Of a stretch of 64,000 nt of DNA, positions 1 through 64,000 are shown one piece after another. Numbering within the stretch: the first letter of the stretch is position 1; each line of letters opens with the position of its first letter. Origin of the DNA: Verrucomicrobiota bacterium (GTDB lineage: Bacteria; Verrucomicrobiota; Verrucomicrobiia; Opitutales; Opitutaceae); NCBI GenBank assembly GCA_016222805.1, contig JACRQG010000022.1, positions 132,760-196,759 on the forward strand. Reading direction: 5' to 3'. A program made the position numbers and the translations under genes. The notes under the pieces are model-generated. The model was given only the letters and a program-made list of their open reading frames with translations, did not search any database and was not told where the DNA came from.

Positions 1-171
1 GGCCGCGATGGTCGGGCTGCCCCGCCGGCGCAGCGGTTTCCCCACCGCGCCTCGGCCTCGGGTCGTATGGGAACACACCGCTCCCCTTCTCCCGGCGGGC
101 CGGGGCCTGGGATGCGCTTGGGCGCACATTTCTTCTGAATAAGGGATTGAGGGTTCCGGGATCCGCGCGCC
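1..171. other. Non-coding left edge
   Basis: No convincing coding sequence was found here. This is the leader of the glycosyltransferase that starts at 172. No clear promoter boxes or Shine-Dalgarno sequence are visible, and the gene to the left lies outside the window. Confidence 0.4.
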
Positions 172-1230
172 ATGCTGTCGCCCAGCCCGCGGGTGATGTC
201 TTCCCCTTCGTCCCAGAATCCCTCCCTAGCTGGTCCGGCTCCGCCACGGCTCAGCGTGGTCATTCCCACGTTCAATTGCCTGGCGCTCACCCAGGCGATG
301 TTCGCGAGCTTGCAGGCCACCGTTTCGCCCCGGATCCGCCACGAGATCATCTTTGTCGACGACGGGAGCACGGATGACACCCGCGCCTGGCTGCGGGCCC
401 TCCACGCCGGCGCCGCCCCGCCCCATCCGGGCCGCACTGCCCTGCGATTGCTGTTCAACGAGCGCAATCTCGGTTACGCCGCGAGCAACAACCGCGGAGC
501 CGCCGCGGCATCCGGAGAACTGCTCGCGCTGCTCAACAACGATCTCATCCTGCGCTGGCGCTGGCTGGAACCGATCCTCGCCATCCACGATGAGCTCGGC
601 TCGCGCGCCGGCCTGGTCGGCAACCTCCAGCGCAACGCCAGCAGCGGTGAACTGGATCACGCGGGCCTGGATCTCACGCCCGCCGGCAAGCCCTACCATC
701 TCCGGCACCTCCCCCCCCTCTGGTGGAGGCTGATCATCCCGATGCAGGTGGTCCCGGCGGTCACCGGCGCGTGCGTCGTCGTTTCCCGGGCCCTGTGGCA
801 GCGGCTCGGCGGCTTCGATGAGGGCTACCGCAACGGCGGTGAGGACATCGACCTGTGCTATCGCGCCCGGGCCGCCGGAAAGATCAACGTCGTCGCGCTG
901 CGGAGCGTGGTCCGCCATCACATCAGTGCCTCCCCCGGGCGGAAGCGGCACGACGAAGCCAATTCCTATCGCCTCGCCCTGCGCTGGCGCCAGGCCATGG
1001 CCCTGGATGCCGCCCGCGCCTGGTGCTGGGAGTTCCTGGCCCGCGGACCGCACTCCAGCAAGTACCGGGCCGCCCTCGCGGCATGCGCCTTCCTCGCCCA
1101 CCTGCGGGACCAGCCGCCGCCGGAGGCCATCGCCGGGGTCGAGGATCGCATGGGAGTCGAGTTCGCGCGCTGGCGGGAGATGTTCGGCGAACGCCCGCCG
1201 GCCGCCGGCGATCTCCTCCGCTCGTCCTGA
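172..1230 (+). CDS. GT2 family glycosyltransferase
   Basis: A 352-residue, probably cytosolic glycosyltransferase that transfers a sugar from a nucleotide donor during surface-glycan assembly. The GT-A fold is shown by the 'SVVIPTFN' strand (about residues 28-35), the donor-binding DDG at 63-65, a NND metal-site motif at 122-124 and the 'GGEDIDLCYR' acceptor/base motif with Glu-Asp at 224-225. This layout is common in O-antigen-type rhamnosyl- or galactosyltransferases, but donor and acceptor cannot be read from sequence. ATG 172 is preceded by no Shine-Dalgarno sequence, and an in-frame Met at codon 9 is an alternative start. The gene converges on the minus-strand GT2 that ends at 1264. Confidence 0.88.
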   Translation: MLSPSPRVMSSPSSQNPSLAGPAPPRLSVVIPTFNCLALTQAMFASLQATVSPRIRHEIIFVDDGSTDDTRAWLRALHAGAAPPHPGRTALRLLFNERNLGYAASNNRGAAAASGELLALLNNDLILRWRWLEPILAIHDELGSRAGLVGNLQRNASSGELDHAGLDLTPAGKPYHLRHLPPLWWRLIIPMQVVPAVTGACVVVSRALWQRLGGFDEGYRNGGEDIDLCYRARAAGKINVVALRSVVRHHISASPGRKRHDEANSYRLALRWRQAMALDAARAWCWEFLARGPHSSKYRAALAACAFLAHLRDQPPPEAIAGVEDRMGVEFARWREMFGERPPAAGDLLRSS

Positions 1231-1263
1231 ACCGGACCTGCCGAGCCGGCCGGACCCGGCGGG

Positions 1264-2211
1264 TCAGCTGCCGCGACCGATCTCCGACACCACCACCTCG
1301 CGCACCACCGACTGCGGACGCTGGTTGACCGTCAGGAACATCCGGCCCAGGTACTCCCCGATCAGGCCCAGCATCACCAACTGGGTCCCGGAGAAAATCA
1401 GCGTCACCGACATCGACCAGCCCCACCCATACTGCGGACCGATTCCGCGATACCACAGCCAGGCAATCGTGCCGAGCGCCGCCAGCCCGAGCGCCGCCAC
1501 CACCAGGCCGAGCAGGGTCGCCACCCGCAGCGGCAGCACCGAAAAATTGATCCAGGCGCTCAGCCAGAGCCGGAGCAGCTTGCCCAGGGTGTAGGTGCTC
1601 TGCCCCGCCTGCCGCGCCTGGTGCTTCACTTCGATCGAGCCGATGCGCTGCGTCACCTGCAGGATCAGGCCATCGAGATACGGGAAAGGTCCCGCGTACC
1701 CGACGACCTGCCGCGCCACGAAGGCCGACACACAGCGGAAGCTGGAGAGGTAAAAGCCCGCCGGCTTGTCCAATGCCCAGTCGGTCATCCGGTTCGTGAA
1801 CCAGCTCCCGAGGTTGCGCCACGCCGCGTGCTGCTTCTCCTCGTAGTGTCCGAAGACGACATCGAGGCCGGTTTCCCTCGCGTGCTGCCAGAGCCGGAGC
1901 GCCTCGGTCGGCGGATTCTGCCCGTCGTCGTCGAGGTTGACGACGTGCGCGCCGCGCGCGTGCCGCCACCCGGTCAGGACGGCGTTGTGCTCTCCGTAGT
2001 TCCGGGCGTGCTCGATCAGCGTGATCGGCACCCGGGCCTGGCGCACCAGTTCCCGCGCCACCCGGCTGGTCGCCTCGCCGCTGCCGTCGTGCACGAGCAC
2101 GATTTCGTGCCCCCCTTCGACCGTGAAGCCCTCGATTTCCCGCACGACTGCCCCGATGGTCTCGGCGCTGTGGTAAAGCGGGATGACAAAACTGAGGGCC
2201 GGTCCGGACAT
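1264..2211 (-). CDS. Polyprenyl-phosphate glycosyltransferase (DPM1/GtrB-like GT2)
   Basis: A 315-residue GT2 enzyme of the dolichyl-phosphate-mannose synthase/GtrB/ArnC type. These proteins load a sugar from a nucleotide donor onto a polyprenyl phosphate at the inner membrane, giving the lipid-linked donor used by GT-C enzymes. The sequence shows 'FVIPLYHSAETI' at the N-terminus, the metal-binding 'NLDDDGQNPP' motif around residues 92-100, and two C-terminal membrane helices (about 229-253 and 266-290), as in GtrB. It is the last gene of the minus-strand run 8503-1264. The polytopic GT-C-like proteins in that run are plausible users of its product; this pairing is inferred. Confidence 0.88.
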   Translation of the reverse strand: MSGPALSFVIPLYHSAETIGAVVREIEGFTVEGGHEIVLVHDGSGEATSRVARELVRQARVPITLIEHARNYGEHNAVLTGWRHARGAHVVNLDDDGQNPPTEALRLWQHARETGLDVVFGHYEEKQHAAWRNLGSWFTNRMTDWALDKPAGFYLSSFRCVSAFVARQVVGYAGPFPYLDGLILQVTQRIGSIEVKHQARQAGQSTYTLGKLLRLWLSAWINFSVLPLRVATLLGLVVAALGLAALGTIAWLWYRGIGPQYGWGWSMSVTLIFSGTQLVMLGLIGEYLGRMFLTVNQRPQSVVREVVVSEIGRGS

Positions 2212-2286
2212 CGCTCCCTATTACCCGGCAATCCCCCGATCGGGGCAAGAACTGCTTTCAGGCCGCGCCGCGAACCGCCGTCTTGG

Positions 2287-3288
2287 TCAGACGTAATGCG
2301 GCAGCTCCTTGCGGTAGTAAGCAACCGTGCGCGCGAGGGCCGTCCGCAGATCCGTCCGGGGACGCCATCCCAGCAGGCGGGCGATCCGCCGGTCGTCCGC
2401 GAAGTAGTCGCCAATGTCGATCTTCCGCCGGTCGCGCGGAAATTCGCGCACCACGAAGGTGCCGCCGCGGTTGATTTCCACCAGCATCTCCGCCAGGCGC
2501 TGCAGGGTCACGCGCGGGGGGCCGCCCAGGTTGAATACTTCGCCGATGGCCCGCGGCCGTGCCGCCGCCAGCAGGAACGCCTCCACCGCATCATCGACAT
2601 AGGTGAAATCCCGGAGCTGTTCGCCGCCCCACACCTCGAAGGGCTCGCCCTCGACCAGCCGCCGGACCCAGACCCCGACGAAGGTCTGCCGAGCATCCTT
2701 CACCCGCATGCGGGGGCCGATGGTGTTGGTCAGCCGCAGGGCCGTGGCTGCGATCCCGTACACCCGGGAGTACAGCAGGTGGAACGACTCGCCCGCGATC
2801 TTGTTGATGCCGTTGACATCGACCGGGCGGAGCGGATGCGCCTCGTCCACCGGCAGGTAGTCGGGTTTCCCGTAGATCTGCCGCGTGCTCGCAAACACGA
2901 TCCGGATCCCCGGATTGTGCGCCCGGCACGCCTCGAGGATCGCGAGCTGCGCCCGACAGTTGATGTCGAGATCCGTCTGCGGATCCGACATCGAATCCAT
3001 ATGGCTCGTCTGGCCCGCCAGATTGAAGAGCAGGTCCTGCCCCCGCACGAGCGCCGGCAGCCGCGGCCAGTCCCGGACATCCGCCACGTGTATGCGCACC
3101 CGCCCGGCGATGCCGGCGAGGTTGCGCCGGTTGCCCCCGTACTCCGGCACCAGGCTGTCGACAATCGTCACCCGCGCTCCTCCGGCCACGAGGGCACGCG
3201 CGAGATTGGAACCGATGAAGCCCAGACCTCCGGTGATCAGGACCCGCCGGCCGGAGAATTCCCGGCAGAGATTGCTCGGTACACCCAT
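2287..3288 (-). CDS. Extended-SDR NAD-dependent epimerase/dehydratase
   Basis: A 333-residue extended short-chain dehydrogenase/reductase, probably acting on a nucleotide sugar. The Rossmann motif GGLGFIG lies at residues 20-26, with an acidic residue in 'VDSL' that fits NAD binding. The usual catalytic YxxxK is not present: the aligned stretch reads N159-G-I-N-K163, so Asn replaces the Tyr while the Lys stays. From memory, the 'VDVNGINK' form recurs in a subfamily of bacterial SDRs, so this is probably a family trait and not decay. Its reaction is therefore uncertain. It lies 34 bases after the 731-residue membrane protein and 75 bases before the GtrB-like gene. Confidence 0.85.
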   Translation of the reverse strand: MGVPSNLCREFSGRRVLITGGLGFIGSNLARALVAGGARVTIVDSLVPEYGGNRRNLAGIAGRVRIHVADVRDWPRLPALVRGQDLLFNLAGQTSHMDSMSDPQTDLDINCRAQLAILEACRAHNPGIRIVFASTRQIYGKPDYLPVDEAHPLRPVDVNGINKIAGESFHLLYSRVYGIAATALRLTNTIGPRMRVKDARQTFVGVWVRRLVEGEPFEVWGGEQLRDFTYVDDAVEAFLLAAARPRAIGEVFNLGGPPRVTLQRLAEMLVEINRGGTFVVREFPRDRRKIDIGDYFADDRRIARLLGWRPRTDLRTALARTVAYYRKELPHYV

Positions 3289-3322
3289 GTGCGCCGAGCA
3301 AACACACCGCGACCCGCGCGCG

Positions 3323-5518
3323 TCAATGCCCGCCTGTGGTGAACTCCATCCGATAAACGCAAAGGGCGACGAACCGCGGGTCCCGGGCTCCGGCCGGCTG
3401 CGCCGGCTCGGCCGAGCGCAGCCGCCAGCGGGAGCGCCCCGGCGGGCACGAGATCGGCCCGAAGCTGACCCGGCCGCGCTCCGCCCCCACGCGCACCGGC
3501 GTGGCCGCCACGCTGCCCTCCGGTCCGATCAGCGAGATCTCGCGCTCCCCGAGGCTCCGGGCCTCGAGCGTCAGGCGCAACACCCGCGCGGCGCCACCGG
3601 GCAGGTCCACCTCGAACCCGGCCTCCTGTGCCGTCCACCGCCAGCGTTCCCCTGCGCCCGGCACAAACTCGTCGCCATGCCACCCCTCCCCGAGGGTCAC
3701 GCGGACCCGCCCGCTGGCGCGCACGTCCGTCAACGAGAAACGCGGGGTGATCCCGCGGAAGCCACCCTCCGGGGGAACGACCGCCACGATTCCGCCCGAA
3801 AGATCCCAGTCGCCCCGCAGCGGTGTGTTCAACCGCCCTTCGTAGGTGTGGCTCTCGAAGAACTGCGCCTTGCGCAGCAGAAACGCGTTGGCCCAGAGCC
3901 GCGACCACATGTCGGGGATGATCAGGTTCACCGACCCGACCTCCGCCATCGCCTCCACGCGCCGCAGCTGCGGCAGCTCGCGATCCACCCGCAAGGGTGC
4001 CTGCGCCAGCGCCCAGATGAACAGGCCGCACGCCGCTAGGTTCAGGACAAACACGCCCGCCCCGGCTCCGACGACGAGCATCCACTCGTGCAGGCGGCGA
4101 CTGCGGCGCAGGGTGACCCACCAGCACAGTGCCGGCAGCAGCAGCGGGTAGAAAACGGCAAACAGCTTGTACGCATCGTAGCTCGCATTGGTGCCCAGCC
4201 GGGTCCCGCGGAATTGCAGGAACAGATAACCCGCCAGCACCGGCACCGCGAAGGCCACCGGCACCCAGCCGGCTCGCCGCCGCTGCCCCACGGTGCGCAA
4301 CAGCGCCCAGACGAGCAGGCCGACAAAAATCGCCGACAGGGCCCACCGCAACCCCGGCACGGGCCACGCGGACAAGTCCGGACCGCGCACCAACCCGAGC
4401 CAACCCTCCGCGGTCAGAGCGGGTATCTTCCACCCAAAGTCGAAGGTCTGCAGCAGGGCCAGCCGATCCGCGAGACCGGCCACGCGCTCCCAGAACACCG
4501 CGCCGGTCGCCGCCAGCGGCCAGAGCATCCAGCCGCACCACTCAATGCCCCGCCGCCAGGCTCGCCGCCACACCGCCAGCCCGCCGACGCAGGCCACCAC
4601 CGGCACCAGGCAGACGATGCCGAAGAAGTTGTAGCTGCCGAGAATCAGCCAGTAACCGACCCCGAGGAGGCCAGCCAGGGCGAAGCCGCGCCGGGCTCCG
4701 ATCCGGCCGCGCCACAACGCCATCCCCGCCCAGGTCAGCAAGGCCACCGCCTGGGCCGCCAGCAGCTGGCCCGGGGCGACATGGGCATAGGCATACCATG
4801 GAATCGGACTCACTCCGTAGATCCCGGCCAGCACGAGACTCACTCCACCGCTGTAGCCAAGCACCGCCCGGCTTACCCAGAACACCAGCGGCAGGCTCCC
4901 GGCCAGCAGCACGGCGGTCACCAGCATCGTCACCTCGTGCGGGCCGCACCCGAGCACCGATCCGTGCAGCGCGATCAGCGCCGAAGGCGTGAAGTGGTTC
5001 AACCGGATCCAATAGTCGAAGAAGTTGTCGACCGACAACACGCGGACGACTTCGGTCAGCCCGAGAAAACCTGTCCGGTCCGTGCGGGCGAATTCCTGCA
5101 GTACCCGCGCCCCGGCGGCGTAGTCCGCGGCATCGCAGCTCCCGAGCGAGACCGTGGTCAACCCGCCACCCGCGATCATCAGCGGCAGCGCCAGCAGCGC
5201 CAGGCTCGCCCCCATCGCCGCCCACACGAGGCCGAAACGCTCGACGTCCAGGCGGAGCCGCCGCCACCCGTGGCGCCCCCACGCCAGCGCGAGCAGCCCG
5301 CCCGGCACCGCTTCGGCCAGCCAGACATAGGAGTTCGTCCCCGGCCAGCCCGCCTTGGCTCCCCACCACACCACCGCCGATTGCAGCGCCAGGCCCGTCG
5401 GCACGACGACCACTGGCCAGAAGCGGTGCCAGGGACGCGGCATGAGCAGGAGCGCCGCGCCCGCGCCCCAGAACCAGACGTGCAGCAGCACCGCGCCGGC
5501 GACAAGGGCATGGTTCAT
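3323..5518 (-). CDS. Large polytopic GT-C-like membrane protein with C-terminal beta-rich domain
   Basis: A 731-residue protein with many hydrophobic helices through about residue 500, followed by a soluble tail. The topology resembles GT-C glycosyltransferases, which use polyprenyl-linked sugars on the outer face of the inner membrane, but no diagnostic catalytic motif was recognised. The tail, from a 'GWHGDEF' motif (around base 3680) through 'RWRWT' to 'DPRFVALCVYRMEF', is patterned like a beta-sandwich and resembles the tails of the membrane proteins at 6353 and 21469. It sits 18 bases after the methyltransferase gene and 34 bases before the SDR gene, so an operon is likely. Function is unknown beyond probable glycan transfer. 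Confidence 0.72.
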   Translation of the reverse strand: MNHALVAGAVLLHVWFWGAGAALLLMPRPWHRFWPVVVVPTGLALQSAVVWWGAKAGWPGTNSYVWLAEAVPGGLLALAWGRHGWRRLRLDVERFGLVWAAMGASLALLALPLMIAGGGLTTVSLGSCDAADYAAGARVLQEFARTDRTGFLGLTEVVRVLSVDNFFDYWIRLNHFTPSALIALHGSVLGCGPHEVTMLVTAVLLAGSLPLVFWVSRAVLGYSGGVSLVLAGIYGVSPIPWYAYAHVAPGQLLAAQAVALLTWAGMALWRGRIGARRGFALAGLLGVGYWLILGSYNFFGIVCLVPVVACVGGLAVWRRAWRRGIEWCGWMLWPLAATGAVFWERVAGLADRLALLQTFDFGWKIPALTAEGWLGLVRGPDLSAWPVPGLRWALSAIFVGLLVWALLRTVGQRRRAGWVPVAFAVPVLAGYLFLQFRGTRLGTNASYDAYKLFAVFYPLLLPALCWWVTLRRSRRLHEWMLVVGAGAGVFVLNLAACGLFIWALAQAPLRVDRELPQLRRVEAMAEVGSVNLIIPDMWSRLWANAFLLRKAQFFESHTYEGRLNTPLRGDWDLSGGIVAVVPPEGGFRGITPRFSLTDVRASGRVRVTLGEGWHGDEFVPGAGERWRWTAQEAGFEVDLPGGAARVLRLTLEARSLGEREISLIGPEGSVAATPVRVGAERGRVSFGPISCPPGRSRWRLRSAEPAQPAGARDPRFVALCVYRMEFTTGGH

Positions 5519-5536
5519 CTCAAGGGTGGCGGCCTT

Positions 5537-6316
5537 TCACCCGCGATTCCCGTGGCCACCGCCCGGCTCGACGCGTGGCCCCGGCGGCTTGCGCCCGCAG
5601 CCCGACACCGAGGTCCCCCAGGCCCAGGTTCCCCCGCCGCGCATCCAGGCGTGCTCGAGGGCCATCAGCCCGCCGAAAAACCGGTCCACCACGCGCGGAT
5701 ATTCCTTCACGTCACTGGTGTCCGCCGGCGTCCGGAACAGCTTCCGCTTCGCCCAGACCACCGGAAACGGCAGGGCATTCCAGTGCGTGGTCGCAATCCC
5801 GCCGAAGCCGGCGTCCCGCAACAACGCCGCAATCTCCGGCCGCGTGTAGCGGTGCTTCGTCTGGCACGAGTCGTCATGGTACGACCACATCCACATGTAG
5901 GCCGGGACGTTCACGAAGAGCACGCCGCCCGGGCGGAGCACGCGGAAGAACTCCGCCATCGCCACGCCGGGATGATCCACCTGGCAAATCACGTCCGCTG
6001 ACACCACCGCATCGAAACTCCCCGCGGCGAACGGCAGCTCCGTGATCGAGGCGACCCGCAGGTCCACGTCGGGCCCGCACCGCCGCCGCGCGAGATCACA
6101 GGCGATGGGCATGAAGTCGATGCCCGCGTATCGCCACTCCGGATGCGCCGCCCGCAGGCGCAGGATCAGCCCGCCGGTGCCGCACCCGGCGTCGAGCACC
6201 GCCGCCCCCGGGGCCAGCGCCGGCGCCAGCGCGCGGGCCACATGCGCATGGAGGGAGCGGAAGTACCACATCCGGTCCTCCACCTCGGCGAGCTTCAGGT
6301 ATTCGTCGGTGTTCAT
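5537..6316 (-). CDS. Class I SAM-dependent methyltransferase
   Basis: A 259-residue methyltransferase of the Methyltransf_11/UbiE-like type. SAM-binding motif I 'VLDAGCGTGG' is followed by an acidic residue in 'GIDFMP', then 'SFDAVVSADV' and 'VLRPGGVLFVNVP'. Proteins of this kind in glycan clusters often O-methylate sugars or lipids; the substrate here is unknown. I chose the ATG at 6316 ('MNTDEYLKLAEVEDRMWYF'), because that N-terminus is typical of the family; a GTG eight codons upstream (6340) is possible. It lies between the 716-residue membrane-protein gene (36 bases upstream) and the 731-residue one (18 bases downstream), all on the minus strand. Confidence 0.85.
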   Translation of the reverse strand: MNTDEYLKLAEVEDRMWYFRSLHAHVARALAPALAPGAAVLDAGCGTGGLILRLRAAHPEWRYAGIDFMPIACDLARRRCGPDVDLRVASITELPFAAGSFDAVVSADVICQVDHPGVAMAEFFRVLRPGGVLFVNVPAYMWMWSYHDDSCQTKHRYTRPEIAALLRDAGFGGIATTHWNALPFPVVWAKRKLFRTPADTSDVKEYPRVVDRFFGGLMALEHAWMRGGGTWAWGTSVSGCGRKPPGPRVEPGGGHGNRG

Positions 6317-6352
6317 GCGCCACCTCCACACCGCCACCACCCGCCCGGAATT

Positions 6353-8503
6353 TCAACGCCCATTGTCGACCGGCAGCAGCGTCGGCGGCAGGGACACCAT
6401 GCGGATCGAGGCGTCCTCCAGCCCGAAGCTCCGCAGTTGGTTCCGCCCCTGGCCCTGCCGGCTGGCCGGCACCGAGGAACTCAGGTGGAACACGTTGACG
6501 CCCGGAGCGAGTTCCACCGCCGGCAGCAGCATTTCCACGGGCTCGGCGGCGATCCCCACGCGACCGAGTTCGCTCCGGCCCAGGTGCACCACCACCTCCC
6601 GGGGTGACACCGCCACCAGGGCGAGTCGGATTCGCACCGTGATGGGACCGTCGTGGGGGTTGAAGTACGACAACACCGCCCGGTCGTCGGCCCACCGCAC
6701 GCCCCGATCCGGCCGCAGCTGCCAGCCCTGGCCATAGGTGAGGAACCGGCCCAGCGGCAGCTTGCCCGGCATCGCAGGCTGCAAGCGCACCACCACCTGG
6801 TTGCCCAGGGTACCGTGCCAGATCTCGTGGTAACCGAGGGCGTCCAGTTCCCGCAGGAGTTTCTCGGCGCGATCCTCGTATCCCTTGCGATTGAGATAGA
6901 GCGCCGCAAAGCCGTAGCTCTCGAGCCGGCGCACCAGCGTTTCGGTCGGGACGTTTTCCAGGTCCCGCTGCCACCGGCTGCGCGCCCGGTATTTCGCGGC
7001 GCCGTAGCTGAAGCGGAGCCCCGTGGTGACGAGATAGGGCCGGAAATGCTCGTAGTCGGCGAGGCGGAAGGGCGGCACGACCTCGGGAAACCCGAGTACC
7101 GGCAACTGGAAGACCATGGCCCCGGGCGGCAGTGCCGCCTCGAGTTCAGCCCCGAGCCGCCGGTCGGAGGCAACCTCCCGGGCGATCTGGGCCCGTTTTT
7201 CGGCCGGGACCGGCCGGGGCAACTGGTCCGCCAACCCCAGCGCTGCCATCGCCAGAGCCGCCGCCAGCCGCCACCCCGCCGGCCAGCGCGCAGTCAGCCG
7301 CGACAGCCGCACCACGAGGAAGAACAGCACGATGGCCGACACGAAGACCGCCACCCGATTGGTGGCCCGGAAGAGTTGGAACCCGGCAAAAAAGGCCAGA
7401 ATGTTGGTCACCCCGCCGACGCTCGAATAGGCCAGCAACCACCCGGCCGACAACGCCTGCCCGGGCAGCGGCTGGCGCCGGAGGAGCCGCTGGGCCGTGA
7501 CCGCCAGCAGCCACCCGAAGCCCACAATGCCGAAGACCCCGAGATAGGGCAGGAAGGCCTCGCCGCGCCAGTCGGACCAGCGTTGATAGCGATGCCCCAG
7601 GAACGCGAAAAGATCCCAGCGATGAAACTCCGGCGGGATGAACATCTCCACCGGTTTCAACGCGTAGCGCTCGGTGCCCCCGTAGTTGCGCATCAGCAGG
7701 GGCAGTCCCTCGGGTTCCTGCACATGGATCCAGACCTCGGCGTTGGTGACAAAGAAGGCCGCCAGGGCGACGAACCCGGCCACCACGCCGACCTGGAGAT
7801 TCTCCCTGCGCTGCTGGCCGCACCACTGCGCGAGGAGCGCCCAGACCAGCAGTTGGCCCCAAAAGAGCAGCAAGTAGGGATTGGCGCACCCCAGGGCCAG
7901 CCCTGCCCCCACACACACGAGCGCCCCCGGACTTCGCCACTGGAGCCGACGGCTCTTGGCCACGAGCCACGTCGCCAGCAAGCCCAGCGGTACGGTCCAG
8001 GAGAAGACAAAGGAGAAATGCGCCAGCCCGCGATGGAACGTGTGGTAGGTGTAGGCGAAGAGCAGCGCGCCCGCCCACGCCCACTCCCAGCGCACCCGCA
8101 GCCAGCGCGCCGCGAAATAGAAGGCCAGCGCCGACGAAACCTGAGCCAGCAGCAGGCCCACATTGGACGCCGCGAAGACCCCGACGACGCACGCGAGGCC
8201 GCCCAGCAGCAGCATCAGCGGCTTGTCCGGGGTCGGGTAGGCGTTCCAGTGCGCGCCGAACGGAGCGCCCAGCCGCTCGATCACCTGCGGCGCGAGGGGC
8301 CAGGTGTCCCCTTCGGCCGCGGCCTTGATCCGTGCCAGGATTTCGTTCGCATCGCCGACATAGTCGGTCGGCAGCGCCCAGTCGGCCAACGTCCAGCGCT
8401 CGTAGTGCGCCGCCCACACCAGTGCCGTGACAAGCACGAGCAGGGCGACGCGCACAGGCGCCCCCAATTTGGCCAGGAGGGTTTTCAGGGAAGGTTTGGA
8501 CAC
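6353..8503 (-). CDS. Large polytopic membrane protein with C-terminal beta-rich domain
   Basis: About 716 residues if translation begins at GTG 8503 ('VSKPSLKTLL'). A longer frame back to 8635 adds 44 residues of non-membrane character, which I left out. The first membrane segment ('VRVALLVLVTALVW') follows directly, then an exposed loop containing 'YVGDANEI', and about ten more helices. The C-terminal portion has an extracytoplasmic-looking segment and, from 'GQGWQLRP…VRWAD' (about base 6740), a beta-rich tail like that of the 731-residue protein. It is probably a GT-C glycosyltransferase or glycan-modifying protein. It is the first gene of the minus-strand run and is divergent from the GT4 gene at 8710 across about 206 bases. 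Confidence 0.68.
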   Translation of the reverse strand: MSKPSLKTLLAKLGAPVRVALLVLVTALVWAAHYERWTLADWALPTDYVGDANEILARIKAAAEGDTWPLAPQVIERLGAPFGAHWNAYPTPDKPLMLLLGGLACVVGVFAASNVGLLLAQVSSALAFYFAARWLRVRWEWAWAGALLFAYTYHTFHRGLAHFSFVFSWTVPLGLLATWLVAKSRRLQWRSPGALVCVGAGLALGCANPYLLLFWGQLLVWALLAQWCGQQRRENLQVGVVAGFVALAAFFVTNAEVWIHVQEPEGLPLLMRNYGGTERYALKPVEMFIPPEFHRWDLFAFLGHRYQRWSDWRGEAFLPYLGVFGIVGFGWLLAVTAQRLLRRQPLPGQALSAGWLLAYSSVGGVTNILAFFAGFQLFRATNRVAVFVSAIVLFFLVVRLSRLTARWPAGWRLAAALAMAALGLADQLPRPVPAEKRAQIAREVASDRRLGAELEAALPPGAMVFQLPVLGFPEVVPPFRLADYEHFRPYLVTTGLRFSYGAAKYRARSRWQRDLENVPTETLVRRLESYGFAALYLNRKGYEDRAEKLLRELDALGYHEIWHGTLGNQVVVRLQPAMPGKLPLGRFLTYGQGWQLRPDRGVRWADDRAVLSYFNPHDGPITVRIRLALVAVSPREVVVHLGRSELGRVGIAAEPVEMLLPAVELAPGVNVFHLSSSVPASRQGQGRNQLRSFGLEDASIRMVSLPPTLLPVDNGR

Positions 8504-8709
8504 GCCGGGACCGAGGGCCGGCCGGTTTCGCAGCAGACAACCCTGAGCACAACGTTCCCGGGGGTTCGCGCAAGCCGCCAGTTGGGTTCGCCGGTAACCT
8601 TCGCCGCCCGCCCCCGTCCCACCCGCTGCCGGCAAACCCGACCCTAGTCCTTCCTCCGGCCGCAGAAAGTTTTGCCATACCCACCGTCGCCGCCTTCGCT
8701 CCCCCCGTC

Positions 8710-10344
8710 ATGTGCTCCCGCCCGACCACCGCCGATCGCGCCTTCTCCCGGCGCTTTACGTCGTACGCGGGGCTGTTCCATGACGACTTCCACGCCGATT
8801 CCGCCTGGGTGCGGGATCAGGCCGTCATCCGGCTGCCTCCCCTGACCGGCGTCGCCGCCCTGGTCGTGACCGGAGAGCACGTGCCCCATCCGGAGGCGGT
8901 CGGACTTGAAGCCGGCTGCCCGGGCCTGCGCCTCGCCGTGAACGGCCGGACCGCCGCCTTCGTACAACCGACCTCGGCGGGTCCCTGGGAAGCCCGCCTC
9001 CCCGTCCCCACGGGGGAGCGCCTGCAATTGACGTTCGATCTCACCGGGGTCGGCTGGACCAATACGCTCGCCTGGGCCGGCCGGGTCACCGGCTTCGCGC
9101 CCTGGCAGCGATTCCGGCGCCAGAACCGCAACCGCCAGCTGCGTATCCGTACGCTGGCGACAGAAGCCGGGGAGTGCCTCTACGACTTTTCCCGCCGCGA
9201 CTCGCCCTTTGCCCCGGCCTACTTCCGCAGCCATGCCCGCCTGGGCCTGAACATCGTGGGGTTTCTCACCGCCGATCTCGGCGTCGGTGAATCCGCCCGC
9301 TGCATGGTGCGCGCCGCCGACGCCGCCGGACTGCCCTCCGCGCTCGTCGCCCTGCGGCTGCCGTGCAAGAACCGGCTGGGCGACACCACCTTCGCGCACC
9401 GCCTGCAGACGGACAATCCGCATGGCGTCAATGTCATCCACCTCGATCCTCCGGCCGCCCGCGATCTTGACCATCACCACGGGCGCGATTTCCGCGCCGG
9501 ACGCTACAACATCGGGTATTTCGCCTGGGAGCTCCCGGAGTTCCCCGACGCCTGGCTCCCGAGCTTCGAGTACTTCGACGAAATCTGGTGCCCCAGCGAT
9601 TTCACCGCCGCCGCCGTGCGCGAGAAATCGCCGCTTCCCGTCCTGACCTTCCCGCACGCCGTCGCGTTTCCTCGCCCGGCCGAGGAGCCCGCGGTCCTGC
9701 GCCAACGCTTCGGCCTGCCGCCCGACCGCTTTCTCTTCCTCTCGCTCTTCGACCTGAACTCCTATGCCGCCCGCAAGAACCCGCGGGCGGTCCTCGCCGC
9801 CTACCGGGCCGCCGCCCTCGGGCCGGAGGCAGGGCTGGTGCTGAAGGTCCAGAATGTCGCCGGCAACGAAGCCGACTTCGCCGCCCTCGAGGCGGAGGCC
9901 CGGAATCTCCCCGGGACGATCCTGCTGACGGAGACCCTTTCGCGGACCGACCTCTACGCCCTCGAGGCCGCCTGCGACAGCTTCGTCTCCCTCCACCGGT
10001 CCGAAGGTTTCGGCCTTGCCGTGGCGGAGTGCATGTACCTCGGCAAGCCCGTGATCAGCACACACTGGTCGGCCACCGCGGAATACGTGCAGGCGGACAA
10101 TGGCTGCCCGGTCCGCGCCTCCCTGGTGACACTGGAGCGCAACCACGGCCCCTACCCGCGGGGCGGCACCTGGGCGGATCCCGATCCGCTTGACGCCGCG
10201 GCGTCCATGCGCCGCCTCGTCCGGGATCGCGGATACGCGGCGCAGCTCGGTGCCGCCGCCCGCGCCTCGATCGAGGAGCGATTTCACCCGGCGACCATCG
10301 GGGCCCGCTACCGGCGCCGGCTTGAAAGCATCGCGATGTTCTGA
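8710..10344 (+). CDS. GT4-type glycosyltransferase with extra N-terminal domain
   Basis: A 544-residue protein. The C-terminal half is a GT-B glycosyltransferase: 'RKNPRAVLAAYR' begins the donor-binding domain, and 'EGFGLAVAECMYLGKPVI' is the EX7E-type donor motif of GT4 enzymes. The first 170 residues or so ('VAALVVTGEH…LAVNGRTAAF…WEARLPVPTGERLQLTFDL') look like a beta-sandwich and are not part of the GT-B fold; they may bind glycan. The leader before ATG 8710 is pyrimidine-rich with no Shine-Dalgarno sequence. A GC hairpin follows the stop codon. It is the only plus-strand gene between the membrane-protein run and the two-component system. Confidence 0.85.
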   Translation: MCSRPTTADRAFSRRFTSYAGLFHDDFHADSAWVRDQAVIRLPPLTGVAALVVTGEHVPHPEAVGLEAGCPGLRLAVNGRTAAFVQPTSAGPWEARLPVPTGERLQLTFDLTGVGWTNTLAWAGRVTGFAPWQRFRRQNRNRQLRIRTLATEAGECLYDFSRRDSPFAPAYFRSHARLGLNIVGFLTADLGVGESARCMVRAADAAGLPSALVALRLPCKNRLGDTTFAHRLQTDNPHGVNVIHLDPPAARDLDHHHGRDFRAGRYNIGYFAWELPEFPDAWLPSFEYFDEIWCPSDFTAAAVREKSPLPVLTFPHAVAFPRPAEEPAVLRQRFGLPPDRFLFLSLFDLNSYAARKNPRAVLAAYRAAALGPEAGLVLKVQNVAGNEADFAALEAEARNLPGTILLTETLSRTDLYALEAACDSFVSLHRSEGFGLAVAECMYLGKPVISTHWSATAEYVQADNGCPVRASLVTLERNHGPYPRGGTWADPDPLDAAASMRRLVRDRGYAAQLGAAARASIEERFHPATIGARYRRRLESIAMF

Positions 10345-10360
10345 GCGGGCCCCAGCCCGC
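10345..10360 (+). other. GC hairpin after GT4 gene
   Basis: GCGGGC at 10345-10350 pairs with GCCCGC at 10355-10360 across a CCCA loop, directly after the stop codon at 10344. There is no T-run, so intrinsic termination is uncertain. The self-complementary octamer GCCATGGC occurs twice just downstream, at 10361 and 10402. Confidence 0.35.
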
Positions 10361-10486
10361 GCCATGGCGGCGACGCGAACCGGGCACGCCCTGGCGACTC
10401 GGCCATGGCTCCCGGGCTGACAGGATTGTAAGTGAGTTTGCGTTTTTCTCCCGGAACCGAGCAAATACACCCATAGCCTGCATCTC

Positions 10487-11197
10487 ATGGCTCCTGGAGA
10501 CACGCCCGCCGCCCCTCACGTCCTTTTGGTCGAAGACGAGGCCAAGACTCGCGAATCGCTGCGGGAGGGCCTGGCCCTCGAAGGCTGGAAGGTGACACAG
10601 GCCGCCAGCGGCACCGAGGCGATGCAGGGCATCGGCCGGGAGAACTTCGACCTGATTGTGCTCGACTGGATGCTGCCGGATCAGGATGGCATCGAGGTGC
10701 TGAAGTTCCTGCGCGGCACCGGCCGCATCACGCCGGTGTTGATGCTGACCGCGCGCAGCACGCTCAATGACCGGGTCGTCGGCCTCGACAGTGGGGCGGA
10801 TGACTATCTGCCAAAACCCTTCGCGTTTGCGGAACTGCTCGCTCGCTGCCGCGCCCTGCTCCGGCGGCCCGCCTGGTCGAGTGGCCGGCTCCTGCACTGC
10901 GGAGATCTCCAGCTCGACACACGCGCGCGCGTCGCGGTGCGCGCCGGCCGCGAAATCCCGCTCACCCCGCGCGAGGTGGATGTGCTCGAGTACCTGCTCC
11001 GCAACCAGGGCCAGACGGTCACCCGCGAGATGCTGGAGCGCGACGTCTGGAAGCAGCCGCACCGGCTCACCTCCCTCGACAATGTGATCGACGTGCAGAT
11101 GATGCGGCTGCGCAAGAAGGTCGATTTGGAGGGGGCTCCGCGACTGATCCAGACCCTGCGCGGAGTCGGCTACCAAATCGGAGGGAGCCTGGATTGA
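10487..11197 (+). CDS. OmpR/PhoB-family response regulator
   Basis: A 236-residue cytosolic transcription regulator. The receiver domain (about 11-125) has the acidic pair in 'VEDE' (D17, E18), phosphoacceptor D60 in 'VLDWMLPDQDG', T88 in 'LTAR' and K110 in 'YLPKPF'. The C-terminal winged helix (about 137-236) has 'LTPREVDVLEYLLRNQG' and a typical recognition segment 'DNVIDVQMMRLRKK', which is closest to CusR/QseB-type regulators. Its stop overlaps the kinase start by four bases, so the two genes are co-translated. No DNA target or signal can be inferred. The pair lies between glycan genes, which hints at but does not prove a link to envelope stress. Confidence 0.95.
   Translation: MAPGDTPAAPHVLLVEDEAKTRESLREGLALEGWKVTQAASGTEAMQGIGRENFDLIVLDWMLPDQDGIEVLKFLRGTGRITPVLMLTARSTLNDRVVGLDSGADDYLPKPFAFAELLARCRALLRRPAWSSGRLLHCGDLQLDTRARVAVRAGREIPLTPREVDVLEYLLRNQGQTVTREMLERDVWKQPHRLTSLDNVIDVQMMRLRKKVDLEGAPRLIQTLRGVGYQIGGSLD
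11180..11187 (+). promoter_or_regulatory. Shine-Dalgarno site deciding the TTG start of the kinase
   Basis: GGAGGGAG ends six bases before the TTG at 11194, inside the last codons of the response regulator. It is one of very few good Shine-Dalgarno sites in the window, and it supports the unusual TTG start. Confidence 0.7.
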
Positions 11198-12627
11198 GGG
11201 AATCCGTCCGGCGGGCCAGGAACTGGTGGAGTCGGCGGACGCTGCGCTTCCGCCTCGCCCTCTGGTACGCGGCCGGCGGCACCCTGCTGCTCACCGCCTT
11301 CGCCTTCACGCTGTACCTCTATGTCTCGATGCGCCTGGCGACCCCGCTGGATCACCAGCTGCGGCGGGACCTCGCGGTGGTCGAAGCCAGTCTGACCATC
11401 GCCCCCGATCGCGCCCTCGTCTGGAAGGGGAGGCGCCTGGCCGGATCAGTGCCGTGGATGACCGATTACCCCTGGTTCGAGGTCTGGGACGAGGACGGCA
11501 ATCTCGTGCGCCGGGTCTGGCCCTTCTCCGAGGATCGCAACCTCCAGCTTCCCGGGCCGCCCAGCCGGACGGTTGGCCAGCGCGGCGTCATCAGCGTCTT
11601 CTACGTGGCGCCGGACCTGCGCCTGCGGTCACTGTCGGTGCCATTCGTGGTGCCGGACCGGCCCGCACATTGGATGATCCGGCTCATGCGGGTCCACCAG
11701 CCCCACGCGGACGCGTTGCCCGACCTCCGGCTGATCATCGTCATCGCCCTGCCCATCGTGGTTTCGCTGCTCGTGGTCGGTGGTCACCTGATCACCCGGC
11801 GCTGGCTCCTGCCGCTGGATCGCATGACCCTCGAGGCCGACCGCATCTCCGCCCAGGACCTCAGCCGGCGCCTGCCCGTGGACAATCCCCACGACGAACT
11901 CGGTCGCCTCGCCCGGGTCTTCAATGAGACCCTCGACCGGCTCCAGGAGTCGTTTCAAGCGCTGGATCGATTTGTGGCCGATGCCTCGCACGAGTTGCGC
12001 ACCCCGCTGACCACCCTGCGCAGCGTCGGCGAGGTCGGATTGCGGCGCAGCCGCTCCGTCGAGGAATACCAGGAGATTATCGGATCGATGCTGGAAGAGG
12101 CCCGCCGACTGCAGACCCTGGTCGAACGCCTCCTCGAACTCGCCAGCGCCGAGGGCGGCGACCATGTGCTGCAGCGGGAACGCGTGCAACTCGACGACCT
12201 CGCCGCCACCTGCGCCACCGAACTCGGGATCCTCGCCGAACAGAAGGGACAACGGCTGGAGGTTGCCGCCGAGCGTTGCTCCGCGGTTGTGGACCCCGTC
12301 CTCCTGCGACAAGCCCTTCAGAACCTCGTCGACAACGCGATCAAGTACTCACCCGCCGGCTCGACGATTCGCCTCTCCGTCAGCGCACGGGCCGAACAGC
12401 TGTGGATTGAAGTCCAGGATGAGGGTTCGGGAATCAGCCCGGAGCACCGCGCCCACCTGATGCAACGGTTCTTCCGGCCCGATCGGGACCGGGGACGCCA
12501 GAGCGGCGGGTTCGGTCTGGGATTGTCGATCACGAAGGCGTACCTGCGCGTCCTCGGGGGGGCGCTCGAATACGAACCACGGACGCCGCGAGGCAGCACG
12601 TTCCGGCTCGTCTTGCCGAAGAGTTGA
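11194..12627 (+). CDS. Sensor histidine kinase
   Basis: A 477-residue inner-membrane kinase, partner of the response regulator it overlaps by four bases (TTGA). Order of parts: membrane helix about 20-43; periplasmic sensor region about 44-175; second helix about 177-199; HAMP to about 255; HisKA with phospho-acceptor H266 in 'DASHELRTPLTTL'; and a HATPase_c domain with the N box 'NLVDNAIKY' and the G2 box 'GFGLGLSITKAYL'. The layout matches CusS/QseC-type kinases. The ligand is unknown. The gene converges on the minus-strand membrane-protein gene, with about 220 structured non-coding bases between them. Confidence 0.95.
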   Translation: MRESVRRARNWWSRRTLRFRLALWYAAGGTLLLTAFAFTLYLYVSMRLATPLDHQLRRDLAVVEASLTIAPDRALVWKGRRLAGSVPWMTDYPWFEVWDEDGNLVRRVWPFSEDRNLQLPGPPSRTVGQRGVISVFYVAPDLRLRSLSVPFVVPDRPAHWMIRLMRVHQPHADALPDLRLIIVIALPIVVSLLVVGGHLITRRWLLPLDRMTLEADRISAQDLSRRLPVDNPHDELGRLARVFNETLDRLQESFQALDRFVADASHELRTPLTTLRSVGEVGLRRSRSVEEYQEIIGSMLEEARRLQTLVERLLELASAEGGDHVLQRERVQLDDLAATCATELGILAEQKGQRLEVAAERCSAVVDPVLLRQALQNLVDNAIKYSPAGSTIRLSVSARAEQLWIEVQDEGSGISPEHRAHLMQRFFRPDRDRGRQSGGFGLGLSITKAYLRVLGGALEYEPRTPRGSTFRLVLPKS

Positions 12628-12673
12628 ATCCGTCGCCTTCCGGCGGTCCCGCGAAAAAGACAAGGCCCCGCAT

Positions 12674-12770
12674 GCCGGAGACCGGCGTGCGAGGCACTTG
12701 TACTCTCCGGCTGCCCCGGAGTCACGGTTCCGCACGAAGCACGTGCCTCCGTTACATGGCAGCCGGAGAG
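12674..12770. other. Intergenic block of interlocking inverted repeats
   Basis: A perfect 13-base inverted repeat (CTCTCCGGCTGCC at 12703-12715 and its complement at 12758-12770) is interleaved with a second pair, GAGGCAC at 12691-12697 and GTGCCTC at 12743-12749. The order A-B-A'-B' allows a pseudoknot. A small hairpin GCCGG-aga-CCGGC precedes them at 12674-12686. The block lies between convergent genes and has no T-run. It could be a bidirectional terminator, a small RNA or a mobile repeat. Confidence 0.45.
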
Positions 12771-12847
12771 CGTTTCCAGCGTGCGCCGCTCCCCGGTCCC
12801 GCCAAGTCCGGCCCAATGACAATTCCGTCAGCCGATCCGCCGCGTCG

Positions 12848-14956
12848 TCACCGTCCCTTGGCTCCCAGGACGTTCCCGGCGCCGTCGATGCGAATCCCCT
12901 CTTCAGACTGGCCCGCCCGTGGGCCCATCACTCTCTGCCACTCCTCCGGCGGCACCTCCAGTTCCGGTGGCGGACCTTCCAACGCCGCCTGCAGATCGGC
13001 AAAAGTGAGCCGCCAAATCAGGATGGAGTGTCCCACCTGCTCGGGGGGGCGCCCACTTCGTCGCAGCCAGGCGCACAACCTCCCGAACCGGAAGTAGTCG
13101 TAGGTATGAAACTCCTGCTGCCAAAACGAAGCCGGTTTCTGCCGCAGCAATTCCGCCCGGCGCTCGGGCTGCCCGGCGGTGGACTCGAAGAGGCGCAGAT
13201 TGCGCGCCCGCCGCTGGTAGATTCGTTCGTAGATCGGATTCCACGGACCAAACGCCGGCAGGTAGGCACCCTGCAGCAAGGTCGCGCTGATGGCGTAGAT
13301 CCCCGGGGCGAGCGCGTACACCGCCCGTTCGCGCCTCGGCCGGAATCCCGGAAGCCGGATGCACTTGATCCCGCGGTGGCGCGGACTGTCGGTGCCAAAA
13401 TACGCCAGGAACACCGGTTCCTTGCCGCGGGGGTTGTTCACGTCGAGCCAGCGACGCAGCCCCGGCAAATCCATGCCCCAGTCAAGGGAACTGTCGACCA
13501 GATGCCGGTAACCGGCCCGCGGTCCCCCGGCCTGCGGACCGAAGTAGGCGAGAAAGTCCGGCCGGAGGGAGACGGTCTCCAGTAACCGCCAGCCCAGCAG
13601 CAACCCGATCCCGGCGGCTCCCCAGCCCCACCGCGGGACAAGGCACGAGGCCGCGCTACCGAGGACGAAAAGGGAGGGATAGATCGGCAAGACATGGCGG
13701 TGGCCGATGTTGATGTCCTCGGTCACCGCAATCCCGAGGTAGATCACCACCAGCGCGATCTGTGGTATCAATGGGTAGAATACGCGGCTCCCTCCCGGCA
13801 GCAGTCTTCTCCGCCACCACACCGCCGCGCCCCCCAGGGCGAGGAAGAGGAACAGCGCCGGCTGGGTCTTGACCCAGATGGCGTAGGGAAAGAACTCCGG
13901 CCAGCCGCCGAGCTTGGCCTGCCCCGCCATGAAGCCGGGCAGACGATCGGTGGTCGACAGCAGCCACTCCACGCCGCGGCAATACCCCTCCGGCAGCCAG
14001 CGCGCCCTCCGCAGTCCCTCCACCAGCCGCACCAATCCGCCGGTCTCCGGCGGCAGGGGAAAGCCGACCGCCACCGCGGTGGCTCCGGGCCGGGGGTCGG
14101 CCACAAACCGGAAGCCGTAGTGCGCCCAAATCGCCGCCCACCCCACCGCCAGGTGCGCCAACCCGAGACCGACAAAGACCCCCGCCTGCGCCCGCCGGCC
14201 GCGGACGAGAGCAGAGAGAGGTCCGATTCGAACCGGCAGCGGCCGTCCCGCTGCCAGCCGCACCATCACCAGCACCGCCGCCACCGGCAGGATGATCAGC
14301 CCCGACAACTTCGCCAGCGCCAGCAACCCGGCGCTGCACAGGCTCCAGCCCAGGCTGGCCACCGTTACGCGATGCAGAAGTGCCCAGACCGCGACCGTGC
14401 CCCCGAACAGCGCCAGCGTGACCGACATGTCCGTGGAGACGATGGCGCCGAAAGCCACCAGGTGCGGGCTGGAGACATACAACGTCAGGGCGATCCAGCC
14501 AGCGGCGCCCCCGAGCGCCTGCCGGGCCGCCCAGAAGACCAAGCCGCCGGTCAGCACCCCGAGCAGCAAGACCATCCTCCGCCCCTGGCGCAGGAGCTGC
14601 TCGGGCGAATTGCCCTGCTCGAAAAGAAAGATCCGGCCCATCTGGTCCTCCGGCCCGATCAACCGGGGACGCCAGAGCAGGAAGGGCAGCGTCGCCCAGC
14701 GCTTTACCAGGTCGCCGTTGGCCCCTTCGGCCCGGTGATCCCCCGTCCGCCAGACGTTGTAACCGACCGCCAGCTGGAGGCCTTCATCGAACGACACCCC
14801 CTTCGTCGTCGCCGCTCCGTCCGCCAGCACCGCGTAGACACCGAGTAGCAGCGCCACCCCCAGCCCCCGCGCCGCGGAGCGGAGGTTGCCGCCCAACCAC
14901 CAGCACGCGCCGCGCGCAGGCGTCGGGGCGGGCACGGCCGGACTTGGGGTGGACAT
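12848..14956 (-). CDS. GT39-like polytopic membrane glycosyltransferase
   Basis: About 702 residues from ATG 14956; a GTG at 15025 would add 23. The early exposed loop has 'VSFDEGLQLAVGY', the Asp-Glu motif typical of PMT/ArnT-like GT-C enzymes, which move a sugar from a polyprenyl phosphate to an acceptor on the periplasmic side. About ten further membrane segments follow. The C-terminal region ('VDSSLDWGMDLPGLRRWL', 'GIYAISATLLQGAYLP') matches a C-terminal pattern I recall in uncharacterised GT39-family proteins. It lies downstream of the GpgS-like gene on the same strand with a 108-base gap, so co-transcription is possible. Donor and acceptor are unknown. Confidence 0.8.
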   Translation of the reverse strand: MSTPSPAVPAPTPARGACWWLGGNLRSAARGLGVALLLGVYAVLADGAATTKGVSFDEGLQLAVGYNVWRTGDHRAEGANGDLVKRWATLPFLLWRPRLIGPEDQMGRIFLFEQGNSPEQLLRQGRRMVLLLGVLTGGLVFWAARQALGGAAGWIALTLYVSSPHLVAFGAIVSTDMSVTLALFGGTVAVWALLHRVTVASLGWSLCSAGLLALAKLSGLIILPVAAVLVMVRLAAGRPLPVRIGPLSALVRGRRAQAGVFVGLGLAHLAVGWAAIWAHYGFRFVADPRPGATAVAVGFPLPPETGGLVRLVEGLRRARWLPEGYCRGVEWLLSTTDRLPGFMAGQAKLGGWPEFFPYAIWVKTQPALFLFLALGGAAVWWRRRLLPGGSRVFYPLIPQIALVVIYLGIAVTEDINIGHRHVLPIYPSLFVLGSAASCLVPRWGWGAAGIGLLLGWRLLETVSLRPDFLAYFGPQAGGPRAGYRHLVDSSLDWGMDLPGLRRWLDVNNPRGKEPVFLAYFGTDSPRHRGIKCIRLPGFRPRRERAVYALAPGIYAISATLLQGAYLPAFGPWNPIYERIYQRRARNLRLFESTAGQPERRAELLRQKPASFWQQEFHTYDYFRFGRLCAWLRRSGRPPEQVGHSILIWRLTFADLQAALEGPPPELEVPPEEWQRVMGPRAGQSEEGIRIDGAGNVLGAKGR

Positions 14957-15064
14957 GGCGGCGATCGGCGTTGTATCCGACCGTTCATGACCAAGTGAAT
15001 TCGCGGACGGCGCGACAACCCCCACCGCCTTACATTTGCTTCAGCCGGGCGCTGGGCCCGGAAC

Positions 15065-16276
15065 TCACGCGTTGTCGAGACGCACCGCCTCCCGCAATTC
15101 GTCGAGGAAATCCGGCAGCGCCGACTCGACGCGGTTCCAGTTCGAGATCAGGGGCGCCCCGAGCGGGTCCTCCTGGAACAGCTTGGCCGCCGTCCGCAGG
15201 CTGCGCACGAACATCGAGACCGCCGTCTCCTCCTCGTGCCGCGGGTAGACCAGGCCGTTCAACGCCGCATCCGCCGCGTAGAACCGCAGCGAATCCTCCG
15301 CCTGCCGGCTGTAGGCGCTCAACAGCGTGTCAAACAGGCCCGCGTCCAGCTTGATCCCCTCCGCGGCCATCCGCTGGAAGAACGAGCGCGCGATGTCGAC
15401 CGCCATCTTGTTCAGCCCCTTGTCGGGATCGCGGACGGACAACTCCTGGTGCTTGTGATCGTAGATCTCGCAGAGCTCCGACTGGCAGATCGCCCGGGGG
15501 GCGCAGTTGCGGAACACCTCGGCCAGCATCCCGATCTCGAGGGCCCAGTCGTGGGGAATCCGGAGGCGGCGCACCAGGTCGAGGTCCATCGCCATCTCCC
15601 CCGCCAGCGGATAGCGGAAGGTGTCGAGGTAGACCAGGTACGGATGCTGCCCGAGCATGCTGCGCAGGGCGCGGAGGAGCGGCGTGAGGAGCAGGCGCAT
15701 CACGCGGCCGTTCAGGCGGTCCGTCACCCGGGCGTAGTAGCCCTTGCAGAAATCGAACCCGAGGGCGGGATGGGCGACGGGGTAGCAGAGGCGGGCCAGG
15801 AGTTCCCGGTTGTAGGTGACGATGTCGCAGTCATGCAGCGCCACCATGCGGACGCGCTCGCTCGCCAGCGCATACCCGAGGCAGATCCAGACATTGCGCC
15901 CCTTCCCTCCCTGCCCGGGGGAAAGTTCGGCCTCCTCCAGCCGCCGGAACAGCGCCGCCATCCGGGGACCGTCGTTCCACAACAGCACCGGGCTCTGGGG
16001 CAGCTGGCGAAAGAAGTGGCGCGCCCGCCGCCAGTCGCGCGCCCGCGTCGCGCCATCGATGCCGACGATGATCTGTTGAAGATAGGGAACCGCCCGGAGC
16101 TCGCGCACGATGCCCCGGAGCGCCTTTGTACCCAGTTCACGGATATGACAGGGCAGGACCAGGGCGATCGGCGTCTCGCGGACGAATTCGCCCAGCTCCC
16201 GTTCGAGGCGGGGCAGGTCGGTCCGCCCAAGGCGGTGCAACGTGGCAATGGCACCGGTCTGGAAGAAGTCAGCCAT
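15065..16276 (-). CDS. gpgS: Glucosyl-3-phosphoglycerate synthase-like GT81 enzyme
   Basis: 403 residues from ATG 16276 ('MADFFQTGAIATLHRLG'), an N-terminus I recognise from GpgS/MpgS-like proteins. A GTG at 16351 would add 25 residues. Family role: GpgS joins glucose from NDP-glucose to 3-phosphoglycerate, the first step to glucosylglycerate, a compatible solute. Visible signs are 'IALVLPCHI' (GT-A first strand), 'QQIIVGIDGAT', 'GGKGRNVWICLGYAL' and the metal-binding 'ALHDCDIVTYNREL'. Two GT4 genes and a HAD hydrolase gene lie divergently next to it, which fits a solute pathway. Related enzymes using GDP-mannose cannot be excluded. Confidence 0.78.
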   Translation of the reverse strand: MADFFQTGAIATLHRLGRTDLPRLERELGEFVRETPIALVLPCHIRELGTKALRGIVRELRAVPYLQQIIVGIDGATRARDWRRARHFFRQLPQSPVLLWNDGPRMAALFRRLEEAELSPGQGGKGRNVWICLGYALASERVRMVALHDCDIVTYNRELLARLCYPVAHPALGFDFCKGYYARVTDRLNGRVMRLLLTPLLRALRSMLGQHPYLVYLDTFRYPLAGEMAMDLDLVRRLRIPHDWALEIGMLAEVFRNCAPRAICQSELCEIYDHKHQELSVRDPDKGLNKMAVDIARSFFQRMAAEGIKLDAGLFDTLLSAYSRQAEDSLRFYAADAALNGLVYPRHEEETAVSMFVRSLRTAAKLFQEDPLGAPLISNWNRVESALPDFLDELREAVRLDNA

Positions 16277-16497
16277 GAGGAGGAGGTCACTGAACGCCGG
16301 GGAGTGGGAGTGGCGGCCCGGCCACCCGATTGCCTCCGGATTCGTGCGCACCCGGACCCTTTTCGAACAACGCCGGCACCCGGCCGCCGCCGTCGCTTTT
16401 CATTTTCCCCTTCCCGTCCGCTCCAACGCAAGCGTCAATCCGAGATGTCAGGTGGAATTCCTTGGCCCCCGCCGACCCGGGGTCAGCGTCGAATGGC
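16277..16497. promoter_or_regulatory. Divergent intergenic region between GpgS-like and GT4 genes
   Basis: These 221 bases separate two divergently transcribed starts and should hold both promoters. A pyrimidine-rich tract (CTTTTCATTTTCCCCTTCCC, near 16397) is the most distinctive element. No confident -35/-10 pair was seen. Confidence 0.35.
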
Positions 16498-18057
16498 ATG
16501 CACCTCGTGATCGTGCACCACCACTTCCGGCCCGGAGGGGTGCGAAGGGTGATCGAGCTGGCGGCGCCCGCGCTCGCCCGGAGCCTGGCACCGCCGGTGC
16601 GCCAGGTGGTGCTCGTCGGCGGCGAGGCCCCGGAGGCGGGCTGGCTCGATCGACTGCGGCACCGCCTCGGCCCGATTCCCGTCCAGGTGCTGGCCTCCCG
16701 CGTGGCGGGTTATGCCACGGACCAGCCGCTTCCTCCCGCCCGCCGCCGTCAACGAATCCGCCGCCTGCTGGCGCGCCTGGCGGCGTCGGTCTCCGGCGAG
16801 GGGTGCGTCGTCTGGTTGCACAATCCGGGCCTGGGGCGAAACCTGGTCCTCAACGCCGAGTTGGTCCGACTGTGCACGGCGCGACACTGGCCCCTGGTCT
16901 TTCATCACCATGACTGGTGGTTCGATCACCGGTGGCGACGCTGGCAGGAGATGCGGCGCGCCGGCGGGGGCACGCTGCGACAGGTCGCCCAACGCATCCT
17001 GCCCGGCGATCTGCCGGTGCGCCATGTCGCCATCAACCAGGCGGACGCCCGGCGCCTGCGGCGGCACTTCGGTGACCGCGCCGCCTGGTGGCCCAATCCC
17101 GGCGAAGCCACCTCCCGGCCGGCGGCGGTTCGGGTCAGCCGGGCCCGTTCCTGGCTCCAGCGTGAGATCGGAGAAGTTGCTCCGGTCTGGCTCGTGCCCG
17201 CCCGGCTGCTCCGGCGCAAGAACGTCGCCGAAGCCCTGCTTCTGGCACGTTGGCTGCGACCGGAGGCCTGGCTGGCCACCACCGGCGGGGCCAGTTCGAG
17301 CAACGAAGCGGCTTACGCCCACGCGCTGGCAACCGCCGCCAGGGAGGAAGGATGGAAGCTGCGCCTCGGTCTCCTGGCCCGCGGCGAGCAGGAGAAACCG
17401 GCCGTGCCCGACCTGCTGGCGGGCGCCGAAGCGGTGCTGCTCACCTCCCTGAAAGAGGGCTTCGGCCTGCCGTTTCTCGAAGTTTCGGCCGCGGGTCGCC
17501 CATTCATCGGACGGCGCATTCCCGATGTCGCCCCGGATTTGGCCCACGGCGGGTTCGAGTTTCCCCAGTTGTACGCCGACCTCCGCGTGGATCCCCGTCT
17601 GTTTGATCATGCGGCGGAGTTCGCACGCCAGGAGGAGCTGTTTGCGCATTGGAGGCGCAGCCTGCCGCGGACCTGCCGCTCGATCGCCGAACCGCCCGCA
17701 CTGCTGGCGGGTGGCGATCCGGCCGGAGCCGTGCCCTTCAGTCGCCTCACCTTGCACGCCCAACTCGAGGTGCTGCGTCATCCCGCGGAGGATTCCTGGG
17801 CGCTGTGTGTCACCCTTAATCCTTTCCTCGAGGCCTGGCGGAAGCTCGCCTCTCGTGGAGCCCTCCGCGCTTCCGTCTGGCCCGCCACCGCCTCCGCGTG
17901 GTTGTCCGGCCCGGCCTATGCCCGTCGCTTTGCCGCCCTGTTGCGCGCCCGCCCGGCCCGGCATCTCCCCCGCGCCGCGCCCATCCGGACCCAGCTGGAT
18001 TTCCTGCGGACCAAGCTGCGCACCGAGAATGCCTATCCGCTCCTGTGGGGAGCCTGA
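16498..18057 (+). CDS. GT4-type glycosyltransferase
   Basis: 519 residues from ATG 16498 ('MHLVIVHHHFRPGGVRRVIE'), whose Gly-rich loop is a normal GT-B N-terminus; the open frame upstream looks non-coding. The C-terminal donor domain shows 'ARLLRRKNVAEALLLA' and 'LTSLKEGFGLPFLEVSAAG' (EX7E type). About 170 residues follow the donor motif, longer than usual for GT4, with no recognised domain. The stop codon is three bases before the HAD gene, so the two are translated from one message. It may take part in the same solute or glycan pathway as the GpgS-like gene; substrate unknown. Confidence 0.82.
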   Translation: MHLVIVHHHFRPGGVRRVIELAAPALARSLAPPVRQVVLVGGEAPEAGWLDRLRHRLGPIPVQVLASRVAGYATDQPLPPARRRQRIRRLLARLAASVSGEGCVVWLHNPGLGRNLVLNAELVRLCTARHWPLVFHHHDWWFDHRWRRWQEMRRAGGGTLRQVAQRILPGDLPVRHVAINQADARRLRRHFGDRAAWWPNPGEATSRPAAVRVSRARSWLQREIGEVAPVWLVPARLLRRKNVAEALLLARWLRPEAWLATTGGASSSNEAAYAHALATAAREEGWKLRLGLLARGEQEKPAVPDLLAGAEAVLLTSLKEGFGLPFLEVSAAGRPFIGRRIPDVAPDLAHGGFEFPQLYADLRVDPRLFDHAAEFARQEELFAHWRRSLPRTCRSIAEPPALLAGGDPAGAVPFSRLTLHAQLEVLRHPAEDSWALCVTLNPFLEAWRKLASRGALRASVWPATASAWLSGPAYARRFAALLRARPARHLPRAAPIRTQLDFLRTKLRTENAYPLLWGA

Positions 18058-18060
18058 GTC

Positions 18061-18810
18061 ATGCCGCTGCGCGCCATCATCTTCGACCTTTACGGCACGC
18101 TGCTCGAAGTCCTGCCGCCACCTGCCGACGCCGCGGCCCGCTGGCAGGCGCTTTGGGTCACGCATCTCGGCGGCCCTCCGCGGCTTGACCTGCCGGGATT
18201 CCGGGAGGCGTGCCGGCGAGCCGTGGAGGTCGCGCACACCGCTGCCCGCGCTCGTGGCATCGAGCATCCCGAGGTGTTCTGGCCGCAGGTCGTCGAAAGT
18301 GCCGTACCCGAATTGCTGCGACTGCCCCCCGCGGCCCGTCACCAACTGGCCATCTACCGGGCGGACTTCCTTCATTCGACCCGAACCCGGCCGGAAGCCG
18401 CCGCCACATTGCGGGCCGCCGCTGACGCCGGCTGCGTCCTCGGCCTCGCGTCAAACTGCCAACCGTACACGCTGCCGGAGCTCTCCGGCGCGCTGGCCCC
18501 GTTCGGACTCGACGGCGGGCTTTTCGATCCCCGCCTGACTTTCCTTTCGTTCGAACACGGTTTCAGCAAGCCCGACCCACACGTCTTCCAGCTCCTCACC
18601 GCGCGGCTGCAGCTGCTCGGCATCGTCCCCGAGGACACCCTGATGGTGGGAGATCGTCCCGATCACGACCTCGCGCCGGCGCGCGCCCAGGGTTGGCAGA
18701 CGTGTCTGGTCGGGCCCGACGCGGACGGCGGCTGGTCCGCGGTGCGGGCCCGGTTGCCCGGTTCCCTGGCGCGGTCGGTCGTCGACGCTGAAAACACCCC
18801 CACCGACTGA
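18061..18810 (+). CDS. HAD-superfamily hydrolase
   Basis: A 249-residue cytosolic HAD subfamily IA protein. Motif I is 'IIFDLYGTLLEV' with nucleophile D9; motif II is 'LASNCQ'; motif III is the Lys of 'FSKPDPHVF'; motif IV is 'LMVGDRPDHDLAPA'. In motif I the second acidic residue is replaced by Tyr (D9-L-Y11), as in haloacid dehalogenases, although many IA proteins with this form are annotated as phosphatases. Its position between two GT4 genes makes a sugar-phosphate phosphatase, such as the dephosphorylation step after a GpgS-type reaction, attractive. The Tyr weakens that reading. Confidence 0.82.
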   Translation: MPLRAIIFDLYGTLLEVLPPPADAAARWQALWVTHLGGPPRLDLPGFREACRRAVEVAHTAARARGIEHPEVFWPQVVESAVPELLRLPPAARHQLAIYRADFLHSTRTRPEAAATLRAAADAGCVLGLASNCQPYTLPELSGALAPFGLDGGLFDPRLTFLSFEHGFSKPDPHVFQLLTARLQLLGIVPEDTLMVGDRPDHDLAPARAQGWQTCLVGPDADGGWSAVRARLPGSLARSVVDAENTPTD

Positions 18811-18858
18811 GGGCCTCGGCGCGAGTCCGCCGCCAGAAGGCCGGAAACCCCTCCTCCC

Positions 18859-20148
18859 ATGAACCCCTGTTTCCTGACCACCGGCGCACCGCGCCGCATC
18901 GGTTTCGTCTCCACGCGGTTTCACGGTACCGACGGCGTCACTCTCGAAGCGCGGAAGTGGGCCCAGGTGCTCGGATCCATGGGACATTCCTGTTTCTGGA
19001 TGGCCGGCCTGCTCGATGCTCCTCCCGAGCGCAGTCACGTGGCACCGCTGGCGTTCTTCGGGCACCCCGAGGTCGCCGCCCTGCAGGCCCACCTGTTCGG
19101 CGTCACGACGCGCCCGCGGGAGATCACCGATCGCATCCAGGCCCAGAAGGAACAGCTGAAACACGAAATTTACCGGTTTCTCGCCCGCTTCGAGATCGAG
19201 GTGCTGATTCCGGAGAACATCCTCGCCATTCCGATGCATGTGCCGCTCGGGCTGGCGATGACTGAGATCATTGCCGAGACCGGGATCCCGACCATCGCGC
19301 ATCACCACGACTTTACCTGGGAACGGGACCGCTTCGTGGTCAGTGCCGTCAACGACTACCTCCGTGCGGCGTTTCCCGGAGCGCTTCCGGGGATCGAACA
19401 CGTCGTCATCAACTCGATGGCGCAGAAGGAACTGGCCCGCCGGTGCAGCCTCTCCTCGGTCGTCATCCCCAACATCATCGACTTCGCCACGCCGCCTCCC
19501 GGCCTGGATGACTACAACCGCGATCTCCGACGCGACATCGGCCTGGCCGACGACGACATCTTCATCCTGCAGCCCACGCGCGTCGTTCCGCGCAAGGGCA
19601 TCGAACACGCGATCGAGCTCGTCCGCCGGCTCGACGATCCGCGCGCCAGGCTCGTCATCTCCCATCCGGCCGGAGACGAAGGCAGCGCCTATCTTACGTT
19701 GCTTCACGATCGCATCGAGGACGCCGGGATCGACGTGCGCTTCATCGCCGATCGCGTGGGTGAGACCCGCGGCACCGACGCCGCGGGCCGGAAGATCTAC
19801 ACGCTGTACGATCTCTATCCGCACGCGGACCTCGTGACCTACCCGAGCCACTACGAGGGCTTCGGCAACGCCTTCCTCGAAGCCCTCTATTTCCGAAAAC
19901 CCGTGGTCGTGAACTCCTATGCCGTGTACGCCCGGGACCTCGAACCGCTCGGCTTCAAGACCATCACCCTCCCCCAGTTCGTCACCCGGGAGACCGTCGG
20001 CCAGGTGCGCACCCTCCTGGACAACCCGGCGCTGCGCGCCGATTGGGCGGAGGCCAACTTTGCGCTCGGCCTGAAGCACTTCTCGTTTGCGGTGGCCCGC
20101 CGGAAACTCGCCGCGCGCCTGGCCAATCTCTTTGGCGAGGGGGTGTGA
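18859..20148 (+). CDS. GT4 glycosyltransferase, MggA/MggS-like
   Basis: 429 residues. It begins with 'RRIGFVSTRFHGTDGVTLEA', then 'IAHHHDFTWERDRF', 'VIPNIIDFATPP', 'PTRVVPRKGIEHAIELV' and the EX7E motif 'SHYEGFGNAFLEALYFRKPV'. By recall of the family, this pattern resembles the glycosyltransferases that add mannose to glucosylglycerate or glucosyl-3-phosphoglycerate (MggS/MggA, described in Petrotoga). Together with the GpgS-like gene 2.6 kb away, it suggests mannosylglucosylglycerate synthesis. The match is from memory and needs a search. The gene starts 48 bases after the HAD gene, behind a pyrimidine-rich leader, and a long hairpin follows the stop. Confidence 0.75.
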   Translation: MNPCFLTTGAPRRIGFVSTRFHGTDGVTLEARKWAQVLGSMGHSCFWMAGLLDAPPERSHVAPLAFFGHPEVAALQAHLFGVTTRPREITDRIQAQKEQLKHEIYRFLARFEIEVLIPENILAIPMHVPLGLAMTEIIAETGIPTIAHHHDFTWERDRFVVSAVNDYLRAAFPGALPGIEHVVINSMAQKELARRCSLSSVVIPNIIDFATPPPGLDDYNRDLRRDIGLADDDIFILQPTRVVPRKGIEHAIELVRRLDDPRARLVISHPAGDEGSAYLTLLHDRIEDAGIDVRFIADRVGETRGTDAAGRKIYTLYDLYPHADLVTYPSHYEGFGNAFLEALYFRKPVVVNSYAVYARDLEPLGFKTITLPQFVTRETVGQVRTLLDNPALRADWAEANFALGLKHFSFAVARRKLAARLANLFGEGV

Positions 20149-20446
20149 GGACAGGAGGCTGCCCCGGTCGCTTGGCGGGGGGTTGGTGCGGACCTCGTGG
20201 CAATCCGCGGGGCCAGCGCGGCACGAGTGGCGCAGAGGTTCACTACTCGACCGTGGCAGCCTCCTGACCGCCGTCTTCTCTCACCCTCGGGCCCCCGGAT
20301 TCAATGCCGGTCGGCCGACATTTCTGTCAGGACCGCCCCAGTTCCGCGGCGAATAGTGGAGCGGGATCGAACGCCCGGCCGCTTCCGGAACCGCGCGGCG
20401 GCCCGAAACCGGCCCTCGGCGCGAGGCGAGCCGGCCTGGCGCCCGT
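20149..20446. other. Intergenic region with long imperfect hairpin
   Basis: This gap lies between convergent genes. CAGGAGGCTGCC (20152-20163) is perfectly complementary to 20255-20266. Two mismatched bases further in, GGTCG (20166-20170) pairs with CGACC (20248-20252). Inside the arms, CTCGTG (20194-20199) can pair with CACGAG (20222-20227). The structure starts three bases after the stop codon at 20148. It could be a terminator, a small RNA or a palindromic repeat. The remainder, 20267-20446, shows nothing clear. Confidence 0.5.
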
Positions 20447-21388
20447 TCAGGCCACCCGCCGCAACCAGAGTTGGCCGCCGCCCCCGCGCGCGCACAGCGG
20501 CATATGCTCCCGGAACCAGCCGTGGCGCGTGTTGAAGAGCCAGCCCGTGAACAACTCGATCCGCCAGGCGGCGTTGTGCATGAGGAACGCCCGCAGGAGG
20601 TACTGCTCGTTCCAGGCCCGCCCTTCGTCGTACCACTCCTTCGGATACTCGAGGTTTCCCGCCACGTCGTGGATGTGCACCAGCACGCCCCGGGCGAGGG
20701 CCGGCAGCACGTCGAAGTACAGCCGGTTCACGTCGCTGCCGATCTTGCTGACGTGGGACGAATCGATGAAGAGGACGTCGTTTTCGCCCAGGGCCGCGAA
20801 CGTCTCCAGCGGCACCTCCTGCACCCGGCGCTCGATCAGGGTGGCGCGCCGCTCGTCCTCCGGGCGGAGCAGCGGGCGCAGGCGTTTCATGTCCGGATCG
20901 ATGAACGTGAACTGGATCGCGCCCCCGAACACGCGCTCGTTGAGGTCGAGCATCGCCGCGGAACTGAAACCCGAGCCCACCTCGATCACCCGCCGCGGCC
21001 GCGCCTCCCGCAGCATGCAGTAGAGCATGATGGCGTCGAAGTGCCCGTAGGACGGATTCGCGAGGTGAAACCGGCGCTCGGCCGCGGGCTGCTCCGGGAA
21101 CGGCTGCTCCGCGTACCATCCGGCGAAACGCTCCAGCCGGGCCGCCTGCCCGGACTCGTTCAGGTCGAGGCCGGCGAACGGCGGGCCGAAGCCCCCGCGC
21201 GCCATCGCCTCCGCCACCTCCGCCCGCGAGGGCAGCGGCGAATAGAAGTGGCCCGGGGGAAAGAAGCGCGCCCACTCGCTCTGCGCCTCGCGCAGCTGCG
21301 CGAGTTCCGCGCGCAGCCGCTCATTCTCCCGCCGGATCCGGCGGTGGGGTGGCAGCAGGCGCAGCAGGGAGTCGAGCAGGGAGCTCAT
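20447..21388 (-). CDS. Class I SAM-dependent methyltransferase
   Basis: 313 residues. A short coiled-coil-like N-terminus ('RRENERLRAELAQLREAQ', about 18-35) precedes a Methyltransf_24-type domain with SAM motif 'VIEVGSGFSSAAMLDL', the acidic 'FTFIDPDMKRL' and 'DVLFIDSSHVSKIGSDVN'. The 'DSSH' segment and the 'HIHDVAGNLEYP' segment resemble cephalosporin-hydroxylase/sugar-O-methyltransferase relatives, in which such residues bind metal. O-methylation of a sugar is the likeliest reaction but is not shown. The gene follows the 529-residue membrane-protein gene on the same strand after 80 bases. Confidence 0.82.
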   Translation of the reverse strand: MSSLLDSLLRLLPPHRRIRRENERLRAELAQLREAQSEWARFFPPGHFYSPLPSRAEVAEAMARGGFGPPFAGLDLNESGQAARLERFAGWYAEQPFPEQPAAERRFHLANPSYGHFDAIMLYCMLREARPRRVIEVGSGFSSAAMLDLNERVFGGAIQFTFIDPDMKRLRPLLRPEDERRATLIERRVQEVPLETFAALGENDVLFIDSSHVSKIGSDVNRLYFDVLPALARGVLVHIHDVAGNLEYPKEWYDEGRAWNEQYLLRAFLMHNAAWRIELFTGWLFNTRHGWFREHMPLCARGGGGQLWLRRVA

Positions 21389-21468
21389 GCAGGAAGCCGC
21401 GATGTTTCAGACTCCCCCGCCCGGTGCAAACTGGAAGGGGAAACGGCGTCCCGGCCGCCGGCAGCGCC

Positions 21469-23058
21469 CTACGGCGCCACCGTGATCTCCAGGTTCGCGA
21501 CCTGGAAGGAGAGCGCGCGGGGATCAGTCCCGATCTTCTGCGGCCCTTGATCACTGGTGAACCGCAGCACCGTCTCGCCCGGCGGCAGGCTCAGGCCAAA
21601 GCGAAACTCGGTCGGTCCGCGGGCGCCCACGCGGTCCCCCCAGAGCAGGCGCTCCCCGACCGCGATCCGCACGGCGCGAACGCCGTCGACCGAGCTCGCC
21701 TGCCCGGCGACCGTGACCCGCAGCGGTCCGCCCGACTCGTTGTGGAGGCGTAGTTCGGCCGCGCCGGAACTCCAGCGCCAGTGGTTCTTCGCATGCCGCT
21801 CTGGGCCATGCCAGCCGCGGGCCGGCACCACCCGCACCGCGGCCCGCACCTCCTCCGCTCCCCGCAGCGTGTAGAACTCGTGCGGCGGCGAATACTCGAA
21901 GGCGGTCGCGGCCACGGTCAGGTTGCCGGCCAGCAGCAGCGGGAGCCAGCGGACACCCCGCGGGACGAGAATATTGAACGCGAGCGTCATCGGGAGCAGC
22001 ACCCGAGTCGACGCCCCGGGGTAGCCCTCCCACACCGGCGTCGAAAGGAAGATCATCATGACAGCGAACGCGGCCCCAATCCGCCACCACCGTTCACCCG
22101 GCCGCCAGCGCAGGACGAAAAAGCCCCACTGCACGATCAGCGCGATCATCGCCGCCAGCGTGGCCCACGACAGCGGCGTCACCTCCGGACCGATCACCTC
22201 CCGCCCCGCCGCGCCCAGTTTCTCGATCCAGCCGGCAAACGGCAGCGTGAAGTTGCCCAGCCCGGGATCCTCGGCCGGCCCGAACCTCCACCGCACAAAA
22301 CTCATCCAGCCCAGCAACGGCAGGGCGGCGACCAGGGCCGCCCCCACGGCCCGGCCCCAGGTGCGCGGCTCCCGCCAGCTAAACTCGATCCCGGCGCAGG
22401 CCAGCAGGCTGGTTTCCTTGGCCAGTCCCGCCAACGCCAGGGCGATCCCTCCCGCGCCCCGATGCCCGGCCTCGAGCGCCCGCATCGCCAGGGCGACCAG
22501 CAGGAGGCTGGGCCCGTCCACCAACGAGTGGCGGACACTCATGCACAGCCCATGGGAGAACATCACCGCCGTCCACCGCAGCAAATCCTCCCAGGTCTTG
22601 AGCGGAAACCAGTGCAGGAGCAGCGCGGCGAGGCCGAGCCAGCAGGCGACATTCAGCAGCGCATGCGCCTGGACGATCCACCCGGGATGCCCGAGGCCCA
22701 GCGCCCACGCGGTCCAGCTCAACAGGATTCGTTTGGCGCGGTAGGGGAGGTTGTCGATGGCCTTGGTCAGTTCCGGATTGTCGAGCGTCGGATGCAGCGC
22801 CAGCTGGACGTAATACGACCCGTCGTACCCAGCGGATCCCTCGTAGACATAATGCGGCACCCGCCGCAGCGCGGTCACCTTGCTGTCCGAAAGCACATCA
22901 CCAATGGAGATCAGCGAGGAAAAGCCAAACTCGGGCTGGTAGAACGCGGCGACCGCCGAGAGGAACAGCACGACCGCCCCGACGGCCACAATCGCCGGCC
23001 GAAACCGCAGCCAGCGCAGCAGCCAGCCTCCCTTCGGGAGGTAAGCCGGCGCACTCAT
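21469..23058 (-). CDS. Polytopic membrane protein with C-terminal beta-rich domain
   Basis: 529 residues from ATG 23058 ('MSAPAYLPKGG'); in-frame starts up to 23169 would run into the divergent gene. A first helix ('AIVAVGAVVLFLSAVAAF') is followed by a loop and about nine more helices. From 'ARGWHGPERHAK…HWRWSS' (around base 21820) the tail is beta-patterned and ends 'DPRALSFQVANLEI', closely echoing the tail of the 731-residue protein ('GWHGDEF', 'DPRFVALCVYRMEF'). A GT-C-type role in surface-glycan assembly is likely, but no catalytic motif is certain. Its start is 109 bases from that of the divergent membrane protein at 23168. Confidence 0.7.
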   Translation of the reverse strand: MSAPAYLPKGGWLLRWLRFRPAIVAVGAVVLFLSAVAAFYQPEFGFSSLISIGDVLSDSKVTALRRVPHYVYEGSAGYDGSYYVQLALHPTLDNPELTKAIDNLPYRAKRILLSWTAWALGLGHPGWIVQAHALLNVACWLGLAALLLHWFPLKTWEDLLRWTAVMFSHGLCMSVRHSLVDGPSLLLVALAMRALEAGHRGAGGIALALAGLAKETSLLACAGIEFSWREPRTWGRAVGAALVAALPLLGWMSFVRWRFGPAEDPGLGNFTLPFAGWIEKLGAAGREVIGPEVTPLSWATLAAMIALIVQWGFFVLRWRPGERWWRIGAAFAVMMIFLSTPVWEGYPGASTRVLLPMTLAFNILVPRGVRWLPLLLAGNLTVAATAFEYSPPHEFYTLRGAEEVRAAVRVVPARGWHGPERHAKNHWRWSSGAAELRLHNESGGPLRVTVAGQASSVDGVRAVRIAVGERLLWGDRVGARGPTEFRFGLSLPPGETVLRFTSDQGPQKIGTDPRALSFQVANLEITVAP

Positions 23059-23167
23059 CCGGCACGCCGGGCGCCGCGCCGGCAGGCGGAACGACGCGGG
23101 CCATGCAGGCGCTTGTCTTCCAAATTTCTCACAGACAGTTTGCGGCATCACAGAACCCGATCGCCGC

Positions 23168-24679
23168 ATGTCAAATCCGAACGCCCCCGCCGACCACCGC
23201 CGCCGCGGGCGCGTCCTGCGCGGATGGCTCGGATTCGTGGCCCTCCTGGCCTACGCCTTTTTCCTGGGTCGACATTCCATCGTCGTGGCCGGTGGCTCGG
23301 ACTCATCCGGTTATCTGAACAGCGCCCGACTGCTGGCCCGTGGAAAGCTCAGCGACGACCTTCGCGCGCCATCGGAGCTGGCCGCAGCCGCCCAGGAACG
23401 ACCGGCCCACTTCACGCCCTCTGGGTTCATCCCCTCCTCCGACCGCACCCGCCTGCACCCGACCTATCCCACCGGTTTGCCGCTGCATTTCGCGGCCGCC
23501 GCCCGCCTCCTCGGCTGGAAGCACGGGCCACGTCTCGTGCTGCTGGCGGCGGCTGTCGCAGCGGTCTGGCTCTGCTACCGCACCGGACGGGAACTCGGCC
23601 TCGACCCAAGCCTCGCCGCCGCCGGTGCGGCCATGCTGGGGGCGTGCCCAATCTTTGTCTTCACCTCGGTGCAACCGCTCAGCGACACGCTCGCGACCAC
23701 CTGGACGCTGGCCGCGCTCTACTTCGCCTGCCGGTCCCGACGGCGGACGCGATGGGCGCTGGCAGCCGGGGCCGCCTTTGCCGTCGCCGTCCTCGTCCGC
23801 CCCACCAACCTGCTCATCGCCCCCGCCCTGCTGGCGCTGGTCGGTTTCGCTCCGCGCCGGCTCGGCGCGTTCCTGACCGGCGGCGTGCCCGGGGCGGTCT
23901 GGCTGGCCGTCTACAACCAGGCGCTTTACGGGCATCCGCTGCGTTCCGGTTATGGCGACATCTTCGCCGCCTTCGGTCTCGCCTACGGGGCGCCGACCGC
24001 CGTGCACTTCGCCAAGTGGCTGTTGCTGCTCCTGCCGGCGGCGGCCCTGCCCCTGGCCGTCGTGCCGATCCTGCGCCGCGAACACCGGACCCGCACCTGG
24101 CTGGCCCTCGTACTGGCGTTTTCCACGATCACCGGATGCTACGCCTTCTACGAGGTTTCCCATGAGGTCTGGTGGTGCCTGCGCTTCATCCTCCCGGCGC
24201 TGCCGCCCCTGTTGCTGGCGGCGCTCCTGGGCGTAGAAACCCTGGCTCGCGGCCCCGGTGCGCGGTGGCCCCGCGCCTTCCGGCCCGTGGCCGCCGGGCT
24301 CCTCGCGGCCTGGGCCGTGGCCGCCTCCTGGGCCCAGTCCCCCGGCCTGGGCGTGTATATGATCCGGCACTACGAAGGGGCCTACCAGGCCGGGGTGGAA
24401 ACCGCGGCCTCCCGCCTGCCGCCGGGCGCCCTGGTGGCGGCCCTCTCGTTCAGTGGCACGATGTACTTCTACACCGATCATCCGGTGCTGCGCTGGGATC
24501 AGGTGGAGCCGGACGAGTTTGCCCGCTATGTCGCCCTGGCCCGCCGGGCCGGCCGCCCGATCGGCGCGGTGTTGTTCACCTCGGAAGAGGCCGAGGCGTT
24601 CCGCCACTGCCCGGGCCCCTGGTCGCGTCTCGCCGAGACTGGCAACGTGGGCGTGTGGCTGCTCGGAACCGCCCCCTGA
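23168..24679 (+). CDS. GT39-like polytopic membrane protein
   Basis: 503 residues with about ten hydrophobic helices. The first ('GFVALLAYAFFLG') is followed by 'VAGGSDSSGYLNSARLLARG', where the Asp of 'GGSDSSGY' takes the place of the catalytic Asp in GT-C enzymes, and by 'HPTYPTGLPLHFAAAARLLG', a common motif in dolichyl-phosphate-mannose-type transferases. The C-terminal region after the last helix is short. It is predicted to act on lipid-linked sugars at the inner membrane. The stop codon is five bases before the next GT4 gene, so the two are probably co-translated. Confidence 0.78.
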   Translation: MSNPNAPADHRRRGRVLRGWLGFVALLAYAFFLGRHSIVVAGGSDSSGYLNSARLLARGKLSDDLRAPSELAAAAQERPAHFTPSGFIPSSDRTRLHPTYPTGLPLHFAAAARLLGWKHGPRLVLLAAAVAAVWLCYRTGRELGLDPSLAAAGAAMLGACPIFVFTSVQPLSDTLATTWTLAALYFACRSRRRTRWALAAGAAFAVAVLVRPTNLLIAPALLALVGFAPRRLGAFLTGGVPGAVWLAVYNQALYGHPLRSGYGDIFAAFGLAYGAPTAVHFAKWLLLLLPAAALPLAVVPILRREHRTRTWLALVLAFSTITGCYAFYEVSHEVWWCLRFILPALPPLLLAALLGVETLARGPGARWPRAFRPVAAGLLAAWAVAASWAQSPGLGVYMIRHYEGAYQAGVETAASRLPPGALVAALSFSGTMYFYTDHPVLRWDQVEPDEFARYVALARRAGRPIGAVLFTSEEAEAFRHCPGPWSRLAETGNVGVWLLGTAP

Positions 24680-24684
24680 TCCCC

Positions 24685-25860
24685 ATGGCACCACCGCTCC
24701 TCCTCGATCTCACGCACACGTGCCACACCCGCGCGCGCACCGGGATCCAGCGGGTCACGCGCGGCCTGTACGGAGCGCTTGGGCCCCAGGCCTTTGGCCT
24801 GACCTACGATCCGCACTGGCGCGCCTGGCGCGGGCTGGAGCCATGGGAGGAAGCGGGCCTCACCGGGCAAGACGTCGCCGGCGCGCGCGGAGCCCGCTGG
24901 CCGCTTCGCGCACGAGTGCGTGGGTTGGTGCGGCGCCACCTGCGCGTTCCATCGCCGCCGATCCCCGCGGACGGATCCCTGATCGTGCCCGAGGTGTTTT
25001 CCGCCTCGACCGGGCGCGCCCTGCCCGCGCTGCTGGCCCGGGTACGGGGCCCGCGCGTGGCGGTGTTTCACGATGCCATCGCGCTCCAGTACCCAGAACT
25101 GAGCCCGCGCAAGACCGTCGCCCGCTTTCCGGCGTATCTCGACGAACTCCGCGCTTTCGACGGCATCGCGGCCGTCTCCGAGGACTCACGCTCCGCGCTG
25201 CTCGGATATTGGAACTGGTTGGGAGTCTCGCGACTCCCTCCGGTGGTCACGGTGCCGCTCGCCGTCGAAGTCCCGGCCCGCACGACTGCTCCCGCAGTGG
25301 GATCCGCCGACGTCCCGGTGATCCTGTGCGTCGGCAGCATTGAGGGACGCAAGAACCACGTCGCCCTCTTGCGGGCCTGCGCGGACCTCTGGGACCGCGG
25401 TGAAAAATTCACGCTGCACCTCGTCGGACTGGCGCAGGCCGAAACGGGCGCGGAAGCCCTGAACCTGCTGCGCACCTTGCAGGCGGCCGGCAGGCCCTTG
25501 CGCTACGACGGACCGGTGAGCGATGCGGCTGTCGCCGCGGCCTACGCCGGGTGCACCTTCACGGTGTATCCCTCACTGAAGGAGGGTTTCGGTTTGCCAG
25601 TCCTCGAAAGCCTCGCCCACGGCAAGCCCTGCCTCTGCTCAGCGCGGGGGGCCCTGGGTGAAGCCGCCCGCGGAGGGGGGTGCATGGCACTGGACTCCGT
25701 CGACGCACCGTCACTCGCGCACGCCCTCTCCCAACTGCTGGCCAATCCGGAGGAACTCCGGTGCCTCGCCGCCGCCGCGCGCCAGCGGCCACAACGCAGT
25801 TGGCGGGACTACGCCCGGGACTTGCAGCAGTGGATGAGCGGGCTGCACCGGCGGGACTGA
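24685..25860 (+). CDS. GT4 family glycosyltransferase
   Basis: 391 residues from ATG 24685, five bases after the membrane-protein stop; the open frame further upstream is a shadow of that gene. GT-B features are 'RTGIQRVTRGLYGAL' near the N-terminus, 'VFHDAIALQYPEL', 'VGSIEGRKNHVALLRA' at the start of the donor domain and 'PSLKEGFGLPVLESLAHG' as the EX7E donor motif. The N-terminal 'TGIQRV' form occurs in mannosyltransferases of O-antigen and capsule loci. It probably works in the cytosol on the same glycan as its membrane partner. Donor sugar unknown. Confidence 0.9.
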   Translation: MAPPLLLDLTHTCHTRARTGIQRVTRGLYGALGPQAFGLTYDPHWRAWRGLEPWEEAGLTGQDVAGARGARWPLRARVRGLVRRHLRVPSPPIPADGSLIVPEVFSASTGRALPALLARVRGPRVAVFHDAIALQYPELSPRKTVARFPAYLDELRAFDGIAAVSEDSRSALLGYWNWLGVSRLPPVVTVPLAVEVPARTTAPAVGSADVPVILCVGSIEGRKNHVALLRACADLWDRGEKFTLHLVGLAQAETGAEALNLLRTLQAAGRPLRYDGPVSDAAVAAAYAGCTFTVYPSLKEGFGLPVLESLAHGKPCLCSARGALGEAARGGGCMALDSVDAPSLAHALSQLLANPEELRCLAAAARQRPQRSWRDYARDLQQWMSGLHRRD

Positions 25861-25933
25861 CCCTGCGGTCGGAGAACTCCGCCCGCCTTTCCATTTGCCA
25901 AGGGGGCCCGCCGCAACCACGGTTTCGCGGACC

Positions 25934-27130
25934 ATGGCGTTATCCTTCTTCAGCAAGAGCAAAAAGGCGCTCCTCGCACGGTGCCGTGACGACTACGCGA
26001 CGAAGATGCGGCTGAAGTACGCCCCCTACTATCACGCGATGGAGGCCCAGAGTGGCACCACCGTGAAGCTCCAGGGGCGGGAGATGATCATGTTGTCCAG
26101 CAACGATTACCTCGGGCTTTCCTTTCATCCCAAGGTGATTGAGGCGGGGCGGGCGGCGATGTTGAAGTGGGGCACGAGCACCACCGGAGCCCGCACCTCC
26201 AACGGCTCCCGCGCCTACCATGTCGAATTGGAGGAGAGGCTCGCCGAGTTCCTGGGCCGCGAAGCGTGCCACGTCCATGTCGCCGGCTACCTGTCCTGCC
26301 TCTCGAGCGTCGCCTCCTTCGTCCAGAAGGGAGACGTCATCCTCGCCGACAAGAACATCCACTCGTGCCTGTGGGATGGGATCCGCCTCTCGATGGCGAC
26401 GGTGGAGCGTTTTTCCCACAACAGCCCGGAGGACCTGCGCAGCGTGCTGGCCGCGGTCAATCCCGACGCGGCCAAAATGCTCGTGATCGAGGGGGTCTAT
26501 TCGATGGAGGGTCACATCGCGCGACTGCCGGAGCTCACCGAAATCGCCGAGGAACACGGCTGCTTCGTCGTGCTCGATGATGCCCACGGTTTCGGCGTTC
26601 TCGGGCGCAAGGGTCGCGGCACCGTCGACCACTTCGGTCTCAACGACAAGGTCGACGTCCTCTGCGGCAGCATGTCGAAATCGCTGGCCAGCACCGGCGG
26701 TTTCGTGGCCGCCTCGCGGGAGGTGATCGAGTACCTCCGCTCGCACTCCAAGCAGACGATCTTCTCCGCGGCGATCAGCCCCAGCCAGGCCGCGTGCGCC
26801 CAGGCGTCGCTGGAGATCATGCAGCAGGAACCCCAGCACCTCGAGCGGCTCTGGGCAAACACCCGGCGCTACCGCGCGCTGCTGAAATCCCTCGGCCTCG
26901 ACACCTGGGACAGCGAAACCCCGGCTGTGCCCATCGTGCTGGGCTCCAAGGAGCGGGTGTATCCATTCTGGAAGGCGCTGATGGAAAAAGGCATCTTCAC
27001 CGTGATGTCGATTGCCCCCGCCGTGCCCGCCGGCAAGGACCTCATCCGCACGGCGATCTCGGCCATGCACACGGAAGAGCAGTTCGAGAAGATCGCCGAG
27101 GCCATGGCCTACGCCGTCAAGCGGCTCTGA
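25934..27130 (+). CDS. Alpha-oxoamine synthase, serine palmitoyltransferase-like
   Basis: 398 residues from ATG 25934. It is a fold-type I PLP enzyme that condenses an amino acid with an acyl-CoA (SPT, KBL, AONS or CqsA). Seen: 'LSSNDYLGLSFHPKV' (50s), 'GTSTTGARTSNGSRAYHVELE' style Gly-rich stretch, D215 and H218 in 'LDDAHGFGVLG', and PLP lysine K249 in 'GSMSKSLASTGGF'. The run 'HFGLNDKVDVLCGSMSKSLAS' strongly recalls bacterial serine palmitoyltransferases, so a sphingolipid or related amino-lipid is a good guess. The gene lacks biotin neighbours, which argues against BioF. It follows the glycosyltransferase gene by 73 bases on the same strand. Confidence 0.85.
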   Translation: MALSFFSKSKKALLARCRDDYATKMRLKYAPYYHAMEAQSGTTVKLQGREMIMLSSNDYLGLSFHPKVIEAGRAAMLKWGTSTTGARTSNGSRAYHVELEERLAEFLGREACHVHVAGYLSCLSSVASFVQKGDVILADKNIHSCLWDGIRLSMATVERFSHNSPEDLRSVLAAVNPDAAKMLVIEGVYSMEGHIARLPELTEIAEEHGCFVVLDDAHGFGVLGRKGRGTVDHFGLNDKVDVLCGSMSKSLASTGGFVAASREVIEYLRSHSKQTIFSAAISPSQAACAQASLEIMQQEPQHLERLWANTRRYRALLKSLGLDTWDSETPAVPIVLGSKERVYPFWKALMEKGIFTVMSIAPAVPAGKDLIRTAISAMHTEEQFEKIAEAMAYAVKRL

Positions 27131-27202
27131 TCCGCGCGCGACGACGTCATCGCCAGGCGCGGGTACGCGCGCCGTTCCGAGGAGCTGCTCCGCCTCCGTC
27201 GG

Positions 27203-27772
27203 TCAGCGGAGGGGTACAGCCCGTTCCTCGACGCTTTCGCGCAGGAGTTTGAGCAGTGCGCGGTAGCTCGCGGATTCCACGTCGTTGCTGAAGAGGCGAA
27301 AAACAACCAGGACGCCGGGCCACGTCTTCACGCCCACCGTCACGTGCCGGTATTCACCCGGCGGCAGATCCGCACGGCCCACCAGGTTCGCGTCCGTGAA
27401 GACACTGTAGGTTCCGGCGCCGCGACGGGGCTCGAGCTCCTCGAACCGCATCGCCTTTTCCGTCGACCCCGCCACGTAGTGATCGAACAACTCCACCATC
27501 CGTTCGCGCCGGGCCCGGGGCGTCGCCGTCGCCTGCTCCGGATCGGGAAGGAAAACGAGGCTGGCACTGACCTTGGCCGCATCATCCGTCAGGCCGACCG
27601 CCACCAGGCCTCCGGGTTCGGTCTCGCGCGTCAGGGTGCAGCCGGACGGCACGGCGAGAGCCACCCTCCGACCTTCGAAGATCGTGACCACCTCCTCCCG
27701 CTGCGCCGCCGCCCAGGCGCCCGACAGCCCCAGCATGCCCGCGAGAATCCAGGTCAGCAGCAAAGATCTCAT
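27203..27772 (-). CDS. Secreted hypothetical protein
   Basis: 189 residues from ATG 27772. A signal peptide is visible ('MRSLLLTWILAGMLGLSGAWA', with cleavage near 22). The mature part is beta-rich ('VVTIFEGRRVALAVPSG', 'GTYSVFTDANLVGRADL', 'HVTVGVKTWPGVLVVFRLFS') and has no recognised motif. It resembles small periplasmic proteins of unknown function in general pattern only. It lies 70 bases downstream of the ArsR-methyltransferase gene on the same strand and converges on the oxoamine synthase gene. Confidence 0.65.
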   Translation of the reverse strand: MRSLLLTWILAGMLGLSGAWAAAQREEVVTIFEGRRVALAVPSGCTLTRETEPGGLVAVGLTDDAAKVSASLVFLPDPEQATATPRARRERMVELFDHYVAGSTEKAMRFEELEPRRGAGTYSVFTDANLVGRADLPPGEYRHVTVGVKTWPGVLVVFRLFSNDVESASYRALLKLLRESVEERAVPLR

Positions 27773-27842
27773 GATGAAACAGGAGTAATTGGACCGTTGC
27801 GAGTGGCACAGGTTGCCCCGGTCGCCACTTGTTCGGGGCGGC

Positions 27843-28781
27843 TTATCGCGCCGGTTTGCTGCCGCTGGCGAGGAGCGTTTCGAAGTGCGGCTCCACGGTC
27901 TCCTTCGCCACCGCCGTGACCTCCACCTTGGCAAATCCCGCCTTTTTCAGAAAGGCATGCAGCGCGCTTTCGCGGAAGCCCAGCCACACGTCGGCATAGA
28001 GTTCGCGCGCCTTCTCGAAGGCGTGCTCGTTCAGATCCAGAATCAGCACCTGGCCTCCCGGGCGCAGGATGCGGAAAGCCTCCTCGACTGCCCGCTGCGG
28101 ATGGCGCGCGTGGTGCAGGGCCTGGCTGAGGATGGCGAGGTCGACCGTTCGATCGGCAAGCGGAACCTGCTCGATGTCCCCGAGCTTGTACTCGAGGTTG
28201 GCGAGCCCGTTCTTGCGGGCCAATTCCGTGCCGACCTCCACCATCCGAGGGGAGTTGTCGATGCACCAGACCTGCCGCGCCCGATGGGCCAGCAACTGCG
28301 ACACGAGCCCCTCTCCGGCCCCGAGGTCCGCAATGTCGATGGCCGGGGTAAGCCGCAGGGCGAGGTGCCCAATCGCCTCCCAGGATCGACCCGGGCAGTA
28401 GTGTTTCCCGAGCCGCCCCGCGATGAGGTTGAAATACTGTTCCTGGGTCCGGCGGCGCTTCTGCAGGATGCGATCGAGGTTTTCGCGGTCCTCCGCCATC
28501 ATCACCGAGTCGCTCACGGCCTCGAGCGCGGCCCGGGTCAGGGCCAGGGTCTTCGCCGGCAGGGCGCTCCGCAGCGAATAGAAGGCATTCTTGCCCTCGC
28601 GGCGGTCGGTCACGAGGTTCACGGTCCGGAGCAGCGCCAGTTGGGACGAGATGCGCGACTGCCCCATGCCCAGCACCTCCTGCAACTCGGCCACCGAAAG
28701 TTCCTCGCGCGACAGCAGCGCCAGCAGGCGGAGTCGGGTCGGATCCGAAAGGGTCTTGAGGATTTCCCAAGGGGCGTTCAC
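27843..28781 (-). CDS. ArsR-family regulator fused to SAM methyltransferase
   Basis: 312 residues. The N-terminal winged helix (about 1-75: 'ILKTLSDPTRLRLLALLS', 'LSVAELQEVLGMGQSRISSQ') is a typical ArsR DNA-binding domain, but no metal-binding ELCVCDL-type motif is present. The C-terminal methyltransferase (about 145-300) has 'IADLGAGEGLVSQLL', acidic 'CIDNSPRMVEVG' and 'AFRILRPGGQVLILDL'. Fusions of this kind may sense SAM or a methylation substrate while bound to DNA; that role is inferred. No likely operator was identified in the 272 bases upstream, and the target genes are unknown. Confidence 0.88.
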   Translation of the reverse strand: MNAPWEILKTLSDPTRLRLLALLSREELSVAELQEVLGMGQSRISSQLALLRTVNLVTDRREGKNAFYSLRSALPAKTLALTRAALEAVSDSVMMAEDRENLDRILQKRRRTQEQYFNLIAGRLGKHYCPGRSWEAIGHLALRLTPAIDIADLGAGEGLVSQLLAHRARQVWCIDNSPRMVEVGTELARKNGLANLEYKLGDIEQVPLADRTVDLAILSQALHHARHPQRAVEEAFRILRPGGQVLILDLNEHAFEKARELYADVWLGFRESALHAFLKKAGFAKVEVTAVAKETVEPHFETLLASGSKPAR

Positions 28782-28955
28782 GCCGCCGAAACGTGGGCGA
28801 GGCGCCCGCGGATGGCAATGGAGGAGAAGAACCCGGCCCGGGTTCCTGGTTTCGGGTCGCTCCAGGCCGCATCATCCCCCGTGATCCCAGCCGGCGGGAG
28901 TGTCCCCGCCATTCGCGCCTTCACCTCTGAGATCGGCGCCGCCGCTGGGAGGCAA

Positions 28956-29006
28956 AGCCGGAGTCGCATAGTCCGGCTGCGCCGGTGGGCGGGGCGACTC
29001 CGCCCC
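28956..29006 (-). other. Two GC hairpins downstream of the GreA-type gene
   Basis: GGGGCG (28991-28996) pairs with CGCCCC (29001-29006), and AGCCGGA (28956-28962) pairs with TCCGGCT (28972-28978). On the minus strand they follow the stop codon at 29054 by about 50 bases. Neither has a T-run, so a role in ending transcription is only possible. Nothing else was seen between 28782 and 29053. Confidence 0.3.
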
Positions 29007-29053
29007 TCAACCATCGCCGGCACGACGAAGTGAATCGAGGCAACCGGGGAACC

Positions 29054-30901
29054 TTATCCCGCGAGGTCGACGTAGCGGGTAATGCTGAGGACGGTGTAGT
29101 CCTCCTCGGCGCTCCCGGTCTTCACGCGGACATGGTCTCCCGGCCGCTTGCCAAGCAGGGCCGCGCCAAAGGCGGTCTTGTAGGAGATGATGTGTTTGTC
29201 GGGATCACCATCCCAGGCGCCGAGCAACGTGTAGGTGGTTTCCGTCCCCGTAAGGGCACTCCGCACCGCGACGACGGTGCCCACCCCCACCTGGTCGGTC
29301 GAGGCGTCCTTGAAGTCAGTCACCCGGGCACGGGCCAGGTCGCGTTCGAGCTGCGCCTTCTGCGCCATCAGCACCGTCTGGTCCTGTTTCGCCATCTTGA
29401 ACTCGGAGTTCTCCCGCAGGTCGCCGTGCTCGCGCGCAGCGGCGATGGCCTTGGAGTTCTCCGGAATCTTCTTGGCGACGATCAGATCGTACTCCTCGCG
29501 CTTGCGGTCATAGCTGGCCCGCGAGACGAGCAGTTGCTCGTCCTTGCCCTCGGAATCGGCCGCCACCAGGGACTGGATCTTCGGGAAGATCTTGATGAAG
29601 CGCGCCAGCAGCGACTTCTTCGTCAGCTCCTCGAAGCCCTGGTTGAGCATCAGGGTGTTGGCGAGGTCGCGCGCGGTCTCGGGATCGGCGGTCGAGAGGA
29701 GGTCGGAAATCAGATCCGTGTCCTCGCTGAGAATGTCCGCCAGGGGAATACGCCGCGCGCTCGAAGCCTGCAGGGCCTCGTAGTCGATCGCGAAAAAGAT
29801 CGCGCTCAGGAGGCGGGGGGTGATCAGGTCGTTGAGCAGCTTGGCAAACTTCTTCGAATGCCGGTTCTTGACGATCCAGAGGAGGACGGGGGCGCGGAGG
29901 TTCTGCTCGGTCTGCCAGCGCTTCAACGTGGCCGCCAGTTCCTCGGCATGGCCGTGCTCCACCAGGAAGTTGATGCACTCCGTGGTGAACTTGCCCTGCG
30001 AGGTCTTCAACAGGGTGAAGAACACGTCACGCGCCTCAATCGGGTGCGCCTCGTTGATCAATTCGAGGAACCGCGCCTGGAACTGGACCGGGATCTTCTC
30101 CGCGATGGCGGGAAGATCACGGACATTGGCGATGATCGCCGCCTGGCTGGGCTCGAAATTGGGCTCCTGGCCCAGGGCCTTGGCGAGGTCGTCGCGGACC
30201 GCGGCACCGTACAACCGCTCCGCCGCATCTAGCTGATTCGATTCGCGCACCGCGTCGGCGATGCCCTTGAGCACGCCGGACAAGTCGGCCTTGCCATCGC
30301 GGGCCCCGGTGGACGTCATCAACTGCTCCGCCAGCTGGATCCGACGGCGTGCCGATCGGGTACTGGTAAACTGCTCCAGGATCTCATCCTCGGCGGAAAC
30401 CGGCGTCTCCCGCAGCACGTAGCATTCCGTCTTCTTGGCGGGCACCGCGATGCGCGGGTCCTTTGCGACGGCCTTCTTGGCCTGGGCCCACCACTTCTTG
30501 AACTTCTCTTCCCCCACGACCTGGGCGAGCATGATCTCAATCTCGATCGCGGTCGCAGCGTGGTTCGGATAACCCTGCAGCGCCTCCACCACCAACTGGG
30601 CCGGATTCTCCGCCACCAGGGTTTCGATGGTCTTGGGGTCGTTCTCCTTGCGCACCAGCAGGTGCTTCTCCGGGAGCACCTCCATCGTGGAAATGCAGAA
30701 CGCCGGATCCATCGGGTGCCCCTTCTTGCCCGCAAAATCGATAATCAACCGCTGCGCCGCCTCATCATATTTTGTAATCTTCCCAAAACCCCAACTACGG
30801 TGGATGACGTACACGCCGGGTTCCATGGCCTCGAGCTTGGGCTTGGCCGCCTTGAGCGACGGCGATTTGGCGATGAGCGCGGAGACGGCTTCGGAATTCA
30901 T
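29054..30901 (-). CDS. greA: Giant GreA-type transcript cleavage factor
   Basis: 615 residues, about four times the usual GreA length. The last 155 residues are a full GreA/GreB module: the coiled coil carries 'HGDLRENSEF' with D494 and E497, matching the acidic tip pair (D41, E44 in E. coli) that enters the RNA polymerase secondary channel, and a C-terminal FKBP-like part ends the protein. The first 460 residues are helical; the first 80 include 'GVYVIHRSWGFGKI…DEAAQRLIIDF', which could be a small SH3-like fold. Chlamydial GreA is also long with an N-terminal extension, so the form may be a trait of the wider PVC group. The start is divergent from rsmB. Confidence 0.88.
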   Translation of the reverse strand: MNSEAVSALIAKSPSLKAAKPKLEAMEPGVYVIHRSWGFGKITKYDEAAQRLIIDFAGKKGHPMDPAFCISTMEVLPEKHLLVRKENDPKTIETLVAENPAQLVVEALQGYPNHAATAIEIEIMLAQVVGEEKFKKWWAQAKKAVAKDPRIAVPAKKTECYVLRETPVSAEDEILEQFTSTRSARRRIQLAEQLMTSTGARDGKADLSGVLKGIADAVRESNQLDAAERLYGAAVRDDLAKALGQEPNFEPSQAAIIANVRDLPAIAEKIPVQFQARFLELINEAHPIEARDVFFTLLKTSQGKFTTECINFLVEHGHAEELAATLKRWQTEQNLRAPVLLWIVKNRHSKKFAKLLNDLITPRLLSAIFFAIDYEALQASSARRIPLADILSEDTDLISDLLSTADPETARDLANTLMLNQGFEELTKKSLLARFIKIFPKIQSLVAADSEGKDEQLLVSRASYDRKREEYDLIVAKKIPENSKAIAAAREHGDLRENSEFKMAKQDQTVLMAQKAQLERDLARARVTDFKDASTDQVGVGTVVAVRSALTGTETTYTLLGAWDGDPDKHIISYKTAFGAALLGKRPGDHVRVKTGSAEEDYTVLSITRYVDLAG

Positions 30902-31012
30902 GGTTGCGTGCGTGAGGGCCTGAACGGGAAAGTAGAGCGGACATTGTCCAGCCTTGTCAAACCGAGTGTCGTCCCGCGATTTCAGGAGGTTGGGCCGCGT
31001 CGCCGCCGCGTC

Positions 31013-32362
31013 ATGAACTCACCGCTTCCTTCCGCGCCCTCCCCGGCCGCACTCGAACCCTGGCCTACTGCGGCCAGACTGGTGGCCCGTTGGCTGGATC
31101 GACACGAACGGATGGATGCCCTGCTCGACACCCTACCACGGACGCTGGTCGGCGCCGAACGGGCTCGCTGCCAGCATCTTGTCCTGGGGGTAATCCGGCA
31201 TTTTGGCCGGATCGACCGGGCGCTGGGCCGCCTGATCAGCCATGCGCCACGGTTTCAAACCCGTGCCGTGCTGCTGGTTGCCGGCTTCGAACTCATCGAA
31301 GCGGCGCAGGATGCCGATGATGGCAGGGTCGCCCGGATCGTCCACCATGCCGTGGAGCGTGCGAAGTCCCTCGCCAGTCCGGCTGAGGCGCGACTGGTCA
31401 ATGCCGTGGTGCGACGACTCGCGCCCCTCCTAGCCCAGCCTGCCCCGACCCTGAATGTCGACGCCGCGGAACTCGGGGAGTACTTTTCCCACCCGGATTG
31501 GCTGGTGCGGAGCTGGCTGGCGCAGTTTGGGCCCGAGGGAACCCGCGCCTTGCTGGAGTGGAATCAACGACCCGCGCCGATTTATGCGCGATGGCGGGCC
31601 ACCTCCACCCCTCCGCCGGCGCCCCTTCAGGCCAGTCGCTGGCCCGGGTTTTTCGAGATTCCCTCCGGTCAGTGGGCCGCCGTCGAACCTCTGCTCAAGT
31701 CCGGGGCGCTCTACCTTCAGGATCCCGCCACGAGGCTACCCGTGGAACTGCTGGATCCGAAACCGGGCGAGTCGCTGCTCGACCTTTGCGCCGCCCCCGG
31801 AGGAAAGAGCCTGCTCCTCGCCGACCACGTGGCGGCCAAGGTACCTGCCGGCACCACCACCTCCTCACCCGCTGCCGGTCGGCTGGTGGCGGTGGACCTG
31901 CCCGGAGCCCGCCTCGATCGGCTCAAGGAGAACCTCGCCCGCGCCACCGGCCTCGATGTCGCGCTCGTGCAAGCGGACCTGCTGGAGCCGATCGGCCCCA
32001 TTTTCAGGGAACACCAGTTGCCCGAACTCTACGACGCGGTCCTGCTCGACGTGCCGTGTTCCAACACCGGAGTCATGCGACACCGGGTGGACGTGAAGTG
32101 GCGGTTGCAGCCAGGGGACTTTCGCAAGCACCCCGCCCAGCAACTCTCGCTGCTGCATGCCGCCGCCCGGCTCGTCCGGCCAGGCGGCCGGCTCGCGTAC
32201 TCCACCTGCAGCATCGACTCGGAGGAAAACGAGCACGTGGTGCGCCGCTTCCTGGCCGGCAAGGCAGGGGGCCCGTTCCAACTCGTGCGCACCGAGATCA
32301 GCCTGCCGTGGGTCGCAGGGCACGACGGCGGTGGCGCCTTTCTGCTCGAGAAATCGTCGTAG
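31013..32362 (+). CDS. rsmB: RsmB-type 16S rRNA (cytosine-C5) methyltransferase
   Basis: 449 residues from ATG 31013. An N-terminal NusB-like helical domain (about 15-150, 'ARCQHLVLGVIRHFGRIDRA') is joined to a RsmB/NOP methyltransferase domain. Seen: 'LLDLCAAPGGKSLLLAD' (SAM site), 'LLDVPCSNTGVMRHRVDVKW' with C349, and 'YSTCSIDSEENE' with C399. The two Cys, 50 residues apart as in E. coli RsmB (C325/C375), are the release and catalytic residues for making m5C967. Length matches the family (about 430). It has no associated fmt or def gene here. It is divergent from the GreA-type gene over 111 bases. Confidence 0.9.
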   Translation: MNSPLPSAPSPAALEPWPTAARLVARWLDRHERMDALLDTLPRTLVGAERARCQHLVLGVIRHFGRIDRALGRLISHAPRFQTRAVLLVAGFELIEAAQDADDGRVARIVHHAVERAKSLASPAEARLVNAVVRRLAPLLAQPAPTLNVDAAELGEYFSHPDWLVRSWLAQFGPEGTRALLEWNQRPAPIYARWRATSTPPPAPLQASRWPGFFEIPSGQWAAVEPLLKSGALYLQDPATRLPVELLDPKPGESLLDLCAAPGGKSLLLADHVAAKVPAGTTTSSPAAGRLVAVDLPGARLDRLKENLARATGLDVALVQADLLEPIGPIFREHQLPELYDAVLLDVPCSNTGVMRHRVDVKWRLQPGDFRKHPAQQLSLLHAAARLVRPGGRLAYSTCSIDSEENEHVVRRFLAGKAGGPFQLVRTEISLPWVAGHDGGGAFLLEKSS

Positions 32363-32392
32363 ACCCCTGCCCTGCCGGCCGCACCCGCCCGT

Positions 32393-33646
32393 TCACGGCA
32401 CCAGCGCAAACGTCTTCACCTTCTTCTCGTTCTCCCGATTGCCCGCGAGAAAGGTGAAGGCCACCTCCTCCGTGGTGGCCACCAACTGCTCGTATCGCCG
32501 CAGGTCCCACTTGGCCATGGGTTCGCCATTGATGCGGATGACGAGATCCCCCCGCTCGATCCCCGCGGTCTGCGCCGGAGATCCCGGCACCACCGCCGCC
32601 ACCCGCCAGTACGCCGGGGTCTTGGTGAAACTCACCCCCGCGCTCCGGAGCGGGGGAACTGCGATCGGGCCCCGCCCCTCGCGGAAAAACGTCACCTGGT
32701 CGCGCTGTTGATCGAACGTGACGGCGAAATGCCGCAGGGCCCCGCCGCCGACCGCCGAAAGTTCATCCGTGAGATCCACCACCGGGTTCTCGAAGACCTG
32801 GTCGCCCACCGCCAACGCACCTTCGAGCCGACCCACCCGCTGCTCCCGCTCCCCGGCGATGGTGCCCACCATCGCGCCCGGCGTGGGTCCGGCCAGAAAG
32901 CGGGAGCCGGTGCCCACCGGATTCAAACTGAAGGCGGCATCGCTGCCCGAATCAATCAGCGCCAACAGGGAGCGCTCCCCCAGCCGCAGGCTGATCAACG
33001 GAGTCTTCCGGGCATCGTCGAACGCCAGGGTCGTTCCGGGCATCGGCGCGGCGGAAGCCGTCGGCCGCAGGACAACCTGCTGGCCGGGATAATCCAGCGT
33101 GAGCAGGGTGTCGCGAAACAGCGGAAAGCCCAGCACGCCGTCGATTGCCACCCCCAGGTGGGCGGACAATGGCGCGCAGTCGTAGAGCAGCACTTCCACA
33201 TCCTCGAACCGCGCGTCACCGAGCTCGAGCCGGCGGAGGGAACCTCGCGGCAACTCCACCACCCGGCCTTCCGCCCCGCGCACCCGGAGCGGAGGCGCCC
33301 CCGCCCCCACCACCCCGCGACCAGGATAACGCTGCACCAGCGCCGGGGAGACCAGCGTCACGGACGATCCCGTGTCGATGAGAAACCGATACGGGCCAAA
33401 CCGATCCCACTTGGCCTCGATCACCAGGAAGTTTCCGATCAACTGGGCCGGCAGCACCACCAGGGGCGAACCCACCGAGGTCCGGCCGGGCTGCGGCGGA
33501 CTCGGCCGGATCGAACCCACCGAACACCCCGCCAGCAGGAGAAAGGCGACCAACAGCGCCACCCCGACTCCCGCCCGGGACCAGGAGTCCCGGAACCCGG
33601 GGCCCCGCACCGGCCACCAGCCCAAGGGTGCAACAGGTCCGTTCAT
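32393..33646 (-). CDS. Lipoprotein aspartic protease (retropepsin-like) with PDZ domain
   Basis: 417 residues from ATG 33646. The lipobox 'LLLAGC' ends at C41, so it is probably a lipoprotein. Two active-site motifs typical of pepsin/retropepsin-like folds are present: D91-T-G in 'FLIDTGSSVTL' and D232-S-G in 'ALIDSGSDAAF'. A C-terminal PDZ domain (about 345-410) has 'GSPAQTAGIERGDLVIRING'. With two motifs in one chain it could act as a monomer. The start overlaps the stop of the MFS gene (ATGA), so the two are translationally coupled, although no functional link is obvious. The substrate is unknown. Confidence 0.85.
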   Translation of the reverse strand: MNGPVAPLGWWPVRGPGFRDSWSRAGVGVALLVAFLLLAGCSVGSIRPSPPQPGRTSVGSPLVVLPAQLIGNFLVIEAKWDRFGPYRFLIDTGSSVTLVSPALVQRYPGRGVVGAGAPPLRVRGAEGRVVELPRGSLRRLELGDARFEDVEVLLYDCAPLSAHLGVAIDGVLGFPLFRDTLLTLDYPGQQVVLRPTASAAPMPGTTLAFDDARKTPLISLRLGERSLLALIDSGSDAAFSLNPVGTGSRFLAGPTPGAMVGTIAGEREQRVGRLEGALAVGDQVFENPVVDLTDELSAVGGGALRHFAVTFDQQRDQVTFFREGRGPIAVPPLRSAGVSFTKTPAYWRVAAVVPGSPAQTAGIERGDLVIRINGEPMAKWDLRRYEQLVATTEEVAFTFLAGNRENEKKVKTFALVP

Positions 33647-34974
33647 TTTTCCGGCCGGGGAAGGCGTCGACTCAGGCCCAGCGCCACGGAGACCAGCAGC
33701 GCACCCGCCACGAACACCGCCAGGGAACCCACCGCCCAGAACAGCACGCCGGCAAGCACCGGGGTGCCCGCCCGCGCCAGCGAGCCGAGTGAACGGAAGA
33801 CCCCGAGAACCCTGCCCTGCTCCGCCGGCGACGCATAGAGCGAAATCAGTCCGGTCGTCGAGGGGTTGACGAGTCCGGAACCGAACACCAGCACCGCGAC
33901 CCCGACGTAAAGTTGCCACGGCGCCGCCGCCAAGCCCACCAACACGAAGCCGACGACAGAAACGGCCAGGCCGATCGAAAGCACCCGGAGCTCGGTCAAC
34001 ACCCGGAGCATCTTCCGGACCACGTACCCCTGCGTGAAGATGGCGCACCCCCCGAGGAAGCCCAGCAGCAGGCCGTTGTCCCGCGCCGTGTACCCGAAGC
34101 GCTGCGTGGCCAGGAAGGTCAGCGTGGCTTCCATCGCCACGAAGGCCACGGAGAAGACGAACGCCACGAGATTCGTCCGCCGCACCGCGGGGCTCTCCAG
34201 GCTGAGGATGGCGCGCAGCGGGTTCTTGGTGCGCGGCTCCCGCGGTTCGGCCCGATGCTCCGGAGAGAGCGTTTCCCGGAAGCGCGCCGTGATCCAGACG
34301 AGATTCAGGCCGCACAAGCCCAGCGCGACCAGTGCGGGAACGGAGAAGGGATTGATGCCCCACCGGCTCCACTCCGGAAACCGGGCGGCGAGATTCACCT
34401 GGACCGTGAACGCGCCGAGCATCGGCCCGGTGACCAGCCCGAGGCCGAAGGCCGCCCCCACCAGGCCCATCGCCTTCGAGCGCTCCGCCCGGGAGGTGAC
34501 GTCGGCGACGGCCGCGGTCGCGACCGACAGGTTGCCGCTGAACGCGCCGCTCACCACCCGGGAGAGGAGGAACATCCAGAAGGAACCGCTGAGCGCCCAC
34601 AACAGGTAGCCCACCCCGGTACCGGCCACCGTCCAGAGCAACACGGGCCTCCGGCCGAGACGGTCGCTCAGCCCGCCCCACACCGGGGCAAAGAGGAACT
34701 GCAGCAGCGAAAAGACCGACGCCAGCACCCCGCCAAAAAGCACCGGGGCGTAGCTGGCGATGCCGCAGGCCCGCGCCAGCGCCTCCGTCTGCGCCAGGAT
34801 CCAGCCCAGCGCCCCGGAGTTTCCCTCGAGCTTCAGGTAGTAGTCGAGCAAGTCGGGTCCGAGCGGAAAACCGATCGAGAAGCCGATCAGATCGATGTAG
34901 AGCGTGAGAAAGATGACCCCGAGCGACAGCGGCTTCGCGGTGGCGGACGGAGTGGTGTGGGCGGCGTGGGACAC
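33643..34974 (-). CDS. MFS transporter, TetA/multidrug-like
   Basis: 443 residues from GTG 34974; a TTG at 35037 would add 21. About twelve membrane helices are seen. Helix 1 'LGVIFLTLYIDLIGFSIGFPLGPDLL' is like that of class-B MFS drug exporters, and the loop-2/3 motif is 'GGLSDRLGRRPVLL' (the GxLaDrxGrkxxl signature). 'PALVALGLCGLNL' and other central helices follow after a charged central loop. Exporters of this family use the proton gradient to expel drugs or metabolites. The substrate is unknown. It is coupled to the aspartic protease downstream by a four-base overlap and follows the hybrid kinase gene by about 70 bases on the same strand. Confidence 0.88.
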   Translation of the reverse strand: MSHAAHTTPSATAKPLSLGVIFLTLYIDLIGFSIGFPLGPDLLDYYLKLEGNSGALGWILAQTEALARACGIASYAPVLFGGVLASVFSLLQFLFAPVWGGLSDRLGRRPVLLWTVAGTGVGYLLWALSGSFWMFLLSRVVSGAFSGNLSVATAAVADVTSRAERSKAMGLVGAAFGLGLVTGPMLGAFTVQVNLAARFPEWSRWGINPFSVPALVALGLCGLNLVWITARFRETLSPEHRAEPREPRTKNPLRAILSLESPAVRRTNLVAFVFSVAFVAMEATLTFLATQRFGYTARDNGLLLGFLGGCAIFTQGYVVRKMLRVLTELRVLSIGLAVSVVGFVLVGLAAAPWQLYVGVAVLVFGSGLVNPSTTGLISLYASPAEQGRVLGVFRSLGSLARAGTPVLAGVLFWAVGSLAVFVAGALLVSVALGLSRRLPRPEK

Positions 34975-35043
34975 GGGCAGAGCCGGGAACCAAAACGCAT
35001 CGCCCCCGCGACGCCAAGGCGCAAACGACCCGGGCAACCGGAG

Positions 35044-37653
35044 TCAGCCCAGCAGACCGCGCAGGGCCCGCTCCAGCGAGGTGCGGGAGAACGGCTTGCC
35101 CAGGAAGCGGATCCTCCCGGCGCCACCCAGCCGCTGCACGAGTTCCTCGTCGGTGTGTCCGCTGATCAGCAGCACGCGCACGTCCGGCAGCACCGTGCGC
35201 AACTCCGCCAGGGTCTGCTCCCCGTTCTTCCCCGGCATCAGGAGATCCAATACGACGAGATCGAACCGCGCCGGCTCCGCCCGGAAGAGCTCCACCGCCG
35301 CGCGCCCGTCCGCCGCCTCCACCGGCAGGAAGCCAAAGCCCCGCAGCATCTCGCACATCACCTCCCGGACCTGCGGTTCGTCATCGACGACCAGGGCACC
35401 GCCGCGGTGGCGCCACTGCCCCGCGCCAGCGCTCACCGGTGCTCCTCCCCGGGAGGGCGCCGGTCCGCTGGAGGGTGGCAGCAGGAGGCGGAAGGTCGAA
35501 CCCCGCCCGGGGCTGCTGTCGACACACAAGGCGCCTCCGTGCCCCCGCACGATTCCCAGCACCGCCGCGAGACCGAGTCCCCGGCCGGAAAACTTGGTGG
35601 TGAAGAAGGGATCGAAGATCTTGGCGCGAACCTCCGGGGTCATCCCCACGCCATTGTCCACCACCTCGAGGCACACGTAGTCGCCGACCGGGAGGCTGGT
35701 TCCGACGACACACCGCAGGCAGTCCTCCGTCCCGACCCGCGCGAGGCTGGTCCGAATCACCACCTCGCCTTCCCGCCCGGCGACCGCGTCGGTGGCATTC
35801 AGCACGAGGTTCATCACGATCTGGCGGATCTGGGTCGCGTCCGCCGACACCGCCGGCAGCCCGCGCGCGAGGTCGAGCCGCAGTTGCCCGGCCCGGGCGA
35901 TGGACACCTTCAGCAGCGGCACGAGTTCCTCGGTGAGGGCGGAGAGGTCCACGAGCTCGATCACGAGCCGGCCCTTGCCGGCATAGGCCAGCAATTGGCG
36001 GCAGAGCTCCGACGCCCGCATCGCCGCCGACTCAATCGCCTGGAGTTTCGCCTCGGTCGCATGCCCGGCCGGCAGGGCGAGGCGGGCCAGCTCGGCGCTG
36101 CCCAGCACGGTGCTCAGCAGGTTGTTGAAGTCATGGGCGATGCTGCCCGCCAGCAAGCCGAGGCTCTCCAGTTTCTGCCCTTCCAGGAGCTTGCGCTCGA
36201 GTGCCAGCCGGTCCGCCTCCGCCTGCTTCTGCGCGGTGATGTCGATCGCCAGCCCCTCGAAGACCGGCGGCTGACCGTCGACATAGACCCCGCGCCCCCG
36301 CGACAGGAGCCAGCGCTCGGCCCCGGCGCGGGTGCGGATGCGGTACTCGACCTCGAATTCGCGGCGCTCGGCGAGGGCCGCCCGCGTGCCCGTCCGCACG
36401 CGCGCCACATCCTCGGGATGCACCAGATCCCTCAGGTGCACGCGCCCGGAGAGAAAATCCGCCGGCGGGTACCCGGTCAGCCGCAGCACGCCCTCGCTGA
36501 TGAAGGCGATGGCAAAAGTGTCGGCGTATTCACCGCGAAACGCCATCCCTGGCAGCGCGTGCATGAGATGGGCGAGCTGCCGGCGGCTTTCGCTGAGCTC
36601 GACCGTGCGCAGCTTTACCTCCCCCTCGATCGAACGGGTGCGCCGCAGGTGCGTCCCGAGGAAGAACGCGCCGAAGAACGTCGCCGCCAGGCCCGCGACG
36701 AGCCCCACCAGAGGCGAGTCCACCTGCCAGCGGGCCGGCTCCTCCGCCCGGCGGTAGAGCAGGCTCCAGCGGCGTCCGGCCACCGTGAGCGGCACCTCGC
36801 GGTGCGGCCGCCGCCGGAACTCCTCTTCCGTGGGTGGCGGCCGGCCGCTCTCGTGTCCAAGATGGCAGTACAAGACCCGTCGATCCGCCTGCGGAGCCGC
36901 TCCATCCAGGAACATCACGTCGAGGGGTGAGCCCGGCAGCATGTTCCAGGGCTGGTTCAGCAGGTCCGCGACCCGAAACACCCCGAGCAGGAAGCCGTCC
37001 ACCCGGCCGGGCGTGCCAGGCACCGGGCAGACCATGACCAGGCCGTCATTCGGGCCGGACTCGTAAACCAGCTTCAGCTTGCCGCTCAGCGCGAGGTCCC
37101 CGCTGGCCGCCGCCGCCCCGAAGATCGCCCGCAAGGGGCTCGCGGCGGCGTCCGAACCGAGGACGTGCCGGTTGGCATCGAGGGGTTCGGCCAGCTGCAT
37201 CGGAAAATACTCCGACCGGGGGAGCGCCACCACGTCGATCCTGCCGGTCGCACGCTCGCGGATGCGCCCGATCTTCCCCAGCAGGGCCGCGTGCGCCCGC
37301 TCCCAGTCCGCCCGGTTCTCCGCCGCCACCCGTGGCGCCCACTGCATGCCGAGAAAGCCCGGGTGGCGTTCAAACTGGCCCCGCGCCACGGCGCCGAACT
37401 TCGCCTGGTCGATCTCCCGGCCATGCGCCATGAAGACGCGCATCGCGAGCAGGCAGTCCTCATAGCCCGCCAGCGTCTGCCGGATGAACGCATGCCGCGC
37501 CTCGATCTGCCGCGAGAACGCGAGCTCGTTCTGCGACGCCTCCGCGACCTCCGCGCTCCGCCACAGCCAAACCGACAGCCCGGCGCCAACCACCACCGCC
37601 AGGCCGATGACCAGGGCATCGAACCTGGAAGCAGTGGGAGCGGGGACTGCCAT
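35044..37653 (-). CDS. CHASE-domain hybrid histidine kinase
   Basis: 869 residues from ATG 37653. A membrane helix (about 13-31), an extracytoplasmic CHASE domain (about 70-300, with 'HPGFLGMQWAPRV') and a second helix (about 314-333) are followed by a PAS/PAC domain (about 355-475), a HisKA with H507 in 'SIAHDFNNLLSTVLG', a HATPase domain with 'NLVLNATDAV' and 'GRGLGLAAVLGIVRGHGG', and a receiver with D803 in 'VLDLLMPGKNG' and K of 'LGKPFS'. CHASE domains bind small ligands such as adenine derivatives in known cases. A histidine phosphotransfer partner is not in view. The longer frame upstream of 37653 overlaps glyA and is a shadow. Confidence 0.92.
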   Translation of the reverse strand: MAVPAPTASRFDALVIGLAVVVGAGLSVWLWRSAEVAEASQNELAFSRQIEARHAFIRQTLAGYEDCLLAMRVFMAHGREIDQAKFGAVARGQFERHPGFLGMQWAPRVAAENRADWERAHAALLGKIGRIRERATGRIDVVALPRSEYFPMQLAEPLDANRHVLGSDAAASPLRAIFGAAAASGDLALSGKLKLVYESGPNDGLVMVCPVPGTPGRVDGFLLGVFRVADLLNQPWNMLPGSPLDVMFLDGAAPQADRRVLYCHLGHESGRPPPTEEEFRRRPHREVPLTVAGRRWSLLYRRAEEPARWQVDSPLVGLVAGLAATFFGAFFLGTHLRRTRSIEGEVKLRTVELSESRRQLAHLMHALPGMAFRGEYADTFAIAFISEGVLRLTGYPPADFLSGRVHLRDLVHPEDVARVRTGTRAALAERREFEVEYRIRTRAGAERWLLSRGRGVYVDGQPPVFEGLAIDITAQKQAEADRLALERKLLEGQKLESLGLLAGSIAHDFNNLLSTVLGSAELARLALPAGHATEAKLQAIESAAMRASELCRQLLAYAGKGRLVIELVDLSALTEELVPLLKVSIARAGQLRLDLARGLPAVSADATQIRQIVMNLVLNATDAVAGREGEVVIRTSLARVGTEDCLRCVVGTSLPVGDYVCLEVVDNGVGMTPEVRAKIFDPFFTTKFSGRGLGLAAVLGIVRGHGGALCVDSSPGRGSTFRLLLPPSSGPAPSRGGAPVSAGAGQWRHRGGALVVDDEPQVREVMCEMLRGFGFLPVEAADGRAAVELFRAEPARFDLVVLDLLMPGKNGEQTLAELRTVLPDVRVLLISGHTDEELVQRLGGAGRIRFLGKPFSRTSLERALRGLLG

Positions 37654-37685
37654 AGCGGGTTGGCCGGGAAGGCGCCGCCGCGGGA

Positions 37686-38951
37686 TCAGCGATAGGGCAA
37701 CGGATGCCGCAAGGTGAGGGCCGCCACCCGCTGGCCCACCTCGGCGATCACGGCGGCCTCTCCCGGCGTGCCAATCGCCGCCAGCACCGCGTCGATGCAA
37801 CCGGCGATCTCCTCCATTTCCGCTTCGACGAAGCCGCGCGTGGTCACGGCCGGGGTGCCCAGGCGGATGCCGGAGGCCTGGAACGGGCTGCGGGTCTCGA
37901 ACGGCACCGTGTTCTTGTTGCAGGTGATGTGGGCGAGATCGAGGGTCTCCTGTGCCTTCTTCGCCGTCAGCTCCGGAAACTTGGTCCGCAGATCGACCAG
38001 CATCAGGTGATTGTCGGTTCCCCCGGAGACGATCTTGTACCCGCGCCGCAGCATCGCCTCGGCGAGCGCGCGCGCATTCCGCACGCTCTGTTCGGAGTAG
38101 GTCTTGAATTCCGGCTTGAGGCATTCCCCGAAGCACACCGCCTTGGCGGCGATCACGTGCATCAGCGGCCCGCCCTGCCCCCCCGGGAACATCGCCGAGT
38201 CGATCGCCTTGGCATGGGCGGTCCGGCAGAGAATCAAGCCACCCCGCGGCCCGCGCAGCGTCTTGTGCGTGGTGGTGGTGACAAAATCGGCATGTGGCAC
38301 CGGCGACGGATGCACCCCGGCCGCCACCAGGCCGGCGATGTGAGCGATGTCCGCGAACAGCAGGGCGCCCACGCTGCGGGCGATTTCGCCCATGCGCGCG
38401 AAGTCGATCACCCGCGAATACGCGCTGGCCCCGACCGTGATCATCTTCGGCTGCTCGCGCGCGGCCACCGCCGCCAGTTCGTCGTAATCGATCCGCCCGT
38501 TATCCTCGCGCACCCCGTACTGGCAGAAACGGTAGAGCTTGCCGGAGAAGTTCGCGGGATTGCCGTGGGTGAGGTGACCGCCGTGGCTCAGGTTCATGCC
38601 GAGCACCTTGTCACCCGGCTGCAGCATCGCGGTGTAGACCGCGAAGTTCGCCTGCGAACCGGAGTGCGGCTGCACATTGGCGTGCTCGGCGCCAAACAGC
38701 GCCTTCGCGCGCTCGATCGCCAGGGTCTCCACCTTGTCGACCTGTTCGCAGCCTCCGTACCATCGCTTGCCCGGATAGCCCTCGGCGTACTTGTTGGTCA
38801 GCACACTGCCCTGCGCCTCCATCACCGCCGGATAGGTGAAGTTCTCGGACGCGATCAGTTCGATGTGACCTTGCTGGCGCGCGAGTTCGGCCGCGATGGC
38901 GGCGTGGACTTCAGGATCAAGCGTGCGGAGTGGAGCGGAGTTGAGCGGCAT
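37686..38951 (-). CDS. glyA: Serine hydroxymethyltransferase
   Basis: 421 residues, the usual length. It converts serine and tetrahydrofolate to glycine and 5,10-methylene-tetrahydrofolate in the cytosol, supplying one-carbon units. Seen: '[20 protein letters not shown]', '[20 protein letters not shown]', '[11 protein letters not shown]', and the PLP lysine K230 in '[15 protein letters not shown]'. No frameshift or missing residue was noticed. The leader before ATG 38951 is pyrimidine-rich with no Shine-Dalgarno sequence. purD lies 1.3 kb upstream on the same strand, which fits purine/one-carbon metabolism. Confidence 0.97.
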
Positions 38952-39021
38952 AGGGCGGAGAAAAGGGACCGGGCCCCGATTGCGGGGGCGAGCGCGCGCC
39001 GGCGCCAGCTAAAAAACGGCC

Positions 39022-39501
39022 TCACGCCGCCAGGCCGCGCAGGTACTTCACCAGCGACGGAATGGACTCCACCATCTCGTCCCGGACTGCCTCGTAGAGC
39101 GAAAGCGGACCGCCGAATGGGTCCCCAATCTCGCGTTCCGCGTCGCCAGGGATGAACTCCCGGAAGAGATGCACGTGCCGCGGTGCCGGATCCGCCTGCA
39201 CCAGGAGCATCGCCCGATGCGATTCGGTCATGCACAACACCGCCTTCGCCTGATCCATCATCTCCTGGGTGACGGGCTGGCTGCGGTGCCCGGAAATGTC
39301 GATGCCGACCTTCTTCAAGGCTGCGACCGAATTGGCGGACACGGCATCGCCCCGCCGCGCGACCACCCCCGCCGAAACGACCTTCCAGGATTTCAGGGGC
39401 TCGTCCTCGACCAACAAGGCATGCTGCAACAACGCCGCCGCCATCGGGCTGCGACAGATGTTGGCGGTGCAAACGACGAGGATCTCCCCGGAGGCGGACA
39501 C
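39022..39501 (-). CDS. Low-molecular-weight protein tyrosine phosphatase/arsenate-reductase-like
   Basis: 159 residues from GTG 39501. The P-loop 'VVCTANICRSP' is C11-X5-R17, the signature of LMW phosphatases, and the acid loop is 'GDPFGG' near the C-terminus. A second feature is 'SAGVVARRGDAVSANSV' after the P-loop. In bacteria these enzymes dephosphorylate tyrosine kinases of exopolysaccharide export or act as YwlE-type arginine phosphatases; which applies is unclear. No Shine-Dalgarno sequence precedes the start; upstream in-frame TTG codons are possible. It lies between glyA and a secreted hypothetical protein. Confidence 0.85.
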   Translation of the reverse strand: MSASGEILVVCTANICRSPMAAALLQHALLVEDEPLKSWKVVSAGVVARRGDAVSANSVAALKKVGIDISGHRSQPVTQEMMDQAKAVLCMTESHRAMLLVQADPAPRHVHLFREFIPGDAEREIGDPFGGPLSLYEAVRDEMVESIPSLVKYLRGLAA

Positions 39502-39593
39502 GAGACGGGAGAGGATACGGTTTTTCGCGAAACGCAAAGCCGGATTCCGTCCGGCGGCGGGCGCAGCGGACGCCGGACCGACCGGCCGGCGGT

Positions 39594-40223
39594 TCAGGGC
39601 GGCACCCGCCGCAGGGCGACGAGCGCCCGATGGAGATGCACCGCCCGCTGCAAGGCCGCATCCACCACGCTCGACGAGGTCCGCGCGGCGCCGGCTTCCG
39701 CCGCCGGGACGCGGTCGCCCGCCTGCGCCAGTCGCCTCTCGTCGTTGCGCACCTTGTCGGGGTGATCCTGCAACAAGCCGGCCAGGGGAGCGCCCGCGTT
39801 CAACGCCTCGTACGCCCGGCGATCCTGGTCCGCCTCCGCGGCCACGGCGACATCCGGTTCGAAGCCCGGACCCGGAATCCCCACCACGAGCCATCCGGTG
39901 CCGGCGTGCGGCTCGCGCAGGACCTGCCGAAGCTCGGCTGCGGTGTCGCGATTGGCCACGACCAGCACCGGCGTGCGCGGGCTCGCGCGAAACTTGAGCC
40001 AGGCCGCCAGCGCCGCCGCCCCGTCGCGCCCGCTGGCCACATAGCGCAGATCAATCACCCGCGCGCGGATGCCCGCGGGCGGAGCCGCAGGCAAATCCGC
40101 CGGCAGCTCGCGCACCCGCACATATCCCAGGCCCTGTCCCAGGTCGCGCTCCTCGGCCGCCGCGGTCCGGCCAATCCCGGACCACAGGAGAATCGCCAGC
40201 AGGGTTCCCCAGCGTCGAATCAT
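39594..40223 (-). CDS. Secreted hypothetical protein coupled to purD
   Basis: 209 residues from ATG 40223. A signal peptide is visible ('WGTLLAILLWSGIGRTAAA', cleavage about 23). The mature part shows 'ARVIDLRYVASGRDGAAALAAWL', then 'RTPVLVVANRDTAAELRQVL' and 'GWLVVGIPGPGFEPDV', an alpha/beta pattern weakly like rhodanese or C-terminal peptidase fragments. No function is assigned. The start ATG overlaps the purD stop (ATGA), so the gene is read through from purD. Confidence 0.6.
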   Translation of the reverse strand: MIRRWGTLLAILLWSGIGRTAAAEERDLGQGLGYVRVRELPADLPAAPPAGIRARVIDLRYVASGRDGAAALAAWLKFRASPRTPVLVVANRDTAAELRQVLREPHAGTGWLVVGIPGPGFEPDVAVAAEADQDRRAYEALNAGAPLAGLLQDHPDKVRNDERRLAQAGDRVPAAEAGAARTSSSVVDAALQRAVHLHRALVALRRVPP

Positions 40224-41524
40224 CGGCGCTGGAGCTGCCGGGCTCCGATATCGCGTCGGTAATACTTGCTCGCACACTGCACGCGTTCACAGGCCGCGTA
40301 CGCGAGATCCGCGGCTTCGCGCAGCGTCGGCGCCAGCGCGGTCACGCCCAGCACGCGGCCTCCGTTGGTGACGAGGCGTCCGGCGGCATCGACCGCCGTG
40401 CCGGCATGGAGGATGGACACCCCGGCGGGCAAGTCGGTCGGTAGCGTGAGGGGATCCCCTTTGGCGAAGGCCTCCGGATAACCGCGCGCCGCAATCACCA
40501 CGCACATGGCATGCTCGGGCCGAATTCGCAACGGGGTTCCCGGCAGCTCCCCTCGCGTGGCCGCCCAAAGCAGCGCGAGCACGTCATCCGCGATCCGCGG
40601 CAGCACCACCTGCGTTTCCGGATCTCCAAACCGCGCGTTGTACTCAATCACCTGCGGACCTTCCGCCGTCAGCATGATCCCGATGAAGAGCGTGCCACAG
40701 TAGTTGATCCCTTCGGAGGCGATCGCGCGCACCGACGGACCGACAATCTCGGCGTCAATCCGCGCGAGCAGTTCGGGCGTCACGACCTCGGCCGGGGAAT
40801 AGGTTCCCATTCCGCCGGTATTTGGACCGGTGTCGCCATCGCCGATGCGCTTGTGATCCTGGGATGTCGGCAGGATGGCGTACTGCCGCCCCGACACCAC
40901 GACGAGAAGGGAGGTCTCCTCCCCCACCAGGCAGTCCTCGATCAGGATCTGCCTCCCCGCGGCCCCGAACCGGCCACCGGCGAGCATGTCGCGCACCGCC
41001 GCCTCGGCCTCCGCGAGCGTCTGGGCCACAATCACGCCCTTCCCCGCCGCCAGTCCGTCCGCCTTGACCACAATCGGCATGCTCCGGCCGCGAAGATAGG
41101 CGAGGGCCGGTTCCACCGCGTCAAAAAACGCCGCCGGCGCGGTCGGGATGCGATGCTTCAGCAGGATTTGCTTCGTGAAGATCTTCGACGCCTCGAGCCG
41201 GGCCCCGTCGGCCTTCGGGCCGTAAACGGGGATCCCCGCCGCGATCAGGCGGTCCGCCAGGCCCAGTGCCAGCGGCACCTCCGGACCGACGACCACAAAC
41301 TCGATCGCCTCGCGGCGGGCCAGCTCGACCAGGCCGGCGACATCGTCCGCCGCCACGGGAAAACAAGGCACGTCCCGCGCAATGCCGGCATTGCCGGGGG
41401 CGCAGCAGACCCGCCGGCGCGCGGGGGAGGCGAGCAGCGCGCGGACCAAGGCGTGTTCGCGGCCGCCGGAACCGACGACGAGGACGGATCGAGGGAGATG
41501 CGAGGGAGACACGCGCGAACACAC
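40220..41524 (-). CDS. purD: Phosphoribosylamine-glycine ligase
   Basis: 434 residues from GTG 41524; a GTG four codons later is also possible. It makes glycinamide ribonucleotide from phosphoribosylamine, glycine and ATP, step two of purine synthesis, in the cytosol. Seen: 'SVLVVGSGGREHALVRAL' at the N-terminus, 'FVVVGPEVPLALGLADRL', 'IVVKADGLAAGKGVIVAQT' (ATP-grasp), 'GDGDTGPNTGGMGTYSPAEV' and 'NARFGDPETQVVLPR' near residue 290. Length fits the family. No purine genes flank it except glyA 1.3 kb downstream. Confidence 0.97.
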   Translation of the reverse strand: MCSRVSPSHLPRSVLVVGSGGREHALVRALLASPARRRVCCAPGNAGIARDVPCFPVAADDVAGLVELARREAIEFVVVGPEVPLALGLADRLIAAGIPVYGPKADGARLEASKIFTKQILLKHRIPTAPAAFFDAVEPALAYLRGRSMPIVVKADGLAAGKGVIVAQTLAEAEAAVRDMLAGGRFGAAGRQILIEDCLVGEETSLLVVVSGRQYAILPTSQDHKRIGDGDTGPNTGGMGTYSPAEVVTPELLARIDAEIVGPSVRAIASEGINYCGTLFIGIMLTAEGPQVIEYNARFGDPETQVVLPRIADDVLALLWAATRGELPGTPLRIRPEHAMCVVIAARGYPEAFAKGDPLTLPTDLPAGVSILHAGTAVDAAGRLVTNGGRVLGVTALAPTLREAADLAYAACERVQCASKYYRRDIGARQLQRR

Positions 41525-41554
41525 TCAGAGCCCCGCGCGCGAGGCAAGGCTCCG

Positions 41555-43465
41555 TTACAGCACCTGCAGTTTCTTGCGATAGAAGGCCACGACCTCGTCC
41601 GGATCGTCGGTGAAGAGGATGTAGTCCGCCATCCACGCCGGCGCGCGCCGCGACTGAATCATCGTGTGGAGCTGGTTGCGCAGATCGCGCCAGAATTCCG
41701 CGTTGAAAAACACGTACGGGATGCGCGGACGGATGCCGAGCTTGAGGTTGCAGAGCTCGATGCCGACCTCCTCGAGGGTGCCCACACCGCCGACGTTGAA
41801 GACGCAAAAATCCGCCGCCTCGAACCACTTCTGCCGGAAGTGCCGGGACGACTCCTGGAAGGTGTTGAAGAAGTCCACGCCGAGTTCGGGCGGCTGCGCC
41901 TCGAGTTCCAGGAAGCACGCGCCGGTCAGCGCCCCCTTGGCCCGCGCCTGCTCGGTGGCGAGTCGCATGACGCCGCCGCCGCCGCCGGTGAGCACGCCGA
42001 GGTTGTGCCCGATGAACGACGTCAGCTTGTCGACCAGGGTGGCGATCCGGTCCGTGTCCTTCTGGTCGAGCCCGATGGCCGAACCGTAGAACGCCAGGAT
42101 CGTCGACTCCTGGAACTTCCGCGCCACCTCCTCGCGCACAAAGAACCCATGGTCGCGCTTGTAGGTGTGCAGGTAGAGATCCTTGGTGAGTTCGTCGTAC
42201 CAGTAGACCTGGATTCCAATCGAGCTGAGGGTGTCGAGCCGCCCATGGGCGTGGCTGGAGAAGAAGTAGCCGTGGGTGCGGGAGGCCTTGCGGAAGATTA
42301 CCCGGCGCAACTTCACCTGCGGCAGATGGGAGAGGAGTTCGATCTGCTCCGCCAGGTTGGGGAAGACTTCGAGAATGAGCGTGTCGGCGTTCTCCGGCGC
42401 CGCTTCGAGGGCCTGCAACACGGTGCGGTGACCGACCGGGCAGGCGTCGCTCTCCAGCACCTTGCGGAGGTCGTCGTTGGCGCGCAGCACCACCGCCGGG
42501 TTCTCCATCGAGCCGCTGACGCCCCGCAGGGCGACCGTCTTGGTGCGCGGCATCGTCTCGCCATTGTCGCGCGGGGGATTCTGGTCGAGGCACTTGAAGA
42601 CGCCCGTGGCCGTCGCGAGCAGGCGGGTGCGTTTCTTCGCCAGCGTCTTGAGCTCGGGGTCCTCGATTTCCGGCGACCGGAACACGTCCACCGATACCAC
42701 CGGATTCACCACCGGCTGGTCGCCGGGGTTGTAGATTTCGAGCATGATGTTTGTCCCGAAGGTCTTCACCGGATCGAGCAGCACCGCGCTGGTGTGGATG
42801 CCGAAGTTGCCCGCCCCCTGGTTGAGCACGACGAAGTGCTCCTTCAGGTACATCGAGCAGCTCGTGAGGATGCCGGAACGCGGCGGAATCGTCAGCGGCG
42901 CCGCGTCGTGGCGAATCTGCACGCGGTCCAGGTAATTCCGGCCGGCGTGCCCGCTCACCACCCGCTCGAAATCCGGCCGCTGCAGCTTCGGGCTGAGGGT
43001 GTAGCTGAGGTGGTGGGGAGTCAGGAAGACGCGTCCCTGCGAATCGATGCTGATCGTGTTGGGCAGCTTGACGCGGTTCTCCTTCAGCGCCTCCCAGATT
43101 TCCGCGGTCGAGAGCTTCGCGGCGGCGGGCGCGAAGTAGAGGCGCCCCACCGGCGCCCCCACCCGCATGAGCTTCTTCCAGTAGGGGGCGTGGGGAAAGC
43201 TGGAATCGAAGATGAAGGCGTCGGCCTGCAGTTCGAGCCGGTTGCCCTCGACGTGGGGCTGGCCGTGGATCTGCATCTCGATCCCGATGCGCGCCAGGGA
43301 GCTGCGCTCGGAAAACCGCAGGTCGGCCAGGTGCGCCTTCAGGAACTCAAACTCCACCGGGTGGCGCGGCCAGAAGGCCAGCGTGAGCGTGACGGAGCGC
43401 TCGTCCTTGTTCTTCACCGTCAGGATCTGGCCATCCGGGCTCGTCCAGAATTGTTCGGGGTTCAT
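41555..43465 (-). CDS. Long LOG/TIGR00730-family protein
   Basis: 636 residues from ATG 43465. The last 250 residues or so are a Rossmann fold of the LOG/lysine-decarboxylase-like family: 'TILAFYGSAIGLDQKDTDR', 'HNLGVLTGGGGGVM' and 'VGGVGTLEEVGIELCNL', the last standing in for PGGxGTxxE with Val in place of Pro. The family hydrolyses nucleoside monophosphates (cytokinin activation) in other organisms. The first 370 residues are unfamiliar, with beta-rich patterns and 'FDSSFPHAPYWKKLMRVGAP'; no domain is recognised. The gene is plausible as a single unit because no frameshift or internal start is evident. Its role is unknown. Confidence 0.78.
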   Translation of the reverse strand: MNPEQFWTSPDGQILTVKNKDERSVTLTLAFWPRHPVEFEFLKAHLADLRFSERSSLARIGIEMQIHGQPHVEGNRLELQADAFIFDSSFPHAPYWKKLMRVGAPVGRLYFAPAAAKLSTAEIWEALKENRVKLPNTISIDSQGRVFLTPHHLSYTLSPKLQRPDFERVVSGHAGRNYLDRVQIRHDAAPLTIPPRSGILTSCSMYLKEHFVVLNQGAGNFGIHTSAVLLDPVKTFGTNIMLEIYNPGDQPVVNPVVSVDVFRSPEIEDPELKTLAKKRTRLLATATGVFKCLDQNPPRDNGETMPRTKTVALRGVSGSMENPAVVLRANDDLRKVLESDACPVGHRTVLQALEAAPENADTLILEVFPNLAEQIELLSHLPQVKLRRVIFRKASRTHGYFFSSHAHGRLDTLSSIGIQVYWYDELTKDLYLHTYKRDHGFFVREEVARKFQESTILAFYGSAIGLDQKDTDRIATLVDKLTSFIGHNLGVLTGGGGGVMRLATEQARAKGALTGACFLELEAQPPELGVDFFNTFQESSRHFRQKWFEAADFCVFNVGGVGTLEEVGIELCNLKLGIRPRIPYVFFNAEFWRDLRNQLHTMIQSRRAPAWMADYILFTDDPDEVVAFYRKKLQVL

Positions 43466-43613
43466 GTGTGTAAGGGGTGCACTGATGCCCGAACCGCCGG
43501 GGCGAGACAAGCGGGGAGATCGGGATTGCCTTCCCTCCGGGGGGGTGCCACTCGTTGCCGCTTTTATGGTCCCGTTTCGGCGGGGCCAGTCCCACCCAGT
43601 CGTCCCTTCCCTC

Positions 43614-44381
43614 ATGAAACTGAAGCATCTCCTCACGCTCTGCCTGCCCATCGCCGGCCTCATTCCGGCGTCCGCCGCGGAGGTCAAAGCCAATCTCCCG
43701 GGTCCGGCCGGCCAGGCCGCCGCTCCCGCCAAGCCCGCCTTCACCGATGCGCAGTTGATCGAGGAGTTCGGCTGGTTCATCGGCAAGCGCGTCGGCCTCA
43801 CCGAGCTCGAGTTCAGCGCCGCCGAGATCGAGACCTTGATCGGTGGCCTCCGCTCCGCCGCCGCGGGCAAGGACTCGCCGTACGAGCTTGAGAAGATCGG
43901 GCCGGTGATGGACGACTTCATGCAGAAGAAACAGGCGGCCTACGTCGCCAAGCTGAAGACGAAGAACCAGGGCGTGAACGCCGAGTTCTTCACCAAGCTG
44001 AAGGAGAACAAGGCCGTGGTGGAACTGCCCAGCGGGCTGCGCTACGAAATCACGCAGGCCGGCACCGGGCCCGCTCCCAAGGCCACGGATACCGTCCGCG
44101 TGCATTACGTCGGCAAGCTGATCGACGGTTCCGAATTCGACAGCTCGGTCAAGCGCGGCGAACCCGCCGAGTTTCCGCTCGACCAGGTGATTCCCGGCTG
44201 GACCGAGGGTATCCAGAAGATGAATAAGGGCGGCAAGATCAAGCTCTACGTCCCGCCGCATCTCGCCTACGGCGACGACGGCCGCCCCGGCATTCCTCCC
44301 GGCAGCACCCTGATCTTCGACGTCGAGCTCCTCGACATCAAGGCTCCCGCCGCCGCCGCGCCCCAGCCGGCCAAGAAGTGA
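43614..44381 (+). CDS. FKBP-type peptidyl-prolyl isomerase, periplasmic
   Basis: 255 residues from ATG 43614. A signal peptide ('MKLKHLLTLCLPIAGLIPASA', about 1-21) is followed by an FKBP_N-type helical dimerisation region (about 40-130) and a C-terminal FKBP domain with 'RVHYVGKLIDGSEFDSS', 'IPGWTEGIQKMNKGGK' and 'PHLAYGDDGRPGIPPGSTL'. This is the layout of Mip/FkpA, chaperone-isomerases acting on envelope proteins. The tail ends in 'APAAAAPQPAKK'. An intrinsic terminator follows at 44411. Confidence 0.95.
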   Translation: MKLKHLLTLCLPIAGLIPASAAEVKANLPGPAGQAAAPAKPAFTDAQLIEEFGWFIGKRVGLTELEFSAAEIETLIGGLRSAAAGKDSPYELEKIGPVMDDFMQKKQAAYVAKLKTKNQGVNAEFFTKLKENKAVVELPSGLRYEITQAGTGPAPKATDTVRVHYVGKLIDGSEFDSSVKRGEPAEFPLDQVIPGWTEGIQKMNKGGKIKLYVPPHLAYGDDGRPGIPPGSTLIFDVELLDIKAPAAAAPQPAKK

Positions 44382-44410
44382 CTTCGGATCGCGGCCCCCG
44401 CCTCCGCTTC

Positions 44411-44439
44411 GCCCCCGCTTCCCGCGGGGGCTTTTTTTT
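44411..44439 (+). terminator. Intrinsic terminator after FKBP gene
   Basis: The stem GCCCCCGC (44411-44418) and GCGGGGGC (44424-44431), with a five-base loop TTCCC, is followed by eight T residues (44432-44439). It lies 30 bases after the FKBP stop codon. It also argues that the carboxypeptidase gene cannot begin before about 44440. Confidence 0.9.
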
Positions 44440-44500
44440 GCCTGCCGCGCGCCTTGCGCTTCGCGCTTTCCTTTGCCCCGCTTCGCTGCTCTCTCCTGCC

Positions 44501-45898
44501 ATGCTGGTCTTCTCTCGTCTCGCCCTGTTCCGTGGCGGTCTCCCGGGTCGCAGAGCGGCGTCGGCGCACCGCGCGCAGCCGGTCTGCGGGCGCGCGGCCC
44601 TTTCCTCCGCCCCAAGGCACTCCCGGATCTTCCCTGCCCTCTTCGGCATGTTCGCGCCCTTCCTGCACGCCGCCGTCCCCGCGGACGCGGAACCGGCCGC
44701 GCCGCCACGCACCGCCGCGGTGGAGGCCGCGCCGCCGAGTCCAGTCACGCCTCCGGTCCGCCGCACCTGGGTCTTTGCCGCGGACGGGGTGACCTTCGAC
44801 GCCCGCTTCCCCTCGGCCCGGCTGGACGAGTGCCGGCGCACCGCCCCCGACACGTTCGCGATCACGATCACGCCGGAGAACACTCCCATCAATCCGAGCC
44901 CGTGGTTCGCCTTCACCGTCCGCGCCGAGTCGGCGAAGACCGTGATCGTGGACCTGAAATGTGTCGGCGGCTCGCTCCGCTACCGGCCGAAAATCAGCGT
45001 CGACGGTCGCAGCTGGATCTCGCTGCCCGAGGAGGCCTTTCGCCTCGGAGAAAACAAGCACGAAGGCCGCCTGCAACTCGAGGTGGGCCCGGAGCCGTTG
45101 TGGGTGGCGGCGCAGGAGATCATCGGGGTGGAACATCTCGAAGCGTGGATGCGCGCCCTCGAGCGCCTGCCGTTCGTCACGCGGGCGGAGATCGGCCGCA
45201 GCGTGCAGGGCCGCCCCCTGCACAAGATTGAAATCGGCGCCGCGACGGCCGACGCCTTCCTCGTCGTGATCGGCCGCCAGCATCCGCCGGAAACCACCGG
45301 GACCGCGGCGTTGCTGGGTTTTGTCGAAACGCTGGCGGGCGACACCCCGCTGGCCCGTGACTTCCGCCAGCACTTCCGCACGCTGGTGGTCCCGCTCCTG
45401 AACCCCGACGGCGTGGAGCACGGGCACTGGCGGCACAATGTCGGCGGGGTCGACCTGAATCGCGATTGGGGTCCCTTCCGACAACCGGAGACGCGGGCCG
45501 TCCGCGACGAGATCCTCGCCCTCCGCGATCGCGGCCGGATTTACTTCTTCCTCGATTTCCATTCGACCTTCTTCGACGTGTTCTACACCCGCACGGACGC
45601 GGAACCCACTCAACCTCCCCTCTTCGTCCGCGACTGGGTGGCAGCGCTCCACGCCCGTTTCCCCGACTATCCCGTGAAGCGGTCCGCCTCGCCCAACTCC
45701 ACCTCGGCCACCTCCCTCGGCTGGATGCACCGGACTTTCGGCGTTCCCGCGGTCACCTACGAAATCGGCGACCACACCGACCGCGCCCGCCTCCGTCTCA
45801 TCGCCACCGGCGCGGCCGAGGAGACCATGACGCTCCTCCTGCAGGCCCGGGCCGCCGCGCCGGCACCGTCCGTGCCGGCCGCGTCACCGCAAAACTGA
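44501..45898 (+). CDS. M14-family zinc carboxypeptidase
   Basis: 465 residues from ATG 44501, chosen because the upstream in-frame region holds the terminator of the previous gene; an internal ATG about 48 codons later is another option. The N-terminus is positively charged and hydrophobic, so export is likely. A beta-rich domain (about 90-200) comes first. The M14 domain follows: zinc ligands H261 and E264 in 'GRQHPPETTG' and H354 in 'FLDFHSTF', with 'NPDGVEHGHW', 'GVDLNRDWG' and catalytic E421 in 'VTYEIGDHT'. It probably trims peptides in the periplasm. The POT peptide transporter gene follows 121 bases later, which fits peptide use. Confidence 0.88.
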   Translation: MLVFSRLALFRGGLPGRRAASAHRAQPVCGRAALSSAPRHSRIFPALFGMFAPFLHAAVPADAEPAAPPRTAAVEAAPPSPVTPPVRRTWVFAADGVTFDARFPSARLDECRRTAPDTFAITITPENTPINPSPWFAFTVRAESAKTVIVDLKCVGGSLRYRPKISVDGRSWISLPEEAFRLGENKHEGRLQLEVGPEPLWVAAQEIIGVEHLEAWMRALERLPFVTRAEIGRSVQGRPLHKIEIGAATADAFLVVIGRQHPPETTGTAALLGFVETLAGDTPLARDFRQHFRTLVVPLLNPDGVEHGHWRHNVGGVDLNRDWGPFRQPETRAVRDEILALRDRGRIYFFLDFHSTFFDVFYTRTDAEPTQPPLFVRDWVAALHARFPDYPVKRSASPNSTSATSLGWMHRTFGVPAVTYEIGDHTDRARLRLIATGAAEETMTLLLQARAAAPAPSVPAASPQN

Positions 45899-46019
45899 GG
45901 CGGCGTCGCGTCGGGGCGACGATGCGCCGCGCCGCCCGCCGCCGTCCGTGGCCGGCCAACCGGACGCGGCCATTTCGGCTTTGCCCCCCGGGAATCGATT
46001 CCCAATCTCCCGCGCCAGC

Positions 46020-47540
46020 ATGAGTTCCTCCCCCTCCCCCTGCGTTCCCGCCCCGGCCGAGTCCACCGCCACTTTGCCGGAGCACCCGCAGTTCCTCGGC
46101 CACCCGCGGCCCCTCTACACTCTGTTCTTCGCGGAGCTCTGGGAGCGATTCTCCTATTACGGCATGCGGGCGCTGCTGACGCTCTACATGCTGGCGCCGG
46201 TGGCCGTGGGCGGGCTGGCGCTGCCCAACAAGGAGGCGAGCCTCATCTACGGCACCTACACGATGTCGGTCTACATGCTGTCGATCCCCGGCGGCGCGCT
46301 GGCGGACGGCATCCTCGGCTCGCGCCTCGCGGTGCTGCTCGGCGGCATCGTGATCGCCTGCGGCCACTTCTCGATGGCCTTCCCCAGCGAGTTCACGTTC
46401 TACCTCGGCCTCGTTCTGATCGTTCTCGGCACCGGCCTGCTCAAGCCGAACATCAGCGCGATGGTCGGCCAACTCTACGCCGCGGGGGATCCGCGCCGCG
46501 ACGCCGGTTTCTCGATCTTCTACATGGGCATCAACGTGGGCGCGTTCATCGCCCCCCTCGTCACCGGCTTCCTCGCCCAGCACAGCAAGTTCAAGGAGAT
46601 GCTCGCCGGGTGGGGCTTCAACCCGGTCCATTCCTGGCACTGGGGCTTCGCCGCCGCCGGCGTCGGCATGGTGCTCGGGTTGATCGTCTTCGTGCTGTTC
46701 GGCGGCGGCCTCAAGCAGGTCGGTCCGCCCCCCGCCCGCCCGCCGGGCGCCTGGAAGAAGCCCGTGATCATGCTGCTCGGCACCCTCGTCCTCTGGGGCG
46801 TCGTGAAGCTCTCCGACACCCCCGGATTCACCTGGCTGCGCCTGCTCTTCATCCTCGTGCCGATCGGGCTGATGCTCTGGTTCGGCTACTCGGGGAATCC
46901 CGAAACCCGCCGGTTGGGCGCGATCTTCTTCTTCTTCATCGGCGCCTTCATCTTCTGGGCCCTGTTCGAGCAGGCCGGGACGTCCTTGACCGTCTTCGCG
47001 GAAAAGAACACCGCCACCCACGTCGGCGGCGTCGAGGTGCCCTCCTCCTGGTACCAGTCGGCCAATCCCATCTTCGTCATCGCCCTCGCCCCGCTCTTCG
47101 CCCTGCTCTGGACCAGGCTCGGCGACCGCCAGCCGTCGAGCCCGATGAAGTTCACCATCGGACTGTTCTTCCTCGCCCTGGCCTTCAGCCTGATGATCCC
47201 GGCGGCGCGGCTCGCCGTGGCCGGGCGCGTCAGCCCGCTCTGGCTCCTCGGGCTCTACTTCCTGCAGACCATCGGTGAAATGTGCCTCAGCCCGGTCGGG
47301 CTCAGCACGTTCACCAAGGTCGCGCCGCGTCACCTGGTCGGAGCCATGCTCGGCATCTGGTTCCTCGGCGCCGCCTTCGGCAACAAGTTCGCCGGCGTGC
47401 TCGCGGCCAGCCTCGGCGAAGGCGAGGCGGACCATCTCGACCGCTTCTTCGGCCAGCAGGCGCTGGCGGTCTTCCTGGTCGCCGGCGTCTTCCTCGCGCT
47501 TGTGCCCTGGGTCCGCCGGCGCATGGGCGGCGTGCGTTGA
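46020..47540 (+). CDS. POT/PTR2-family proton-coupled peptide transporter
   Basis: 506 residues from ATG 46020. About thirteen membrane helices. Family signature 'ELWERFSYYGMRALL' (E42-RFSYYG) is the H+-coupled peptide-transporter motif, and 'SIFYMGINVGAFIAPLVTGFL' is the second PTR2 signature. The central loop is short. It imports di- and tripeptides with protons. The M14 peptidase upstream would supply peptides. A perfect 16-base GC palindrome follows the stop codon. Its leader shows no Shine-Dalgarno sequence. Confidence 0.92.
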   Translation: MSSSPSPCVPAPAESTATLPEHPQFLGHPRPLYTLFFAELWERFSYYGMRALLTLYMLAPVAVGGLALPNKEASLIYGTYTMSVYMLSIPGGALADGILGSRLAVLLGGIVIACGHFSMAFPSEFTFYLGLVLIVLGTGLLKPNISAMVGQLYAAGDPRRDAGFSIFYMGINVGAFIAPLVTGFLAQHSKFKEMLAGWGFNPVHSWHWGFAAAGVGMVLGLIVFVLFGGGLKQVGPPPARPPGAWKKPVIMLLGTLVLWGVVKLSDTPGFTWLRLLFILVPIGLMLWFGYSGNPETRRLGAIFFFFIGAFIFWALFEQAGTSLTVFAEKNTATHVGGVEVPSSWYQSANPIFVIALAPLFALLWTRLGDRQPSSPMKFTIGLFFLALAFSLMIPAARLAVAGRVSPLWLLGLYFLQTIGEMCLSPVGLSTFTKVAPRHLVGAMLGIWFLGAAFGNKFAGVLAASLGEGEADHLDRFFGQQALAVFLVAGVFLALVPWVRRRMGGVR

Positions 47541-47556
47541 CCGCCCGGCCGGGCGG
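47541..47556 (+). other. Perfect 16-base GC palindrome after POT gene
   Basis: CCGCCCGGCCGGGCGG starts one base after the stop codon at 47540. It can form a six-base stem with a GGCC loop but has no T-run. It may assist termination or simply be a palindromic spacer. Confidence 0.4.
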
Positions 47557-47658
47557 CCGCGCCCGCGGCCCTCTCGCGCGCTCGCCTTGCTCGCGAGTTC
47601 GGCTTGAATCTCTCCGGCACGTTCCTTCCACCTCTGTTCCTTCCGCCCTTTCGCCGCC

Positions 47659-48276
47659 ATGTCCCTCCGCGCCTGGTTTCCCACCTTCATCTACTGCGAA
47701 CGCCTGCAGCAGACGGGCCTGGAGCGGCTGAATGTCGAACTCGCCGACGAATGCCGCCGCCTGCGGGACTTCGACCGCGCCGGGCGGCGCTGGTGCGAGA
47801 CGAACTACCCGGGCGGATACACCAGCTACGCCTCGATGAACGAACTGCACCGGTTCTCGAGCACGTTTGCCGAGCTGGAGAAGAAGCTGAACCGCCATCT
47901 CCGCGCCTTCGCCCGCGCGCTCGATTTCAACCTCGGCGGCCGGCCGCTCCAGCTCACCGATCTCTGGGTCAACATCATGCCGCCGACCGCGGCGCACTCG
48001 CTGCACCTGCATCCGTTGTCCTGCATCAGCGGCACCTACTACGTCGCCACGCCGGCAGGCTGCCCGGGGCTGAAATTCGAGGATCCCCGGCTGGATCGCT
48101 TCATGGCCGCGCCGCCCCGTCGCACCGGCGCCCGGCGGGAGAACCAGACCCACATCACGTACCCGGCGGAGGCGGGCAACGTCGTCCTGTTTGAAAGCTG
48201 GGTTCGCCACGAAGTGCCGCCCAATCGCGTCGCGGAGGAGCGGATCAGCGTCAGCTTCAACTACCACTGGGCCTGA
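47659..48276 (+). CDS. TIGR02466-family putative 2OG-Fe(II) oxygenase
   Basis: 205 residues, the usual size. The likely iron site is H116-L-H118 in 'SLHLHPLSC' with a distal H184 in 'WVRHEVPPNR', and R195 in 'EERISVSF' would bind 2-oxoglutarate. The 'LTDLWVNIMPP' and 'GTYYV' strands fit a cupin-like jelly roll. Family members are uncharacterised; many occur in marine bacteria and phages. The substrate is unknown. It is a single gene with a pyrimidine-rich leader, followed by a hairpin and the lipoprotein gene. Confidence 0.8.
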   Translation: MSLRAWFPTFIYCERLQQTGLERLNVELADECRRLRDFDRAGRRWCETNYPGGYTSYASMNELHRFSSTFAELEKKLNRHLRAFARALDFNLGGRPLQLTDLWVNIMPPTAAHSLHLHPLSCISGTYYVATPAGCPGLKFEDPRLDRFMAAPPRRTGARRENQTHITYPAEAGNVVLFESWVRHEVPPNRVAEERISVSFNYHWA

Positions 48277-48282
48277 CCACCC

Positions 48283-48310
48283 GCCCGCGGCGGAAACTTT
48301 ACCCGCGGGC
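48283..48310 (+). other. GC hairpin between oxygenase and lipoprotein genes
   Basis: GCCCGCGG (48283-48290) pairs with CCGCGGGC (48303-48310) across a 12-base loop. It begins six bases after the stop codon of the TIGR02466-type gene and ends 18 bases before the lipoprotein start. No T-run follows. It could terminate the first gene or lie in the leader of the second. Confidence 0.45.
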
Positions 48311-48328
48311 TCGCGTCGCATCCCGACG

Positions 48329-49054
48329 ATGTGTCCTCGCCTCCTCCTCTCGCGCGCTGAAATCGCCGGCCTTGGCGCCGCCGCGATAGTTCTGCTGGCC
48401 GGCTGTGGCACCGATCCCGGCTCCCACCGGCACGCGGGTTCACCCGCCGCTCCGCCCTCCGCGCGGAGCCAGCCCGCCCCGCCGGAGATGGAGGCGCACG
48501 CCCGCTATTTCGGCGGCCAGTTGGAGGCGGAGGTTCTCCTCGGACGCAGCGCGTTTGCGCCCCGCGCCGAGGGGCCCACCGCGGATCGTGGCGAGCGCGG
48601 TCGCGGCGGGCCCCCGCCCGGAGGCTTCGGCGGCGGTCGTCGCGGCGGCGGACCCGGCAGTGGCGGCACGGAACGGGGCGGCGGGCCGCCCCGGACGCGC
48701 CCGGACGGCGAATCCGCTCCCAACCTGCACGCCAGCAATGCGCCCCCGGTGCTGTTTCGCCTGCGACTGACCAACCATGAGGCCGCTCCGCTGGAGGTAG
48801 AGATAACGGAATTCAACTCCGCCCTGGGGAACTTCGTCGTGTTGCCGCGGAAACTCGAGGTTCCCGCCGGCGGCTCGGCCGAAGTCGATCCCATGACCTC
48901 GCGACTCGGCCTGAGTGCGGATGAGGTTCCGCTGACGCTGGCGATCCGCTCCCCGCGCGGCACTGAAAAACAGGTACTTACCCTCCGCCCGCGCACGAGT
49001 CCGGCACCGGCGCCCACGCCAGCCTCACCTTCCGTCGTCCCGACCGTGCCGTGA
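48329..49054 (+). CDS. Gly/Pro/Arg-rich lipoprotein
   Basis: 241 residues from ATG 48329. The lipobox 'IVLLAGC' ends at C26. The middle (about 85-135) is low complexity, rich in Gly, Pro and Arg. The C-terminal part is beta-patterned ('VLFRLRLTNHEAAPLEVEIT', 'NFVVLPRKLEVPAGGSAEVD'), like an Ig-type fold. No homolog is recognised. The stop codon overlaps the thpR start (GTGA), so the two are coupled although no functional link is apparent. Confidence 0.7.
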   Translation: MCPRLLLSRAEIAGLGAAAIVLLAGCGTDPGSHRHAGSPAAPPSARSQPAPPEMEAHARYFGGQLEAEVLLGRSAFAPRAEGPTADRGERGRGGPPPGGFGGGRRGGGPGSGGTERGGGPPRTRPDGESAPNLHASNAPPVLFRLRLTNHEAAPLEVEITEFNSALGNFVVLPRKLEVPAGGSAEVDPMTSRLGLSADEVPLTLAIRSPRGTEKQVLTLRPRTSPAPAPTPASPSVVPTVP

Positions 49055-49629
49055 CCGCTCCCGATCTACCGGCGGCCCCGGCCGAGAGCACCCGCCGCCT
49101 TTTCGTCGCCCTGCCGCTGCCGGACTCGATCCGCGACCTCCTTTCCCAACTCGCCGAGCCGTTGCCCGGCGTCTCCTGGACCCGGCCGACCCAACTCCAT
49201 CTCACCCTGCGGTTCCTGGGCGACGTTTCCGCGGCGTGCCTGGATGACCTGGTCGCGCGGCTTGCGGCCGTGCGGGTGGCGCCGTTTGTGCTCCCGCTGG
49301 AAGGCCTCGGCACGTTTCCCCCCAACCGCCCGCCCCGCGTCGCGTGGCTCGGCGTGGGGGCCGGCCATCCGCGCCTCTTCCAGCTTCGCCAACGGCTGGA
49401 TGATGCCCTGCTGGCCTCCGGCCTGCCGCTCGACGTCCGCACGTTTCACCCACATGTGACGCTCGCACGTTGTACCGAACAGGCCGCCGGCCTGCCCGCC
49501 TGGCTGCACCGGCACCGCGATTTCGGTGCTCCGCCCTTTCGCGCCACCGCCTTCACCCTCTACGCCAGTGAACTCCGGCCCGGCGGCGCCATCCATACCC
49601 CGGTACAGCGCTTCCCGCTGGCGGATTGA
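49051..49629 (+). CDS. thpR: RNA 2',3'-cyclic phosphodiesterase
   Basis: 192 residues from GTG 49051. It belongs to the 2H phosphoesterases, which open 2',3'-cyclic phosphate at RNA ends (formerly called 2'-5' RNA ligase). The two HxTx motifs are visible: H50-L-T-L in 'QLHLTLRFLGD' and H135-V-T-L in 'HPHVTLARC'. 'RLFVALPLPDSIRDLLSQL' is the typical N-terminus. Length matches the family (about 180). It overlaps the lipoprotein stop by four bases (GTGA). Confidence 0.92.
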   Translation: MTAPDLPAAPAESTRRLFVALPLPDSIRDLLSQLAEPLPGVSWTRPTQLHLTLRFLGDVSAACLDDLVARLAAVRVAPFVLPLEGLGTFPPNRPPRVAWLGVGAGHPRLFQLRQRLDDALLASGLPLDVRTFHPHVTLARCTEQAAGLPAWLHRHRDFGAPPFRATAFTLYASELRPGGAIHTPVQRFPLAD

Positions 49630-49654
49630 CGCCGCCCGTTCATTGTCTCTCCGC

Positions 49655-49864
49655 ATGCTGGTCATTCGTCGCATGGTCGATCGCCGCCGCGCGTACACGG
49701 CGCTCCTGCTCCCGGGGGAGCCGCCGCGCATCTTCCCGACGACCGATCAGGAACACGCCCGCATCCTGCAGATCTACAAGCAGGACCGCCCCTACGACGG
49801 GGTCTGCAACGACTTCACCGCCTTCGAGCTCCTGCCGGAGCCGTCGCGCCGGTCCGGCGACTAG
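49655..49864 (+). CDS. Small hypothetical protein
   Basis: 69 residues from ATG 49655. It is basic at the N-terminus ('IRRMVDRRRAYTALLLPGE') and has 'FPTTDQEHARILQIYKQDRPYD' in the middle, a helix-prone segment with normal amino-acid use. No signal peptide or domain was recognised. It follows thpR after 25 bases and precedes the SeqA-like gene by 88 bases, all on one strand. Confidence 0.5.
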   Translation: MLVIRRMVDRRRAYTALLLPGEPPRIFPTTDQEHARILQIYKQDRPYDGVCNDFTAFELLPEPSRRSGD

Positions 49865-49952
49865 TCGCAGCCTCTCCCGGGTTCGTCGCAACGTCGGGGT
49901 GCTTTGCCGCCGTCTCCTCGCGGGACCCGGCCAACCGGTTTACCGTCGCGAC

Positions 49953-50465
49953 ATGAAAACGATCGAAATCAGCGACGAGGTTTACCTGGCCATGCAACGC
50001 CTGGCCACTGGGTTCCATCGTTCCCCCGACGAGGTGCTGGCTTCGCTCCTCAACCTCTCCCGCCCCGCGCCCGGGGCCGCTGAGCCGATCGCGGCGTTTG
50101 TTCTCAGCAGCGAATTCCGCACGAAGTTCACCGACGCCGACAAGTACCTCGCCCTGCTCGGCTGGATCGCGGCGCGGCACGCCGCGGAGTTCAGCGAGTT
50201 CATCCTCAGCCTTTCCAGCGGCCGCAAGTACCTGAGCATGACCCGGGAGGAAATCCTCGACACCTGCCGCCACAACCAGGCCCGCCAGATCCCGGGCACG
50301 CATTACTGGGCGATCATGAACATCGACTCCGCGACCAAGAGCCGGTTCCTGTCCCGGGTGCTCGAGTTCATCGGCTACCGGCCGCCCGTGATCGAATTCG
50401 TCTGCAGCCTGTTCGGAACCCGGATTGCGCCCCGCCGCAGCCGCCTGGCGGCGCTGGTGCACTGA
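49953..50465 (+). CDS. SeqA-like DNA-binding protein
   Basis: 170 residues from ATG 49953. Both SeqA domains are recognisable. The N-terminus 'MKTIEISDEVYLAMQRL' matches the start of E. coli SeqA ('MKTIEVDDELY'), the oligomerising RHH-like domain. The C-terminus, residues 48-155, matches the DNA-binding domain: 'FVLSSEF', 'GRKYLS' (90-95), 'QIPGTHYWAIMN' (112-123) and 'VIEFVCSLFG'. By comparison with E. coli, N123 takes the place of N150 and D125 that of N152, which contact hemimethylated GATC. SeqA blocks re-initiation and organises new DNA in Dam+ gammaproteobacteria; its occurrence here would be unusual. Other DNA specificity is possible. Confidence 0.8.
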   Translation: MKTIEISDEVYLAMQRLATGFHRSPDEVLASLLNLSRPAPGAAEPIAAFVLSSEFRTKFTDADKYLALLGWIAARHAAEFSEFILSLSSGRKYLSMTREEILDTCRHNQARQIPGTHYWAIMNIDSATKSRFLSRVLEFIGYRPPVIEFVCSLFGTRIAPRRSRLAALVH

Positions 50466-50700
50466 CGCCCGCGAGCAGCGGCCGGGCGCCCTTGTTTCCC
50501 GGACTCGCCGAGCCCGGCGCCACCCATGGCGGCAGGGTGCAGACCAATGTTCCCAAGACGGGGTCCGCCGAGGTGCGCCATCTGCTTTCGCCCGCGAAAC
50601 GAAAACATGTTGTCCATAAGACGGCGGGGATTGGAACGGGCCGAGTTTCCCCACGGTAAGCCCCTCCTCGACCCGATCCGCCTGAAACTCCAGTTTGCGC

Positions 50701-51537
50701 TCAGTCCTTGGACGCGGATTTCACAGTGGAAACTTTCTGCGCCACATCCGTCCTGAACTCCCTCACGACGGCATCGAGGCCCTCTGGGTACGCCACGTCG
50801 ACCGCGGCGCTAAGAGACTTTCCATCCAACAGCATGTCCAGGAGCCGCCGAAATGCCGCCTCATCCCTCTCGCGCATGAACCGGACCAGCAATTCCGACT
50901 GCCGGTACCACATGTGTTCGGCCAGGCCGTAGGATCGGCCGGACCTGTCAAACAGGGGGCGTCCCCGTAACGGCGGCTCAAAGCTGTTTCCAGCGACAAT
51001 TGCCCCTCTGGCTTCAGATTCCGACACCGTTTCCGCTCCACCGCCGTCTCCGACCAGCACGGCAAGCCCTTCTTTGAACCAGCTCGGGATTCCCCACGCC
51101 CCCCCAAGCATGCCTGAATACTGTTCGAGGTGAAGATGCGACAGCTCGTGAGTGAGCAAGCGCGGGATTCGCTCCGCTGTGTTCTGCGGCTTCGAAGAGA
51201 TAAACAAGCGTCCGTTGAAGACGAAGCCGCCGGCATTCTTCGTGCCGCCATAGGAAGCCAGACTCTCCGGTGTGGCGCAGACAAAAACCGAGATTGGCTT
51301 CAAGAAGGTCCGGTAGTGCTGTCGCTCGACCGCCGCAATCGCTTCGGGCAAAGCAGCTGCCACATGATCCGCGAGTCTCTCGGTCCCGGGCTCAAATCGG
51401 ACCCGCGGATCGATTTTGCAGGGAAGAAAGTGCGACGTGCTGCGCCCCAGCGCGCGCAACGGGGTGAAGAAATAGACCAACGCGATCATGATGGAGATGA
51501 TGCACACACTGCGGACGATACGGGGCCGGACGTTCAT
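50701..51537 (-). CDS. Membrane-anchored gluzincin-like metalloprotein
   Basis: 278 residues from ATG 51537. The N-terminus is a signal/anchor helix ('RSVCIISIMIALVYFF', about 9-24). The motif H130-E131-L-S-H134 in 'LTHELSHLHLE' is a zinc-binding HExxH, and E156 in 'PSWFKEGLAV' is the third ligand, the pattern of peptidase-MA-like families. The rest is helical. It may be a secreted peptidase. Base composition is lower in GC than neighbouring genes by eye. It stands alone, facing 235 gene-free bases downstream and about 680 upstream. Confidence 0.72.
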   Translation of the reverse strand: MNVRPRIVRSVCIISIMIALVYFFTPLRALGRSTSHFLPCKIDPRVRFEPGTERLADHVAAALPEAIAAVERQHYRTFLKPISVFVCATPESLASYGGTKNAGGFVFNGRLFISSKPQNTAERIPRLLTHELSHLHLEQYSGMLGGAWGIPSWFKEGLAVLVGDGGGAETVSESEARGAIVAGNSFEPPLRGRPLFDRSGRSYGLAEHMWYRQSELLVRFMRERDEAAFRRLLDMLLDGKSLSAAVDVAYPEGLDAVVREFRTDVAQKVSTVKSASKD

Positions 51538-52214
51538 GTTTCGTCGGTAGGACAGTATTTGGTGAAAACGGGTGCCATTCAGGCAATCCGGTCTTTCCAC
51601 GCTGGTCGAGTGGGTGCCGAATCGCGACCAAGCCATTCCGCCCGGTGGTCCGCGCCTAGCCAAACGGCGATCCCGCGGAACGGATCGATACCTTCGCCCA
51701 TTCCTTTTTCGGCGAGCCGATCCGCGACAGATTAGGAATGCGAGATCTTGCTACCTTCCGGGTAAGCCTCCGCCTCCCCTGGCATCCCTACGCTCCCAAC
51801 CTACGTGATCCGTATCCATGCCGTTGAACCACGAATAGGCACGAACAAACACGAATGGAAAATCCCTGCGAAGACGGAGGGTTTGCCGCCCTTCGCAAGG
51901 TGACCGCGGTGCACCGGGCGACCTCCGCGTTGATTCGTGTCCCTTGGTGGTTTTCCACTGAATTGCTCGGGCTGGGTCGAATTACTGTCGGGAGCCCGTG
52001 GACCACGCTCCCGTCCCAGAGGTGGAACCTGGGATTTCCGATTGCGGCACAGCCGCACGCGGCGCGCACGGTTCCGAATCCGCGCAACATCCTATGACCC
52101 AGCAGGCTGGTCGCGTGCGACGCCGGTTGGCACGCGGGGTGTTAACAGGACGATTCACCAGCCGTGCAACCCGCACCCGCCTCCTGCCCAGACCTCCACG
52201 TCCCGTCTCCGTCC
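51538..52214. other. Gene-free region with inverted-repeat element
   Basis: No convincing coding sequence is seen in 677 bases; short frames on both strands have poor composition. The bases around 51826-51957 form an imperfect inverted-repeat element, listed separately. The remainder must hold promoters for the metalloprotein (minus) and the oxidoreductase (plus), but no boxes are clear. Confidence 0.5.
51826..51957. repeat. Imperfect inverted-repeat element (MITE/REP-like)
   Basis: The left end has three CACGAA words spaced exactly ten bases apart (51830, 51840, 51850) in an 'AACCACGAATAGGCACGAA' context. The right end, read on the other strand (about 51934-51957), gives 'AACCACCAAGGGACACGAA'. 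The two ends are similar over about 18 bases in opposite orientation and enclose about 90 bases with no frame of note. Lower GC than the surroundings supports a mobile repeat. No target-site duplication was clear. Confidence 0.5.
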
Positions 52215-53183
52215 ATGAATCGCGTCGCCACCTACAATTCCTACGGTTCACCCGAGGTCGTGGAAATCTCATCCCAACCGATTCCCCCGGTGGGCGAACA
52301 TCAGATTCGAATTCGCGTCGCAGCCGCCGGGGTCAATCCCCTTGACTGGAAACTGGTGCGCGGCGACCTGCGCTGGTTTCGCCGTGGGCCGTGGCCGCGT
52401 TTGCTCGGGTGCGACTTTGCCGGCGTCGTTGATGCCGTGGGCAGCGCCGTCCCCGGCTGGTGCGAGGGTCAGGCGGTTTTCGGCAGCCTGCGCGATCCGT
52501 TGTCCGGGCGGCGCGGCAGCTATGGCGGGTGGTTGACCGCGGAACCCGCGGAGGTGGTCGAGGTGCCAGCGGGAGTGTCGCTCGAGCTCGGCGCCGCCTT
52601 ACCGGTTGCCGGCGCCTCGGCCCTCCAGTGCCTCGAAATGGCCGGGGTGAAAGCCGGGGACGAGGTCCTAATCATCGGAGCGACCGGTGGGGTAGGTTCG
52701 TTTGCCACGGTGTTGGCCACCGCACGAGGCGCGCGCGTCACCGCGGTGTGCCGGGAACGGAACGAGGCATATGCGCGACAACTCGGGGCGGCCAGGGTCC
52801 TCGCGCATGATCGTGTCGATCCCCTGGACGACCCGGCGCGCTACGATGCCATCCTCGATCTGGCGGGCGCACATGACTTCGACCGGTGCGGCCCTCGCCT
52901 CAAGCCGCGAGGTCGTTATGTGCTCTCGACACCGGGCACGTCCGACTATCTCGCCGCGTGGCGCTCCCGGTTGGTCGGCGGCCCGCGGGCCTACGGGCTC
53001 GCCGTGCGAAGAGACCGGGCCTCAATGAGGCAACTCGCCGCACTTGCGGCCGCGGGAACCTTTGATCGGATCGCGCTTTCGACGTTCGCACTCGACGACG
53101 CGCGAAAGGCACTCGAGCAGTCGCGCTCCGGCGGGGTTCGCGGAAAAATCCTCCTTGCCCCGACCGCCAACCTCCAATCGTGA
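52215..53183 (+). CDS. Zinc-independent MDR oxidoreductase (quinone-reductase-like)
   Basis: 322 residues from ATG 52215. It is a medium-chain dehydrogenase/reductase of the NADPH:quinone oxidoreductase type. Seen: 'IRVAAAGVNPLDWKLVRGDL' near the N-terminus, 'LGCDFAGVVDAVGSAVPGW', and the cofactor motif 'IIGATGGVGSFATVLATARG' (about 155-174). The structural-zinc Cys cluster is missing, as expected for this subfamily. It probably reduces quinones or enones. The next gene starts six bases after its stop, so the two are likely co-transcribed. Confidence 0.88.
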   Translation: MNRVATYNSYGSPEVVEISSQPIPPVGEHQIRIRVAAAGVNPLDWKLVRGDLRWFRRGPWPRLLGCDFAGVVDAVGSAVPGWCEGQAVFGSLRDPLSGRRGSYGGWLTAEPAEVVEVPAGVSLELGAALPVAGASALQCLEMAGVKAGDEVLIIGATGGVGSFATVLATARGARVTAVCRERNEAYARQLGAARVLAHDRVDPLDDPARYDAILDLAGAHDFDRCGPRLKPRGRYVLSTPGTSDYLAAWRSRLVGGPRAYGLAVRRDRASMRQLAALAAAGTFDRIALSTFALDDARKALEQSRSGGVRGKILLAPTANLQS

Positions 53184-53189
53184 CCCGTC

Positions 53190-53867
53190 ATGTTCATTGG
53201 GCACTTTGCCGTGGGATTGGGACTGAAGCGAATGGCGCCCGAGGTTTCGCTGGGCACGCTCTTCCTCGGCGCGCAATTTCTCGACCTGCTCTGGCCGACG
53301 CTTCTGCTGACCGGAACCGAGCGGGTGGAACTGGCGCCGGACGCCAAGGGGCCGCCTCTGCACTTCACGCACTACCCTGTCTCCCACAGTCTGCTCATGG
53401 TCATGGTGTGGGCGGGGTTGCTCGGCGGCGCGTATTACGGAGTGCGTCGGAGGCTCCGGGGGGCGCTCGTGCTCGCCGCGGCAGTGCTGAGTCACTGGGT
53501 ACTGGACCTGATCGTGCATCATCCTGATCTGCCGCTGGCCCCGGGAACGGGCCATCGCGTGGGTTTTGGCCTCTGGGAATCGCTGCCGATCTCACTGTCG
53601 ATCGAACTGGGCCTCTTCGCGGTGGGATTTTGGGTGTACTGCCGGGCGACGGCGGCGGCGGACCGGGTGGGTGCAGTGGGACTCTGGGTCCTGATGGTCT
53701 TTCTCGTGCTGATCCAGATCGGAAATGCCTTCGGCGACCCGCCGCCCAGTGTGGCAGCGGTGGCCTGGGTCGGGCAGGCACAGTGGCTTCTGGTCCTGTG
53801 GGCTTACTGGGTGGACCTTCACCGTCGCGCGTGCCTGCCGAAGCTCAGTGAGCCGGCGTCGGCGTGA
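53190..53867 (+). CDS. YdjM/DUF457-like membrane protein
   Basis: 225 residues, about six hydrophobic helices. His/Asp residues lie in loops and helix ends: H5 in 'FIGHFAVG', 'THYPVSHSLLM' and 'LSHWVLDLIVHHPDL'. This spacing is typical of YdjM-type membrane proteins annotated as metal-dependent hydrolases; activity has not been shown for most. The start ATG is six bases after the oxidoreductase stop, indicating an operon. The gene converges on the acetyltransferase. Confidence 0.75.
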   Translation: MFIGHFAVGLGLKRMAPEVSLGTLFLGAQFLDLLWPTLLLTGTERVELAPDAKGPPLHFTHYPVSHSLLMVMVWAGLLGGAYYGVRRRLRGALVLAAAVLSHWVLDLIVHHPDLPLAPGTGHRVGFGLWESLPISLSIELGLFAVGFWVYCRATAAADRVGAVGLWVLMVFLVLIQIGNAFGDPPPSVAAVAWVGQAQWLLVLWAYWVDLHRRACLPKLSEPASA

Positions 53868-53901
53868 GGCCCTTCGCGGGTTTGCGAATGAAGCCGCCCG
53901 C

Positions 53902-54546
53902 TCAACCGGCGTCGGCCGCGCGCTCGAGCGCCGCAATCTCGCCGCCGGTAATCGCCTCCAGGTGGCGTGTCACCTTCTCCGGCGGCCAGTTCCACCACGC
54001 GATCGCCAGCAGACGCGCGACCGTGGCGTCGTCGAAGCGGCGCTTGATCACCTGCGCGGGATTGCCGCCCACCACCGCGTACGGCGCCACATCACGGGTG
54101 ACGACGGCGCGCGCGGCGACGATGGCGCCGTGGCCGATGTTCACGCCGGGCAGGACGAGGGCGTCGTAACCGATCCACACATCGTGACCAAGCACGGTGT
54201 CGCCGCGCGTCTGCAAATCACTCCCACCGAGTTGCGCGCGTTCCCAGCCACCGCCGAAAATGCCGAAAGGATAGGTGGAGAAGCCGCCCAGCGCGTGGTT
54301 GGCGCCGTTCATGATGAACTTCACGCCGCGCGCCAGGGCGCAATAGCGGCCGATGACGAGCCGGTCACCGATGAACGGAAAGTGATAGAGAACGCACCGC
54401 GACTCGAAGTGTTCGGGACCGTCAGGATCGTCGTAATAGGTGTAGTCGCCCACGACGATGCGGGGATTCTTCACGAGTGGCCGCAGAAAGCCGACCTGCG
54501 GAAACGCGGCCATGGGATGGGGGTTGAGCGGATCCGGTCCGTGCAT
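53902..54546 (-). CDS. Vat/CatB-family hexapeptide O-acetyltransferase
   Basis: 214 residues from ATG 54546 ('MHGPDPLNPHP'), the usual length; the upstream frame is longer but atypical. A left-handed beta-helix is indicated by hexapeptide-like runs ('VVGDYTYYDD', 'IGDRLVIGRYCALARGV', 'VLGHDVWIGYDALVLPGV', 'IGHGAIVAARAVV'). Catalytic H84 lies in 'NGANHALGGFSTYPFG', as in streptogramin and chloramphenicol acetyltransferases (xenobiotic acetyltransferases). It may inactivate such drugs or acetylate a sugar; the chromosomal setting does not decide. Confidence 0.9.
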   Translation of the reverse strand: MHGPDPLNPHPMAAFPQVGFLRPLVKNPRIVVGDYTYYDDPDGPEHFESRCVLYHFPFIGDRLVIGRYCALARGVKFIMNGANHALGGFSTYPFGIFGGGWERAQLGGSDLQTRGDTVLGHDVWIGYDALVLPGVNIGHGAIVAARAVVTRDVAPYAVVGGNPAQVIKRRFDDATVARLLAIAWWNWPPEKVTRHLEAITGGEIAALERAADAG

Positions 54547-54826
54547 GGACTGTACCCAGACGAATCCGGGCGAAGGCCGCAACCCCGACGCGCCGGCGGC
54601 GACGCGGCGGTTTCGCCGCTTGAAGCCACGGGACGCTCCCATGGATCACCTCGCGAGATCCGACCTGCGGTTTCGTGAATTCGGTCCCGCAGCCGGGATC
54701 GGTGTGTCCCGATTCCGGTGATACCCAACTGCCGAGCAGCGTCGCTGAACCACCCAAGTTGCTGCGGCCCAATACCGGGGATCTCCGCCGCTTTCTTGGC
54801 CCGCGTCCTGCAAAGCGCGGCGCCCT

Positions 54827-55627
54827 ATGTCATTGTTTCACTACTTCCGCTCCCTTTTCGGCCTCCTCCTTGCCTTCGCTTCGGGCGCACTCGCCCACGC
54901 CGCCGTCCCGTTCCGGCTCTTCGAACTTCCGGTTTCCCGCTTCACGCGGCTCGACGACGGCTCCACCCGCCTCGAACTCGCCCTCCTCAATGCCAAGGGT
55001 CAGGCCCGCGTGACCGAAACTCATGTTGTCGCCACCCCGCCGCGCACCTCCGACGGCGCGTGGAGCCAGTGGCTCGTCAGCTCCGAAGCCTGGTTCGCCT
55101 ATCAGGGACTCGGAACTCAGGCGCTGGCCAACTTCGAACGCCGCAACAACGGCCTCCCCGTCACGGTCGCCGGCATTCCGTACTACACCGTCGGCGAACA
55201 TCCCCAGGCCGAACTCAACGTTGGTCGCCTCGTCAATCTCTCCACTCGCGGCGTCGTCCGTCCCGGCTCCGACCCCAGTCTCATCGGCGGCTTCGTGATC
55301 GAAGGCGAGTGGCGGCGTGTCCTGATCCGCGCCGTCGGTCCCACTTTGGGCGACTTCGGCGTGACCGACGCCGTCGCCGATCCATTTCTCACCGTCCGCA
55401 GCGGCAACCTCACTCTTTACTTCAATGACAATTGGGGCACGCGACCCGATGCCGCGGAATTGGCCAGGGTGGCAGCCGAGGTGGGCGCGTTTCCGCTGCC
55501 GGCCGGCAGCAAGGACGCCGCCCTGCTTGTCGAGCTGCCGCCGGGCAACTACACGGCGAGCGTCACCGCCGACGTCGTTCCGGCCGCCGGCGCCACCGCC
55601 TTGCTCGAGATCTACCTCCTGCCCTGA
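54827..55627 (+). CDS. Secreted protein with Opitutaceae-type C-terminal module
   Basis: 266 residues from ATG 54827. Signal peptide 'SLFGLLLAFASGALAHA' (about 8-25). The N-terminal half is beta-rich and unrecognised. The C-terminal 140 residues or so ('NLSTRGVVRPGSDPSLIGGF', 'RVLIRAVGPTLGDFGV', 'LYFNDNWGT', 'VGAFPLPAGSKDAALLVELP', 'PGNYTASVTAD') form a module I have seen repeatedly at the ends of large secreted Opitutaceae proteins. It is probably a binding or sorting domain; its function is unknown. Here it is carried by a much smaller protein than usual. Confidence 0.75.
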   Translation: MSLFHYFRSLFGLLLAFASGALAHAAVPFRLFELPVSRFTRLDDGSTRLELALLNAKGQARVTETHVVATPPRTSDGAWSQWLVSSEAWFAYQGLGTQALANFERRNNGLPVTVAGIPYYTVGEHPQAELNVGRLVNLSTRGVVRPGSDPSLIGGFVIEGEWRRVLIRAVGPTLGDFGVTDAVADPFLTVRSGNLTLYFNDNWGTRPDAAELARVAAEVGAFPLPAGSKDAALLVELPPGNYTASVTADVVPAAGATALLEIYLLP

Positions 55628-56134
55628 GGATCGGTCGTCCCACCCAATCTCGGGAGGCCCTCGGATTCCGGTCGCGCTGGCGAAGCTGGTTTTCCTGGAA
55701 ACGACGGCTCTGCCCCTAGGCGGACGGGCGTTCCGCAGTCCACACCTCTTCGGAACGAGCAGTCACGCCGGAGCACGCGACCACGAGCATGGGCGGTGAC
55801 AACGTCTCTCAAGCCGTTGATGGCCGCGCGGTGCAGAACGCGGTTCTTTTCCGCCCCGGAGATTCGCGCCAATCCACCGCAAATCGAGATCACTTCCAAT
55901 CCAGCCTTGCGATCCTGTAACAGCTGGCGGATCGACGTCCGAACCGCACCGATAATTCGAAGGGAGTCGGATCGAGGAACCCCGCCGCGTTCGACTGCCG
56001 CCACGCCCATGCGAACATCTCGTCCGCCTGGGGCGTAGCGCCCTACCCCACTCCATCACAACCCGAGCCGTCGCCCCATCGGAACCCGACCCGTCTTTCG
56101 GCACCGTTGATGGAATTTCTCAATTCCGGCGTGG
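55628..56134. other. Gene-free region, possible gene remnants
   Basis: 507 bases without a convincing gene. Short frames on both strands (for example around 55800-56010 on the minus strand) have mildly protein-like composition, but no start, motif or full domain is seen. A small hairpin GGGCG-tag-CGCCC lies at 56031-56043. The stretch follows the truncated ORF at 56135, so it may hold the decayed remainder of that gene. Confidence 0.4.
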
Positions 56135-56332
56135 TCACGGGAGAGGGGCGAAGAGGCGGATTTCAGCACCCTGGAGAGCGACACCGGCCTTCTTTTCGAT
56201 CTCGATGCGCACGAAGCGAACGACGCGTCGGGACCGCCATTCGTTGACGGCGTCGGTGCGATTGTCGGCCGCCATCGAGGACCACGCGATGAGAGCCAAC
56301 GAGAGCGTACGAGCGAATGCGGATGTTCTCAT
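56135..56332 (-). pseudogene. Truncated secreted-protein ORF at end of glycan operon
   Basis: 65 residues from ATG 56332, which overlaps the stop of the LamG-type gene (ATGA). It has a clear signal peptide ('SAFARTLSLALIAWSSMAA', about 3-22), then 'VNEWRSRRVVRFVRIEIEKK' and 'ALQGAEIRLFAPLP', and stops. The 'RFVRIEI' strand resembles the start of an F5/8 type C (discoidin) domain, so a longer glycan-active protein may have been lost. It could also be a true small secreted protein. The operon end and the gene-free DNA beyond favour truncation. Confidence 0.5.
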
Positions 56333-57636
56333 CGCTGCAGAATGGCCGCAGCCAGGGGAGGCAAATGGCGGAGGTCGGCCAGTCGCTGCAGTTCCACCGG
56401 TTCCAAGGCCCGATTGAAGACCGCCACGCCGCCAATCCAACCGGTGAAGCCGACACCGCGGGAACTGTGGATCACGCGGCCGATGGTAAAGGGGCCTCCG
56501 GTGCCGTCATTCGCCGGGGTGTAGAGGCGGTCGTGGGAAAACCACCAGGGGTTCAGCCGCAGCGCCGCGAGGTCGCGGGCGGTCTCGGCGAACCTGCCGT
56601 CGGGGCCGCGGCGAAGGGTGACTTTCACACGCGTGTAGCGAAACTCACGCAACTCGACCCGCTCATCTCCGGACTCGCTGAGGACTTTGGTGGAGACGAG
56701 CTGATCCTCGGGCGGGTTGTAGAACTGGTCGGGGGGAAACGCGGGGTCCTCGCCGGGCTGGAGGCCAGGTTCGCGGTGGAGGCGACCTTGGAGCCACGCC
56801 TGGTAAGCGGAGGCGATGAGCTTGTCGCCCTTCGGATTCTCCAGCCAGCGGTCGCCGGCCCGGCCATTGAGCCAGCCCGTGAGTTCGTGGGTCGCGTGGT
56901 CGTAGGTCATGGCGAAGCACTGCCACGAGGCGTCGAGGACGGTGGCGGGGGAATCAGCGGGGACGGCGGGCGAAACGTCGGCCGAATTGCACTTGTGCAG
57001 CGCGTATCTGTTCAGAAACGAACTCGCCCCGTTTTCGGAGACATGGCCGCAAGCAGAGCCTTCCTTGTTGAGCCCGGCGAAGAGGGCGTACTGGCGCTGG
57101 CCGCGCTCGACCTTCTTGATGGTGGCGGTCTCGTTCTGTTTCAGATCGGTGCCCTCGTGCCAGATGCCGGCGAGGGCGTGGTTACCGCTCTCCCGGATGG
57201 CCCAGACGACGACCGTGACGGATTGATTGGGACCCTTGAGGTCGATGGGGGAATCGTGAAGGCGGGCGCGAGGAACAAAGAGAAATGGGCGCAGCTTGGC
57301 GTCGGACTCCTTGCGGATGCGGATCGCCTCGCCGAATGGTCCACGGCCAAGGAGCGGAAAATCCGCGTAGGTGGCCGGGCGGCCCTCGCCCCAGTAGTCG
57401 TGCACGTAGTTGCCGGCCTCGAGGGCAAAACCGTTCTGGGCGCCAGCGGGCACATGCGCGGTGAAACGTCGTGCCCCGGCCGGCTCGCGTTGGACGAAGT
57501 CCCAGAAGGCGACGCACCCGGGCGTGCCGGTGACAGTGGCGACGCGGTCGCGGTAGGCGGGTGCGGAGGCGGCGCCGGCCAGGGCCGGGACCAGCGCCGA
57601 GAGAATCGCGACGGACGGGAGTCGGTGCAGGTTCAT
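56329..57636 (-). CDS. Secreted LamG/concanavalin-like protein
   Basis: 435 residues with a signal peptide ('VAILSALVPALAGAASA', about 9-25). The body has the pattern of a LamG-like jelly-roll fold: 'GCVAFWDFVQREPAG', 'QSVTVVVWAIRESG', 'CFAMTYDHATHELTGWLNGR', and a C-terminal 'GGVAVFNRALEPVELQRLA', which closes many LamG_3 domains. Such proteins bind or clasp polysaccharide; no catalytic residues are visible. The start overlaps the stop of the GHL6-like gene by four bases (ATGA), and the truncated ORF overlaps its end the same way. Confidence 0.82.
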   Translation of the reverse strand: MNLHRLPSVAILSALVPALAGAASAPAYRDRVATVTGTPGCVAFWDFVQREPAGARRFTAHVPAGAQNGFALEAGNYVHDYWGEGRPATYADFPLLGRGPFGEAIRIRKESDAKLRPFLFVPRARLHDSPIDLKGPNQSVTVVVWAIRESGNHALAGIWHEGTDLKQNETATIKKVERGQRQYALFAGLNKEGSACGHVSENGASSFLNRYALHKCNSADVSPAVPADSPATVLDASWQCFAMTYDHATHELTGWLNGRAGDRWLENPKGDKLIASAYQAWLQGRLHREPGLQPGEDPAFPPDQFYNPPEDQLVSTKVLSESGDERVELREFRYTRVKVTLRRGPDGRFAETARDLAALRLNPWWFSHDRLYTPANDGTGGPFTIGRVIHSSRGVGFTGWIGGVAVFNRALEPVELQRLADLRHLPPLAAAILQR

Positions 57637-59705
57637 CGGAGGGATTGATACTCCATGACGATGCCGGTGTGCATCGTGAACGTCGGCACGGCGACGGTGA
57701 GGAGGCCGGCGCCTTGGGAGAAAGTCAGCGTCTCGCCAGCGGGAATCGCGCGGACCCTCGTAACGCGTTCAGGGACGCGCACCGCCAGTTTCACCCCGGG
57801 GATGGGCGGGAAGTCCTCGATCACCTTCACTTCGCCGCGTTGCAGCGCCGGGCTGTAAAGCAGGTGCGCCACATAACGGTTCTTGTCCGCCTGGCGCAGC
57901 AGGCTCACGCGGCCGCTGCTGGGCAGACCGGTGACTTTGAGCACGGGGGCGGAGTCGAGGAGGTCGAGGGCGTTCTGCAGCAACTGGCGGTGGAGCCGGA
58001 CCCCGTGCTTGGAGTAGAGCCGATCGAGGGCGTGGGCGAAAAAGATGACGTTGCCCTGGCGCACGACGGCGGGAAACGCGGAGTCCGCCAACTGGTAGGG
58101 CGTGTTGGCGTGGCTGGAGTACTGGCCATAGGTGCGGTTGAAGTACGGCTCCCGGATGGCGGCGAGCGTCTGCCCCGTCGTGGGTTTGGTGCGGAGGCCA
58201 GCCTGGTAATTGAGGAACGGCGTCGAAACCACGCCGGCGCCGAGGTCCGGCTTCACCACGGTGTAGTCGAACGTGTAGGGGGAGGTGCCCACGTAATCGG
58301 CGCCGACCTCGATCACAAAACGCGTCTTCGTGGCGTCGAGCGCGCCGGCGCCGAGGACGACGAGCTTGCCGCCGCGCCTCACCCACGCGGCGATGGCTTC
58401 GGCCTGGGCGGGGGTGAGGCAGGGATGACTCGGGAGGACGAGGGTGGAAAGTCCGTCGAGGATCTTCTCATCCGCCGGCACGAAGTCGTAGTGCAGTTCG
58501 AGCAGCATGTTCACGAGGCCGTGGTCGGCCTCGTTGTCGAGCGTGAGCCACAGGCCGAGCTTCGAGTACGGCACTCCGCCCGGGCCGTAGGCTTCGATCT
58601 GCTCCACGTAACGGTAGGCCTCACCGATGTTGCGGTAGGTCTCGACATCCATCTGGCCGGAGGGATGAAGCTGGTCGCCGAAGTTGCAGGCGGCGCCGTT
58701 GGCGATCATGGCGGCGGCCTCGTATCTGATGGCGTCGGCGTGCTTGAAGCCGCCGAACTCGCCCCAGGACTTGTGAAACTTGCCGCTCATCGCGACGACG
58801 CGGGATCCCTGGCCGAGGTGGTATTTGGCTTCGAGCGGGAGCTTGTCGTAGCCGCCCCATGTGGTCGGGAGATCCTCCAATTCCTGCTGCGTGTTCAGGT
58901 CGAACAGGCGTTCGGTGAAGATCGCCTTGCCGGTCACGTGCGTCGCGGAGTTGAAGTAGACCGTGGCCTTGGGGTGGTGCCGTGCGACCAACTCGCGCAA
59001 CTGGCGCATGTGCTCCTTCAGGGCCAGGGCGGAGCTGCGGGCGACCGCGACCTTGTCGTCGAGGTTCACGCCTTCCTGCTGCATCCGGGCGTTGCACGGC
59101 GCGCAGTGGCAGCGGTCGGCCACGTGGTAGATGTCGAACCAAAAGCCATCGACGGGGTATTTTTGGCAAAGCTCCTCCACCTGCCGCAGGATGAGGGCGT
59201 GATAGGGCCCGCCGGCCGCCGCGCAGAGACGCTTCCAGCCGCCGTTGGGCTTCGGATCGGTGGGCTTGGCCCCGGCCTTGATATTGCCCTGAAACGCGCC
59301 GTTCTTGTCACGGGCGCACCAGTCCGGGTGGCTCTCCGCATCGTTGGCCGACCAGCCGACCGTGAAGTAGATGGGGCACACCACGCCGATCTCGTGGCAG
59401 GCGGCGATCTGCGCGCCGAGCAGGTCGAACTTCAGGTTGGGGTGCCTCCGCCCCACCTGCGTCGGATAGTAGCTCCAGCTGTGGTGGCACTTCGCGAAAA
59501 GGTTGATCTGGTTGACCCGCCCCGCGCGCAGGGCGGCCTGGAACTGGGCCTTGTCGAATCTTTCGCCGATGCCGGCGATGTGCTCCGAAGTGTGGAAATC
59601 GAGGTGCACCTGCCGCGTGGGCGGCGGCGGGAGGTCGGCGGCGGATGCCCCCGCGAACGCCAGCGCGACGGCGACGCCCAAGCGGGCCAGCGAGGTTGTT
59701 TTCAT
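57633..59705 (-). CDS. Secreted GHL6-like glycoside hydrolase with beta-galactosidase-trimerisation-like domain
   Basis: 690 residues from ATG 59705. Signal peptide about 1-22. The N-terminal part is a TIM-barrel-type hydrolase ('VHLDFHTSEHIAGIGERF', 'GVVCPIYFTVGWSAN', 'YPVDGFWFDIYHVADRCHC'), in which the Asp of 'FWFDI' lies on a barrel strand and a Cys-rich 'RCHCAPCNARM' follows. 'TVYFNSATHV' and 'NGAACNFGDQLHP' come later. The second half ('WVRRGGKLVVLGAGALDA') resembles the beta-galactosidase trimerisation domain, as in GHL6/GH42-type proteins. Substrate unknown, possibly fucosylated glycan given its neighbours. ATGA overlaps occur at both ends. Confidence 0.8.
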   Translation of the reverse strand: MKTTSLARLGVAVALAFAGASAADLPPPPTRQVHLDFHTSEHIAGIGERFDKAQFQAALRAGRVNQINLFAKCHHSWSYYPTQVGRRHPNLKFDLLGAQIAACHEIGVVCPIYFTVGWSANDAESHPDWCARDKNGAFQGNIKAGAKPTDPKPNGGWKRLCAAAGGPYHALILRQVEELCQKYPVDGFWFDIYHVADRCHCAPCNARMQQEGVNLDDKVAVARSSALALKEHMRQLRELVARHHPKATVYFNSATHVTGKAIFTERLFDLNTQQELEDLPTTWGGYDKLPLEAKYHLGQGSRVVAMSGKFHKSWGEFGGFKHADAIRYEAAAMIANGAACNFGDQLHPSGQMDVETYRNIGEAYRYVEQIEAYGPGGVPYSKLGLWLTLDNEADHGLVNMLLELHYDFVPADEKILDGLSTLVLPSHPCLTPAQAEAIAAWVRRGGKLVVLGAGALDATKTRFVIEVGADYVGTSPYTFDYTVVKPDLGAGVVSTPFLNYQAGLRTKPTTGQTLAAIREPYFNRTYGQYSSHANTPYQLADSAFPAVVRQGNVIFFAHALDRLYSKHGVRLHRQLLQNALDLLDSAPVLKVTGLPSSGRVSLLRQADKNRYVAHLLYSPALQRGEVKVIEDFPPIPGVKLAVRVPERVTRVRAIPAGETLTFSQGAGLLTVAVPTFTMHTGIVMEYQSLR

Positions 59706-60823
59706 GAGGATGGGGCGAGCGGGATCACCGCGTTCCAGGTGCGCGTGGCGTCCTTGAGATCGAGGCCCGGGCCCTCGGCGGTGGCGCAAAAGAGGTGCGT
59801 GGGCCGGCCGTTCTCGATCAGCAGCTGCGGGCGCTCGAGGAATCCCTGGCGTGTGGTGCGGCCATCGCTCCAGCGGAGCCGGCGGCTGTAGGCCAGCGTC
59901 GCGCGGTCGAAGTCCCAGTTGAAGCCGTCGGCACTGGTGACGTGGATGCCGCCGAACTGCTCGCCGCAGATTTCGCCGGTCATGTCCTTCATGAGCGCGT
60001 GCACGCGGCCGTTTTCGTGCCAGAGAAACGGATCCTCGACGTGGGCCGGTTTGCCCTTGAAGAGCCATGGGGTGGGCTGGCGTCGCCACGGCCCGAGGTA
60101 ATGCGACGCGTGGGCGACGCCGACCTGGAGGTTGCCGAGGTTTTCCTTGCGCGACTTGTAGGCGAGGAGGAAGGAGCCGTCGGGCAGCGGGCAGAGCGAT
60201 GGGTTGGTCGTCGCGATGGAGTCCCACTCTCCCGGGCGCGGCTCAAGCAGCGGGGTGTCGAGGCGTTTCCACGGGCCCTTCACGCTCTTGCTGGTGGCCA
60301 GGCCGATGCGCTTACGGGCCCAGGTGGCGAGATAGCGCGGCGAGCGCCAGACCTCCTGTTTGTCGGGCGTGGGGGTCGGGCCATCGTAGTTGGAGCCCAT
60401 GTAGAGCAGCAGGTAGGTATCGCCGACCTTGCGGATATGGGGGTTGTGGGTGGTGCGGCCGTCGAAGAAATCGCCGCCGCGCGGCGGGAGCGCGACCTCG
60501 GCAAGTTGGTAGGGGCCGACGGGCGTGGCGGATTCGGCGCGCACGATTTCAGACATGAAGAGCCAGTGGGGGTGAAAGATGACCGTCTTTGGGATGCGCG
60601 AGGCGAAGAGGTGATACTTGCCGTCCTCGCCGCGGATGGGCGCGCCGCACCAGACCCAATGATCGGGCAACTCGAAGCCGCCGCCGACCACGGCCGGTTG
60701 CAGGCGCTTAATGAAGGACGGCGAGGCGGCCGCAGGAGATTCTTCGGCGGCGCGAAGTTGCGGGAGGAGCGGAGAGGCCGCCGCGGCGGCGCCGAGGTGG
60801 GTGAGGAAGGTGCGACGGTGCAT
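59702..60823 (-). CDS. Tat-exported five-bladed beta-propeller hydrolase (GH43-like)
   Basis: 373 residues. The N-terminus 'MHRRTFLTHLGAAAAASPLL' has the twin Arg and hydrophobic run of a Tat signal. The body has repeating motifs of a five-bladed propeller: 'WVWCGAPIRGEDGKYHLFAS', 'FDGRTTHNPHIRKVGDTYLL', 'IATTNPSLCPLPDGSFLLAY' and 'HVEDPFLWHENGRVHALMKD', in which the Asp/Glu residues occupy places of GH43 catalytic acids. It may act on arabinan or xylan-like side chains; specificity is unknown. Its stop overlaps the GHL6-like start (ATGA), and the fucosidase gene lies 46 bases upstream. Confidence 0.82.
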   Translation of the reverse strand: MHRRTFLTHLGAAAAASPLLPQLRAAEESPAAASPSFIKRLQPAVVGGGFELPDHWVWCGAPIRGEDGKYHLFASRIPKTVIFHPHWLFMSEIVRAESATPVGPYQLAEVALPPRGGDFFDGRTTHNPHIRKVGDTYLLLYMGSNYDGPTPTPDKQEVWRSPRYLATWARKRIGLATSKSVKGPWKRLDTPLLEPRPGEWDSIATTNPSLCPLPDGSFLLAYKSRKENLGNLQVGVAHASHYLGPWRRQPTPWLFKGKPAHVEDPFLWHENGRVHALMKDMTGEICGEQFGGIHVTSADGFNWDFDRATLAYSRRLRWSDGRTTRQGFLERPQLLIENGRPTHLFCATAEGPGLDLKDATRTWNAVIPLAPSS

Positions 60824-60869
60824 GAAGAGGACTGGGCGACGACGATCTCAGTTGGAGGGCGGCACGGGG

Positions 60870-62300
60870 CTATCTCCTATCCGGCGGGGAAGGGGAAGTC
60901 TCGAGGCACAACACACTGGCGAGGGGATCAGGCGACGTTTCCGGCAGAGCGACCGTCACCTGGTCACCTTGCTGGGTGACCTTGAGCGCCGCGCGCTGCG
61001 GGTCGGCCAGGAGGTAGGCCTTGGTCACGCGATCCTTCACGCCGGTGAGCTCGCACTTGCCCGCCGGCCACTTGAACAGGTGAACGTAGAGTTTGCCGGG
61101 CTTGGTGGTGCAGCGCCACTCGCGGCGGGTCTCGAAAGCGGGTCTCCCCCTCTGGTCTGTGCGGGTCGGGCTGTAGGCGCCGAACTCCGCTCCGAATGGG
61201 CTGCGGCCTGCACCGTAGATCGCCTCGCCGTTGATCCGCAGCCAGCGTCCCACCGCGCGAAGCAAGTCGCAGCTGGGCTGCGGGATCACGCCTTCACCGT
61301 CGGGACCGACGTTGAGCAGGTAGTTGCCGCCTTTGCTCACGATATCGACGAGCTTGAAGGTGACATCCTCGGGTTGCTTCCAGTGGTGGTCGTTCTTCTT
61401 GAAGCCCCACGTGTCGTTCAGCGTCGCGGGCGTTTCCCAGGCTCCCGCGCGCGAGAGCGCGGGAATGGCGTTGTCACCCTCCGAGTCATAGTCGCTCTGA
61501 CTCTGACCGCCGAGGCGCCCGCTGATCAGGCAGTCGGGCTGCAATTCGCGGACGACCTTTTCAAGTTTCGCGGCGCGCTCCACGTTGACGACCTTGAGCG
61601 GGGTATCGAACCACACGATCGAGATCGGACCGTAATTGCTGAGCAATTCGCGGATCTGCGGGATCGCCTTGCGGTGAAAATACGCGTCGAAGTCGCCGGC
61701 CTGGCGCGGATCCCAAATCGGGTTGGCCCACACGGGATCGTCTTCGTGGGGGCCTTCCCAAATGGCCCCGCCGGGCGCGGTCCAGTCCTGGGCCTGCGAG
61801 TAATAGACGCCAAACTTGAGGCCGCGCCGGGCGCAGGCCGCGGCGAGTTCCTTCACAACGTCGCGCTTGAAGGGCGTGGCGGCGACGATGTTGAAGGGGT
61901 CGGCTTGGGACGCGTACAGGGCGAAGCCGTCGTGGTGCTTGGCGGTAAGCACGAGGTATTTCATGCCGGCGTCCGAGGCGAGCTGCGCCCAGGCGTCGGC
62001 GTCGAATTTCACCGGATTGAACTGCCGGGCGAGCTGTTCGTAGTCGGCGATCGGAATGCGCGCCTTGTACATGATCCATTCGCCGATGCCGGAGTAGGTC
62101 TGCCCTTTCCACTCGCCGGCGGGCAGGGAATAAAGGCCCCAGTGGATGAAGAGACCGAATTTCGCCTCGTGCCACCAGGCGAGTCTCTTTTCCCGGGCAG
62201 AATCCAGGCTGGAGGCGACCAGTGCCGCCGTGGCGAACTGGCTGACGACAGCCAGCCCGAGAACGAGGACGACGGCGCCGGGAGGCGTGCAGCGTTTCAT
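60870..62300 (-). CDS. GH29 alpha-L-fucosidase
   Basis: 476 residues from ATG 62300. Signal peptide 'GAVVLVLGLAVVSQFATA' (about 8-25). The GH29 barrel shows 'LAWWHEAKFGLFIHWGLYS', 'GEWIMYKARIPIADYEQLA', 'YLVLTAKHHDGFALY' and the catalytic nucleophile D232 in 'ISIVWFDTPL'. A conserved 'GNYLLNVGPDGEGVIP' follows. It removes alpha-L-fucose from glycans with retention of configuration, probably in the periplasm or outside. The start overlaps the stop of the heparinase-like gene (ATGA). Confidence 0.93.
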   Translation of the reverse strand: MKRCTPPGAVVLVLGLAVVSQFATAALVASSLDSAREKRLAWWHEAKFGLFIHWGLYSLPAGEWKGQTYSGIGEWIMYKARIPIADYEQLARQFNPVKFDADAWAQLASDAGMKYLVLTAKHHDGFALYASQADPFNIVAATPFKRDVVKELAAACARRGLKFGVYYSQAQDWTAPGGAIWEGPHEDDPVWANPIWDPRQAGDFDAYFHRKAIPQIRELLSNYGPISIVWFDTPLKVVNVERAAKLEKVVRELQPDCLISGRLGGQSQSDYDSEGDNAIPALSRAGAWETPATLNDTWGFKKNDHHWKQPEDVTFKLVDIVSKGGNYLLNVGPDGEGVIPQPSCDLLRAVGRWLRINGEAIYGAGRSPFGAEFGAYSPTRTDQRGRPAFETRREWRCTTKPGKLYVHLFKWPAGKCELTGVKDRVTKAYLLADPQRAALKVTQQGDQVTVALPETSPDPLASVLCLETSPSPPDRR

Positions 62301-64000
62301 GGCTTCATGGATTCTCCCCCTCGGTTCGTTCCGGGGCGGATCTGTACACGGATCAGCGGACGGGATGCAGGCTGAACCAGGCGGATGCCGATCCGCGTGA
62401 CCGCCTTGCGGCCGGAGCGGGACGGTTCGACGGTCTCTCCCCTGATTTGAACAGCCGCACCGTTGGCCGTGATGTCGACCTCGACGGACTCGCCCTCGTC
62501 TTCCACCCGCAGGGAATGCGGTCCGGTCTGCTGCCACGTGCCCAGCGTGATCAGCGCAGTTTCGAACGGGAGCGGCGAAGACGCCACGGCCTCGTCGCTC
62601 ACGGTCAAGGACCCGGCTCCCGTCCGGTCGTAGACGAAGGTGCGCACCAGCGACTCCAGGGCCGGCACGGGATACGCCGAGCGTAGCTCGACGGACCAGA
62701 CATCCCGCAACTCACTGAATTCGGTTTTGAGGGTGACGGCGCGGGCCTGCGCACCCGGTTGCTGCAGCGTCTCCGCGACGCGGGGCACGGGATGGCCATA
62801 GGAATTCAAGAGTTTGCTCTCGTAGCGTCGCGCACTGAAGGTGCGCCCGGTCCGCACCTCCTGGCCCGGATCGAGCAGCACGGCGCGTTGGCCGACCAAC
62901 ACGACGTAGGAACCGACGTCGTTGTGGTTGTGCTGCTCTGCATTGTGACCGCCCTTGAGCGCCACCGCCAGGCGGCACGGAGAACCCGGCTCCGGGCGGC
63001 CAACCAGCACTCCACCCTGCGGAAACCAGGAACGAACGCCGATTTCCAGGGGCGTCACCGGCCGGGCGGACTCGCGGAGGGAGGCCGCGTCGAAACGGTA
63101 GAACAAATCCGCAAACAGGTACTTGGCATCCGTGTCCGGGACCGGCAGCGACGGCTGTCCAAAGCCAAAACGCCGGTTCACGAAGTTCATCAGCCGCAGG
63201 TCGGGGCGGGCGCCCGGCGTGGTGTCGGCGAAGGCCGGGCTGATCCCCGGCGCCATTTCGATGCGAAAGGCGTAGGCGGCGGCAGCCGGCACCGACGGGC
63301 GCGCCAGCAAGTCGATGCGCCCGGAAGTCGCCTTGTGAATGATCCCTGCCAGCAGCACGTAGTGACCGAAACCGTAGTTCCAGTAACTCACACCCTCGCT
63401 GCAATAGCCGTCCTCCGTGTAGCTGCGGAGAAACGTCCAGGACTGCTCCATCGCGGCCCGCACGAAGAACGCGCGCTCTTCCGGGGCCTCCAGCAGCGCC
63501 AGGGCCGTGCCGGTCACACCCGCGAGACACACGGAGTTCCAGTTGTTATGGTAGTTCAACCAGTGCCGCGGCTGCTCGCCGGCGATCATCCGGCGAAACG
63601 GCGCGAAGATGCGCCGCTCCAATTCGCGCCGGAGGAGCGCGCGGATCTCGGCCGGCAACCGCGCGCCGAGCGCGTAATCGACCGAAGCCAGATTCCACGC
63701 GAGGGCCGACGAGAAGAGATCGATGCTGATCGCGGTGCCCTTGAAATCGCGCAACTCGCGGTCGTAGTTGGGAAACACCCACGCTTTCTCCGCACAGAGC
63801 GACCGGAGGGTATGCTCCAACTCCGCGAGAAACCGGCCGCGGTCCTCCACGCACTCCGCCAGCGTCAAGGCCACCACGCGGTCGCGGCGCGCACGGCACA
63901 GCGCATCCCAGCGCGCGCGGGTGGCCGCGGAGTACTCCCGATGCAACGCCAGATACACCTCATCGGTGCCCTCGGGAAGCGGCGAACGCAGCAGCGCTTC
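62297..64000 (-). CDS. Heparinase II/III-family protein, N-terminus outside window
   Basis: The open frame runs through the right edge (last residues read 'EALLRSPLPEGTDEVYLALH'), so the start lies beyond 64000; a GTG at 63958 is not the start. 567 residues are visible. The alpha-helical N-terminal region has 'WVFPNYDRELRDF', 'HWLNYHNNWNSVC' and 'GYCSEGVSYWNYGFGHYVLL', whose Tyr/His residues match the alginate/heparin-lyase toroid; the C-terminal beta domain begins near 'GVRSWFPQGGVLVGRP' and has 'HNAEQHNHNDVGSYVV', where His binds metal. It probably cleaves an acidic polysaccharide. Its stop overlaps the fucosidase start. Confidence 0.87.
   Translation of the reverse strand, partial: EALLRSPLPEGTDEVYLALHREYSAATRARWDALCRARRDRVVALTLAECVEDRGRFLAELEHTLRSLCAEKAWVFPNYDRELRDFKGTAISIDLFSSALAWNLASVDYALGARLPAEIRALLRRELERRIFAPFRRMIAGEQPRHWLNYHNNWNSVCLAGVTGTALALLEAPEERAFFVRAAMEQSWTFLRSYTEDGYCSEGVSYWNYGFGHYVLLAGIIHKATSGRIDLLARPSVPAAAAYAFRIEMAPGISPAFADTTPGARPDLRLMNFVNRRFGFGQPSLPVPDTDAKYLFADLFYRFDAASLRESARPVTPLEIGVRSWFPQGGVLVGRPEPGSPCRLAVALKGGHNAEQHNHNDVGSYVVLVGQRAVLLDPGQEVRTGRTFSARRYESKLLNSYGHPVPRVAETLQQPGAQARAVTLKTEFSELRDVWSVELRSAYPVPALESLVRTFVYDRTGAGSLTVSDEAVASSPLPFETALITLGTWQQTGPHSLRVEDEGESVEVDITANGAAVQIRGETVEPSRSGRKAVTRIGIRLVQPASRPLIRVQIRPGTNRGGESMKP

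What the first reader, a model, noticed from the sequence alone, without database searches (positions are those of the whole stretch)
49953..50465. SeqA-like protein outside its usual lineage
Both halves of SeqA are visible: the MKTIE N-terminus and the C-terminal DNA-binding part with 'PGTHYW' and a following Asn. SeqA is known from gammaproteobacteria that methylate GATC with Dam. Here it appears in a genome that looks verrucomicrobial, with no Dam methylase gene in the window. The change at D125 (Asn in E. coli) could alter methyl or base recognition. It may control replication, or bind other modified DNA.
Basis: partly seen in the sequence, partly recalled or inferred. Interest (0 to 1): 0.75.

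Follow-up and report, generated by a model that had tools for sequence, protein, structure and literature searches.

The report
SeqA relative without Dam in Opitutaceae
A relative of SeqA, the protein that marks newly copied DNA in E. coli, sits in a different bacterial phylum where it seems to work without the usual methylation mark and to be switched by signals in its own promoter.

Summary
The 170-aa ORF at 49953-50465 is a real SeqA-family protein: Pfam SeqA C-domain 48.3 bits (cut-off 25.5), full-length match to solved SeqA 3fmt, and SeqA structures lead the fold search. It is an Opitutaceae gene in conserved chromosomal context. It does not look like a working copy of E. coli SeqA. Of five published GATC contacts R118 and N150 are kept; R116, T117 and N152 (Asp in nearly all relatives) are not. 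Its presence does not follow Dam-family methylases (8 of 21 carriers, 12 of 27 others); one 99%-complete carrier, of a derived subfamily, has none of four methylase families. GATC is not clustered just upstream of dnaA nor enriched. The promoter is the surprise: an ACCGGT palindrome about 20 bp before the start codon in 28 of 30 subfamily-A genes (6 of 629 other ORFs), another palindrome in subfamily C, none in derived subfamily B. Further upstream, in some genes, are 9-bp repeats at 21-bp spacing that also mark a LytTR two-component operon. Best reading: a methylation-independent, LytTR-controlled, probably autoregulated SeqA-fold DNA-binding protein. Autoregulation, target sites and role are inferred, not shown.

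The parts
49953..50465 (+). SeqA-family protein, 170 aa (P0001)
   Evidence: Pfam PF03925 48.3 bits; PDB 3fmt E 2.4e-10; Foldseek first five hits SeqA
49953..50060 (+). N-terminal SeqA_N / VapB-antitoxin-like segment, residues 1-36 (dimerisation, possibly DNA binding; function inferred)
   Evidence: 1xrx E 0.0035 by profile; of 25 members SeqA_N matches 13 (best E 0.002) and VAPB_antitox 16 (best E 0.0016), all weak
50091..50408 (+). SeqA C-terminal DNA-binding domain, residues 47-152
   Evidence: PF03925 match
50316..50327 (+). loop M122-N123-I124-D125, aligned with E. coli T149-N150-T151-N152
49933..49940 (.). palindrome AACCGGTT, 13-20 bp before the start codon: candidate operator
   Evidence: only copy in the 64-kb window, where 0.49 is expected; ACCGGT in 28 of 30 subfamily-A upstream regions
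49925..49944 (.). extended operator with further ACC half-sites at 49925 and 49942
   Evidence: information content peaks 9 and 8 bp before ACCGGT in 27 aligned promoters; sequence
49861..49869 (+). degenerate LytTR-type repeat CTAGTCGCA (-92); overlaps the stop codon of the small ORF
   Evidence: found with its -71 partner as one array with 2 mismatches
49882..49890 (+). LytTR-type repeat TTCGTCGCA (-71)
49903..49911 (+). degenerate repeat TTTGCCGCC (-50), in the same 21-bp register
   Evidence: read by eye from the sequence; not scored by a tool
49655..49864 (+). small upstream ORF, 69 aa, no Pfam or NCBIfam match
   Evidence: its family recurs in 13 of 35 de-duplicated loci
49051..49629 (+). 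LigT-like 2'-5' RNA phosphodiesterase, conserved neighbour
   Evidence: PF02834; 11 of 35 loci
47659..48276 (+). 2OG-Fe(II) oxygenase, conserved neighbour
   Evidence: PF13759; 18 of 35 loci
45948..47540 (+). POT-family transporter, conserved neighbour
   Evidence: PF00854; 9 of 35 loci

Best explanation
It is a SeqA-fold DNA-binding protein of Opitutaceae that works without Dam methylation. Shown: SeqA homology over both halves, a conserved chromosomal locus, a changed recognition loop (MNID for TNTN), no link with Dam-family methylases or GATC clusters, a conserved subfamily-specific palindrome 20-30 bp before the start codon, and, in part of the family, 9-bp repeats at 21-bp spacing that also stand at a LytTR histidine kinase/response regulator operon. 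Inferred: the protein binds DNA as a dimer, reads ACC(G/T)G half-sites, represses its own promoter by covering the palindrome, and its gene is switched by the LytTR regulator. What else it binds, and whether it acts on transcription or the nucleoid, is not known; I think a local or small-regulon transcription regulator is most likely.
For: SeqA homology and fold. Conserved neighbourhood. Loop: MNID or MNLD in 27 of 27 A proteins, MNID in 6 of 6 C, other forms in 7 of 8 B. No Dam link: PF02086 in 8 of 21 profile-positive and 12 of 27 profile-negative genomes; G407 (B type) carries the gene and has no match to PF02086, PF01555, PF02384 or PF00145. Operator: ACCGGT within 70 bp upstream in 28 of 30 A genes; 6 of 629 other mechanical ORFs of 150 aa or more in the same loci have it within 35 bp. 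Clade pattern: C has ACCT-N7-AGGT in 5 of 6 and CAGGT-TAT-ACCTG in the sixth (by eye); B, nested in A on the tree, has neither in 8 of 8, nor in a ninth, L043 (by eye). LytTR repeats: pairs with at most 1 mismatch each occur 7 times at spacing 21 and at most once at any other spacing from 12 to 69 in 817 kb (5 of the 7 are promoters the motif came from, 1 lies inside an ORF). Search of 38 genomes: 77 places against 18 for the reversed pattern (my sums). Of the 30 loci fetched from it, 10 hold LytTR kinase and/or regulator relatives, 5 the SeqA-like gene, 15 neither. In L051 the regulator has PF04397 and the kinase PF06580.
Against: No binding data: another regulator could read the palindrome. 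AACCGGTT is not more enriched in 5 carriers than in 4 non-carriers, and a longer consensus gave few sites, mostly in what looks like coding sequence: no regulon found. L040 and L079 of the A set lack ACCGGT. Covariation of loop and palindrome is not strict: L042 (B) keeps MNID and L040 keeps MNLD, yet both lack ACCGGT. The methylase-free carrier G407 is of B type; each A-type genome tested with all four families has some methylase match, so methylation is not excluded for A. T117 also varies among gamma SeqAs (V. cholerae; PMC6225831 passage). LytTR-type repeats were found in register in only 12 of 30 A and 4 of 8 B promoters. The N-domain link to ribbon-helix-helix antitoxins is weak.
Confidence: 0.45

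Rival explanations
1. The palindrome belongs to another, unidentified regulator; the SeqA-like protein is a nucleoid-associated protein with many weak or unknown sites.
For: Operator and protein both track the same clades by descent, so covariation does not prove binding; no regulon for ACCGGT was found. Covariation with the loop is imperfect (L040, L042).
Against: Among the neighbour families that recur I recognise no other regulator, though only some were named by Pfam. A and C genes have different palindromes with the shared half-site ACC(G/T)G; G319 holds an A gene with ACCGGT and a C gene with ACCT-N7-AGGT.
Confidence: 0.25
2. It binds hemimethylated sites other than GATC, made by the various methylases of each host.
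For: N150 and R118 equivalents are kept in all A and C proteins counted; PF02384 matches 17 of 18 carriers tested. In G002 a second SeqA-like gene lies next to an Eco57I-like methylase.
Against: No one of four methylase families is in all carriers; G407 has none of the four. A CcrM-like enzyme shared by six carriers was not seen at that score in the others.
Confidence: 0.15
3. It is a functional SeqA that sequesters newly replicated origins through hemimethylated GATC.
For: Full-length SeqA homology; two of five GATC contacts kept. GATC is dense elsewhere in some carriers: up to 13 in 400 bp in G029's dnaA region (L093:2546), though 11 in 400 bp also occurs in G029 away from dnaA.
Against: 0-4 GATC in 500 bp upstream of dnaA in 17 carriers, 0-3 in 12 non-carriers; GATC observed/expected 0.73-1.08 in samples of 12-86 kb from 19 carriers; no link to Dam-family methylases; NCBIfam SeqA equivalog score 54.5 against 185. 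E. coli has 11 GATC in minimal oriC (PMC6225831, passage read).
Confidence: 0.08
4. The gene is contamination from a gammaproteobacterium or a recent transfer.
For: SeqA is best known from gammaproteobacteria (recalled).
Against: Identity to gamma SeqA is 21-25%; the tree parts 41 A/B/C proteins from 4 gamma proteins by long branches; synteny with related verrucomicrobial loci.
Confidence: 0.01

Closest known systems
SeqA of Escherichia coli and other gammaproteobacteria (PF03925 + PF17206)
   Same: Same two-domain order, fold and length class; equivalents of R118, N150, K156 and PGT.YW kept in the window protein.
   Different: About 23% identity; N152 to Asp, T149 to Met, T151 to Ile, R116 and T117 not kept; of the oligomerisation residues I21 and A25 are Phe and Pro and T18 is Ala; no Dam partner, no GATC cluster found; conserved palindrome in its promoter.
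VapB-type / ribbon-helix-helix autoregulators (PF02697)
   Same: Weak N-terminal sequence similarity (best E 0.0016 in 25 members); palindrome overlapping the promoter, as such autorepressors have (recalled).
   Different: No toxin partner gene recognised; C-terminal half is a SeqA domain.
LytTR two-component regulon (PF04397 regulator, PF06580 kinase)
   Same: 9-bp direct repeats spaced 12 bp fit the canonical LytTR site, 9-bp repeats 10-13 bp apart; RcoM1 repeats are TTCNNGCA (PMC11347149, passages read).
   Different: The SeqA-like gene is a probable target of the regulon, not a component; direction of control not shown.

Membership tests
SeqA family (homology) | Significant match to the SeqA C-terminal domain | tested here: met
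   PF03925 48.3 bits, cut-off 25.5
SeqA family (homology) | Fold of solved SeqA | tested here: met
   Foldseek 3fmt E 3.0e-6, 1lrr TM 0.77 by target length
SeqA family (homology) | SeqA_N domain at its curated cut-off | tested here: not met
   11.5 bits against 23 for the window protein; the 25-row profile reaches 1xrx at E 0.0035
SeqA, replication initiation regulator (NCBIfam PRK11187 equivalog) | Equivalog cut-off 185 bits | tested here: not met
   54.5 bits
SeqA, replication initiation regulator | GATC contacts R116, T117, R118, N150, N152 | tested here: not met
   2 of 5 identical in the window protein, R118 and N150 (contact list from PMC6225831 passages, where T117 also varies in V. cholerae)
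SeqA, replication initiation regulator | Coexists with Dam | tested here: not met
   PF02086 in 8 of 21 profile-positive genomes; the window genome's one match is beside a tail-fibre-like gene and scores 70.5 against the Dam cut-off of 114.85
SeqA, replication initiation regulator | GATC cluster at the origin | tested here: not met
   0-4 per 500 bp upstream of dnaA in 17 carriers; origin position inferred from dnaA and, by eye, DnaA-box-like sites; not visible in the window genome
SeqA, replication initiation regulator | Preference for hemimethylated DNA | not testable with these tools
   needs binding assays
Autoregulated transcription factor | Conserved palindrome in its own promoter | tested here: met
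   28 of 30 A promoters; 6 of 629 other ORFs
Autoregulated transcription factor | Protein binds that palindrome | not testable with these tools
   inferred from clade pattern only
LytTR target gene | 9-bp direct repeats, 10-13 bp apart, upstream | tested here: met
   window array with 2 mismatches; 12 of 30 A and 4 of 8 B promoters

The most novel reading that the evidence does not exclude
In Opitutaceae the SeqA fold has become a methylation-independent transcription regulator: it reads ACC(G/T)G half-sites directly through its changed loop and/or N-domain, represses its own gene, and is switched by a LytTR two-component system. That would make hemimethylated-GATC reading one specialisation within a wider DNA-binding family.
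Probability: 0.35. Interest if true: 0.78.

Novelty: new variant of a known kind. Interest (0 to 1): 0.6.

Why it matters
SeqA is usually treated as the partner of Dam (recalled). A SeqA clade that does not follow Dam, with a changed recognition loop and a ready-made candidate binding site, makes a question testable: did SeqA begin as an ordinary sequence-specific regulator, or did this clade lose methylation reading? It also gives a concrete DNA fragment to test first. In the held library no paper names SeqA together with Opitut* (0 papers); SeqA with Verrucomicrobia gave 7 papers and five phrases such as 'SeqA homolog' gave 5, seen only as listings, none with a title or abstract about SeqA in this phylum. 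Subscription papers are mostly not held.

Tried and rejected
Phage origin: no relative confirmed in viral contigs, and no match in phage records with this protein or E. coli SeqA. Plasmid records hold 14 matches, all in gammaproteobacterial records at 21-25% identity.

GATC at the origin: not supported on 29 dnaA-upstream regions. A scan of palindromic words in carriers against non-carriers showed no clear candidate; the top words were GC-rich ones. GATC-dense 400-bp windows occur in dnaA regions (at most 5-13 in each of 20 stretches, one of them a non-carrier's) and elsewhere in carriers (at most 7-11 in each of 11 stretches) alike.

A dedicated methylase: six carriers (G000, G002, G034, G129, G217, G378) share a CcrM-like enzyme, 56-77% identical, and I saw none of that type at that score in the other 42 genomes; most lower-scoring matches were not compared. 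This is post hoc. In G217 and G378 the gene beside it looks like a DpnI-type nuclease and in G129 like a MutH/Sau3AI-type one (from memory; sequences), so I read it as restriction-modification and dropped it as a partner. I recognised no nuclease beside it in G000, G002 or G034, so this is not closed.

TTCGTCGCA as the SeqA-like protein's own site: considered, since SeqA binds sites a few helical turns apart (recalled), and dropped when the same arrays appeared at LytTR kinase/regulator operons, also in genomes without the gene (G018, G021, G004, G023). Only the 30 loci returned were compared, of 77 places.

A genome-wide ACCGGT regulon: not found. In one search only some places were listed, so most sites were counted but not read; I read 16 of the 30 loci fetched.

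Dropped or changed rows: one search used 27 promoters; L066 (near-copy of L062), L079 and L040 (both without ACCGGT) were left out there and are counted. L043 (B, G129) was missing and the tree and was read. L077 was first given a wrong start codon and was corrected by eye. mis-cut its windows and only its distance count is sound. Five named loci (L050-L053, L055) are the same contigs as unnamed ones, and L076 the same contig as L038; I counted each once where I could tell.

Full report
What is there. Window 49953-50465 (+) encodes 170 aa beginning MKTIEISDEVY. Pfam finds the SeqA C-domain at residues 47-152, E 1.2e-12, 48.3 bits; the SeqA_N model is below cut-off. NCBIfam's SeqA equivalog scores 54.5 bits against a cut-off of 185, so it is not an equivalog. 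PDB SeqA 3fmt matches over 1-152. A model from 25 aligned relatives has mean pLDDT 76.7, with a confident C-domain and a weak N-terminal part; its first five Foldseek hits are SeqA structures, four of them at E <= 0.001.

Where it occurs. The assembly is 7.9 Mb in 51 contigs, 95.6% complete. PF03925 matches 9 of 57 close genomes and 15 of 387 genomes drawn from the phylum, 14 of the 15 in the window genome's own family. A scan of one genome for each of 84,980 species, with two short peptide patterns from seven A-type proteins, gave 30 loci, all in records titled as Verrucomicrobia or groups within it (Opitutaceae, Opitutales, Opitutus, Cephaloticoccus, Pelagicoccus and others); such patterns would miss distant SeqAs. 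Contigs titled Opitutaceae bacterium have the same lengths as those of the same-genus genomes G019 and G008. Neighbour families recur: of 35 de-duplicated loci, a permease on the other strand downstream in 19 (LptG-like by eye), a 2OG oxygenase in 18, a 69-aa protein in 13, a LigT-like gene in 11, a POT transporter in 9. No relatives in phage records or viral contigs.

Subfamilies. A tree of 47 proteins parts 4 gamma SeqAs (with L036) from 41 Opitutaceae-type ones; B (8) and C (6) are each one side of a fully supported branch, and B lies inside A through forks of moderate support. L036 (G179) and L001 (a second copy in G002) have long branches and uncertain places. The loop aligned with E. coli 149-152 (TNTN) is MNID in 25 and MNLD in 2 of 27 A, MNID in 6 of 6 C, and MTID (4), LTID, MSID, LNIA and MNID (1 each) in 8 B. 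R118 is kept in 27 of 27 A, 6 of 6 C and 5 of 8 B; R116 is Arg in 6 of 27 A. The contacts R116, T117, R118, N150, N152 and the oligomerisation residues T18, I21, A25 are as listed in PMC6225831 (passages read); the original structure paper was not held. In A, I21 is Phe (Ile in L040) and A25 is Pro, so filaments as in E. coli are doubtful (inference).

Methylation. In 48 genomes PF02086 (Dam family) occurs in 8 of 21 genomes positive with the A3 profile and 12 of 27 others (this split counts G208, whose gene is broken, as positive, and G179 and G047, which match only PF03925, as negative). PF01555 occurs in 35 of 48. Among 18 carriers PF02384 is in 17 and PF00145 in 9. G407 (99% complete, 40 contigs, B type) has none of the four. 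G029, a one-contig A-type genome, has no PF02086 or PF00145, a weak partial PF01555 and two PF02384 matches, so methylation cannot be excluded for A. The window genome's one Dam-family match scores 70.5 against NCBIfam's Dam cut-off of 114.85, matches phage methylase families, and stands beside a tail-fibre-like protein.

Origin. By eye, DnaA-box-like sites stand upstream of dnaA in carriers and non-carriers; a strict box scan found few. GATC count in the 500 bp before dnaA is 0-4 in 17 carriers and 0-3 in 12 non-carriers. GATC observed/expected is 0.73-1.08 in 19 carriers, on 12-86 kb each. Denser windows exist (13 GATC in 400 bp at L093:2546, downstream of dnaA's start in G029) but at most 7-11 in 400 bp also occur in stretches away from dnaA. 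The window genome's own region is not seen: its contig ends 180 bp beyond the dnaA match.

Promoter. Upstream regions of A genes have a common palindrome: ACCGGT lies within 70 bp of the start in 28 of 30, mostly 18-22 bp before it. Background is 0.33 per kb in the same loci, and 6 of 629 other mechanical ORFs have it within 35 bp. In the window AACCGGTT occurs once, at 49933-49940. C genes have ACCT-N7-AGGT 28-29 bp before the start in 5 of 6 (2 copies in 291 kb of dnaA-region stretches, which are mostly richer in GC) and CAGGT-TAT-ACCTG in the sixth. In L074 it fills the 17-bp spacer between TTGACA and TATTTA (by eye). None of 8 B genes has either, nor L043 (by eye). I read this as an operator for autorepression; that the protein itself binds it is inference, supported only by the clade pattern, which has two exceptions (L040, L042).

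Second signal. TTCGTCGCA or close forms stand at about -50, -71, -92 and beyond in 12 of 30 A and 4 of 8 B promoters. In 817 kb, pairs with at most one mismatch each occur 7 times at spacing 21 and at most once at any other spacing from 12 to 69; one of the seven is in an ORF (L063). A search of 38 genomes with up to 2 mismatches gave 77 places against 18 for the reversed pattern (sums). Of 30 loci fetched, 10 hold relatives of a LytTR kinase and/or regulator, 5 the SeqA-like gene, 15 neither. The L051 operon's regulator has a LytTR domain and its kinase PF06580. The window genome has such an array before its kinase relative (L169). LytTR sites are described as 9-bp direct repeats 10-13 bp apart, RcoM1 as TTCNNGCA (PMC11347149, passages read). 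So the SeqA-like gene is probably a target of this system in part of the family. Other arrays precede a TonB-receptor-like gene (L186) and an oligopeptide-binding-like gene (L179), named by eye.

Verdict. A real, clade-specific SeqA variant that does not follow Dam, with its own regulatory signals. Membership in the SeqA family by descent is met; membership in SeqA the origin-sequestration protein is not. New variant of a known kind.

Noticed in passing
L023:8699-11778 (G002:C26): A second, more divergent SeqA-like gene lies next to an Eco57I-like adenine methylase and an unnamed 319-aa ORF, as in a restriction-modification module. A SeqA relative in such a module would be odd.
   Followed up: partly
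window 49655-49864: A 69-aa ORF whose family recurs upstream of the SeqA-like gene in 13 of 35 loci, without Pfam or NCBIfam match.
   Followed up: partly
L190 (G000:C36), L191 (G008), L192 (G143), L195 (G017), L196 (G004): Arrays of TTCGTCGCA at 21-bp spacing around a LytTR kinase/regulator operon, with a second array 1-4 kb away; a candidate LytTR regulon.
   Followed up: partly
L033:4788-10900 (G000:C50): Possible prophage with a Dam-family methylase and a tail-fibre-like gene.
   Followed up: partly
L084, L087, L088: CcrM-like methylase beside genes that look like DpnI-type (G217, G378) and MutH/Sau3AI-type (G129) nucleases, names from memory.
   Followed up: no
G143:C1:2579601-2583433 and G319:C1:3634878-3634895: AACCGGTT occurs four times within 4 kb in G143 and as an overlapping double site in G319; possible further operators.
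   Followed up: no
P0001 residues 1-36: Weak match to the N-terminus of NCBIfam NF047386, a T4SS effector family named SepA (E 0.0038, far below its cut-off).
   Followed up: no
L037 and L049 (G319): One single-contig genome carries both an A-type and a C-type SeqA-like gene, each with its own type of palindrome.
   Followed up: partly
L078; G208:C10: SeqA-like genes that match only over about the first 84-92 residues, so the C-terminal half seems lost; in L078 the ACCGGT palindrome is still there.
   Followed up: no
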